From assembly GCA_021770755.1 (NCBI GenBank), contig JAETQI010000006.1:1-64000 (forward strand): 64,000 nt of DNA, written 5' to 3'. Below are positions 1-64,000 of this stretch, piece after piece; positions within the stretch are counted from its first letter, which is position 1, and each line of letters opens with the position of its first letter. Origin of the DNA: Lachnospiraceae bacterium. GTDB lineage: Bacteria; Bacillota; Clostridia; Lachnospirales; Lachnospiraceae. Both the position numbers and the translations under genes were made by a program. The notes under the pieces are model-generated. The model searched no databases. It had not been told where the DNA came from and was given only the letters and a program-made list of their open reading frames with translations.

Positions 1-7418: not shown

Positions 7419-8159
7419 ATGAAGAAGAAAATCTTTTTAATTGGTTTGGTTACGATAGTGTTGATGGGAATGGTAGCATGTGGGAAAGAAGAACCGGAAG
7501 TAGCGTTAACCGCACAAGTTGAAACACAGTCAGAGATACAGACTGAAAGTGATGTGGAAGAACCTGAGTCTGAGCAGGCAGAACCAGAGAACAGTAATGA
7601 TAAGAGATTCGAATGTCTTCCTGAGATTCAGGAGGCATCGATTGATAGCGGAAAATTTCAAATAGATGATATGGTATTCACGATCGGGGCACCTGTGCAG
7701 GAAATCTTTGATGAATTGGAAAGAAGCGAGTGTGAATATGAATATGATTATACACCTGATGCATTAGTTGCAAATGGACAGGAAATTCGAGTAACTTTTA
7801 AAAAAAATGGTAAAGACTATTTTTATGTCGTTGCTCATAATTTTACAGATACAACAGGTGAATTGAAAGATTGCATCCTTTATGCAACGCAAGTGCTTAC
7901 GACAGAGTCATATGCTTATTATGCAGGAAATATTGCAGATGGTGGTTCATATGATGATATAACCGCAAAATTTGTCGACTGTGAAATATTGAAAGAATAC
8001 TCAGATACTATTAGACAGGAGTATAAGGTAACTTATAAAATTATTACCCCAAATGAAATCATAGAAAGTCAAACGATGGTAAAATATGATGGTTATATAT
8101 TGGAATTGGTATTTGACAGTAATACAAAAATTTTGAAATACTGGTATGCCCGAGCATGA
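7419..8159 (+). CDS. predicted lipoprotein
   Basis: MKKKIFLIGLVTIVLMGMVAC-GKE signal peptide and lipobox. Confidence 0.7.
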   Translation: MKKKIFLIGLVTIVLMGMVACGKEEPEVALTAQVETQSEIQTESDVEEPESEQAEPENSNDKRFECLPEIQEASIDSGKFQIDDMVFTIGAPVQEIFDELERSECEYEYDYTPDALVANGQEIRVTFKKNGKDYFYVVAHNFTDTTGELKDCILYATQVLTTESYAYYAGNIADGGSYDDITAKFVDCEILKEYSDTIRQEYKVTYKIITPNEIIESQTMVKYDGYILELVFDSNTKILKYWYARA

Positions 8160-8232
8160 GAAAATTAAGGCGAGAAGCAGTTCTCGCCTTAATAATTGCT
8201 ACATATGAGCACCCTCTGTCACGAAGAAGTAT

Positions 8233-9324
8233 TTAGCCAGAAAATTCTTGCAATATTTTTATTATAGAGGCACCGTATTTATTAACTTTAACAGAACCAA
8301 AACCAGAAATCTTAAGTAGTTCATCTGGTGTATGGGGCATTTTGGCGATCAGGTTATCCATTTGGGCATTATTGAAAATAAGGTATGGAGCAATTCCTTC
8401 ACGACGACTCTGTTCAAGGCGGAAATCTTTTAAATGTTTGATTAAGATTTCATTATTGTTATTGTCTTCAGTATATGTTGTTTTCATTGGAGTATGGATC
8501 TGTGTAGCCTCTGTTTCGGCAGTGCACGGTAAAATAATTTTCTTTTCATTCGTATTCTGGGAATCCGCGTTTGTAGTACGCAAAAGTTCCTCGTATTTTA
8601 ATGAATAATCAAGCTTGTTGGGTTTATGCTGGCTTAGATAAAATTTAGCAGCTTCTAACATATCTCCATTACTCAGATTATTTTTAGATTCAGAGTCCTT
8701 TTGGCGGATATATGTTATCAGATGATCCGCCCTTATGACTTGTTCTCTGATATCTTTTGGGGCATATTTCATATTAATACAAGTTTCAGGATTGGCGAGA
8801 ACAACGATTGAATGAAAATTGGTATCAAAATTCTTTTCAAAATTCTTTCGTGTAAAAAGATTTTCTCTATAATGCATCCAGATTTCCTTGATTACCTGCA
8901 GGTGTCTCTTATTTTGTGTAACAGGTGAGTACATACCTTTCTTGTAAGACTTGCCAGAATAGTTATAATATCTGATAAATGCTCCAGTATTGTCAATTTC
9001 GATATTGCCGGAGAGCATTTTGCATTCAATGATATAAGTATGTTTTCTAGTAATGACAAGATAATCGATTTGTGCAGACAGATCTTCATATTCCAGATAA
9101 ATATCATGTAATATATACATATCCATTCCACTGTTTTTCAATTCATAAGCAACATTTGATTCGCCCTTTTTTCCATATTTCATCCAACTAATCTGTTTTT
9201 CTATTTCTTTAACAGTACTGCCAGAGGCTTTCTGCGCTAAACCTTGTAATTTTTCGATATATGAATCTGCATCGTAGTTTTCCTTTAAAAACACTGATCC
9301 TATTCGTTTTGAAAATAATCTCAT
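8233..9324 (-). CDS. NERD-domain protein with C-terminal HRDC-like domain
   Basis: GKKGESNVAYELKN...QIDYLVITRKHTYIIECKMLSGNIEID (NERD) and RREGIAPYLIFNNAQMDNLIAKMPHTPDELLKISGFGSVKVNKYG (HRDC). Confidence 0.75.
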   Translation of the reverse strand: MRLFSKRIGSVFLKENYDADSYIEKLQGLAQKASGSTVKEIEKQISWMKYGKKGESNVAYELKNSGMDMYILHDIYLEYEDLSAQIDYLVITRKHTYIIECKMLSGNIEIDNTGAFIRYYNYSGKSYKKGMYSPVTQNKRHLQVIKEIWMHYRENLFTRKNFEKNFDTNFHSIVVLANPETCINMKYAPKDIREQVIRADHLITYIRQKDSESKNNLSNGDMLEAAKFYLSQHKPNKLDYSLKYEELLRTTNADSQNTNEKKIILPCTAETEATQIHTPMKTTYTEDNNNNEILIKHLKDFRLEQSRREGIAPYLIFNNAQMDNLIAKMPHTPDELLKISGFGSVKVNKYGASIIKILQEFSG

Positions 9325-9561
9325 AATTTTTCCGCCTTGTATTTCATTTCTATATTTTTCTCATATAAAATAATTCACCTAGTATAATCCAACATAATTA
9401 ACCATATGTTTGACACGATAAGCAAGCGACAAAAATCTCAACTAAACAGTTTGTTAAACATAGGGCTATTAAAATTGAGTTATACTAGCCATAACACTTC
9501 CTCAGACCAATAACCTTCGTAGGACGTTTACATTTCCAACAGAATTAATGAGGGAAAGGTA

Positions 9562-9942
9562 TTATGTGGCATTTGCCATTGAAGTAGCTTTTCTTTTTTC
9601 TTCGTTATACTGGCTTTTTAATAGTTTTTTTGCTTCGCCAATTAATATATCTTGATTATCTTCATTTAGTGAATTAAATGCATTCATTAGTTTTTGTGCA
9701 GATGGCGATACAGAAATACTCTGATATTGTTCGGGTTTCAATTTTCTATCATTTTTCAATAGAACATCTGCACTAATACAAAAGTAGTCTATCAGAGAAA
9801 CAAAATATTCAAGAGAAGGCGTTCGTTTATTTGTCTCCCAAAGACCAACCAATCCATGACTAATGCAAAGTTTTTGAGCTAATTGTTTTTGGCTAATTTC
9901 ATTTTGGTTGCGCAATTGCGCTATCATATGACCTACTTGCAT
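9562..9942 (-). CDS. XRE-family regulator
   Basis: MIAQLRNQNEISQKQLAQKLCISHGLVGLWETNKRTPSLEYFVSL; ATG after aaaggaggc. Confidence 0.75.
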   Translation of the reverse strand: MQVGHMIAQLRNQNEISQKQLAQKLCISHGLVGLWETNKRTPSLEYFVSLIDYFCISADVLLKNDRKLKPEQYQSISVSPSAQKLMNAFNSLNEDNQDILIGEAKKLLKSQYNEEKRKATSMANAT

Positions 9943-10024
9943 TTTTTTGCCTCCTTTGTACAAATAACAATAACAGAAATAAGGGTTTATAGGGACATAT
10001 TATCAAAAAATCTCACAATATATA

Positions 10025-10054
10025 TTGACATACTTACTTAGAGTGAGCTATAAT
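10025..10054 (+). promoter_or_regulatory. sigma-A promoter for XRE gene at 10153
   Basis: TTGACA-18 bp-TATAAT. Confidence 0.65.
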
Positions 10055-10082
10055 GCATATGTATAGTGAGCAAATGGAATGA

Positions 10083-10111
10083 AATTTCCCATAGCAGAGC
10101 TGCGGGAAATT
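10083..10111 (+). other. stem-loop in 5' UTR, related copy at 22501-22532
   Basis: aatttcccatagc-aga-gctgcgggaaatt. Confidence 0.55.
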
Positions 10112-10152
10112 AGCCCTTGAGAGATTAAAAGTAGGAAAGGACGGATGCATCG

Positions 10153-10449
10153 ATGGAAAAGGGTAGAAAGGTATCAATGTCTGTTTTACGATCTATAAAA
10201 GGTGTATCTCAAAAGCAACTAGCCTATGATATTAATGTAAGTCCAGGATTAATAGGAATGTATGAAACAGGAAAAAGAAAGCCATCATTAGAAAAAGCAA
10301 TAATTATTGCAAAATATTTTAATACTCCAGTTGAAAATATTTTATTTGGCAAATGTGATTGTGTGGAAAAAGTAATTATGGATAGGACAACTTTAGAGCA
10401 AAGCAAGCAGATGACAATATTTGATTTAGATACTCAAAATGGAGATTGA
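10153..10449 (+). CDS. XRE-family regulator
   Basis: SVLRSIKGVSQKQLAYDINVSPGLIGMYETGKRKPSLEKAIIIAKYF. Confidence 0.75.
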   Translation: MEKGRKVSMSVLRSIKGVSQKQLAYDINVSPGLIGMYETGKRKPSLEKAIIIAKYFNTPVENILFGKCDCVEKVIMDRTTLEQSKQMTIFDLDTQNGD

Positions 10450-10535
10450 TCTAAACCAAGTTTAAAGTGTAAAGTGCAGTATTATATACAGCAGGCGTAT
10501 ATCATAATTTTTGATATTAAATTGGGAGGTGTATC

Positions 10536-10688
10536 ATGGAACAGAACCAGACAATTTTTCAGATTTTACAAGAGGTTACAGATGATATGTGTGATAATTT
10601 TTGCAAATATCAGGATACTACAGACGAAGAAGGTGATTGTGACTGGATTCGAAACGGAGGTAAATGTCCGCTGGACAAGATAAATTGA
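10536..10688 (+). CDS. small cysteine-rich accessory protein (50 aa)
   Basis: MEQNQTIFQILQEVTDDMCDNFCKYQDTTDEEGDCDWIRNGGKCPLDKIN; SD gggaggtgtatc; CxxxC...C...CPLDK pattern. Confidence 0.55.
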   Translation: MEQNQTIFQILQEVTDDMCDNFCKYQDTTDEEGDCDWIRNGGKCPLDKIN

Positions 10689-10740
10689 AAGAGACAAAAA
10701 ATTATGAATTCGGAATTTCTTAAGAAGGACAAGAGCGACA

Positions 10741-11085
10741 ATGCAAAGATATGTTAAAAATTGGAACCTGTTGGACACGGCAATCTATTATATCGAGATA
10801 TTTGCTGCCAAGATAAAGCAGCACCTGCATGAAGAGGCAGAGCCGGCAGTGGAGGAGATCATAGATGCGGAGACACAGTATCTGCAGGAAGAGATTATAC
10901 ATTATAGAGCACATCAGCGGCCCGGGTGGATCGTGGACCAGCAGGGAACATACTGTTGTCCGGAATGTAGAAAGGGCATTGCGTCGGAGCTGATCGATGA
11001 CTATAAGATAAAGTATTGCCCAGAATGTGGAAAGCGGATTGTAAAACATCAACCGTTAACGCTGGGAAAAGAGGAGACAGCCTAA
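10741..11085 (+). CDS. zinc-ribbon accessory protein
   Basis: CCPECRKG...KYCPECGKRI. Confidence 0.5.
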   Translation: MQRYVKNWNLLDTAIYYIEIFAAKIKQHLHEEAEPAVEEIIDAETQYLQEEIIHYRAHQRPGWIVDQQGTYCCPECRKGIASELIDDYKIKYCPECGKRIVKHQPLTLGKEETA

Positions 11086-11563
11086 TGTAATGTGAATACA
11101 ATTAATCATTTGAATGAAAAGGCAATCCAAGGGTGGTACTGTCAATCTAAAGGAATGTAAAAAACAATCAAAACAAATAATACAGAGCAATCACATTGTC
11201 CTGGTTATTAAATATCTGCACCTTGACAATTTCATATAGAAAAGTCCGACACGTCCGATATAAGTAGCTTTTTATGCAGTGGGGATTCGCGGAAATCAGA
11301 AATTGACAGTTCTTTTGGGGAATTTATATATCGCACAATTTTGATGGACCACCCTGTTCTGCATGTGGGTGCCTATTGGCACGGCACCCTAGCATTGAGA
11401 TATATCGAGTAGAATAATGATACACCCGCAAAACACGGGCTCCTAGACCGAAGGGAGCGGAGAGAAAACTTCGTGGAGCTTGCCAAAGCCGTCGGCAATT
11501 AATTTGAATGATACAAACTATTATTAGCATACAATAAACCAAATGATAATGGAGGTGGATTTT

Positions 11564-11728
11564 ATGGCGATGATAATGGAAAAATCTTCATCACCATGTA
11601 CAAGTGTATTTGCACATGGTGATGAAGAGCGATCAGAGGCTTTCACGAATCTTTGGATACAGATTATTAATAAAAAAGAAACAGAAAGTCAGATTAACAT
11701 TGCCAACGCTGATGTTTTAGATTTATAA
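11564..11728 (+). CDS. small ORF upstream of serine recombinase
   Basis: SD ggaggtggattttatg; contains 14-bp-arm IR 11586-11627. Confidence 0.45.
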   Translation: MAMIMEKSSSPCTSVFAHGDEERSEAFTNLWIQIINKKETESQINIANADVLDL

Positions 11729-11769
11729 TAAATCTGAGATATTGGTTTGTATTATCTGAGGTTAGTAAT

Positions 11770-13338
11770 ATGAACAATATAGTAGGAATTTACAGCAGGT
11801 TGTCCGAAGAGGATAGAAACAAGCTGAATGAAGATGATGAGAGCCGCAGCATACAGAACCAGAAAAGCCTGCTGATCACGTATGCAACAGATCAGGGGTG
11901 GGATATTTATAATATTTATTCTGATGACGACTACAAAGGAAGCGATCGCAACAGACCAGCATTTAACCAGCTCCTGGCAGATGCGCGGGATCATAAGTTT
12001 AACATCGTACTTTGCAAGTCACAGTCCCGTTTTACGCGGGAACTAGAACTTGTGGAAAAGATTATCCATGGTGATTTTGCAGAGTGGGGGATACGTTTTG
12101 TAGGGCTGGCAGACAATGCCGATACAGCGAACCATGGAAATAAAAAGTCCAGGCAGATCAATGGCCTTGTCAATGAATGGTACTTAGAAGATTTGTCTGA
12201 TAACATAAAGACAGTTCTTACAGACCATCGAAAAAAAGGTATTCACATCGGTGCATTTGCCCCGTATGGATACCAGAAAGATCCGGATCAGAAAGGTCAT
12301 CTGATCATCGATCCGGAGGCGGCTGTAGTTGTGAGGGAAGTGTTTGAACTTTATGCTTCCGGCGTTGGCAGAACGAATATTGCAAGGATTCTGAACGATA
12401 GGGGAATACCTAATCCGACAGAATATAAGCGCAGGAAGGGGCTGCGATACAATGGAGCCGATAAGACGTGTGGTATTCTTTGGAAATATTACGGAGTGTC
12501 TGCCATACTGGAAAATGAAATGTATATTGGTAACATGGTACAGGGAAAATATGCGAATCCTACATACAAGTCCAGACATAGCAAACCAGTTCCGAGAGAA
12601 AAGTGGATCAAGGTGGAAGGAACTCATGAACCAATCATTGACATGGATCTGTGGAATCGTGTGCAGCAGCGCCGCGCAGAGAAGGCAAAACCGTGTTACA
12701 CTGGAGAAATTGGTATATTTGCAGTAAAAACAAAATGTATGTACTGTGGATACACACTTGCAAGCTGCAATAATAGGGGACTGCGGTATTTAAAATGTCC
12801 TACAAGGAATCTGGGTAAACAATTCTGCAAAGGTGCATTTATTGCACAGAGATTCCTAGAGAAAGCGGTTCTTGATGAACTAAATCGTATAATATCAGAA
12901 TATTTTGATGAAACTTCCGCAGAATCAAAGCTTTCGATAACCCGAAATCTTGATACCCGAAAGCAGCAGATGAAAAAAGAGATTTCCAATATGGAGTCAA
13001 AAATAGAGAGTTTAAGGAAAGCTATCCAGAACCTGTATGTTGATAAGGCAAACGGATTAGTTTCGGATAATGAATATATAGAATTTCGCAAGGATTTTTC
13101 AGAGGAAATAGAACGATACAGAAAACTACAGGCGGACAGGACATCAGATCTGGAAGCATTGGAGGCGGAAGGTAAGAATATTCGTTCAAAAGAGGAAATC
13201 TTAAAAAAGTATAAAAATGTATCCAAACTGGATCGGGATATTATGGATTCCCTGATCGACTATATTGAGATAGGACGTTGTGAGAAAAAGGTACACCGGA
13301 ATGATCTGCCGCCGATTGTGATCCACTGGAAATTTTAG
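11770..13338 (+). CDS. large serine recombinase
   Basis: IYSRLSEEDR...SIQNQKSLL resolvase domain, recombinase domain, CMYCGYTLASCNNRGLRYLKC zinc ribbon, coiled coil. Confidence 0.92.
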   Translation: MNNIVGIYSRLSEEDRNKLNEDDESRSIQNQKSLLITYATDQGWDIYNIYSDDDYKGSDRNRPAFNQLLADARDHKFNIVLCKSQSRFTRELELVEKIIHGDFAEWGIRFVGLADNADTANHGNKKSRQINGLVNEWYLEDLSDNIKTVLTDHRKKGIHIGAFAPYGYQKDPDQKGHLIIDPEAAVVVREVFELYASGVGRTNIARILNDRGIPNPTEYKRRKGLRYNGADKTCGILWKYYGVSAILENEMYIGNMVQGKYANPTYKSRHSKPVPREKWIKVEGTHEPIIDMDLWNRVQQRRAEKAKPCYTGEIGIFAVKTKCMYCGYTLASCNNRGLRYLKCPTRNLGKQFCKGAFIAQRFLEKAVLDELNRIISEYFDETSAESKLSITRNLDTRKQQMKKEISNMESKIESLRKAIQNLYVDKANGLVSDNEYIEFRKDFSEEIERYRKLQADRTSDLEALEAEGKNIRSKEEILKKYKNVSKLDRDIMDSLIDYIEIGRCEKKVHRNDLPPIVIHWKF

Positions 13339-13361
13339 TCGTTGGTTGCATATACCAATGT

Positions 13362-13490
13362 GTAGCAGAGCAGAAAGCCCGGACAACGTACGACAATATT
13401 CTCCGCTTGGTCAAGGATCCGGATGTCTGTGATCCGATCAAGTTCCTGCGGGCGAGGGAAATCGTGCATTTCCAGCGGTTTGGCGAAGCG
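13362..13490 (+). pseudogene. cotJC: internal fragment of cotJC-like manganese catalase family gene
   Basis: VAEQKARTTYDNILRLVKDPDVCDPIKFLRAREIVHFQRFGEA, no start codon, frame leaves the family sequence after RFGEA. Confidence 0.8.
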
Positions 13491-13517
13491 AAGCCTGCGA
13501 GGTTAAGTAGATTTTTA

Positions 13518-13550
13518 CCACCAGAGGGTATCCCTTCTGGTGGTTTTTTA
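13518..13550. terminator. rho-independent terminator
   Basis: ccaccagagggtatcccttctggtggtttttt. Confidence 0.7.
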
Positions 13551-13960
13551 GATAGTGGGTAGTTTGGAAATGTCGGAGAGATTGAAGTATAAACCTTTGT
13601 ATATTTGACTTTTAGGATAGCATCAAATGTGTAGGGTACATTTAGAAGGTCATGCTCAAAATAGTTTACTGTAACATTTTTTCGTTGCGGTTCTATTATC
13701 TATTCATGAACCCCATATTTTTTGTAATAGTAGAGTTTTCGGATATAATCATTTGTAGGGCTACTAGGTGATTATTTAAGGTTTTGATTCTCTGAAATAG
13801 TGTCTCATTTTTAAATCATGGACTTACAGAATGCATAGTTAATGCACATTCCAAACACATGAGAGTAACAATCTCGGGCAATAGTATTACTGGAAGAACT
13901 GGAAATAGAGTGTGATTAGTGATATAATAAAAATAAAAAAGGAAAATCGGGTGGGTTAAA

Positions 13961-15628
13961 ATGAATTTTTTGCAAGAGTGTGAGTTGAGATACTATAGTA
14001 AAGATGATTCAACAGAAGTGTTGGGGAAAATGCATGAAGAATTGGATTCTACTATTGTTTCTTGCGAGCATGCGTTATTGTGTATTTTTAATGATATTTT
14101 AAAAAAAGCTCCTTGCTGTTATTGGGACAAGGCAATTTATACTCAAACAAGCGAGCAACTAGAAAAAATAATCTTTCAAACTCCCAATATTGTAATAGAC
14201 GAGAACATAGTGGAATATTTCATAATTGCATATCATACATATGTTCAAATTAGCGACATTATAAATGATTTATCAGAATTGAATGATACTCAGACAATTA
14301 GAAACCGTCAATATCGTATTCCTACATATATTTCGATTGTTGAGGGATGCTTAGCTAACTTATTTCATTTTATTGCTTTATTGCTGGATCAGACAAGTAG
14401 TAAAGATTATTCTTCCTTATTTAAATTAAATACTCTTTGTGAGGTTATGAAGAAAAATAGTTTTTCATTGTTAACAAAGGACATAGATGTAAATATAAGA
14501 AATGCTATTAATCATGGTGGAATTATTTTTAGAGAAGATGGAAAAATAATCGATTTTCATTATAATGAGAATCATCATAGTGTATCTTCTTCGTTAAATT
14601 ATTATGAATTTGATAACCTTATTGAACGTGTATATGATGCTGCAAGTGCCATTATTTTGGGGGTTACCTCTTTTCTCAATAATCATTGGGCAAATGTTAG
14701 TATTGATATGTCTAAAAAAGCATATGTTCCTTTTTGCATGAATAGCATGGCATTAAGTATTCCTTCCATTCGCTGTCGTTATTTAAGTGAGATAGCTGAT
14801 AATAAACAATTAAACGCGGACATAGTTATTGAGAATTGTGATAGGACTTTCATATTGCAAACTGCTATTGAATTTGCAATGCTTATTTATAAGCAATACA
14901 ATGATTATGAAAAATATTTCATTTCTTTTAGTAATGACCGTTTGCAAACAAGTTGGGTTCGATTTACTAATGATGAAGTGTATGATATGATTAGTAAAAG
15001 ACGAGAAATTGTGGAAGTGACGAAGCAAGCAATAAATCGTAAAGATGTAATCATTTTTGATCCTTCGAATGAAAAAATAGATTTACAAGAAATAAAATAT
15101 TTTCGCTTTCCGAACTATAGGGGAGAAAAGTTTAATATTAATCATATTACTGATGCAAGTTTACCTGATCAAAAAAGATTAAAATGTAATTTATTTGTTG
15201 GTAGCATTGATAAAAGAGAAGAAATCATAGAAATTATAAATGAGGGTATTAAATGGCTTAAAACTTTGAAAAATATTGGTTCTCCTACGCTATATCGCAA
15301 ACATGGTGACATGGAAGCTGATGCTTTATATATAAATATTTATCATTTTGATGCACGAAGGAATAAAGAATTATTTCCTAGTAATGAGAATTTTATTTGT
15401 TTTGTAGATTATAATATTAATGGGAATACAACATTAAGATACGGCGGTTTGCCTCCCGCAATTTGGAATCAATTTTATCATGAAAAAATAGGGAAAATAA
15501 ATATTGCATGGAGAGAAAGCAAATATATAAGAAGAAAATCCAAAAAGATAGGAGCAAATGAACTTTGTCCTTGTGGAAGCGGAAAAAAATATAAAAAGTG
15601 TTGTCGCGAAAATGGAATATATGATTAA
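13961..15628 (+). CDS. large protein with C-terminal SEC-C zinc motif
   Basis: 555 aa; ends ANELCPCGSGKKYKKCC; remainder not recognised. Confidence 0.7.
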   Translation: MNFLQECELRYYSKDDSTEVLGKMHEELDSTIVSCEHALLCIFNDILKKAPCCYWDKAIYTQTSEQLEKIIFQTPNIVIDENIVEYFIIAYHTYVQISDIINDLSELNDTQTIRNRQYRIPTYISIVEGCLANLFHFIALLLDQTSSKDYSSLFKLNTLCEVMKKNSFSLLTKDIDVNIRNAINHGGIIFREDGKIIDFHYNENHHSVSSSLNYYEFDNLIERVYDAASAIILGVTSFLNNHWANVSIDMSKKAYVPFCMNSMALSIPSIRCRYLSEIADNKQLNADIVIENCDRTFILQTAIEFAMLIYKQYNDYEKYFISFSNDRLQTSWVRFTNDEVYDMISKRREIVEVTKQAINRKDVIIFDPSNEKIDLQEIKYFRFPNYRGEKFNINHITDASLPDQKRLKCNLFVGSIDKREEIIEIINEGIKWLKTLKNIGSPTLYRKHGDMEADALYINIYHFDARRNKELFPSNENFICFVDYNINGNTTLRYGGLPPAIWNQFYHEKIGKINIAWRESKYIRRKSKKIGANELCPCGSGKKYKKCCRENGIYD

Positions 15629-15896
15629 GTTTCTAAAATATATCAGAAGTAAAAGATTTTTATAAAAGTTAAGGAAATTTATAATAGGTGATGTGGAATG
15701 TTCTGATGCTATACAAAGACTTACACCGAAAATAGGAAACTGTGTGAAGAAGATATGCGAAATGATAGATGAGATTTCAGTACTGTCAGAGATACAGAAG
15801 CAATTATTCATATCAATGATAACGAATCAATATGAAAAGGTATTATTTTCGAGTCTATAACAATGGATTAGAAAATATGAAAGGACTAAACATATT

Positions 15897-16088
15897 TTGA
15901 GTGAAGACTTATCGGAAGGGCTACAATGGGATTTTAAGGAATTGCGGGAGTACTATGATGCTGATGACTGGTTTGTGTTTGATACATTTTTTGAGGCGGT
16001 GGAGGTGACTGTAAAAGCATATTATCTGGCAGGGAAAACCAGCAGGGAAGATTTGAATACGATCTTCCGAAAATATGGGATTGTATAG
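15897..16088 (+). CDS. small hypothetical protein, possibly the tail of a decayed longer ORF
   Basis: Same frame is open upstream from ~15687 except for one TAA. Confidence 0.35.
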   Translation: MSEDLSEGLQWDFKELREYYDADDWFVFDTFFEAVEVTVKAYYLAGKTSREDLNTIFRKYGIV

Positions 16089-16099
16089 GGGGATAACAC

Positions 16100-17692
16100 G
16101 TGGGCATTTATCTGAATCCGGGGAATATCGGTTTTTGGAAGTCCGTTCGTTCGGAGATTTATGTGGACAAGACTGGACTGATTGCATGTACCAACAAAGT
16201 GATCAACACAGAAGAACAGTGTGTCTGTGTCAGCAGGCCAAGACGTTTTGGCAAGTCGATGGCATTGAAAATGCTTGCTGCCTATTATAGCTGTGGGTGT
16301 GATTCGTCTGATTTATTCAAGGGTTTCAAGATAGAAAGCGATGAGACGTTTCGGGAGCATTTGAATCAGTACAATGTGCTCTTTCTGAATATGCAGCAGT
16401 TCCTGATCCGGGCAAAGAATGATGATGTGACGGGATATTTGGAACAGGCTGTAATGAAAGAATTAAAAGTGACATATGGGAATTTGATTACAGGGCAGGA
16501 TACTATTCTGGCAGAGGTCCTTGAGAAAATATATATGCGGACGGAAAAGCAGTTTATCTTTCTGATAGACGAGTGGGACTGTGTGATGCGCGAACGGCAG
16601 GAGTCGGAGACGATGCAGAAGCAATATCTTGATTTTCTGCGTGATCTTCTCAAAGACCAGCCATACGTGGCTTTGGCCTATATGACAGGTATTTTGCCAG
16701 TAAAAAAAGTATGGAATCCAACGAAGTTGGATTTGAATTCTGCACTGAATATGTTCTGGGAATATTCAATGACAGACCAGTTTGTCTATGAGGAATACAC
16801 CGGATTTACGGAGGATGAGGTAAAGGGGCTGTGCGAGAGATACGATATGGATTTTGCGCAGGTCAGCAACTGGTATGACGGCTATCAGTTCCGGCAGTTT
16901 CAGCATATCTACAACCCAAGGTCTGTTGTGGCGGCGATGAAGAGCCGTGTGTTGTCAAATTACTGGACTTCCACAGAGACATATGAGGCATTAAAGATTT
17001 ATATAGAAATGGACTTTGACGGGCTTCGGTCAGACATTGTGCAGATGCTCGGCGGGGAACGCGTTAAGGTCAATACGTTGAGTTTCCAGAATGACATGCG
17101 CAATTTTGAGGTAAAAGATGATGTCCTGACACTATTGATTCATTTAGGATACCTCGGATATGATGCGGAGACAAAAGAGGCATTTATTCCGAACAAAGAG
17201 ATTATCGGAGAATTTGAAAATGCCATGAGTGTAAGCGGCTGGTCAAAGGTGATGCAGGTTTTAAAGGCATCAGAAAAGCTTCTCGAAGATACGTTGAGAG
17301 GGGATGCTGATAGCGTTGCCAGGGCGCTTGATCAGGCACATACAGAGGTAGCATCAATTCTGACTTACAATGATGAGAATTCACTTGGGTGCGCAATCGG
17401 TCTTGCATATTACAGTGCGAGGAAGGATTACAGGCTTATAAGGGAACTGCCTACAGGACATGGATTTGCGGATGTTGTATTTCTGCCATTGCCTGCTACA
17501 AATAAACCAGCACTTGTTGTTGAACTAAAATACGACAAGACTGCTGACACAGCGATACAGCAGATCAAAAGTAGACATTACACACGGGCACTGGAAGATT
17601 ATGTCGGTGAGATTGTGATTGTAGGGATCAATTATGATAAGGATAATATTGTCAAGCCGCATAGTTGTCTGATTGAAAGACTCACGAAATAA
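16100..17692 (+). CDS. AAA-ATPase-like/PDDEXK_9 protein
   Basis: YVDKTGLIACTNKVI...CVSRPRRFGKSMALKML; C-terminal VVELKYDKTADTAIQQIKSRHY. Confidence 0.85.
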   Translation: MGIYLNPGNIGFWKSVRSEIYVDKTGLIACTNKVINTEEQCVCVSRPRRFGKSMALKMLAAYYSCGCDSSDLFKGFKIESDETFREHLNQYNVLFLNMQQFLIRAKNDDVTGYLEQAVMKELKVTYGNLITGQDTILAEVLEKIYMRTEKQFIFLIDEWDCVMRERQESETMQKQYLDFLRDLLKDQPYVALAYMTGILPVKKVWNPTKLDLNSALNMFWEYSMTDQFVYEEYTGFTEDEVKGLCERYDMDFAQVSNWYDGYQFRQFQHIYNPRSVVAAMKSRVLSNYWTSTETYEALKIYIEMDFDGLRSDIVQMLGGERVKVNTLSFQNDMRNFEVKDDVLTLLIHLGYLGYDAETKEAFIPNKEIIGEFENAMSVSGWSKVMQVLKASEKLLEDTLRGDADSVARALDQAHTEVASILTYNDENSLGCAIGLAYYSARKDYRLIRELPTGHGFADVVFLPLPATNKPALVVELKYDKTADTAIQQIKSRHYTRALEDYVGEIVIVGINYDKDNIVKPHSCLIERLTK

Positions 17693-17720
17693 TTCGGATA
17701 GAATGAGAAAAGAGGTAGCC

Positions 17721-19418
17721 ATGACAATGAAAACAAAGATTCCTGTTGGCGTTGAAAATTTTGCTGAAATGCGCAGGGAGGGATTTTATTATATTGATAA
17801 GACAGGGATTATACGGGAGCTTTTAGAGAATCAGGGAAAGGTAAATCTATTTACGCGTCCAAGACGCTTTGGAAAAACTTTGAATATGAGTATGTTGAAA
17901 CATTTTTTCGAGACAGAATGTGACAGCGGTCTTTTTGACGGCCTTGAAATTTCCAGAGAAGAAGAGATCTGTGATAAATACATGGGAAAGTATCCGGTGA
18001 TTTCTATCAGTTTAAAAGGTGCGTCTGGTACAGAGTTTGATTCAGCGAAGAGAATGCTTCGAAGGATCATAGGAAAAGAAGCAATGAGATTTCATTTTCT
18101 CATGAAGAGTGATACTTTGACGGAATTGGAGTGCAGACAATATAAGGCAATTGTTAAAATGGATGAAGAAGGAAACTTTATTATGACAGATGAAGTGTTG
18201 AAAGATAGTCTCCTGACATTATCACAATTGCTGCATAAGCATTATGGGATAACCGCTATCATACTGATCGATGAATATGATGTTCCGCTTGATCAGGCGT
18301 ATCAGTCGGGATATTATGACAATATGGTCGATCTTTTAAAAGGTTTATATGGTCAGGCGCTTAAAACAAATGACAGTCTGGCGTTTGCTGTGCTTACAGG
18401 ATGTCTGAGGATATCGAAGGAAAGTATTTTTACTGGATTAAATAATTTTAATGTTTATACAGTGAAAGATGTACAGTACAATGAATATTTTGGTTTTACA
18501 GACACGGAAGTAAAAAGGATGCTGGAATATTATGGCTGGGAAGAGCGGTATGAAATTGTAAAGGAATGGTATGATGGTTATCGGTTTGGTAATCTGGAGA
18601 TATATTGTCCATGGGATGTTATCAGTTACTGTCATGCATTAAAGATGAATTTGTCTGTGAATCCGCAAAATTACTGGGTAAATACGAGTGGAAATGATAT
18701 CATTAGAAACTTTATTGACAAGGCAGATGCAGCTACGAGGGATGAGATTGAGCAATTGATTGATGGTGGCTATATAAAAAAAGAAATTCACCAGGAATTA
18801 ACTTATAGAGACTTTGATTCTGATATTGATAATTTATGGAGTCTGCTTTTTACAACTGGATATTTGACACAGTATGGAGAAGATGAAAGTGGGAGAACAA
18901 AACTTGTCATCCCAAACAGGGAAGTGCATTGGATATTTGTGCAGCAGATACGCAAATGGTTTAAAGAGGAGACAAAGAAAGATATCACAAAACTACAAAA
19001 TTTTTGCAGGGCGTTTCAGAAAAATGATGTGACAGCTATAGAGGAGGGGTTCACTTCATATTTGAGAAAGACGATTAGTATCCGTGACAGTTATGCCAGG
19101 AATGACATGAAGGAGAATTTTTACCACGGTATTTTACTCGGGCTTCTGGGAAGTATGACTGATTGGAAAATCAGGTCAAATGCGGAAACAGGAGATGGAT
19201 ACAGTGATATCTCTGTGGAAATCGTGGATGATGAGATTGGTATTGTTATAGAATTAAAGTATGCCGAGAATGCAAAGTTTGATGCCGCATGTGACGAGGC
19301 AATGAAGCAGATCAAAGACAGGAATTATGAGGAAGTTTTGGTAGATGATGGCATGAAATTGATATACAGATATGGAATTGCATGTTATAAGAAGCGTTGT
19401 AAAGTGATTTCCGAATAA
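17721..19418 (+). CDS. AAA-ATPase-like/PDDEXK_9 protein (paralog)
   Basis: YYIDKTGIIRELLENQGKVNLFTRPRRFGKTLNMSMLKHFFE; IVIELKYAENAKFDAACDEAMKQIKDRNY. Confidence 0.88.
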   Translation: MTMKTKIPVGVENFAEMRREGFYYIDKTGIIRELLENQGKVNLFTRPRRFGKTLNMSMLKHFFETECDSGLFDGLEISREEEICDKYMGKYPVISISLKGASGTEFDSAKRMLRRIIGKEAMRFHFLMKSDTLTELECRQYKAIVKMDEEGNFIMTDEVLKDSLLTLSQLLHKHYGITAIILIDEYDVPLDQAYQSGYYDNMVDLLKGLYGQALKTNDSLAFAVLTGCLRISKESIFTGLNNFNVYTVKDVQYNEYFGFTDTEVKRMLEYYGWEERYEIVKEWYDGYRFGNLEIYCPWDVISYCHALKMNLSVNPQNYWVNTSGNDIIRNFIDKADAATRDEIEQLIDGGYIKKEIHQELTYRDFDSDIDNLWSLLFTTGYLTQYGEDESGRTKLVIPNREVHWIFVQQIRKWFKEETKKDITKLQNFCRAFQKNDVTAIEEGFTSYLRKTISIRDSYARNDMKENFYHGILLGLLGSMTDWKIRSNAETGDGYSDISVEIVDDEIGIVIELKYAENAKFDAACDEAMKQIKDRNYEEVLVDDGMKLIYRYGIACYKKRCKVISE

Positions 19419-19423
19419 AAACC

Positions 19424-19445
19424 ATCAGGGGTAAAACCCCTGATA
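19424..19445. terminator. hairpin terminator between convergent genes
   Basis: atcaggggt-aaa-acccctgat. Confidence 0.65.
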
Positions 19446-19446
19446 G

Positions 19447-20976
19447 TTAGATATTCCAGATGATTTTGGTACTGCCGTCTTCGCTTATGATGATCTGGTG
19501 GATCATGATCATAGCGACCTCTTTTTTGCGGTTGTAGTCAGCTGTTTTCCATGATTTGGCAAGATCGATGATGACATCTGTTTCGTCGTCCATACTTTTT
19601 AACTCATCGATCCGTTCATACAGAGCCCGTTTATCGTTTTTAAACTGTGTAGCTTTTTGGTTGGCGAGTGACAGCAAATCTTCGTTAAAACCGCCTGTCA
19701 GCATTGTATCCATAAGCTGCTTCTCTGATCTTTCAATCGCTTTAATCTTTAATTTCAGTTCATTGACTTCGGGAGAATGGTCATTTGCTGTTATATGCTT
19801 TGCTTCCTTCAGATCGGATAGTTTTTCGCAGATACAGTCATAGACCATGTTTTCCAAATCCTCGGCATAGATGGATACTTTTGTCCCAGTACAGATTTTC
19901 TTATGCGTTTTGCCTGTGCAGTTGAAGTAGCGCCGCATTTCGCCACTTTTGTTGATTTTACCTTTGATCGTAGTCATGGTATGCCCGCATTTTTCACAGA
20001 TCACTTTACCGGAGAGCCAGCTGGTCTGATTGCTGTAACTGTTTGTGATCTGTTTATTTTTCTCGAGCTTCCGCTGGCATTTGAGCCAGATATCCGAATC
20101 CACGATGCCGTTATGGGTTAAGAGTACCAGCTTCATGTCAGACCAGTCGGGATTGTCGGGCTTATGCTTGGTATGTCCGTAGAGCTGTGCCCCATATTCC
20201 CCAGTAAACATGGATACATCAGTTACCATCTGAACTCCATGCCGTTCATAGTAATCGTAGATATCGGAATCCGCTTTGACATAGATCGGATTTTTGAGTA
20301 TCGTGGAAAGTTTAGCTGTAGACCATGCACTTCCATTCAGGGGCAGCCTGTTTTCGGCAATCAGGATATTCATCAGACGCCGCAAAGAGACGCTTTCCTG
20401 CGCATAAACCTCATATATGTATCGTATCTGTTCGATCTCCGCGGGAAGGGGACTTAGCTTTTTGGTGTGGATATTATGAATGACTGTGGGGACAAGCTCG
20501 AATCCGTAAGGTTGTCTTCCTCCCATATAAAATCCCATCTCGCTTCGATGGGCGTAAGCCTGGGTGATGCGGTTGATGATGGATGTTCTCTCAAATTCAG
20601 CAAATATCATCAGGATCTTGACAATCAGTTCCCCGTAGGGAGAGGATGTGTCAAAAGACTCCTGTGAGGAGACAAATTCTACTTTATGGGTTTTGAACTC
20701 CTGCAGAATATTGACGAAGTCGGAGAGAGAGCGGCTGATGCGGTCAAGCTTGTAGACAATGACTTTGCTGACCTTATCCTGACGGACGAGATTCATCATC
20801 TTCTGAAAGCCGTCACGATTGATGTTGCCGCCTGAAAAGCCGTTATCCACAAGGGTTATGACCTTTTCGTTCCGCTCGTCCGGTTTGATGACAGACTTGC
20901 AGTATTCAAGCTGGGTTTCACAGCTGATGCTGTTCTCTCGTTCGATTGATTTTCTTGCGTAGAGCACAATTGCCAT
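19447..20976 (-). CDS. large serine recombinase
   Basis: MAIVLYARKSIERENSISCETQLEYC...VIVYKLDRISRSLSDFVN; CEKCGHTMTTIKGK zinc ribbon. Confidence 0.9.
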   Translation of the reverse strand: MAIVLYARKSIERENSISCETQLEYCKSVIKPDERNEKVITLVDNGFSGGNINRDGFQKMMNLVRQDKVSKVIVYKLDRISRSLSDFVNILQEFKTHKVEFVSSQESFDTSSPYGELIVKILMIFAEFERTSIINRITQAYAHRSEMGFYMGGRQPYGFELVPTVIHNIHTKKLSPLPAEIEQIRYIYEVYAQESVSLRRLMNILIAENRLPLNGSAWSTAKLSTILKNPIYVKADSDIYDYYERHGVQMVTDVSMFTGEYGAQLYGHTKHKPDNPDWSDMKLVLLTHNGIVDSDIWLKCQRKLEKNKQITNSYSNQTSWLSGKVICEKCGHTMTTIKGKINKSGEMRRYFNCTGKTHKKICTGTKVSIYAEDLENMVYDCICEKLSDLKEAKHITANDHSPEVNELKLKIKAIERSEKQLMDTMLTGGFNEDLLSLANQKATQFKNDKRALYERIDELKSMDDETDVIIDLAKSWKTADYNRKKEVAMIMIHQIIISEDGSTKIIWNI

Positions 20977-20992
20977 TTTGATACACTTCCTT

Positions 20993-22102
20993 TTAGATAT
21001 TCATCTTTTTTTGTAATACATCCCATTTTGTTGGTTTCCGTTCCTTTATCACTGGTAATTTATGTGGTTCATTTTCTGTGAGATCCAGATCATTCAGCTT
21101 TTTGACAAGCCTTTTATTTCTCTAGCGTTCCTCATAGGAAGCTTTGACAGACTCGCCAAGACTGGATATATAGGAGACGGGGTAATTTAAACCGCTTATG
21201 GCGACCAGTGTACTTCTGCCGTTATAGCCTTCAAATACATTTGTGGGTTTTCCGACTTCTGCTATGATAACATCTTTCTCGATGTCTGAATTGCCTTGTC
21301 CAGCGTGGATGATGGCAATGTTCTCACATATCATATTTTGTTCTACAGGTGCAAAAATCCCATCTCTGGTTAATTTCCGCAGCATGAAAGCCTGATCTAA
21401 GGTCTGGTCCTTTTCTTTTACTCCCATGAGATTGATTACCATCATCCCATTATTTTTTAACATTTCAAGTCTCTCGGCTTCATCAAAGTTATTCAGCTCT
21501 CCATAAGTGTCGTTCGAGAGGAAAGTATCAAGAAACTTTGCGAAAGTGTTATTGATGTATTGATAGTCTTTTTCTTTATGGGCACTATTGGAGATACTGA
21601 AATTATTGTTGATGAAAAATGCTGCACCGAGTCTTATCCCAGATTCGCTGATTTCCTGTAGCTCCTTTACTGCATCATAAGTGTTTTTGTGTTTTTTGAC
21701 GGCCTCGTCAATGGAAGGGAGTGCAATAACCGGACATATTATTTTTGAAGGGTTTCCCTCTTCGTTGGCATCCTGTGCAAGCATTTCAGCTAAGATCGTA
21801 GCGCATCCGCTTCCAAAGGAACCTCCGCCACTGAAAACAAGGAATATGATTTCCTCATCAATATTTGACATAAACCTTAAGAACTCTGGATTCTGTTCAA
21901 GGCATGCCAAAGCTTTTTCACGATCGCCCCCAAATCCATCAAAGCCGTTTAAATGATACTTGGGAATGTCACCAAGTACTTTTAAATCCTGTTCACTTCC
22001 ATTGGCAGCAATCACTTTGTAATTTAGTAAATGGAACTCTTTTACCTGTTTGCCGCCATAGTTTCCCAAACCTATAAATTTGCAGTTGTTCTTTAAATTC
22101 AT
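20993..22102 (-). CDS. TubZ/FtsZ-like partition GTPase; TAG at 21122-21124, frame open to TAA at 20993
   Basis: FIGLGNYGGKQVKEF...VFSGGGSFGSGCATILAEML tubulin-signature-like loop; the supplied ORF ends at 21122 but 42 further sense codons follow in frame. Confidence 0.75.
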
Positions 22103-22371
22103 ACAATTTTTCCTCCTTCGACTGTTTTGATGCCCTTTTCCAAGAGATAAAATGTGTCAGCATGGTTATCAAGGCATCCTTTTTTGATATAACCAGCATT
22201 TGTTAATTTTTGCATTTTTCTGTAAACCGTCATACGGGCTCCAAGCACACCTTCATTATCGTTGATTAAATCCATAATTGTCATGGAATGATATGGATTT
22301 GTGCAGTTGGCATTGTATAAGGAATTTAAAATCATAAATTCCATACGATTTAGTTCGATTATGTCATTCAT
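22099..22371 (-). CDS. winged-HTH TubR-like partition adaptor/repressor
   Basis: MNDIIELNRMEFMILNSLYNANCTNPYHSMTIMDLINDNEGVLGARMTVYRKMQKLTNAGYIKKG; overlaps the TubZ-like start. Confidence 0.65.
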   Translation of the reverse strand: MNDIIELNRMEFMILNSLYNANCTNPYHSMTIMDLINDNEGVLGARMTVYRKMQKLTNAGYIKKGCLDNHADTFYLLEKGIKTVEGGKIV

Positions 22372-22453
22372 ATTGACAAGTCCTTTCTCTGATGTTATCT
22401 ACACATTGACTGGATATGTCATATACATTGACTTGAAATATATATGACATATC
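22371..22453. promoter_or_regulatory. candidate tubC-like centromere/operator
   Basis: (c/t)ATTGAC repeats at 22371, 22404, 22426 (spacing 33 and 22 bp) and perfect 13-bp IR GATATGTCATATA/TATATGACATATC. Confidence 0.5.
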
Positions 22454-22500
22454 AATTATTTTCCTTTGCTGCCTTTGCTCTTTTTTCAAAATGTGAAAAA

Positions 22501-22532
22501 GGAATTTCCCGCAGCAGGGCTATGGGAAATCC
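22501..22532 (-). other. stem-loop, second copy of the 10083 element
   Basis: Minus strand ggatttcccatagccctgctgcgggaaattcc. Confidence 0.55.
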
Positions 22533-22592
22533 TGCCATAGCTATTATTCGATTACGCAGTATGCTGCGGGATATGGTGGCCTGCGATCTGAC

Positions 22593-22748
22593 TTATGTAG
22601 AGACATATTTGCGTGGTCTTGTCAGAGCACGGAACAGTTCTTCGGTGATTTGTTCTTTGCTATTTTTCGTAGCAGATGATAGAATAATATGTTCGACATT
22701 GTGCTTAATCTCTTTGGTGTCAATGTACTCTTTGATTAAATTAGCCAT
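22593..22748 (-). CDS. small accessory protein (51 aa), possibly TnpW-like
   Basis: MANLIKEYIDTKEIKHNVEHIILSSATKNSKEQITEELFRALTRPRKYVST; SD taggaggtttt. Confidence 0.45.
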   Translation of the reverse strand: MANLIKEYIDTKEIKHNVEHIILSSATKNSKEQITEELFRALTRPRKYVST

Positions 22749-22759
22749 TTGAAAACCTC

Positions 22760-23467
22760 CTATATCGCGCCACACAGAGGGGCAGTATTGGAATCCAGAT
22801 CGATTCCGTCTGTTACTATCATATGAGTAAAGTCACAGCAAATTTCATGATTGAGCAGATTTAAAATGCCCTCCTGGTTATAGGGAAAGAAACAGCTTGT
22901 CAACAGCGGTGGTGTTACCTTGATATCCTGTCGCTTGTATTTTCGGTCATAATAATGACATTGATTGACAACCCCTTTTCCGTCTTTGTAGTACTGTAAC
23001 TCGATAAAGATAGAGCGGTGGAGCTTATTTTTCAATCGGGTACATAAGCGTGCAGGCAGTTCATTGTAGGTGTCGCCACTGCCGACCATAATCAGAAAAT
23101 GATACTTTTTGTGCGTGGCTTCTGATTTCACCTTCAAATAGTGGTCAAGTGGGAGAGCAGCGTTATCGGTTGTAATGATGTCAACATCATAAAATTTTTT
23201 GTCGAGTTCTGTGTCGATAACGTATAGCAGCTCGTCGATGTGAAAATGGAATGTTTGTAGTTTCTGGGGTTTTGCGCAATAACGATCCGCTCCGCATTTT
23301 CCCTGGTTGCGATCAGTGTAAAAGCAGTCTAATATAGTACAATTGGTACCATTAATCTTCACAGCCAGATATACAACCCTGCCATGCTGTGTTTTAAAGA
23401 GTGTTCGGAATGTGTCTGTGTTGTTGTCGCTTGCGAACACTTCAAGCTTTAAGATGCTCTTGTGCAT
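22760..23467 (-). CDS. hypothetical mobile-element protein
   Basis: Uninterrupted 235-aa ORF within the minus-strand mobilization operon. Confidence 0.55.
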   Translation of the reverse strand: MHKSILKLEVFASDNNTDTFRTLFKTQHGRVVYLAVKINGTNCTILDCFYTDRNQGKCGADRYCAKPQKLQTFHFHIDELLYVIDTELDKKFYDVDIITTDNAALPLDHYLKVKSEATHKKYHFLIMVGSGDTYNELPARLCTRLKNKLHRSIFIELQYYKDGKGVVNQCHYYDRKYKRQDIKVTPPLLTSCFFPYNQEGILNLLNHEICCDFTHMIVTDGIDLDSNTAPLCGAI

Positions 23468-23547
23468 ATTTGATACCTCCTTTGAGTTAGAATATATAAT
23501 CAGTGAATGGGCAAATACGCTTTCTGAATGAGAATTAATATTTGATG

Positions 23548-24324
23548 TTATCGGGACAATTCTAATTCGTATCTGCGTTCTTGGTTCAATTGGTGTTGAA
23601 GAATACGTTCTTCATTATGTTTTTTGATTGCACGTTTTCTGTCACCAGCATTTGTATGTTCACCACGCTGTTCCTTCTGCCAGTCAATACGGCTCAAATG
23701 TATAGTAGGTTCACGGTTTTTTTGACCTTGGATTTCAAGACTTTCATGAGTGACACGTATGTCATATCCATTTCGTTCATAAGCTCTGTTCTGAACTTTT
23801 GCCCAATTCTCACGCCAGATATTGATATATTTGATATTATTTCGCTCACGATCCTTTTTTTTGTTAAAACCATCTGGTCCAACAGTACGTGTTGATACCA
23901 ATATATGGACGTGAGGATTATTTTTGCTTGGTTCAATTTCATTCCTGCCTTCATGGATAGCTGCGATTGTACATAAACCATATTCTGTGAAATTGTTCGT
24001 GACATATTCTTTGACAATATGAATTAATTCGTGAGTAGGGAGTTCATTAGGCAGAGAACCTATAAACTCTCGCGCAGTACGTGCATCGTATCGTTTTTCA
24101 GCCCTGTCGATCTCATCACAGAGATTTTGAAGATTGTGGTACTTTGGTGGAGCTTTTTCAGGTTGAAAAATTTCGTGATAAAGAACATCTTGCCTTTGAC
24201 GATAATAGGTTTTATCATTATAGGTGTCATGGAGTCTTTCGCCACTAATGTAGTGGGCTGCTTTGGTAATAGACCGTCCTTTTCCTCGGCTGATGTTTTT
24301 AATTTCTAAATGAAAATTTGCCAT
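23548..24324 (-). CDS. MobA/MobL family relaxase
   Basis: MANFHLEIKNISRGKGRSITKAAHYISGERLHD...NPHVHILVSTRTV. Confidence 0.9.
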   Translation of the reverse strand: MANFHLEIKNISRGKGRSITKAAHYISGERLHDTYNDKTYYRQRQDVLYHEIFQPEKAPPKYHNLQNLCDEIDRAEKRYDARTAREFIGSLPNELPTHELIHIVKEYVTNNFTEYGLCTIAAIHEGRNEIEPSKNNPHVHILVSTRTVGPDGFNKKKDRERNNIKYINIWRENWAKVQNRAYERNGYDIRVTHESLEIQGQKNREPTIHLSRIDWQKEQRGEHTNAGDRKRAIKKHNEERILQHQLNQERRYELELSR

Positions 24325-24373
24325 AATTAAAATCTCCTTCCGCGTCTGAGCGCTGTCAGATTTTTTGTGTTTG

Positions 24374-24410
24374 GTCCACTTACACATCTGGAGGGATTTT
24401 GTAAGTGGAC
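24374..24410. other. candidate oriT inverted repeat
   Basis: GTCCACTTACA...TGTAAGTGGAC, 50 bp upstream of the relaxase start. Confidence 0.4.
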
Positions 24411-24429
24411 AATTTCTATATTCTCCTGT

Positions 24430-24726
24430 TTATATCTTATTGGTGGCCTTTTCTTTAATTTGATTGACCAATTCCTGATCGGCAGCTAGTGCCGATAGGA
24501 ATGATTCAATAGATGCAAAAGTAACAGCATTTTCTGCTTTAGTACCTGGTTCAAGATTTAAAACTTCGGGAAAATGTTTGGAAACCAGTTCGCCGATGAT
24601 ATAATTGCGACGTTGGTCCTTTTTCTTACGGATGTCTCTGTCTTTTTTAAGCTGAATTTTTCGCTGTCGTTTAAGCTGGGCAATTTTCTCTTCTGTTTGT
24701 TTGATCTGTTCATCTAATGTTATCAA
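24430..24726 (-). CDS. DUF3847-like mobilization accessory protein
   Basis: DEQIKQTEEKIAQLKRQRKIQLKKDRDIRKKKDQRRNYIIGELVSKHFP. Confidence 0.7.
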   Translation of the reverse strand: MITLDEQIKQTEEKIAQLKRQRKIQLKKDRDIRKKKDQRRNYIIGELVSKHFPEVLNLEPGTKAENAVTFASIESFLSALAADQELVNQIKEKATNKI

Positions 24727-24782
24727 TCTAAAACTCCTTTCACACGTTCTGGTTACGTTATATATTGCAGAACGAAATAAAA

Positions 24783-26519
24783 CTACAGAAAATTGTTGGT
24801 GTCTGTTCGTGCTACTGTTCTTACTGAGACTACTCGAATACCAGAAGTTTGTCTATTTTCTCTATCTTTTGAGTCTCTTCCAGGAATTGCTCCATCATCA
24901 ATGTGATTTGAGGTATCAATTTGTGTTAATATGTTGTGTGTCGTCGATGTAACTTTTGCAGTAGCGGGAAGTATGGTGTGTTTAGGTAACAAAGGATTTT
25001 CAGCTAAATTGTTATTCAGCTGAAGTTTGTCCACTCGACAGAAGCCGTAAGGCGTAATCAAAGGGATATCTGTCAGGATTGAAAGCTCATGTGGGAAGAC
25101 AATATATTCACGAGTTTCTGTTAGTTGATTACTGTACCCAACAGGATCCATGAGATCGTCGAAACTTTCACTTCTACCGCGGTATGTGACCAGGTGTGTG
25201 CCAATAAGATGGCTGATGTTCTCCTGGGTATCAGCATCATTTGCTCGCAGGACAGCTTGAAATTGACAGTTATCAAGAATAATCCGTCTATCACATGTTC
25301 CGTAAAATTTGTCAATTTGGGCTAAGCTTTGAACTGCCAGGCAGATGTTTATATTCTTGCTCCGCAAAGTTGCTAATGCGTTTGTGATCATTTCCAACTT
25401 TCCAAATCTTGCAAATTCGTCCATGAGCAAAAGCGTTTGGGTATTATCTACCCCCTCTGGACTGTATTGATCAGGTCTGCGCTCTAAGTGGCGTATGAGC
25501 TGTGTATACATGATATTAATTGCACCGCTCCATTCTTCAATCTTTCCAGCAGGAATACATAGAAAAATGTTATTTTCCGTTAAATCATCCCATGTGAAAC
25601 AGTCTGTGTTACTTTGAGTGCTGCGAAAAGCTTTTTGGATATATGGGTCGGTGGCGAAAACAGACAGTTTATTTCGTATCCCTCTGTCGATACAGGCAAT
25701 TTGCTCCGGCTTGAGGTCGAGTAGTTGTCCTAAAAATATTTTGGCCTGTGTATCATTTTCCTCGGATATTTCCTTACTCAATTTGGCAACTGTTGATGAG
25801 GCTATTTTTGTCATGGATTCAATGAAACTGCACCCCAGATGGTAATAATATAACAAGGCTGCTGTGAGTACATTTTGTTCGGATTCAGCCCAGAATGGGT
25901 CGATATTGCCAGGCGGTGTTGGGATAATTGCAAGAACAATCTCCCGTATGTTGCAGATGATGTTCATCTCTCCGTCCTGCGTGACCAAATCAAATGGGTC
26001 ATAGACTGCTCCGTCAAGTTGCATAGGGTCAAAAATTATAAATGGACGTTTAACATATCCACACTGATACAGCTTTTGATAATAGGAAGACAGTTCACCT
26101 TTGATGTCCGTTACACACAGGGCTGCTTTCCAAGTGTATAATGTGGGCTTGATTATGCCAGCGCTTTTTCCGCTGCCGTTGCCCCCTATGATCAGTATGT
26201 TTCCTTCTGTCCCCTGGCGTATGCCGAAAAATTTGTTAAATCCGCAGTTTTTTTTATATCCCATGAAAAAACCTGAGTCAGAATATGTATCAAGAAGCAG
26301 CTGAGTCAGAACGAGGTCTGATTTTAACATCTGCTCCAAGTTATGATCTGGCGACTCGCGGGGTGACATGTCACATACGTCGGGGAAAAGTTTGTCATCG
26401 TCTATTGCTTGGCGATATTTCTTTTTCTGTCTGCGAGAAGAGTTATTTTTCGAATTAGTTATATCGTTGACTATCTTGTTGAGGTGTCGGATGGCTTTTT
26501 TCTCTTTTTTTCTGTCCAT
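24783..26519 (-). CDS. VirD4/TraG-type conjugative coupling ATPase
   Basis: GNILIIGGNGSGKSAGIIKPTLYTW; LLMDEFARFGKLEMITNALATLRSKNINICLAVQSLAQIDKFYG. Confidence 0.9.
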   Translation of the reverse strand: MDRKKEKKAIRHLNKIVNDITNSKNNSSRRQKKKYRQAIDDDKLFPDVCDMSPRESPDHNLEQMLKSDLVLTQLLLDTYSDSGFFMGYKKNCGFNKFFGIRQGTEGNILIIGGNGSGKSAGIIKPTLYTWKAALCVTDIKGELSSYYQKLYQCGYVKRPFIIFDPMQLDGAVYDPFDLVTQDGEMNIICNIREIVLAIIPTPPGNIDPFWAESEQNVLTAALLYYYHLGCSFIESMTKIASSTVAKLSKEISEENDTQAKIFLGQLLDLKPEQIACIDRGIRNKLSVFATDPYIQKAFRSTQSNTDCFTWDDLTENNIFLCIPAGKIEEWSGAINIMYTQLIRHLERRPDQYSPEGVDNTQTLLLMDEFARFGKLEMITNALATLRSKNINICLAVQSLAQIDKFYGTCDRRIILDNCQFQAVLRANDADTQENISHLIGTHLVTYRGRSESFDDLMDPVGYSNQLTETREYIVFPHELSILTDIPLITPYGFCRVDKLQLNNNLAENPLLPKHTILPATAKVTSTTHNILTQIDTSNHIDDGAIPGRDSKDRENRQTSGIRVVSVRTVARTDTNNFL

Positions 26520-26711
26520 AAAAGTAAACTCCTTTCAAAAAAATATATAAAAGTTACGCTTGAAATGTTGCTTCCAGTTAGGTAGAATAAGTTTGTATTT
26601 TATCGAAAGCCTAACTGATATCTATACTTTACGCCACACATGGAATACAAATCTCGGACTTTTTTGAAACATAGTTAAAACTTTTTAAGGACTTTTTTGG
26701 AGGTGATTCTT

Positions 26712-27704
26712 ATGACATGGAATACTTTTACGAAGGCTATTGAAGAATCTGGGATAGAGAATGGAAATCAGGCTCAGATTTTAGTTAAACTTTTTAAAAG
26801 AGCAGGATGCATTAACAAGAAAGAAGAAAATATTACTGAATCAGCTGCTAATACATGGATTAAAAGGATTAGAAATTGTAAAGAATTCAGTTATTTTCCT
26901 GATAAAGAAATGGTGAAAACACAAGAGGTTTACAATTTTTTTAGGCGTAGACCGGAAAACAAGCTGAAAAAGCTTCAAGAAATATTTTGTGAAAAAAGAA
27001 GTGATGACAGCCCTGTTGATTGTGAAACGAAAGATATGGATGTATTTTGCTTTAGCCTTGTAAATCAATTTTTAGATCTTCTCAAATTAGAGAGAGAAGA
27101 TTTCTCAAGTTTTTTCCATAAAGAAAATGACAGCTTTGATAGAGAGCATAAGGAAGCAGAAACGATCAAGCATATTTTTAATGATAAGAAGAAAAAGACT
27201 AAATCTCACGATGCAGAGCAGTCAGAACATTTACTGGATATTTTCGATAAAAGTTTTCGGGGATTTGGTGTACAAGACTTTTTAGAAGTTGATCCAATTG
27301 AGTCTATAGAACATTTTCGCATAGAAGATACTTATCAATTTATTGGAAGGATAAAAGTAAATCAAGAAAATAGATCAGAGATGAGGTTAGATACGGATGC
27401 GGAAGCATACGAAAATATTAGTAGGTTTATCGAAATATTATGGGAGTATGTTGCGTATTTAGAGAACAATATGAGAGAGAGCACTGAAAATAACCAATGG
27501 AGATATTATATTCGTGATGTGTCAATGGAGAAGGAATTTAGGGGTAAAACTGACAGCTATCGGCAACAACTAAAAAGTTTATATAACACGATTGATGTTG
27601 AGATTGAAAAGAGATTCAATAAACATAAAGAAGAGTTAAGAGCTCTTCAAAGAGAAGCGTGGGAGAAAAATACACAAACGACTCATATAACAGACAGGTC
27701 GTAA
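26712..27704 (+). CDS. hypothetical protein
   Basis: 331 aa from MTWNTFTKAIEESGI; SD ggaggtgattctt; no family recognised. Confidence 0.55.
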   Translation: MTWNTFTKAIEESGIENGNQAQILVKLFKRAGCINKKEENITESAANTWIKRIRNCKEFSYFPDKEMVKTQEVYNFFRRRPENKLKKLQEIFCEKRSDDSPVDCETKDMDVFCFSLVNQFLDLLKLEREDFSSFFHKENDSFDREHKEAETIKHIFNDKKKKTKSHDAEQSEHLLDIFDKSFRGFGVQDFLEVDPIESIEHFRIEDTYQFIGRIKVNQENRSEMRLDTDAEAYENISRFIEILWEYVAYLENNMRESTENNQWRYYIRDVSMEKEFRGKTDSYRQQLKSLYNTIDVEIEKRFNKHKEELRALQREAWEKNTQTTHITDRS

Positions 27705-28084
27705 ATTTTGCAATTTAATCAAAAGATGACAAAAGGAGCGTTCCAGAAGACCAGAGTGCTGCTTTTTGATCTTTAAGGATTTATTTATGACAAAACTAAT
27801 GATAACAGAGGAAGCAGAAAGATATTTATCTGGAACGAGTATTTTGCTGATGATAGATTAAAACAATTTTAAACGGATATTACGTATGTAAGATTATATA
27901 TTCTTTCTAAGTAATTATAAAAGTTCAAAATTGCAATAAGTAGGGGAATAAGAATAAAATGCAGATAAGAGACTGTTTATTGCTGTTATCAATGATGCGC
28001 GCAGGAATACCCAATGGATGTAAAAGCGGATATTTTACCAACGGAAGGGTATCTAACTGAAAATTAATTTAATTAAAAGAAGAG

Positions 28085-28122
28085 AAGAAGGAGCATTCTG
28101 TTAGTCAGAATGCTCTTATTTT
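28085..28122. terminator. hairpin terminator
   Basis: agcattctg...cagaatgctcttatttt. Confidence 0.5.
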
Positions 28123-28143
28123 AATTTAAGGAGGTTTATAATT

Positions 28144-28698
28144 ATGAACAAACCAATGACAACAGAGGATCTGTTTAACAAGATTCAGGATATTTTGAAA
28201 GAGAAAGGAAAGCTCCCGGCTATTCTCGACTATGGACTGGCGACAAGAAGTCCAGTACCAGTCAAAACATATGAGTTTGATCTGGTCAATCAGCTTGCTA
28301 TGGGAGGTAGTGAAGGTATTTATCTCGATCTCTGGATTGAGTATTATGTCAATAGTAATAAGGAAAAAAGAAGACTTGGTACATTTAAGACACTGCATGA
28401 AGACAATGATGCAATGTATGTCATGGCAGGACTGCTGGCTGATTTTACGATTGAGGGTCGTGCCTATGTTAGTGAGCATCTCGACGATTTCATATGGGAA
28501 GGAGTGGATGTCCATGCGCTTGATCAAAACGGGAAACGCTACAGCTGGGGATATACCTGCTGTGACATGGAAATAGCAATGCACAGGAAAGATGAGTTGC
28601 TGAAAAAGTATTCGCAGGTAGTGGTGAGGGATAATGCGACAAGGAAAGAAAGGATATTCAGTCAGGACAGTCTGAAACGTAAAGGAAACATTGACTAG
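28144..28698 (+). CDS. hypothetical ICE/phage accessory protein
   Basis: 184 aa, SD aaggaggttt; the minus-strand ORF over it is antisense. Confidence 0.6.
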   Translation: MNKPMTTEDLFNKIQDILKEKGKLPAILDYGLATRSPVPVKTYEFDLVNQLAMGGSEGIYLDLWIEYYVNSNKEKRRLGTFKTLHEDNDAMYVMAGLLADFTIEGRAYVSEHLDDFIWEGVDVHALDQNGKRYSWGYTCCDMEIAMHRKDELLKKYSQVVVRDNATRKERIFSQDSLKRKGNID

Positions 28699-28804
28699 CT
28701 GTACAAGCACAAATGTCTGTGTGGAATGACTGCAGGGTACAGAAACGAAAGCTGACTATCCGCAGGAAAACATATCCGTATATAAGGATCAGGGAGAATA
28801 ATGT

Positions 28805-29044
28805 ATGTTAAAAAGAATTATTTATTTCTATAACAGGTACGAAGGAATCATAGACTCATACCGGGGTGACAGGACAGACTGGAAAGAAAAATATAACCAG
28901 TTGGATGTACTCGTTAAAGATGTTACTGATTTAAAGATCAGACATTGCAGGAATCTCGCATTTTACAGCTGGTTAAGGTTAGCTCTTATCAGAGAAGTTA
29001 GAGAGGAACTGATACGTGTTTTTCATTTAGCATATGATAAGTAA
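28805..29044 (+). CDS. hypothetical accessory protein
   Basis: 79 aa with SD agggagaata. Confidence 0.45.
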   Translation: MLKRIIYFYNRYEGIIDSYRGDRTDWKEKYNQLDVLVKDVTDLKIRHCRNLAFYSWLRLALIREVREELIRVFHLAYDK

Positions 29045-29103
29045 GGATTTTATCACAAAACTGATTCTGATGTTACATGAGCGTATTTTGAAAGGACATT
29101 TCT

Positions 29104-29262
29104 ATGCAGAGAAAGGTAAATGAAATAAGAAATAATCTATTTGATACAAATGAAATTTTATGGCTGTTAGACGGCAATGAAGATATGCCGGCTCTTGAAT
29201 TTGTATGCAGATACATTTTGGAAGTGGAACCTGAAAACATTTCAGATGTGTTGGAAAAATAA
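29104..29262 (+). CDS. small hypothetical protein (52 aa)
   Basis: MQRKVNEIRNNLFDTNEILWLLDGNEDMPALEFVCRYILEVEPENISDVLEK. Confidence 0.4.
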   Translation: MQRKVNEIRNNLFDTNEILWLLDGNEDMPALEFVCRYILEVEPENISDVLEK

Positions 29263-29384
29263 TGATTTTACGGGTGGAGGGATATAATGTGAATGACCGG
29301 ACAGAAGAAATGATAAAAGCAGGTTTTATTCATGGAGGCAGCGGACATGGTTCCGCTGTCCATTATTTTTAAGGAGTTTGAGCA

Positions 29385-29660
29385 ATGGGAAGATATGATT
29401 GCAATACAGAACATTTTCAAAAAGTCAGTGTATGCGGCATCAGGTGTGAATTTAGTGATGTACGTATCGACCGCAGCACTGTGCCGGAGGAAAAATACCA
29501 GTATGAGGTTGCCGGGGATGATGACAGCGGCGGTGATCTGGCAAGAGTCAGGCCGGGGATCATGGTCAATTTCTTTGACACGCTCATCAGTGACCAGCCG
29601 CTTCCAGTTGAAAATGATGGTGTATTATGGCTGGGGGACGGTGATTTTGTATGGCTGTAA
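29385..29660 (+). CDS. LPD28-domain-like protein
   Basis: MGRYDCNTEHFQKVSVCGIRCEFSDVRIDRSTVPEEKYQYEVAGDDDSGGDLARVRPGIMVNFFDTLI...VLWLGDGDFVW. Confidence 0.7.
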   Translation: MGRYDCNTEHFQKVSVCGIRCEFSDVRIDRSTVPEEKYQYEVAGDDDSGGDLARVRPGIMVNFFDTLISDQPLPVENDGVLWLGDGDFVWL

Positions 29661-30037
29661 AGTGCTGTGAACGTATTGGCATCTGTAATGTAGACAGGAA
29701 CGGCAGTATCACAGAGCTGCAGAGGGAGTTTTTCGGTCAGGGATGGATATTCAAGGACTGGAAAGCGTTTCATGAGCATCAGAACGCCCCGTGTTATGTA
29801 CCCGAGCTGTCGGATACGGTGTATACAAGGGAAGATTTTATCTCACTATGCGACAATCAGGAGAAGATTGCAGAGAGAATGTTTGATGAAGTGGACTGGC
29901 AGAGTCCATCAACCCTTATGTATGAATGGGAGAAAGACGGGGAGATTGATATCTGCGACCAATGTGGCAGGATGTTCTTGTCATATGATGTGCATAAGTG
30001 TCCTCATTGTGGGTGTTTTATATGCGAAGGGCAATGA
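29651..30037 (+). CDS. zinc-ribbon hypothetical protein
   Basis: ICDQCGRMFLSYDVHKCPHCGCFIC. Confidence 0.5.
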   Translation: MAVKCCERIGICNVDRNGSITELQREFFGQGWIFKDWKAFHEHQNAPCYVPELSDTVYTREDFISLCDNQEKIAERMFDEVDWQSPSTLMYEWEKDGEIDICDQCGRMFLSYDVHKCPHCGCFICEGQ

Positions 30038-30344
30038 TTTATTAATGGCAATAAGCAAAGAGAGAATTTGTTTAATTGGCAGGGGATAAGACTGTGATGA
30101 TCTTATCCCCTTTTGTCTTTATTAAGGAGACGGTCAGATTGGGCAGAGGAACAGATCTCATGATGGGGGAAGGTAAATAGGTGTCGGCAGGAGCGGACGG
30201 CACGGACATGACTATCAAAAGAGATGGAAAAGTGCTGGCATTTGATGATTGGACAGCATTTATCAATCCTGTCAGCGAAGATCAGGCTGTGTATTGTAAA
30301 CGCGCGATTTACCTGATGGCAGGTGAGTCATAACGGAAAACGAA

Positions 30345-31682
30345 ATGTTAGGAGGCATGGAGATGTTTATAAAAGATATTGATTGTACAAAAGATACGCC
30401 TGTTGTCCTGGGAAGACCAGATAGTCCGATCTATGGAAAAGGCGTCAGGATGAAGCCCAGGGTAGATGGAAGAAAGGACAGCGGGCATTTCAAAGAAATT
30501 TATTTACCGGAACTGCTGCCATTAGAAGAATATGATCTTATCGTGGTGCTGTTGTCGGGAGGAAAGAATTCAGTGGCGTGTCTTTACAAGCTACTGAAAT
30601 TGGGCGTACCAAAAGAAAAAATAGAACTATGGCATCATAATATAGATGGAGGACATCCATCAAGGCGCATGGACTGGCGGTGTACGCAGAACTATGTACA
30701 AGCACTGGCAGAGGCGGAAGGGATGAAACTGCGGATCTCATACAGGGTAAATGGATTCTTCGGTGAGTTATACAGAATAGGAGCATCAGAACCTATCGAA
30801 TGGATAGAGCCTGATACCAGTGAGGTGAAACAGTGTAAGTTATCGCCAAATTACATAAAGTGCCAAAAGTTAAAGGAACAGGCGGCAGATGAGATAGAGT
30901 CCCTGTTAAAAGAATATGGTTACAGAATGAAGTTTCCTGCAAAGTCCCCTGATCTGTCAAAACGCTGGTGTTCCGCTTATCTGAAGATCTGTGTAGCAGA
31001 TGCAGTTGTAAGCAATTTAGACTGGATCGGAGAATTGGAGCGGCTGGGAGGAAAACGATTGAAATTTCCGGCAAAGGGCAGCACGCATCAGGGACGCCGG
31101 TGTTCCGGCAGTCTGAAAGCTGCAGTGCAGGACAGTGTTACAAGTAATCTTGAAAAAACCAGGACGGATAAGAAGATCCTGATCGTATCAGGTGAAAGGC
31201 GGGGAGAATCGGCCGGACGTTCAAAATACAATGAGATGGAGATACACCGCACCAATGCTGAAAAGCGCTTCCATAGGACAGTACACCAGTGGAGGGCTGT
31301 CATAGATTATTCAGAAAAAGATGTATGGGAAGTACTCAAACGCCATGAGGTAAACCCGCATCCCTGCTATCGTATAGGCTGGAACCGCTGCAGCTGTGCA
31401 ATGTGTATCTTTTCCACACCGCCGCTGTTTGCAGGAATCAGGGAGATTTATCCAGAGGAATATGAGGCATTGAGACAGGATGAGAAAATACTTGGTTTTA
31501 CTTTGGATAATAAGAAGTGTCTGGATGATTTTGTGGGAAAGGCAGAGTCATGTGTATATTGGAACGACAGGGCGGCAGTCCGTTCCGTTCAAACGGGTAA
31601 ATTTGCGGTTAAAGATATATATGTGAAGGACTGGAAATATCCGGCCGGGGCGTTTCACGGAGCAGAAGGTGGACCGTGTTAG
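30345..31682 (+). CDS. PAPS-reductase-family / PP-loop protein
   Basis: DLIVVLLSGGKNSVACLYKLL; RWCSAYLKICVADAV; ILIVSGERRGESAGRSK. Confidence 0.8.
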   Translation: MLGGMEMFIKDIDCTKDTPVVLGRPDSPIYGKGVRMKPRVDGRKDSGHFKEIYLPELLPLEEYDLIVVLLSGGKNSVACLYKLLKLGVPKEKIELWHHNIDGGHPSRRMDWRCTQNYVQALAEAEGMKLRISYRVNGFFGELYRIGASEPIEWIEPDTSEVKQCKLSPNYIKCQKLKEQAADEIESLLKEYGYRMKFPAKSPDLSKRWCSAYLKICVADAVVSNLDWIGELERLGGKRLKFPAKGSTHQGRRCSGSLKAAVQDSVTSNLEKTRTDKKILIVSGERRGESAGRSKYNEMEIHRTNAEKRFHRTVHQWRAVIDYSEKDVWEVLKRHEVNPHPCYRIGWNRCSCAMCIFSTPPLFAGIREIYPEEYEALRQDEKILGFTLDNKKCLDDFVGKAESCVYWNDRAAVRSVQTGKFAVKDIYVKDWKYPAGAFHGAEGGPC

Positions 31683-31785
31683 ACTGGAAAGGGAACGCAG
31701 ATAAGGTTTGGCAATAAATAAAATATGGATGATGAAACCCCACGCAGATATGGCGCGGGGATTTACGTTTTATGGAGGGTTTTAA

Positions 31786-32004
31786 ATGAATATTGAAAAT
31801 AAATATACAAATGATGGAAGCACTTATTCAAGGGAAAATTTTAAGGTCGAGATTACAGACCTCATGTTATATGACAGATTACATACACTGTCTGCCGAGT
31901 ATTCGGTTTCTGTTGAGCTTCTTGTCAATGCAGCTGTAAAACGGCTGATTGAAGATATTGATTTCGTAAGGAATCTGCGTGGTGGGAAAGTAAACCCCAA
32001 ATAG
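31786..32004 (+). CDS. small hypothetical DNA-binding-like protein
   Basis: MLYDRLHTLSAEYSVSVELLVNAAVKRLIEDIDFVRNLRGGK. Confidence 0.45.
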   Translation: MNIENKYTNDGSTYSRENFKVEITDLMLYDRLHTLSAEYSVSVELLVNAAVKRLIEDIDFVRNLRGGKVNPK

Positions 32005-32008
32005 TCCG

Positions 32009-32344
32009 TTACATCCTTTCATTTTCAAAGTATGAAAAGATGGTGCGCAGTACATTGACTGCCATCTGTTTCCGTTCTAACGGCTGGCGGTCAATGATCT
32101 GCTTGAACTGTTCCATGATATTGGAATCAGTGTCAGTTACGGAATCAGAAAGCAGGTAGTCAACAGTTACGCCAAGTCTGTTTACGAGCCTCACAAGGGT
32201 ATCCAGTGTGAGGCTCCGTTCCCCACGTTCAATTGCACCCATGTAAGTATCAGATATGTCAATTGCTTCTGCAAGCTGTGCCTGTGTAAGATTTAATCGT
32301 CTGCGTTCCTCGCGGATTCGTTCGCCCAGTTTTTTATAGTCCAC
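32009..32344 (-). CDS. XRE-family regulator
   Basis: LGERIREERRRLNLTQAQLAEAIDISDTYMGAIERGERSLTLDTLVRLVNRLGVTVDYLL. Confidence 0.88.
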   Translation of the reverse strand: MDYKKLGERIREERRRLNLTQAQLAEAIDISDTYMGAIERGERSLTLDTLVRLVNRLGVTVDYLLSDSVTDTDSNIMEQFKQIIDRQPLERKQMAVNVLRTIFSYFENERM

Positions 32345-32619
32345 GTAATCACCCCTTTCTTATTGTATATAGAGATTGTCAGAAGAGTGAAACATCTAAT
32401 TGTGGTAATAGTATTGACTAAATGTGGTATTACATGATAAAATAATTACATTGGCATACAGTCAATAATAAAATTTGGAAAAATGATTACATATTCTGAG
32501 CTCATTGGCCAGTGGACAAGGCTTATATTGTTTTAGTACTTTCACGGTAATAAGATTGATTGTCCCGTGCGGCTGTACCGTCTATCCTGAAAAGGATGAA
32601 AGTGACAGGCTCGAAAGAG

Positions 32620-32944
32620 CCATATACATCATTGACTGTCTGTATTATGGCTCCGGGTATATTTATACTGGCAACAAAAAACCATGCAGAACTGCATACT
32701 GGCTGTGGAGGAAATATCAGGGTGCACATTAGGCATATACCTGAGTCACCCATTTTTCCTAAATCTGATGATAAAACTGCTGCACATATATCCCCTGCAT
32801 GGGACTGGATGGATCACGATCCCTGCTGCATGTATTGTTCTCTATTTCGTATCCTGTGTGACAGTGTATGTGTTAAGGAAAATTCCTATTTTATTGCTGA
32901 ATTTTCGATTCGGGAGGTGTATATACAAGATACAGATAAAATGA
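32620..32944 (+). pseudogene. C-terminal remnant of an acyltransferase-3-like membrane protein
   Basis: LGIYLSHPFFLNLMIKLLHI...IVLYFVSCVTVYVLRKIPIL; upstream frames broken. Confidence 0.45.
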
Positions 32945-33032
32945 AAAATGTCTGCTGACAGCAGACCCAAAAACAAAATATCTTTTATAATAAATAATAA
33001 AATGACAGGAAATGAGAAAGGGGATTTTTTCA

Positions 33033-33398
33033 ATGAAGAAATTTTTACTGGTATTTGTAATCGTATTACTGACATGCGCAGTAATCAGGCCTAAGGAAAG
33101 TGATATCACCAAATCACGAGACAAATATGGACTTGATTGTTTAGGATCAAATAATGGATATGTGGCGTGTTATGAAAGAGAATATCCACACAGGATTTAT
33201 ATTGAATACGATAACAAGAAGTTTGTATGGTATAAGTTAAGATTCGTATACAAACCATATTACTTACCATATTTTGACTATGATGGTACACAATCATGTG
33301 TTGATGTTGATACATATACTACATTTCCAATCAGCACACTTCCAGAATATGATGAGAATACGGAACCGTTATCTCTTGGGCTTGATAATATGAAATGA
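33033..33398 (+). CDS. predicted exported small protein
   Basis: MKKFLLVFVIVLLTCAVIRPK signal-like N-terminus. Confidence 0.55.
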   Translation: MKKFLLVFVIVLLTCAVIRPKESDITKSRDKYGLDCLGSNNGYVACYEREYPHRIYIEYDNKKFVWYKLRFVYKPYYLPYFDYDGTQSCVDVDTYTTFPISTLPEYDENTEPLSLGLDNMK

Positions 33399-33418
33399 TA
33401 TAAAAGGAGAAGGTTAAG

Positions 33419-34087
33419 ATGGATGAAGTTATGAATGTGGCAACCGATCTGAATATGCATGAGGCTAGTATAGTCAAAAAAATTGAATGGAATATTATAT
33501 TACCCTTAGTCAAGGAGATCCGTCATAAACTGGAGACTACACATAATATGCAGGAACATTTGGACTTTATGGGATTATGTGATGAAGCATCTACCATGAT
33601 GGTTGATGAACTGATGCTATCAGCAGAATTAAAGGAGTATCCAGTATTTGATTTGGAGATAGTCAAGGTTCATGGAGAAATGAATCACAAACCATTTATA
33701 CCAAGTAAATATTGGCCGAGACAAAACACATGGGTTGAAATTGGGATGAATTTTGAGACAAAGAATTTGAATATTTCCCGTATCAGGAGTGTGTATATAT
33801 ATGTTGATTGTACATGCCAACAATTCAGAAATATGTTTGAGGATATCCCTGACTTCTATATTTCTACATTGCCACCCAGGTGGTTCTATCCAGACCGGTA
33901 TAATTGGGCGCGTAAAGAAGATGTGTTCGTATGGCTGAATGAAAATATCAGAATTTCGGTTCGGGGAAAAGGTAATAAATATCAGGGTAACAGTATTGGT
34001 TTATCAGAATACTGCCAATATGAGATATGGGGGAAGATATCGGATTGGCTGGGTAAAAAGAACATCCTGGCAGGTTGGAAAATATAG
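33419..34087 (+). CDS. hypothetical protein
   Basis: 222 aa; SD ggagaaggttaag. Confidence 0.55.
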   Translation: MDEVMNVATDLNMHEASIVKKIEWNIILPLVKEIRHKLETTHNMQEHLDFMGLCDEASTMMVDELMLSAELKEYPVFDLEIVKVHGEMNHKPFIPSKYWPRQNTWVEIGMNFETKNLNISRIRSVYIYVDCTCQQFRNMFEDIPDFYISTLPPRWFYPDRYNWARKEDVFVWLNENIRISVRGKGNKYQGNSIGLSEYCQYEIWGKISDWLGKKNILAGWKI

Positions 34088-34143
34088 AGAAACAGGAACT
34101 CTTTTATTTTGATTATTATTATAAATTTATAGGAGAACTGATA

Positions 34144-34647
34144 ATGGGAGGGTTAACAGAGTTTTGTAGCGTTGTCGACAAGATGATTTTAAAGGAAGGA
34201 TGTACTATACCATGTCAGATATCGGTGGAGGATATCGGACATGCATATCCGCGAGTATTCAAACCAACAACTGGGCAAATATATAAAAATATATTCTACA
34301 TATTGAATAGCAGTGCAAGGGGAGCAGGAGCACGGTATCTATGCTCTTCAAGTGATATCGGAGAGGAATCGGATCAGATGAACTATGCATATTATTTGGG
34401 AACAGTTTGGGAAGATGGTATAAAGTATGCAGGATATATTTATATGTATTCGTACTATCAGGAGAAATATCCAAATAAAGTAATGATTTATACAAAAAGT
34501 AGACAAATCATCCTGACTCAAAATGATAAAAATGTGCGGGTGAACCCTGAGAATACGGATGTATATAATATGCTGGTAAATATTGATAATGAAACCAGTC
34601 GTGACAAGATCATCAGTTATCTGAAAAATATTGACAGGCGATCATAG
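34144..34647 (+). CDS. hypothetical protein
   Basis: SD aggagaactgata upstream of ATG 34144. Confidence 0.5.
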   Translation: MGGLTEFCSVVDKMILKEGCTIPCQISVEDIGHAYPRVFKPTTGQIYKNIFYILNSSARGAGARYLCSSSDIGEESDQMNYAYYLGTVWEDGIKYAGYIYMYSYYQEKYPNKVMIYTKSRQIILTQNDKNVRVNPENTDVYNMLVNIDNETSRDKIISYLKNIDRRS

Positions 34648-34661
34648 GAGGATTCTGTATT

Positions 34662-35972
34662 ATGCGTAGTGGGAAAACAGTGTATTATTTGGTAATCTTT
34701 TTTGTGGTGGTGGGAATATTTGGTATTCTATTTGGCCCACGTCAGAAGGATCTTGAGAAGATTAGAAAGCAACATAATATGGTTCCAGTTGTGGCTGCTT
34801 CTGACCGTCCCGCAAATGAAAAAACAGGGGGATTTATGTATCTGAAAGATGAGCCGCACCTTTTATATGTAGAAATAGTTGATATGAAATGGCAATGGTT
34901 TAGAATACATTATACGGCGGAATATATTCAGTATTCTGAAAAAGATGCTAATGGGAATATACTTTACTATGCATATGATCCTGACACGGGTGAAACTGTT
35001 ATAGCGGATGTGGGAACTATGGCATCATCGGCTTTAGATGATAAAGTTTTAGACGAAGCGGAAAGTATTTCAGTTAATAATACAAACAGGGATGAAACTC
35101 CGAAACGTTTGCTTAATCAGACGTATATAAACGAAGGAGAAGGATTTTCATTTATGTATCCAGAAGGGTGGATTGTTGAAGAAGGAAGTTCAGATTTACT
35201 GGTGAGGGTATCAGCACCAGACGAATCAGTGCCAGCAGGAGCTCAGATAAAGATAACAAAAACTTATGCTATTGACGCCTTTTTTTCAGCCAGTATTTCA
35301 GAATGGGAGCAAATACTTCCAATGGTTTTGAAAGATGATATAGTAGATATACGTGTGTTAAGTTTGGATGATATTTCATTAAATGGATATTCTGCAAAAA
35401 AATTGATATATACTATTGCATGGGATGGAGAGAGTGCAAGGCAAATCCTCTATTTTTATTTGAGAAATTCTGAAATGTATATGGTTGCATGTGCCTCGAA
35501 CGAGGATTTATGGCATAAGTACGAACCTGTTTTCGGAGAAATCATGGATAGTTATGTTATTACAGATGTTTCTTTAGATAAGGAAGCAAATATTTCTGAT
35601 AGTTGCTTTACAGAAGAGATTCCATTTGGATATGAAGGGGAAGAAACCTATACAGATTATATTGAATGGGGAGGAATCTACGATGACGGGTGGATGGATA
35701 CGACGTTGACATTTACGCTTTATTCAGATGGAACGGAAGACCCGGAATGCGGATATATGACGATATGTTTTAGAGGAATGGAAAACTCAGGAAGGCTGTA
35801 TTACCTGGGGGGAAATGGATTTCGGTGGGAGGGCGAAGGATATGAGTCCTCTTTCTCTAAAACATACTATATCTACGCGGTGAATAATAATGGGATGTAT
35901 CAATTGGAAATATATAATAGTGATGGGACATATGAAGTTACATTTACCTTGTATGAACAATATGTATCGTAG
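34662..35972 (+). CDS. membrane-anchored protein with PsbP-like segment
   Basis: N-terminal TM TVYYLVIFFVVVGIFGILFG; GEGFSFMYPEGWIVEEGSSDLLVRV. Confidence 0.55.
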   Translation: MRSGKTVYYLVIFFVVVGIFGILFGPRQKDLEKIRKQHNMVPVVAASDRPANEKTGGFMYLKDEPHLLYVEIVDMKWQWFRIHYTAEYIQYSEKDANGNILYYAYDPDTGETVIADVGTMASSALDDKVLDEAESISVNNTNRDETPKRLLNQTYINEGEGFSFMYPEGWIVEEGSSDLLVRVSAPDESVPAGAQIKITKTYAIDAFFSASISEWEQILPMVLKDDIVDIRVLSLDDISLNGYSAKKLIYTIAWDGESARQILYFYLRNSEMYMVACASNEDLWHKYEPVFGEIMDSYVITDVSLDKEANISDSCFTEEIPFGYEGEETYTDYIEWGGIYDDGWMDTTLTFTLYSDGTEDPECGYMTICFRGMENSGRLYYLGGNGFRWEGEGYESSFSKTYYIYAVNNNGMYQLEIYNSDGTYEVTFTLYEQYVS

Positions 35973-36270
35973 AAACAGGACAGCGATATCTGTTTCTGTT
36001 TGTTTCACTTATTCATATGCGCTATGCAGCCGATTTTGTGGTGTGCTTTCAATATAAGGAAGAAGCGGACGAAAGGTGTGAAAGGGATGGTCTGAGCAGC
36101 TTTCGGTATCGTGTGATGAAATGACTGTTTAAATGGCTGAACCGGCAAAGCCACAGGAATCTTATCACAAGGGTTAATCTGCGTGGTATAGCCGTTTTTT
36201 ATACAATATTAAGCACAGTGAATGATTAAGAATAATAATGAAAATATTTGCATGGCACAGTGCTATCGCA

Positions 36271-36327
36271 TATCACCTCGTTTCAGATATATATTCTGAT
36301 CTTAGAATAAAAAGAAACGAGGTGATA
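36271..36327 (+). promoter_or_regulatory. 5'-leader hairpin sequestering the RBS of the 38-aa peptide
   Basis: Perfect 14-bp IR TATCACCTCGTTTC / GAAACGAGGTGATA; right arm contains the SD. Confidence 0.65.
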
Positions 36328-36329
36328 AA

Positions 36330-36446
36330 ATGTCAAAAAAAGGTATTTTCAATCTGGTGCTCTTGGTGCTTTCCACCCTGTTTGTGGTAGTCAAGAGCAT
36401 CAGTGACAATGCCTATCTGGTAGGCACTGCAGATGAAACTGAATAA
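36330..36446 (+). CDS. small hydrophobic peptide (38 aa)
   Basis: MSKKGIFNLVLLVLSTLFVVVKSISDNAYLVGTADETE; SD gaggtgataaaa. Confidence 0.55.
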   Translation: MSKKGIFNLVLLVLSTLFVVVKSISDNAYLVGTADETE

Positions 36447-36458
36447 GGTAATGAATAC

Positions 36459-36485
36459 AGGGGGCTTCCGCTATGGAGCCCCCTG
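36459..36485. terminator. hairpin terminator
   Basis: gggggcttccgctatggagccccct. Confidence 0.65.
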
Positions 36486-36546
36486 TCACTGTTCCTTTGT
36501 TAATTTAAGGAATCGAACGGTCAAAAGAGAAAAGGAGATGTAAAAA

Positions 36547-37479
36547 ATGGCAGCAAATGTAGAGACAATGTTTTACACAAGGGTGGCTCCCTGGCATGGG
36601 CTTGGCGTGCGTGTTGAAACTGCATTATCGTCACAGGAAGCATTGCGGGCGTCAGGTCTTGACTGGAATGTCATTCAGAAACCCATTATGACAAGTGCAT
36701 ATGAACCAATTCCCGGCTACAAGGCAAATGTCAGGGATACGGACAATAAGGTGCTCGGCGTGGTCAGTGACCGCTACAGGGTTGTCCAGAATGCGGAAGC
36801 CTTTGCGTTTACGGATGCCCTTCTGGGAGAGGGTGTTAAGTATGAGACTGCAGGCTCTTTGCAGGATGGGCGCAGGATATGGCTCCTTGCGAAGCTTCCG
36901 GACAAATATATCATTGAAGGGGAACAGATTGAGCCTTATCTTGTATTCAGCAGTTCCCATGATGGCAGCGGTGCTATCAAAGTTGCAATGACGCCTGTGC
37001 GTGTAGTGTGTCAGAATACCCTAAACATGGCTTTATCAACGGCGAAACGCATCTGGTCAACCGTCCATGTGGGAGACCTTGCAGCGAAGATGGACGAGGC
37101 GCACAACACGCTGTTGCTGGCAGAGAAGTATATGGGGAAGCTTGGCACGGAGATTTCGGCATTGTCAAAGATACGCCTCCCTGACAGCAGGGTCATGGAG
37201 TATATTGACATGCTGCTCCCAATGGATGAGCAGCCCACGGATATCCATAAGAAGAATATCAGCCGTATCCGGGAAGATTTAAAGATACGTTACTTTGAGG
37301 CTCCCGATCTGAAGCATGTCGGAAAGAACGGATACCGTTTTATCTGTGCCGTTTCGGATTTTGCAACCCATGCAAAGCCTGTCAGGGAGACGGCAAACTA
37401 CAGGGAGAACATGTTTGCAAGGACAATTGAAGGAAACCCGCTGATCGACAGGGCATATGAGATGATATGTGCAGCATGA
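36547..37479 (+). CDS. DUF932 domain-containing protein
   Basis: MFYTRVAPWHGLGVRVETALSSQEALRASGLDWNVIQKPI...VVQNAEAFAFTDALLGEGVKYETAGSL. Confidence 0.85.
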   Translation: MAANVETMFYTRVAPWHGLGVRVETALSSQEALRASGLDWNVIQKPIMTSAYEPIPGYKANVRDTDNKVLGVVSDRYRVVQNAEAFAFTDALLGEGVKYETAGSLQDGRRIWLLAKLPDKYIIEGEQIEPYLVFSSSHDGSGAIKVAMTPVRVVCQNTLNMALSTAKRIWSTVHVGDLAAKMDEAHNTLLLAEKYMGKLGTEISALSKIRLPDSRVMEYIDMLLPMDEQPTDIHKKNISRIREDLKIRYFEAPDLKHVGKNGYRFICAVSDFATHAKPVRETANYRENMFARTIEGNPLIDRAYEMICAA

Positions 37480-37578
37480 TAAAGTGCGGTCGTGAAGGAC
37501 AGGAACCATGTGTTTCTGTCCTTTATGTATACACACGGGAGGAGAAGTTTTCCCTGCCCGTGTGAAGGATAAAAATTT

Positions 37579-38529
37579 ATGAAAGGAAGGATGATGGATA
37601 TGTATGAAAAGATACCAACAACAGGAATGAGTAATGAAGAATGGCTCACACTCAGGAAAACAGGGATCGGGGGTTCTGACGCTGGTTCCATCTGTGGTGT
37701 GAACCCGTTTGGCAGTCCGATGAAGGTGTATTATGACAAGACAGGCAGCAAAGTTGAAGAACTGGACAACGAGGCGGTGCGTCAGGGGCATGACCTCGAA
37801 GATTATGTCGCACAACGGTTCATGGAGGCAACAGGGCTGAAAGTAAGGCGTTCCAACTTTATGTACCGGAGTGTTGAGAATCCTTTTATGATCGCTGATG
37901 TGGACAGGCTTGTGATCGGGGAGGATGCAGGTCTGGAATGTAAGACAGCGAGCGCATACAACGCAGATAAATGGAAGGACGGGGATATCCCCCTGCATTA
38001 CATCATGCAGTGCTATCATTACATGGCAGTTACAGGAAAACGCACATGGTATATTGCGGCGGTCATACTCGGCCAGCAGTTTACTTACCGTAAACTGGTG
38101 TGGAACGATGAGATTATTAAGCAATTGGTAGATGTTGAGAGGGAATTTTGGGAAAAACATGTGGCAGCCAGAATGATGCCGGACCCTGATGGCTCAAAAG
38201 TGTGCAGCGAGGTGCTGGAAGAATATTTCCATACCGTAAGGAAGGGGAGTACCATACGGCTGGAAGGCTTTGACGACAGGCTTAGACGGAGGGCAGAGCT
38301 TGTGGAGCAGATCAGCCGCCTGAAACAGGAGCAGGATACCATCGAGCAGGAAATAAAGCTTTATATGAAGGATAATGAATATGCGTCCAGCGACGGCTAC
38401 AGGGTTTCATGGAGCAGTGTGCAGTCAACCCGGCTTGATGCGAAACGGATGAAAGAGGAGCAGCCGGATATCTACAGGGATTACGCGGTGCAGTCCGTAT
38501 CGCGCCGTTTCCAGGTTAAGGCAGCATGA
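37579..38529 (+). CDS. YqaJ-family viral recombinase/exonuclease
   Basis: EEWLTLRKTGIGGSDAGSICGVNPFGSPMKVYYDKTG...GLECKTASAYNADKWKDGDIPLHYIMQCYHYMAVTG. Confidence 0.9.
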   Translation: MKGRMMDMYEKIPTTGMSNEEWLTLRKTGIGGSDAGSICGVNPFGSPMKVYYDKTGSKVEELDNEAVRQGHDLEDYVAQRFMEATGLKVRRSNFMYRSVENPFMIADVDRLVIGEDAGLECKTASAYNADKWKDGDIPLHYIMQCYHYMAVTGKRTWYIAAVILGQQFTYRKLVWNDEIIKQLVDVEREFWEKHVAARMMPDPDGSKVCSEVLEEYFHTVRKGSTIRLEGFDDRLRRRAELVEQISRLKQEQDTIEQEIKLYMKDNEYASSDGYRVSWSSVQSTRLDAKRMKEEQPDIYRDYAVQSVSRRFQVKAA

Positions 38530-38617
38530 CATACAGTATGGCACGGGGCAGTTTCAAAGACGGGACTGCCCTGTCTCTCAATGCCGGGATTCGTCCGGCA
38601 GAATGGAGGATCAGGAT

Positions 38618-38941
38618 ATGAAAGAACATTTTTTAGACAGGCTTTACGGGGAGTTCCAGGCATACAGGGCGTCCCTTCTGAGCTGTACAAATGCAGAGAT
38701 ATTCAACAGGTGCTATGAGATTGACGCGGTCGTAAATTTCTATGAGATCATGAGGGAAAGGGCGGAAAGAATGTCTGACTGTGAGATGGAGATTCTCTTA
38801 AAGGATAAGGATCTCCTGACAGAGCTTTACAATACATGGCTGCAGAAAACGGACAGTACGTTCATGGAGATGACGGCGCATGTCGAGGAGGAGGCCGGGA
38901 ATATCATAAACAGGATTTCAGGAAACAGGAGGCAGGGATAA
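38618..38941 (+). CDS. hypothetical protein
   Basis: Operon position; SD ggagg. Confidence 0.5.
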   Translation: MKEHFLDRLYGEFQAYRASLLSCTNAEIFNRCYEIDAVVNFYEIMRERAERMSDCEMEILLKDKDLLTELYNTWLQKTDSTFMEMTAHVEEEAGNIINRISGNRRQG

Positions 38942-38942
38942 A

Positions 38943-39725
38943 ATGGGAGAAAATGTAAATGCGGTGAGGCTCCTGCATGCGGATGAGATCGAGTGCCGGG
39001 TGTCATCAGTTAATGAAAAAGGTTTAAGCCTGCTGTTATACAAGGATGCGAGGGTGGACCAGAAGATCCTTGACGAGACATTCGGGGCATTTGGCTGGAA
39101 ACGCAGCCACCAGTGTATTGACGGGAACCTGTACTGTACGGTTGAGATCCTCGACCGGCAGACAGGCGAATGGATTGCAAAGCAGGATGTCGGAACGACA
39201 GGATACACCGAAAAAGAAAAATCACAGGCTTCGGACAGCTTTAAACGTGCATGTTTCAACTGGGGGATCGGACGCGAATTATATTCTGCACCGTTTATCT
39301 GGGTTCCGGCATCCAAAGTACAGGTGCAGAAAAAGAATGACAGATATTACTGTAATGAGAATTTTCACGTTGCTGTCATCACATACAGTGAAGAGCGTGA
39401 AATTACAGGACTTTCCATAACAAATGACAGGGGAGCGGTTATTTTCGACTGGAAACTCAAAAACAGGGAGGCGAGTAAAAAGGATATAAATAAAAAGGAT
39501 CCAGTTAAAAAGCAGGCTGAAAAAGTATCTGCTCCAGGGAACGGCGTGGAAAAGACTTCCCTGTCAAAGAACCAGATGGACGGACTTGAGACAGAACTGA
39601 AACGCACCGGTGTTGCAATGGAGACTGTACAGGAGCGGTATCATATCGATGATCCGGCACAGATGTCGGAGGAACTGTATAACAGGGTGATGCGTGCGTT
39701 GTCAAGGACGAAGTCAGCCGCATAG
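38943..39725 (+). CDS. Rad52/22-like ssDNA-annealing protein
   Basis: WKRSHQCIDGNLYCTVEI...TGYTEKEKSQASDSFKRACFNWGIGRELYSAPFIWV. Confidence 0.8.
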   Translation: MGENVNAVRLLHADEIECRVSSVNEKGLSLLLYKDARVDQKILDETFGAFGWKRSHQCIDGNLYCTVEILDRQTGEWIAKQDVGTTGYTEKEKSQASDSFKRACFNWGIGRELYSAPFIWVPASKVQVQKKNDRYYCNENFHVAVITYSEEREITGLSITNDRGAVIFDWKLKNREASKKDINKKDPVKKQAEKVSAPGNGVEKTSLSKNQMDGLETELKRTGVAMETVQERYHIDDPAQMSEELYNRVMRALSRTKSAA

Positions 39726-39740
39726 CAATGGAGGTTTGAA

Positions 39741-40775
39741 ATGGAGATACAAAGTTTTGCAGAGCAGGTAAGATCCCAGGTGGGAAACGAACTTGACAGC
39801 AGCCACGATATCAGGATACACAGGGTTAATAAAAACAACGGCGTTTATTACACCGGGCTGCAGATAACGGAGAATGGGATGAATATCTCGCCCATTATTT
39901 ATATTGACAGGTATTACGGGCTGTATGAAAAGGGCTGGGAAACGGTAGAAAGTACTGCAGCCTTTGTCATGGATACCTACAACAGGGAAAGGAGCGGCGG
40001 TATAATGCAGGTTGACATGGGAAAGTTTCTGTCATATGACAGTATCAGGGAAAGCATTGTATACAAGCTGGTCAATACAGAGAAGAACAGGGAACTTTTG
40101 GAGGACATACCGCACATGGAATATATGGACCTGTCCATTGTTTTCCAGTGCATGGTCTCACAGGAAGAACTGGGGACTGCATCAATACTGATCCACAATG
40201 TACACATAAAACTGTGGGATGTGACAGTCGGAGAACTATATAAGGAAGCAGAGAAAAACACACCGAAACTGATGCCATATGAGATCAAGACCATGGCGGA
40301 TGTTTTGTGTGAGATCATGGAGGCAGAAGAACCGGAGGAATTTGTAGATGAGGATTACAGGGCAGAACTCTCGGAAAGCGTTCCGATGTATGTGCTCAGC
40401 AACAGAAACAGGGTGGAAGGTGCGACCTGTATGCTGTATCCCAATCTGATCCGTGATCTTGCGGATACGATAGGAAGCAGTCTATACATCATTCCATCAT
40501 CGACGCATGAGCTCCTGCTCCTGCCGACAGAATATGACGGGGAGAGCGCGGAGATAAAACTGATGATCAGGGAGATCAATGATACACAGGTGCCGGAGGA
40601 GGAGATCCTGTCGTATTCCCTGTATTATTATGACAGGGAAGAAGGAAAAATAACAATGCTCTGTTATATGGAACATATAACAACTGATAAAAAAGCCGGG
40701 CTGTTTTCAGTCTGGCTTTTTTATCAGTATTTTTCAGCGGGCAAATCCGATGGTCATTGGATCTGCCATATATAG
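39741..40775 (+). CDS. DUF5688-like protein
   Basis: MEIQSFAEQVRSQVGNELDSSHDIRIHRVNKNNGVYYTGLQITENGMNISPIIYID. Confidence 0.65.
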   Translation: MEIQSFAEQVRSQVGNELDSSHDIRIHRVNKNNGVYYTGLQITENGMNISPIIYIDRYYGLYEKGWETVESTAAFVMDTYNRERSGGIMQVDMGKFLSYDSIRESIVYKLVNTEKNRELLEDIPHMEYMDLSIVFQCMVSQEELGTASILIHNVHIKLWDVTVGELYKEAEKNTPKLMPYEIKTMADVLCEIMEAEEPEEFVDEDYRAELSESVPMYVLSNRNRVEGATCMLYPNLIRDLADTIGSSLYIIPSSTHELLLLPTEYDGESAEIKLMIREINDTQVPEEEILSYSLYYYDREEGKITMLCYMEHITTDKKAGLFSVWLFYQYFSAGKSDGHWICHI

Positions 40776-40798
40776 AAAAGAAAACGAGGCGAGACAAG

Positions 40799-41239
40799 AT
40801 GATTACAGTAAGGATGATTCAGTATTGGAACGATTACCACAAAAAGGAGCTGCGGGAGCGGTTCGGATGCCTGGAAGAACTGGCAGACTGGATATTTGAT
40901 CAGATGAGGGCAGATTACACTTCCGGGCGTGGGAGGGATCTGCTTTCCTTCCCTAAGTGCGATACAGACGACAGGATATATGAAATTTCGGTCAGACCGG
41001 AATACGGAGGTTGTGTATTCTGGATAAAGCAGATTGAAGATGAAAATTTAGGCATCATATTTTCTGATGGTACGTTTACCGCAGGACAGAAGCACTGCAC
41101 TAAGGTTGTTCGGGAATGGCTGGCAGGTTGTGAGGCCAGGAAGAAAAATCCTGTATTCGATTTTGCATCAGATGAAACAGAAACGTTACTTTTCACGGGT
41201 ATGGAATGCCCAAAAATTGCGCATTCTGTGAGCACTTGA
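40799..41239 (+). CDS. hypothetical protein, 3' end supplied by a small inserted element
   Basis: The last ~18 codons lie inside the 41185-41331 insertion. Confidence 0.6.
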   Translation: MITVRMIQYWNDYHKKELRERFGCLEELADWIFDQMRADYTSGRGRDLLSFPKCDTDDRIYEISVRPEYGGCVFWIKQIEDENLGIIFSDGTFTAGQKHCTKVVREWLAGCEARKKNPVFDFASDETETLLFTGMECPKIAHSVST

Positions 41240-41331
41240 TATCAGAATTAAGGGCTATCTGGGTGAATTAAAACTTTAAACACCTCCCAGATTCGTTGTT
41301 ATCATTGGCTTCCATACCCGTGAAAAGTAAC
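41185..41331. mobile_element. 147-bp MITE-like element
   Basis: 22-bp perfect terminal IRs GTTACTTTTCACGGGTATGGAA/TTCCATACCCGTGAAAAGTAAC, flanked on both sides by CAGAAAC (41178-41184; 41332-41338). Confidence 0.75.
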
Positions 41332-41456
41332 CAGAAACAAATGTGGATTTCAAAGGGGAGTTATAGATTATTGAAAAAAATGAGGACTTGTGATAGGATG
41401 GTTACAAGAAAATATATCTACAAAAGATGCAGGATGAATGAAAGAAGGTAAGATTC

Positions 41457-42275
41457 ATGTCAACAACAAAACAGCATGAGGAAGATCTGCAGCGTCTGTC
41501 ACAGCTGAGACCCATAGATGACGACTTTATGCGTTGTCTTTTTAAGGATAATATTCCATTAGCTGAACTTGTGCTGCGTATTATTACAGACAGGAAAGAT
41601 CTGGTCATTACTGACTGTGAGACACAGCGGGACATGAAACGGCTGGCAGGGGCACGGTCCATCTGTCTGGATGCGTATGGAACGGATTCAGATGGGAAAA
41701 AGTACGATTTAGAAATACAGAAGGCTGGTGATGGGGCAGATCCACACAGGGCAAGATACCATTCCAGTGTACTGGATGTGGAGAACCTGCATTCCGGGCA
41801 GGAGTTTAAAGAGCTGCCGGATACGTATACTATATTTATTACGGAGAGAGACTTTTACGGAATGGGGGAGCCAGTCTATCCAATAGAGCGTATGAACCTT
41901 GCAACAGGGAAGCTTTTTGCAGATGGAGAATATATTCTGTATGTTAATGGGAAGTATCGCGGAGACTCAGAACTGGGAAAGCTCATGCATGATTTTAACT
42001 GCATGAGTGCAGACGATATGGAGTTTGAACTGATGGCAGAACGCACGCGGTATCTAAAAGAAGATCCGAAGGGAGTGAGTATGATGTGTAAAATTATGGA
42101 GGATATGAGGAATGAATCTTTGAAAGAAGGGATAAAAGAAGGGATAAAAGAAGGTGCAATAAGTACAGCTAAGCGAATGATAACTGTAGGAAAATATGCT
42201 TTGGAGGAGATTGTGAACATTTCAGGGCTTACTGTTGACGAAGTACAGAAGCTACAGGCAGATAAAAATGCATAA
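41457..42275 (+). CDS. Rpn family recombination-promoting nuclease/putative transposase
   Basis: MSTTKQHEEDLQRLSQLRPIDDDFMRCLFKDNIPLAELVLRIIT...LDAYGTDSDGKKYDLEIQ. Confidence 0.87.
   Translation: MSTTKQHEEDLQRLSQLRPIDDDFMRCLFKDNIPLAELVLRIITDRKDLVITDCETQRDMKRLAGARSICLDAYGTDSDGKKYDLEIQKAGDGADPHRARYHSSVLDVENLHSGQEFKELPDTYTIFITERDFYGMGEPVYPIERMNLATGKLFADGEYILYVNGKYRGDSELGKLMHDFNCMSADDMEFELMAERTRYLKEDPKGVSMMCKIMEDMRNESLKEGIKEGIKEGAISTAKRMITVGKYALEEIVNISGLTVDEVQKLQADKNA
42084..42275 (+). CDS. possible internally initiated Rpn C-terminal product (63 aa)
   Basis: AAGGGAG-8 nt-ATG in frame: MCKIMEDMRNESLKEGIKEGIKEG... Confidence 0.4.
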   Translation: MCKIMEDMRNESLKEGIKEGIKEGAISTAKRMITVGKYALEEIVNISGLTVDEVQKLQADKNA

Positions 42276-42485
42276 GTTACATTACAGACTGGGAATCTAA
42301 ACAGGTTCCCAGTTTTAAGTAGATAGCTTTGATATCAGTGGCCTGTAGATATCACCGTATACACAAATAGCAGGAACGTTTCAACAATAGTTACCATTCT
42401 ATATTAATAAAAGGAGTCATTATCAGTCTCACTTTAACAGACAACACGTTCTGCTATTTTTATTTTGTTATTTCTGTTCGAATCG

Positions 42486-42738
42486 TTACAGCGGTTTTAC
42501 GCTGCTCTCAGATACAGAAGGCAGCGTAAAGAGGAACCGTTTTTTTATGATTCTCGAAGCCGAAGTTTTTGGCAGAGAGCTTGATCGCATAGTCTGGTTG
42601 ACATTCTCATAGTGTTTCCGGCCAAACTCCAGAAGGGAATAAGTTTTTTCCGACCTGTCGTGCTCCCTGTAAAATGAGCGGTTTGCGGTGGGGACTTTCC
42701 TTCCATGTTTCCAGAAAACCAATAATTTTGCGATACAT
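42486..42738 (-). pseudogene. AAA (AAA_14/DUF4143) ATPase remnant
   Basis: MYRKIIGFLETWKESPHRKPLILQGARQVGK, then frameshift to KTYSLLEFGRKHYENV. Confidence 0.7.
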
Positions 42739-43020
42739 ATATCCGACCTCCTCAAAGAATCTGAACATAGTATATCGTAAACTCATGTACTTTTCAATGT
42801 GTTTTGGAGAATATTTTGCATTAAATGACATGAATATTTTTGCTTTGAGTACAGAAACAGCGGCGATATAGTCAGGGACTTATGTGGACACACCGGAAAT
42901 CAAAATAATTCTTGATACAGATTCATGTATAGGGTATGATAATTATATATCAATTTGTAGATGTACCAGTTGGAATATATGAGTGATTTTCCAAAACGGT
43001 ACAATGAAAGGGGGTTTATT

Positions 43021-43227
43021 ATGGAACGTCAAAAAAGGAAAATAGACATTAATGATTATAATAATTTGCCTGGCTTTTTGAGAATAGAAGTTATTGACGG
43101 TGAAATATATACAGATGACTGGACAATGCTGGAGATTGATGAAGACGTGTTTAACATACCAGCAACCGAGAATAGAAAGATAAAATATAGGCTGTCGATC
43201 GTAGAGATTGAAGAGAAGGAAACATGA
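43021..43227 (+). CDS. hypothetical protein upstream of Rpn-like gene
   Basis: Start MERQKRKIDINDYNN; stop overlaps the next ORF (ATGA). Confidence 0.5.
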   Translation: MERQKRKIDINDYNNLPGFLRIEVIDGEIYTDDWTMLEIDEDVFNIPATENRKIKYRLSIVEIEEKET

Positions 43228-43247
43228 AGAGAAGAAATAATGAGGTG

Positions 43248-44262
43248 ATGAGTATGGGAAGGCTGGATATCCTCACAAAAGAATATGTGAAACAACCATC
43301 TGTGTTTGCAGATGTTTTCAATCAGTTTCTATATCATGGTCGGCAGGTCATTGATCCTGACAGACTGGTTGAAATTGATACTACGGAGATTGCGGTTCCG
43401 TATGGGTCGGATCGGGCATCTGTACCAGAGCAGCGATACCGCGATGTGTTAAAAATGCTGATGACCATGACAGATGGATCGGTTGCTTATTGCTTACTGG
43501 CAGTGGAGAATGAAGGAAAGATCAATTATGCTATGCCTGTGAAGGACGGATTATATGATTTTCTACAGCTTGCACATCAGGTAACAAAAGCTTCCAATTC
43601 TCATAAGGATACAAAGTCGAAAGATCATAAACCATCAGGGGATGAGTTTTTAAGCGGTTTCTGGAAAAGTGACAGGCTGCTCCCAGTGATGACAATTGTC
43701 ATATATTTTGGAGTAGAAGAGTGGGATGGGCCATTGAGCCTGCGGGAAATGTATACAGACTGTGACGAGGAAGTTCTTAAATGTGTTGCGGATTACCGCA
43801 TCAATTTGATAACACCCAGAGGATTGTCAGACAATCAAATTGATGAATTTCAAACAAATATGCGGGAGATAATGAAATACATTAAGTATTCAAATGATAA
43901 AAAGAAACTTAATGAAATTATCGGTACGGAGGTTCAAAAATGTAGAAAGAAGCGCAGTTGAGATTATCAATGCGGTAACAAATTCCAATATGAAGATTGA
44001 TGAGGGAAAGGAGACAGTTGATATGTGTCTTGCAATACAGGAAATGAGAGAGGAAAGTAGGCTCGAAGGAGTAAAAGAAGGAAGAAATGAAGGAAGAAAA
44101 GAAGGAAGAAATGAAGGAAGAAATGAAGGTGAAATCATAGGTGCAATTACCTTTGCACAAGAGTTAGGTGTTTCAAGAGAAGATGTGAAAAAGTCTTTTA
44201 TGATCAAGTATAAAAAGACGAATGAGGAGACGGAAGAGATTATGAAATTATACTGGAAGTAA
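43248..44262 (+). pseudogene. Rpn/transposase_31-like gene with a single frameshift
   Basis: ORF 43248-43961 continues in another frame (NVERSAVEIINAVTNSNMKI...KEGRNEGRKEG) after caaaaatg at ~43935. Confidence 0.7.
44023..44262 (+). CDS. possible free-standing/internal Rpn C-terminal product (79 aa)
   Basis: AAAGGAG-9 nt-ATG TGT CTT GCA...; in frame with the downstream half of the frameshifted gene. Confidence 0.4.
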   Translation: MCLAIQEMREESRLEGVKEGRNEGRKEGRNEGRNEGEIIGAITFAQELGVSREDVKKSFMIKYKKTNEETEEIMKLYWK

Positions 44263-44324
44263 ATGTAACCGCCTTCAAACACTTGTAAACACCGGGATTG
44301 AGGGCAGTTACTTAAATTCATAAT

Positions 44325-44405
44325 TTCGGCGAAGCCCTCCGCATCGCGCAGGAGAACCTTGACTCGCGCAACTTCTACGCATTCAACCCGGAATTTGACA
44401 AGTAA
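44325..44405 (+). pseudogene. cotJC: 3'-terminal fragment of cotJC-like gene
   Basis: FGEALRIAQENLDSRNFYAFNPEFDK*; continues the protein that breaks at 13490. Confidence 0.78.
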
Positions 44406-44675
44406 CTGAGCAATCCGGATAAAACTCCTAATGCTCCATTCAGGAAGAAATTAGACTTATGGGCTGCATGATCCGTGCCAGTGCGACGCAATGGTGCAAA
44501 ACAGGCGGTTCATGAGTCTTATTTCTGATGGGATAGAGTACCGGAGCGTGTTTTTTGTTTAGGATTTTTTGTTAAAAATCTGTAAACAATTTGGTATATA
44601 TAACATTTTATGGTAAAATAGAATTTATCTGCAGTGATATGCCAGGTAAAATATTTAGAGGAGGAAAAGAAAACA

Positions 44676-45836
44676 GTGGAAAAGATTACAGAAGATATTG
44701 TGAATATTGGCGTCAATGACAGGGATATCGTGCTCTTTGAGGGACAGTATGAATTGGAAAAAGGTATGGCATACAACTCTTATCTCATATTGGACGAGCA
44801 GGTTGTCGTGATGGACACGGTCGATCCCCGCGCCGAAGCGGAATGGATGAAAAATATGGAGGAGGCATTGGGATCGAGAAAAGTGGACTATCTGGTCATC
44901 CAGCATATGGAGCCGGATCATGGCGGCAGTATCCTGCAGTTGGTCGAGCGGTTCCCGGATATGAAGCTTGTCGGAAATGCCAAGACATTTCAGATGTTCC
45001 AGCAGTTTTTTGATGTCAGCCCTGATGACAAGGCGGTCGTTGTAAAGGAAGGCGATACGCTTTCTGTCGGCAGGCATACATTACAGTTCTTTATGGCGCC
45101 GATGGTGCACTGGCCGGAAGTGATGGTGACGTATGAGCAGTCGGAGAAGGTACTGTTCAGTGCCGATGGTTTTGGCAAGTTCGGAACGCGTGACGCGGAC
45201 GAGGACTGGACCTGTGAGGCGAGGAGATACTATATCAACATCTGCGGAAAATACGGTATGCAGGTGCAGGCGCTGCTGAAAAAAGCCGCTGCGCTGGACA
45301 TTAATGTGATCTGTCCTTTGCACGGACCCGTATTGTCCGAAAATCTGGAATACTATATCAATAAGTATCAGATATGGAGCAGCTATGAGCCGGAGGACGA
45401 AGGCGTATTGATCGCCTGCGCATCGATCTATGGTCATACCATGGAGGCGGCAGAAAAAATGAAAGCGATCTTAGAGCAAAAAGGTGCGAAGAAAGTAGTC
45501 ATCGCGGATCTGACGAAGGACGACCTTCACGAAGCTGTCGAGGATGCGTTCCGCTACAGCCATCTGGTGCTTGCGGCAGCATCTTACGATGCCAGCGTAT
45601 TTCCGCCTATGGAGGACTTCCTGAATCGGCTGAAAGCAAAGAATTACCAGAAGCGCACTGTCGGGATCATAGAGAATGGTTCCTGGGCGCCGACGGCGGC
45701 AAGGAGCATGAAAGCGATCCTGGAAGGGGCGAAAGCGCTGACTTTTGCAGAGACAGTGGTGACGATCAGATCCGCTGTGAGCGCGGAGAACCTTTCACAA
45801 CTCGAGACACTTGCAGAAGAGCTTTTGAATACATGA
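44676..45836 (+). CDS. FprA-family A-type flavoprotein
   Basis: MEPDHGG, metallo-beta-lactamase fold motifs plus C-terminal flavodoxin; GTG start after gaggagg. Confidence 0.88.
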   Translation: MEKITEDIVNIGVNDRDIVLFEGQYELEKGMAYNSYLILDEQVVVMDTVDPRAEAEWMKNMEEALGSRKVDYLVIQHMEPDHGGSILQLVERFPDMKLVGNAKTFQMFQQFFDVSPDDKAVVVKEGDTLSVGRHTLQFFMAPMVHWPEVMVTYEQSEKVLFSADGFGKFGTRDADEDWTCEARRYYINICGKYGMQVQALLKKAAALDINVICPLHGPVLSENLEYYINKYQIWSSYEPEDEGVLIACASIYGHTMEAAEKMKAILEQKGAKKVVIADLTKDDLHEAVEDAFRYSHLVLAAASYDASVFPPMEDFLNRLKAKNYQKRTVGIIENGSWAPTAARSMKAILEGAKALTFAETVVTIRSAVSAENLSQLETLAEELLNT

Positions 45837-45859
45837 ATCAAACCGTAATAAAGTGGTGC

Positions 45860-47452
45860 CTACTCCCGGTAGGTCACCACTTTATCACCTTCCAGTATTC
45901 TTGTCTTTCCGTCTGGGATCAATGACTCTTCCCCGCGCATGATCATTGCGATCAATTCGTCCGATGCCAGTTTCAGGTCTGCGATCGTGCGGTTGCACCA
46001 GGGATGGTAGCGGTCAATAAAGATCTCGTCGAGCAGTTCGTTGCCGCTTGGATTATAGGCTGGCGCACTCAGGATGATGCTGTCGCCGGCTAAGATCAGG
46101 GTGTTTCCCTTGGTGATGATCGTTTCGTGGTTCCGCTTGATCATAAGGGCAAGGGAACCGGTAGGAAAATTGACTTCTTTGACCAGTTTGTTTTCCCAGT
46201 TGTGCCCTTTTGGTATGTACATGCGGATCAGTGTGATCGAAGAGTCCTCCTGGTAATCGTTGAATGTCTTGCGCACATCGGATTCCTCGTCGATCATGTC
46301 CAGCTTTTCGGCAACCCTTGGGAGCAGCGTCCCCTGTATGGCAGCGGAGAACAGGGAGACCATGAACACGATATGGAACAGGTTGTGCGGCATGATGACG
46401 CCGCCGGCTACAGCCACGATGGCAAAAACGGAAGAGGACGCTCCCCTGAGACCCGCCCAGGATACCAGAAGGCACTGCCTTGTGGAACAGTGAAATGGTT
46501 TCAGCAGCAGAAACACTGCGACCGGTCTGGCGATCACTGTGAGGATGACGGTGACAACGATTGCCGTAAAGATCACGTCCGACATTTCATGCGGGATCGT
46601 CAAAAGTCCCAGCAGGAAGAAGATCAGTATCTGTGCGAGCGAGGTGACACCGTCAAAAAAAGGGATCAGCGTCGCCTTGCTTTTGATCGGACCATTACCG
46701 ATGATAACGCCCATGATGTATACGCTCAGGTAAGCGTTTCCGCCCAGCAACTGCGACAGACCATAACAGATCAGGACCATCGCGATCATAAAGATCGTAT
46801 CAAGACCGTCAGAAACCAGATCGGTCTTTGTCATGAGACGGATCGTCAGCACGGCGAGGGCAACGCCCACCAGGGAACCGACTACTAGCTGCAGGAATAT
46901 GCGCATCACGATATGCTCTGATTCCCCGGAAAAAATGATTCCCAGCGCGATAAAAGTAAGCATGTACGCCATAGGATCGTTACTTCCGCTTTCCAGCTCT
47001 AAGAGAGAGGCCGTACCGTCTTTTAGATTTAGTTTTTTCTGACGCAGGATCGCAAACACGCTCGCGGCATCGGTAGAGCCCAGCACCGCGCCTACCAGAA
47101 AGCTTTCCGGCCATGTGTATCCTAAGATCAGTCTGACAAACAGCGCTGTGACAACTGCTGTGACAGCTACGCCGAGCGTTGAGAGGAGGACAGACCGCAC
47201 GGCAACATCTTTTGCGAGCGTCCATTTTAAGTTGAATCCGCCGTAAAACATGATGAACAGCAGTGCGATCGAACAGACATTTTCCGCCAGTTTGTAGTCG
47301 TTAAATGGTATCTTGAAAAAACCATCACTTCCAAACATCATGCCGATAAACATGAACAATATCAATGCAGGCATGCCAAACTTTCCGGAAAATTTTTCCG
47401 CCAGTACGCAGAGCAGTATCACTGCCGCCACGAGCAGTAAGATCACAGTCAT
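45860..47452 (-). CDS. potassium/proton antiporter (CPA1, TrkA-C domain)
   Basis: VLGSTDAASVFAILR...LLELESGSNDPMAYMLT; C-terminal RCK_C-like region. Confidence 0.85.
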   Translation of the reverse strand: MTVILLLVAAVILLCVLAEKFSGKFGMPALILFMFIGMMFGSDGFFKIPFNDYKLAENVCSIALLFIMFYGGFNLKWTLAKDVAVRSVLLSTLGVAVTAVVTALFVRLILGYTWPESFLVGAVLGSTDAASVFAILRQKKLNLKDGTASLLELESGSNDPMAYMLTFIALGIIFSGESEHIVMRIFLQLVVGSLVGVALAVLTIRLMTKTDLVSDGLDTIFMIAMVLICYGLSQLLGGNAYLSVYIMGVIIGNGPIKSKATLIPFFDGVTSLAQILIFFLLGLLTIPHEMSDVIFTAIVVTVILTVIARPVAVFLLLKPFHCSTRQCLLVSWAGLRGASSSVFAIVAVAGGVIMPHNLFHIVFMVSLFSAAIQGTLLPRVAEKLDMIDEESDVRKTFNDYQEDSSITLIRMYIPKGHNWENKLVKEVNFPTGSLALMIKRNHETIITKGNTLILAGDSIILSAPAYNPSGNELLDEIFIDRYHPWCNRTIADLKLASDELIAMIMRGEESLIPDGKTRILEGDKVVTYRE

Positions 47453-47569
47453 ATATCCATCCCCTTTTTTCACATAGGAACTGTTCAGGATCAATAAAGA
47501 TTAATTCCTTAACAGTTCCCAGATTCATCTATATATAATACTAACTTTTTCTGGCGAAATATGCAAGCC

Positions 47570-47713
47570 TCAATCGTAAAGGGAAGCGTGACATGTGATC
47601 TTCCGGTATATTTTATAGAAGATCACTGCAAAAAGGGATACGATTATGTAAAGTGTTGAGAGTGCGCCAGTAGCGCCGCCGATAAAAATTAAAAGCCACA
47701 TCAATATATTCAT
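47570..47713 (-). CDS. 47-aa membrane microprotein
   Basis: MNILMWLLIFIGGATGALSTLYIIVSLFAVIFYKIYRKITCHASLYD; SD ggaggttttatc. Confidence 0.55.
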   Translation of the reverse strand: MNILMWLLIFIGGATGALSTLYIIVSLFAVIFYKIYRKITCHASLYD

Positions 47714-47733
47714 GATAAAACCTCCGTAATCTG

Positions 47734-47877
47734 TTATTTACTATTTTTTGTGTCTGATCCTGCATCGGACTGTTCCGAGACATTTGCGCGGGATGAGCCG
47801 CCGACCTCGTAGATACAGGTGACGATGCCTGCACCGACAGCTATGAGGACCATGATGCCAAATATGATATTTTCCAT
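47734..47877 (-). CDS. 47-aa membrane microprotein
   Basis: MENIIFGIMVLIAVGAGIVTCIYEVGGSSRANVSEQSDAGSDTKNSK; SD ggaggttttgtc. Confidence 0.55.
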   Translation of the reverse strand: MENIIFGIMVLIAVGAGIVTCIYEVGGSSRANVSEQSDAGSDTKNSK

Positions 47878-48021
47878 GACAAAACCTCCATCATTTTTGT
47901 GTACATCCTGCGTGTTTCGTTTCGGGCAGTGCTGTGAAAAAACGGATACCGCGCAGGAGATCTGACTGCAAAAAGGCACGCAAAAAAGACGCCAGGGCGT
48001 TTTCAAACGTGCAATTGAGAT

Positions 48022-48438
48022 TTATGCGATATGGGATTTTTTGCCGTCGTTGTGATGCATGTATTCCAGAGTCCGTCTGTTGTACTGATTATGATATCCG
48101 TCGGTACACAGATCAGAATTTTGGATAGAGATGGATAACAGATACACACTGGTCATGAGCAGGAATGCGACCATATACTGACTGATCCTTAAAACTGTGG
48201 AGCTCCGTGCGGACTGTCTGGCGAGCACAAATTCCTCGATCAGACGCATGGAACTTTTTTCATGATAGATATGTGTGTCAGCAATGGGATCCGCAGCCTG
48301 CAGGGAGGCTGTATATGTGTCGTCAGACGTACGGAAAAAAGAGGAATCTTCGTGAATATCTTCACAATAGATTCCCAGTACAAGCATTGATAGCATTAAG
48401 AAAATGCAGAGCAGCCTGCTATGTACCGTCTTTCTCAT
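48022..48438 (-). CDS. small membrane protein
   Basis: MRKTVHSRLLCIFLMLSMLVLGIYC; second TM near the C-terminus. Confidence 0.5.
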   Translation of the reverse strand: MRKTVHSRLLCIFLMLSMLVLGIYCEDIHEDSSFFRTSDDTYTASLQAADPIADTHIYHEKSSMRLIEEFVLARQSARSSTVLRISQYMVAFLLMTSVYLLSISIQNSDLCTDGYHNQYNRRTLEYMHHNDGKKSHIA

Positions 48439-48624
48439 CGAGCCATTCCTCCTGGTAAAATATCTGCAGCAAGGAACACTGTTCCTTAGATATAGATGTT
48501 TGTAACTATACCATAAATAAAAGAGATATTCAAGCAAAATCTTGTTGTTTGGGAAAGTTTTCTATGGTAAGATAGGTAATAGATGGTACGAAAAAAAACG
48601 AAAAATAAAAGCAGGAGGTTTGCA

Positions 48625-50631
48625 ATGAGATTTGAATTTGACAAAAAGAACTGGACGACCATAATAGAGGGTGAGAAGGACTGCTATCTGCTCACAAATG
48701 GGCTGGGCGGTTACAGCAGCCTGTCGGTCATAGGAGCCGCGGCAAGGGGCGACCAGGCGCTTCTGATGTCTGCCAGGAGGGCGCCAAATGTCAGGATGCA
48801 TCTCGTGACCAATCTTTTTGAAAAGCTGGTCGTCGACGGTAAAGAGTACATATTGACTTCCCAGCGCATGAGATCGGGTGCGGATCATGAAGGATTCCGT
48901 TATCTTGAAAAGTTTGTCTATGATGATTTTGATGTCAATGCGCCGGCATGGACATTTCGCGCAGACGGCGTGACAGTCACAAAGCATATACTGATGGTAC
49001 ATGACGGGAATACGGTTGCCGTAAAATATGAGGTGGACGATCCGGCAGGCAGGAATGTGACGCTCGAGCTGATGCCGCTTATGCGTTTCACTTCGAAAAA
49101 AGAGGACTTTGACGCCTCGCAGGATCTGGCTGCATACCACATCGAAACATGTAAGGAGAGGAACTCGGACAGGTCATACTGTATTACAGGCAATGACAGC
49201 CAGTTGTTTCTCATGTCAAATGCAGCGCTGTGCGCACAGCAGCCCTGCCTGTTCGGCGAGATGTATTTTTCACAGGACGAGCGCGACGGGCGCGTTGCAT
49301 TTGGCAATGCATTCAGTGTCTGTACGCTCAAAGGACAGGTACAGACAAAAAATGACATATATGTCATATTAAGTACAGACAGTTATGAAGAGACGGAAGC
49401 GAAAATCCTTTATGAACATTTGGAACAGCAGCAAAAAGAGCGGCGGGAGCAACTGCTTGTGCAGGCAGGTATGACATCGGAGCTTGGGAGACAACTTGTG
49501 CTGAGTGCGGATGCATATGTAGTGAGACGGGAATCGACTAACGGCAAGAGCGTCATCGCAGGATATCCGTTTTTTGAGGACTGGGGGCGTGATACGATGA
49601 TATCGCTTGCCGGGGCAACGATGGTGACAGGGCGCTTTGAGGAGTGTAAGAGTATTTTGAGAACCTTTGCCAAATATGTGAAAAACGGACTGCTGCCGAA
49701 TCTGTTTCCGGAGGGCGGTGAGACGCCGAGGTACAATTCGTTTGACGCGCCGCTGCTTTTTGTGAACGCCGTGTATGAGTATATGCAGTATTCCGGGGAT
49801 ACCGCGTTCAGGGAGGAGATACTTCCCGTGTTAAAACAGATCATTGATGCATACAGGAACGGAACGGATTTTCATATCAGAATGGACAGCGACAGCCTGG
49901 TCATGGGCGGAGACGGTCTGGAACAGCTTACATGGATGGATGTGCGCGTGGGCGATTTCCTGCCGACACCAAGGCATGGAAAGCCGGTGGAGATCAATGC
50001 ATACTGGTACAGCGCACTGATGATCATGCATGAGCTGACGCAGGAACCGGTTTATCAGGAACTGGCACTGGAAGTCAGAGACTCGTTCCGGAAAAAGTTC
50101 TGGAATGAAAACGCACAGTGCCTAAAAGACGTATTGTCAGGTGGAAAGGACGAAGATCAGATACGGTGCAATCAGATCTGGGCGCTGACGATGCCGTTTA
50201 CCATGCTGTCTGCCCAGGAGGAACGTCTGGTGATCAGAAAAGTCAGGGAGGAATTATATACAACGATCGGTCTGCGGACGCTGGCAAAAGACGATCCTGA
50301 TTTTCACAGCATCTACATCGGACCGATGGAGCAGCGCGACAGGGCGTACCATCAGGGAACTGTGTGGGCATTTCCGCTGGGGGCATACTACAGGGCCTGT
50401 ATGCGATATGCCGAAAAAAGTGCGGACATCACAGAGAAAGAGCGGATCCGTGCGGAACTGGCGCAGGGCTTTGCGGCATTGTCAGACTGGCTCCGGGAAG
50501 GCTGTGTTGCCCAGATCGCGGAGATCTATGACGGCGATACGCCGTCAGTATCAAGAGGGTGTTTTGCGCAGGCATGGAGTGTCACGGAGCTTCTGCGGGC
50601 AGTACATGATTATGAAAAATGGATCGCCTGA
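48625..50631 (+). CDS. amylo-alpha-1,6-glucosidase / glycogen debranching enzyme
   Basis: NGLGGYSSLS; WGRDTMISLAG; FPEGGETPRYNSFDAPLLFVNAVYEY. Confidence 0.9.
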   Translation: MRFEFDKKNWTTIIEGEKDCYLLTNGLGGYSSLSVIGAAARGDQALLMSARRAPNVRMHLVTNLFEKLVVDGKEYILTSQRMRSGADHEGFRYLEKFVYDDFDVNAPAWTFRADGVTVTKHILMVHDGNTVAVKYEVDDPAGRNVTLELMPLMRFTSKKEDFDASQDLAAYHIETCKERNSDRSYCITGNDSQLFLMSNAALCAQQPCLFGEMYFSQDERDGRVAFGNAFSVCTLKGQVQTKNDIYVILSTDSYEETEAKILYEHLEQQQKERREQLLVQAGMTSELGRQLVLSADAYVVRRESTNGKSVIAGYPFFEDWGRDTMISLAGATMVTGRFEECKSILRTFAKYVKNGLLPNLFPEGGETPRYNSFDAPLLFVNAVYEYMQYSGDTAFREEILPVLKQIIDAYRNGTDFHIRMDSDSLVMGGDGLEQLTWMDVRVGDFLPTPRHGKPVEINAYWYSALMIMHELTQEPVYQELALEVRDSFRKKFWNENAQCLKDVLSGGKDEDQIRCNQIWALTMPFTMLSAQEERLVIRKVREELYTTIGLRTLAKDDPDFHSIYIGPMEQRDRAYHQGTVWAFPLGAYYRACMRYAEKSADITEKERIRAELAQGFAALSDWLREGCVAQIAEIYDGDTPSVSRGCFAQAWSVTELLRAVHDYEKWIA

Positions 50632-50642
50632 TCAGAAAAAAA

Positions 50643-50656
50643 TGTAAACGCTTACA
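50643..50656. promoter_or_regulatory. cre-like / LacI-family operator
   Basis: TGTAAACGCTTACA upstream of the pectin cluster. Confidence 0.6.
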
Positions 50657-50792
50657 TTTTAGGTAGATATTTCTTTCAGTTTGTGCTATCTTATAAATAG
50701 GAGCGTGTAACGGTGCGGTGCGAACTGTTGCATTGCGGTATATCATGATAGCGTCAGAGTCCGAGCATGGCTCTGTCAGAATGGAGGATGCG

Positions 50793-52346
50793 ATGAAGTG
50801 CGATGTAATCTACAGGACTTCCACAAGTTTTGTGGTAGAGATCAGGGAAAACGGTTATTTTTCGTCAGAACAGGAACATGAGATCTATGTGAACGGAAAC
50901 CTTGCGGAGAGGAGCGACCGGAACGTAGCGACCGTGTTCGGGCTGGAGCCGGCGACCACGTATGAGGTACGGATCAGGTGCGGGTCTGATGAGAGTGAAA
51001 CGTTCAGCGTCACGACTGCGGAGGAGTATGTCACGCTGAACGTCAGGGATTTTGGCGCGAAGGGCGACGGTGAGACAGATGATACGCTCTTTATACAGTG
51101 TGCCATCAACGCGTGTCCCAAGGGTGGAAGGGTTTACATACCAGCGGGCGTGTACAGGATCTGTCCGCTTTTCCTAAAGAGCGATCTGGTGCTGGAAATC
51201 GGCAAGGACGCGACGCTCTCCGCGTTCACAGACAGAATAAAATTCCCGATTCTGCCAGGTAAGATCGAGTGTGTCGACAAGGAAAAAGAATACCTGCTCG
51301 GCACTTGGGAGGGCGATCCGCTCGACATGTTTGCAGGCATCATCACGGGTATTAATGTGGAGAATGTCGTGATCACAGGACAGGGGACGATAGACGGCTG
51401 TGCAAGCCGTGAAAACTGGTGGCATGATCCCAAAGTAAAGCGCATCGCGTGGCGTCCGAGAATGATCTTTCTGAACCACTGTAAGAATGTTGTTCTGCAC
51501 GGCATCACAGTGAAGAACAGTCCTTCATGGAACATTCACCCGTATTTTTCAGAGGATCTGAAGTTTATCGGCATCTCTGTCCTCGGACCGAAGGATTCAC
51601 CAAACACAGACGGCTTAGATCCTGAGTCCTGCAAAAATGTCGACATCATCGGCGTTTATTTTTCCGTTGGTGATGACTGTATCGCGATCAAATCCGGCAA
51701 GATCTACATGGGTGCAAAGTATAAGACGCCTTCGGAGAATCTCACGATCCGGCAGTGCTGTATGCGTGACGGGCATGGATCGATCACCATCGGAAGCGAG
51801 ATGGCAGGCGGCGTGAAGAACCTCAATGTCGAGAACTGCCTGTTCCTGCACACAGACCGGGGACTCCGCATCAAGACCAGGCGCGGCCGCGGCAGGGATG
51901 CCATCGTGACAGGTATCCGGTTTGAAAATATCATCATGGATCATGTGATGACGCCGGTGGTGATGAACTCTTTTTATTTCTGTGACGCGGACGGACATTC
52001 TGACTATGTGCAGTCCAAGGAATTTCACCCTGTGGATGAGAGGACGCCGTATCTTGGAGATTTCCTTTTCAGGAATCTGCAGGCGACAAACTGTCATGCT
52101 GCGGCTTCTTACCTGTATGGGCTGCCGGAGCAGAAGATTCATCATGTGGTGTTTGAGAATGCTTCGTTTTCTTTTGCGGAGAATCCCACGGCAGGCGTTC
52201 CGGCAATGATGGACGGTGTGGACAAACAGACCAACACAGGTATTTTTGCAAGGAATATTGAGACGTTGGAGCTGAAAAATGTTACGGTAACCGGGCAGAA
52301 TGGTGATGCTGTGATCAGTGACGGGATTGACCGACTTGTTCAATGA
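50793..52346 (+). CDS. GH28 polygalacturonase-like
   Basis: NVRDFGAKGDGETDDTLFIQCAI; NTDGLDPESCKNVDIIGVYFSVGDDCIAIKSG; GHGSITIGSEMAGGVKN. Confidence 0.92.
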   Translation: MKCDVIYRTSTSFVVEIRENGYFSSEQEHEIYVNGNLAERSDRNVATVFGLEPATTYEVRIRCGSDESETFSVTTAEEYVTLNVRDFGAKGDGETDDTLFIQCAINACPKGGRVYIPAGVYRICPLFLKSDLVLEIGKDATLSAFTDRIKFPILPGKIECVDKEKEYLLGTWEGDPLDMFAGIITGINVENVVITGQGTIDGCASRENWWHDPKVKRIAWRPRMIFLNHCKNVVLHGITVKNSPSWNIHPYFSEDLKFIGISVLGPKDSPNTDGLDPESCKNVDIIGVYFSVGDDCIAIKSGKIYMGAKYKTPSENLTIRQCCMRDGHGSITIGSEMAGGVKNLNVENCLFLHTDRGLRIKTRRGRGRDAIVTGIRFENIIMDHVMTPVVMNSFYFCDADGHSDYVQSKEFHPVDERTPYLGDFLFRNLQATNCHAAASYLYGLPEQKIHHVVFENASFSFAENPTAGVPAMMDGVDKQTNTGIFARNIETLELKNVTVTGQNGDAVISDGIDRLVQ

Positions 52347-52418
52347 TCAGAGAATAAATATTTGTTCGAAAAAGGTGAATTTATACATTGGGACTTTGGC
52401 GAAAAGGAGTTGTGCTGC

Positions 52419-53561
52419 ATGGCAATAGATATCATAGAAAAATATGTAAATGAACTGATCGACCGGAGCACGCTGGATGAACCAGTGTGGAATATTGAGA
52501 AGATACGGGCTGGGAAAAAGGCTTCGTGGGATTATATCGACGGCTGTATGATCATGTCCCTGCTGGAACTATATAAGGTGACGGACAACGAAAAGTATTT
52601 TGAGTTTGCCGAGAAGTATATCGACCACCGGATTCAGGAGGACGGTACGATCATCGGTTACAACAAGGACGAGCTGAATCTTGACAATATCAACGAGGGC
52701 AAGAACCTGTTTACCCTTTATGACCTGACTGGCAAGGAAAAGTATGCCAGGGCAACAGAGAAGATTTACCAGCAGATTCTTGAGATGCCCCGCACAAAAG
52801 AGGGGAATTTCTGGCACAAAAAGATCTATCCCAACCAGGTCTGGCTGGACGGACTGTATATGGCACAGCCCTATTACATGGAGTATGAAAACCGTTTTAA
52901 TGACAGGAAGAATTACAAGGATATCTTCACACAGTTCTTCAATGTGGAGAGGAACCAGAAAGACAGGGAGACAGGGCTGTACTATCATGCCTATGACTCT
53001 GAGCGGCTCATGTTCTGGGCAGATAAAGAGACCGGACTCTCACAGAATTTCTGGCTTAGGGCGCTCGGCTGGTTTTCGATGGCGCTGCTCGACACGCTGG
53101 CGCTTGCGGACACCGCGTATCCCGAATACGATCATCTGCTGAAAATGTATCAGGAGCTGATCGATTCCATGCTGAAATACCAGTCTCCGGAGGGTATGTG
53201 GTATCAGGTGCCGAACTTCCCGGGCAGGGAGAAAAACTATCTGGAGACGAGCGGAAGTTCGATCATGGCATACTGTCTGATGAAGGGGGCACGCCTGGGA
53301 TATCTTCCGGAAGCATACCGTGACAATGGTGTAAGGGCTTTCAGAGGAATCTGTGACACATACCTCTCCACAGTGGAGGGAGAGATGAGCCTTGGCGGCA
53401 TCTGTCTCGTGGCAGGTCTGGGACCAGACGACAATCCAAGGCGGAACGGGACATATGAGTACTATATGTCAGAACCGATCGTAAAAGACGACGCAAAAGG
53501 AACCGCACCATTCCTGCTAGCCTATGCGGAGATGTTGAGACTGGAAGAAGAGAATGCTTAG
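52419..53561 (+). CDS. GH105 unsaturated (rhamno)galacturonyl hydrolase
   Basis: WDYIDGCMIMSLLELYKVTDNEKY; VWLDGLYMAQPYYMEYE; FWLRALGWFSMALLDTL. Confidence 0.88.
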   Translation: MAIDIIEKYVNELIDRSTLDEPVWNIEKIRAGKKASWDYIDGCMIMSLLELYKVTDNEKYFEFAEKYIDHRIQEDGTIIGYNKDELNLDNINEGKNLFTLYDLTGKEKYARATEKIYQQILEMPRTKEGNFWHKKIYPNQVWLDGLYMAQPYYMEYENRFNDRKNYKDIFTQFFNVERNQKDRETGLYYHAYDSERLMFWADKETGLSQNFWLRALGWFSMALLDTLALADTAYPEYDHLLKMYQELIDSMLKYQSPEGMWYQVPNFPGREKNYLETSGSSIMAYCLMKGARLGYLPEAYRDNGVRAFRGICDTYLSTVEGEMSLGGICLVAGLGPDDNPRRNGTYEYYMSEPIVKDDAKGTAPFLLAYAEMLRLEEENA

Positions 53562-53622
53562 GCTCCGCATAGGCTTGTGTTTGCGGAGAAAGCGTAACCT
53601 CATATGTGAAAGGCACTTGATC

Positions 53623-54600
53623 ATGGAGAAAAGAGAATTGTATGTAGATATCGGCGGCGGACAGCAGTTTGCCAGGATCGGCGACGCGCTTGAGGCGGCA
53701 AGGCAGTATGCTGCTGCCTCGCCGCATACGGAGATGGAGGTTGTCATACATATTGCGCCAGGTGTTTACAGAGAACGCCTTGAGATAAAGCAGGATCATA
53801 TCTCGTTCATCGGCACAGACGCAGAACGGACGAAAATCACTTATTCGGACGGGGCGCTGGATCTGATGCCGGAGGGCGATAAGCGCGGCACCTTTCGGAC
53901 GCCGAGCGTCTTTATCGACGCGGATCATTTTTACGCCTGTGATATTTCGTTCTGCAATGAGGCGGGGCAGGGCAATAAGGTCGGACAGGCGCTCGCAGTG
54001 TACGCGGACGGGGATCATCTGGTCTTCGAACATTGTCGGTTTGACGGCCATCAGGACACGCTCTTCACAGCGCCGCTGCCGAAAAAGGAGAAACAGACGG
54101 GCGGTTTTAAAGGGCCAAAAGAATTTGCGCCCAGGCGCATTGGCAGACATCTGTACAAGGACTGTTATATCGCCGGGAATGTTGATTTTATCTTTGGCAG
54201 TGCAACGGCATATTTTGAGAACTGTGAGCTGTTCATGAAACAGCGAAAGGGCGAGATCAATGGTTACGTGACAGCGCCGTCGACTTACGAGGGACAGAGA
54301 TACGGTTATGTGTTCCGGGACTGCCGCTTTACAAGTGATTGTCCGCCTGAAAGCGCTTACCTTGGCAGGCCGTGGAGGAATTTCGCGCGGTGTGTCATCA
54401 TTCATTCTGAGATCGGCGCGCATATCCGCAAAGAAGGCTGGCACGACTGGGATAATAAGGAAGCGTGGGATACCATGTTTTTTGCGGAGTATGGCAACTA
54501 TGGGGAAGGCGCAGGGACAAAGCAGCGCGCGCCGTTCGTGAAAATACTCACCGAGGCGGAAGCCGCAGTGTATACCCGGGAGAATGTGATCGGGTTTTAG
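53623..54600 (+). CDS. pectinesterase (CE8)
   Basis: RCRFDGHQDTLF; GNVDFIFGSATAYFENCELF; YLGRPWRNFARCVIIHSEI. Confidence 0.92.
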   Translation: MEKRELYVDIGGGQQFARIGDALEAARQYAAASPHTEMEVVIHIAPGVYRERLEIKQDHISFIGTDAERTKITYSDGALDLMPEGDKRGTFRTPSVFIDADHFYACDISFCNEAGQGNKVGQALAVYADGDHLVFEHCRFDGHQDTLFTAPLPKKEKQTGGFKGPKEFAPRRIGRHLYKDCYIAGNVDFIFGSATAYFENCELFMKQRKGEINGYVTAPSTYEGQRYGYVFRDCRFTSDCPPESAYLGRPWRNFARCVIIHSEIGAHIRKEGWHDWDNKEAWDTMFFAEYGNYGEGAGTKQRAPFVKILTEAEAAVYTRENVIGF

Positions 54601-54616
54601 ATTAGGAGGAAAAACA

Positions 54617-55453
54617 ATGCAGTTTGGAATTAGGTTACACGATGCCGTGCAGGCACCGGTCGAGGAACGGTTAAAGATTGTAAAAGAACAGGGATTTACC
54701 TGTGCACATGTAGCGCTGTCAAAAGTGATCAGCGAAAATTCCGTGGCGCCGGAAGCGCTTACACCCGGTTATGCCATGTACTTACGGCGTTTGTTTGGCA
54801 AATATGAGCTGGACTGTGCAGTTCTTGGCTGCTATCTGAATCTGGCGACTCCTGACGCCGCGCAGTTAAAGGCAGCGCAGGAGAAATATATGGCAAATAT
54901 ACGCTTTGCGGCGCATCTCGGCGCGGGCGTGGTCGGTACGGAGACCGGCGCACCCAATGTGGAATACAAGTTCGAGGAGGCGTGCTGGAATGAAGAGTCC
55001 CTGCAGATCTTTATCAGGAATCTCAGACCTGTCGTAAAGTACGCAGAGCAGATGGGCGTGCTTGTGGCGATCGAGCCAGTCGTGCGTCATATCGTGTGCA
55101 ACCCTGTCCGCGCAAGGCGGGTGCTCGACGAGATCGGATCCCCGAATCTCCGGATCATCTTAGATCCGGTAAATCTTTTGGAGATCTATAATTATGAAAA
55201 ACAGGACGAGATCATCGACGAGGCGATCGAGCTGCTCGGGAAAGATATCGCGGTGCTGCATGTGAAGGATTTTGCCATAACGGATGGCAGACTGGTGTCC
55301 GTACCTGTAGGACAGGGACAGTGCCACTGGGACAGGATCATGCCTTATATGAAGAAGGAAAAGCCTTATATGCATGCCACGCTCGAGGACACCAGACCGG
55401 ACAATGCGGTGGCGGCGCTGAAATATATTTCTGAAATTTATCGGAATGCATAG
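54617..55453 (+). CDS. sugar phosphate isomerase/epimerase (TIM barrel)
   Basis: GAGVVGTETGAPN; VLVAIEPVVRHIVCNP; IILDPVNLLEIYN; IAVLHVKDF. Confidence 0.85.
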   Translation: MQFGIRLHDAVQAPVEERLKIVKEQGFTCAHVALSKVISENSVAPEALTPGYAMYLRRLFGKYELDCAVLGCYLNLATPDAAQLKAAQEKYMANIRFAAHLGAGVVGTETGAPNVEYKFEEACWNEESLQIFIRNLRPVVKYAEQMGVLVAIEPVVRHIVCNPVRARRVLDEIGSPNLRIILDPVNLLEIYNYEKQDEIIDEAIELLGKDIAVLHVKDFAITDGRLVSVPVGQGQCHWDRIMPYMKKEKPYMHATLEDTRPDNAVAALKYISEIYRNA

Positions 55454-55468
55454 TGAACTGTGAGTGTA

Positions 55469-55501
55469 CACCCCATGCGGAGGAAGTGAGCGCATGGGGT
55501 G
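55469..55501. terminator. hairpin terminator
   Basis: caccccatgcg...cgcatggggtg. Confidence 0.6.
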
Positions 55502-55514
55502 TCTCTGTAAATGC

Positions 55515-55841
55515 TCAGCTACTATTTTTCTTTTTATATTCTGTTCCCCATGAAGACATCGCGTCCAAGATCGGTTTTAAGCTCAGTCCTGTTTCGGTAA
55601 GCGTGTATTCTACCCGTGGCGGTACTTCGGGATAAACTTTGCGGGTAAGCAGTCCGCTGTCTTCCATTGAGCGTAGATTGGCAGTCAGTACTTTTTGTGA
55701 AATGTTTCCGACGGACTTTTTTAACTCTCCAAAACGCTTGGTACCTTCCAGCAGGTCGCGGATGATAAGAACCTTCCATCGGTCGCTGATCAGCATTAAA
55801 GTGGTTTCTACCGGGCAGGCAGGTAAATTTTTTTCCATCAA
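55515..55841 (-). CDS. HxlR-family transcriptional regulator
   Basis: CPVETTLMLISDRWKVLIIRDLLEGTKRFGELKKSVGNISQKVLTANLRSMEDSGLLTRKVY. Confidence 0.88.
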   Translation of the reverse strand: MMEKNLPACPVETTLMLISDRWKVLIIRDLLEGTKRFGELKKSVGNISQKVLTANLRSMEDSGLLTRKVYPEVPPRVEYTLTETGLSLKPILDAMSSWGTEYKKKNSS

Positions 55842-55997
55842 AAATCCCCCATTTCTTCACAATAGTATCCTTCTGGTAACTACGGCACAATAAAGTGCTT
55901 ACTTTACGTTTGCGCCCTACGGATATATTATAATCTTGCAAGCGGGAAAAAACAAGCCGAAAACGGAATCGTGAAATCGAAAAAAAAGGAGGATGTT

Positions 55998-64000: not shown

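Follow-up and report, generated by a model that had tools for sequence, protein, structure and literature searches.

A spore-coat gene in three pieces

The window analysed here is a stretch of 64,000 nucleotides from a Lachnospiraceae bacterium (genome G000). It carries two of the three in-frame parts into which the spore-coat gene cotJC has been split by a pair of different mobile elements, referred to as A (left) and B (right) (Table 1). The open reading frame (ORF) of a large serine recombinase (LSR) belonging to element A stops at 13338, and in-frame cotJC coding sequence resumes 26 nt further on, at 13365, without a start codon. This middle piece aligns over 42 codons with an intact cotJC paralogue on contig C3 of the same genome (E 7e-17) and matches the joined gene at 100%. 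Position 1 of the window is also the first base of contig C9, which has no sequence further left. The 5' piece was found, with the second copy of the GCAGA att core, on contig C68, where it is preceded by cotJB.

Joining the three pieces at GCAGA and GGCGAAGC restores an intact CotJC of 198 aa without a stop or frameshift. The intact CotJC of genus-mates also has 198 aa and is 97–98% identical over its full length; cotJC therefore has no natural start at 13365. Both flanks agree with this reconstruction, in that cotJB and a CAAX protease lie 5' of intact cotJC in relatives, and the next genes after the 3' piece are FprA and NhaP both in one relative (L087) and in the window, from 44634. The assembly is of metagenome type (4.74 Mb, 122 contigs, 3.76% contamination). 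The original prediction, made from the sequence alone, had claimed that cotJC resumes shortly after the recombinase without a start codon and that the gene was hit twice. Both claims held, and the anatomy of the twice-cut cotJC is firmly established.

Table 1. Features of the divided cotJC locus and of elements A and B. Positions refer to the window unless a contig is named.
Feature	Position	Strand	Remarks
cotJC 5' piece	C68:57275 to about 57681-57691		Codons 1-135; 139-aa ORF; PF05067 search of the genome
Element A, left part	C68:57682-77480		19.8 kb, to contig end; middle of A unassembled
Element A, right part	1-13369	+	ICE-like; start of contig C9; collinear with G004
Sigma-E-like -10 box CATACAAT	11528-11535	+	5' of the small ORF of A; motif class enriched in the family
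Small ORF of A	11564-11728	+	54 aa, conserved; candidate recombination directionality factor
LSR A	11770-13338	+	522 aa; Pfam Resolvase/Recombinase/Zn_ribbon; targets cotJC codon 135
attR core of A, GCAGA	13365-13369	+	attL copy at C68:57677-57681
cotJC middle piece	13370-13489 (13365-13489 with core)	+	Codons 135-176; PF05067 match above cut-off
attL core of B, GGCGAAGC	13482-13489	+	8-bp repeat, same as at 44328-44335
Element B	13490-44335	+	30.8 kb, apparently mobilizable; between two cotJC pieces
LSR B	19447-20976	-	509 aa; targets cotJC codon 176; unrelated to LSR A
TubZ-like GTPase	21122-22102	-	Between small ORF of B and LSR B; Pfam TubZ_C_3, E 1.5e-11
Small ORF of B	22593-22748	-	51 aa; candidate directionality factor; equivalent directly 5' of the LSR in L050, L168, L207-L211
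MobA/MobL relaxase of B	23548-24387	-	Pfam E 3.4e-43
T4SS coupling protein (VirD4/TraG) of B	24783-26519	-	Pfam E 8e-41
attR core of B, GGCGAAGC	44328-44335	+	8-bp repeat
cotJC 3' end	44336-44405	+	Last 22 codons and stop codon; tblastn of the window; nucleotide match to the same region in intact relatives

Two elements with separate recombinases

The integrase and conjugation-type genes recognised in element A encode the LSR, ParA, a T4SS coupling protein and a TrbL/VirB6-like protein, the middle of the element being unassembled. A complete relative of about 36.6 kb in genome G004 matches C68:57.7–77.5 kb with its left part and C9 10.7–13.3 kb with its right end. This collinearity supports the further claim of the original prediction that the first 13.36 kb of the window are the right end of an element extending to the left. 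The reconstructed attP of A is an imperfect inverted repeat around GTAGCA-GA-TGCTAC.

Which element is moved by the recombinase at 11770 had been left as an open question. Of the 80 nearest relatives of the enzyme in bacterial genomes, 71 sit with a cotJC cut at codons 133–136, and on this ground it is assigned to the left element; the assignment is supported by this comparative association and not by an assay. Hosts of these relatives include Lachnospiraceae, Oscillospiraceae, Erysipelotrichaceae and others. Of its solved relatives, LSR A is closest to YokA, which we take to be the SPbeta integrase, also called SprA. A phage origin of LSR A is argued against by the scarcity of its relatives in viral contigs: there were 10, a single one of them exceeding 35% identity.

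In element B, the integrase and mobilization-type genes recognised are those for the LSR, MobA and the VirD4-like protein, no systematic search for a complete T4SS having been made. The reconstructed attP of B carries the inverted arms TACTTAA/TTAAGTA. LSR B is 90% identical to the LSR of an element in G027 that starts at the same cotJC codon (176), and its other close relatives (n=5; L168, L207, L208, L209, L210) adjoin cotJC cut at codons 173–177. Element B thus has its own recombinase and the LSR at 11770 belongs to A, again by comparative inference without an assay.

Several further genes were observed in passing. Element A holds a lone type I-C Cas7/Csd2 gene (3914–4750, plus strand; TIGR02589, E 1.6e-74), with no other cas gene noticed, short of a dedicated search, among the neighbouring ORFs. 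PD-(D/E)XK transposase-like and YhgA-like genes lie on the plus strand near the contig start (1701–2516) and at the right end of B (41457–42275 and 43224–43961). Within B, two genes (21122–22371, minus strand) separate the small ORF from the LSR, namely that of the TubZ-like GTPase and one for a small protein that has no more than weak winged-helix matches; in relatives the small ORF and the LSR are adjacent. Two neighbouring AAA-ATPase/PD-(D/E)XK proteins (PF09820/PF08011; 16100–19418, plus strand) end about 30 bp from the LSR B stop. Elsewhere in the genome, several LSR genes are clustered on contigs C99 and C101.

cotJC as a multi-site target

Among 144 relatives of this genome, cotJC fragments start or end repeatedly near codons 25–30, 62, 135 and 177. 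Many other gut bacteria share these few cutting places. Recombinases of four or more clades use the sites near codons 62, 135 and 177. In a quick maximum-likelihood tree built from 70 LSRs, in which long branches were flagged, the codon-135 group, the codon-176 group and two codon-62 groups stand apart. The tree requires 10 changes of site label against 36 expected, and none of 200 shuffles was as clustered. The sequences themselves show that cotJC lies in three intact in-frame pieces, that direct repeats form the cores and that each clade of recombinases is consistently paired with a particular codon.

Each insertion also occurs without the other. In G014/L087 and G011 the gene is cut at codon 135 and uncut at codon 176, and the reverse holds in G027. 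The double cut at codon 135 and about codons 176–178 is repeated on single contigs in L122 and L156/G497, and G009 has a 61 and 178 double cut on one contig; contig breaks are therefore no explanation. Altogether, a second cut, after FGEA or the corresponding residues, is present in six of the 53 3' fragments that begin at codon 135, that of the window among them. At the other extreme of size are near-minimal inserts: three codon-178 elements of 2.16, 2.55 and 2.68 kb contain little beyond a small ORF and an LSR, and the insert in L112 measures 3.2 kb. Where the LSR lies at the left end of an insert, an inverted insertion was ruled out because the attL sequence is the same and only the position of the gene differs.

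Two of the family-A loci outside cotJC were noted separately. At L154:6555–6945 the LSR adjoins part of the gene for a germination-specific (Csp-type) protease, which comes immediately after it and in frame; this would appear to be another sporulation gene used as a target. At L096:6543–7416 (Holdemanella biformis) it is joined to a PTS IID-like gene, assigned by eye, which is an exception to the sporulation-gene pattern.

Signs of function

The 3' fragments lack a start codon, and all 53 that were testable are free of premature stops, running to the natural end or to the second cut. Their pN/pS is about 0.03–0.11 in pairs where the LSR (element) and host genes have diverged to a similar degree. 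At least one element has moved between hosts recently (L129/L131; LSR dS 0.03 vs cotJC dS 0.77), and the conservation of the fragments may therefore partly predate insertion. Eleven genomes have a split cotJC and no intact copy found at more than 50% identity, their assembly completeness not being given.

At 76 of the 78 family-A loci that could be tested, the LSR has a small ORF, of about 36–70 aa in most cases, directly 5' of it, and unrelated small ORFs occupy the same place in codon-176/178 elements. The conserved 54-aa ORF of A has no convincing match in Pfam, PHROG or NCBIfam. These conserved small ORFs are candidate directionality factors, a role in excision that is inferred from sequence alone.

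In family A, 29 of the 75 loci have the motif ATA-N16-18-CATANNNT 5' of the small ORF (1.7 expected), and 9 of its 27 divergent representatives do so (0.56 expected); expectations were obtained from first-order Markov shuffles, and the loci share ancestry. Within the B/178 family, 9 of 18 cotJC inserts carry the motif vs 1 of 16 others (Fisher p 0.008). The motif fits the sigma-E promoters of C. difficile, whose -35 element is ATA and whose -10 boxes include CATATTAT (PMC3789822), and CATANNNT is found upstream of cotJA itself in all 28 loci (10.8 expected). Within the window, the putative promoter of A has a perfect -10 box and a weak -35 element (ATG), and no sigma-E-like motif was found upstream of the small ORF of element B. 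Outside cotJC, the motif occurs in four of seven family-A loci, and there it is therefore a trait of the family that is not tied to cotJC. A sigma-K reading (AC-N16-18-CATA) was unsupported (2 vs 1.3 expected), and sigma-A hexamers showed no clear enrichment upstream.

Searches of 194 relatives and of viral contigs with a short pattern gave no convincing circular junction (attP) of A, only chance matches; neither LSR A nor cotJC lay near any of the 90 attP-pattern loci checked. The codon-178 attL pattern had no match in viral contigs.

Relation to known intervening elements

The closest parallel is skin, the sigK-intervening element of Bacillus subtilis and Clostridioides difficile. Like skin, the cotJC elements divide a sporulation gene, carry their own site-specific recombinase and are bounded by short direct repeats, so that their removal restores the frame; in both cases the insert carries an LSR and the gene acts in the mother cell. 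In C. difficile, skin excision requires an LSR together with a small directionality factor controlled by sigma-E and SpoIIID (PMC5025042), for which the cotJC elements offer only a candidate ORF and a promoter motif. Unlike skin, the target is a coat catalase-like gene and not a sigma factor, several sites are used in one gene, the inserts are ICE-like or near-minimal rather than prophage remnants, and excision is undemonstrated.

The known intervened sporulation genes are sigK, spsM, spoVFB, gerE and yabG. The elements SPbeta/spsM, vfbin/spoVFB, gin/gerE and yin/yabG (PMC4191935, PMC5595907, PMC10747680) are each described, unlike those of cotJC, as a single insertion per gene. cotJC as a target was unreported in the literature searched, which left most subscription journals out of scope. 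Several independent elements in one gene are known from heterocysts, where up to four interrupt one nifD and excision takes place in the differentiated cell (PMC4874684). Those elements differ in that they belong to cyanobacteria and to nitrogen fixation genes, with no spore or mother cell involved.

Proposed mechanism

Our preferred reading is that two unrelated elements, A with core GCAGA at codon 135 and B with core GGCGAAGC at codon 176, were each inserted by their own LSR, and that they behave as skin-like elements excised in the mother cell. Taken as a whole this reading is likely, its excision step being inferred and untested. In the sporulating mother cell, sigma-E would turn on both the recombinase and the small protein that probably serves as its directionality factor. 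The two would excise the element, cotJC would be rebuilt for coat assembly, and the copy passed on through the forespore would retain the insertion.

The strength of the excision step depends on how widely it is applied. For the family as a whole we lean towards mother-cell excision, as an inference with no excision observed. For this genome we lean slightly against it, because element B lacks a sigma-E-like promoter and an intact cotJC paralogue is present on C3. Excision of A here is plausible, and that of B is without support from the promoter motif; both statements are inferences. Given the intact paralogue, the cotJC copy studied here may be dispensable.

Alternative explanations

The most serious rival takes cotJC for no more than a safe landing site: a sporulation-only gene, conserved and often backed by a paralogue, at which several recombinases insert their elements and no regulated rebuilding follows. 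In its favour, A and B resemble ordinary conjugative or mobilizable elements, an intact paralogue is present in G000, G066, G228 and G292, and horizontal movement has been seen. However, the uninterrupted 3' fragments (53 of 53), the minimal 2–3 kb inserts, the mother-cell-type promoter motifs and the genomes in which no intact copy was found speak against it. We regard it as less probable than not, and it remains open.

That the recombinase at 11770 moves both elements, A and B forming a tandem array, is suggested by the place of LSR A between them, with some 150 bp separating it from where B starts on the left. This is very unlikely and was rejected on cores and relatives: the cores (GCAGA vs GGCGAAGC) and arms differ, B has an LSR of its own with close relatives that target codon 176, and in other genomes either insertion can be found without the other. 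An assembly or binning artefact joining unrelated contigs, which the 122 contigs, the contamination and the split of A over two contigs might suggest, is all but excluded, as a single contig spans the B insertion, unrelated assemblies repeat these arrangements without a contig break and the complete A relative in G004 is collinear.

Implications

The skin-like reading can be taken further. In its bolder form, cotJC in Clostridia would be a DNA-splicing hub, from which two insertions at once would be removed in the mother cell by independent pairs of recombinase and directionality factor, the smallest elements having shrunk to intron-like units of 2–3 kb kept only for excision on cue. We hold this inferred version to be slightly less likely than not.

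If the skin-like reading is true, a new and apparently widespread target would join the handful of sporulation genes rebuilt by developmental excision. Carriers of a cut cotJC include the cultured, harmless Parablautia intestinalis (L105), whose strain D8-82 has a 7.2-kb insert in the gene. Under the same reading, one short gene of spore formers would hold several independent elements, as nifD does in cyanobacteria, and near-minimal modules of a recombinase and a small protein would exist with predicted developmental control. A general question would also become testable, namely why selfish elements come to lie in genes that serve only a cell close to its own death.
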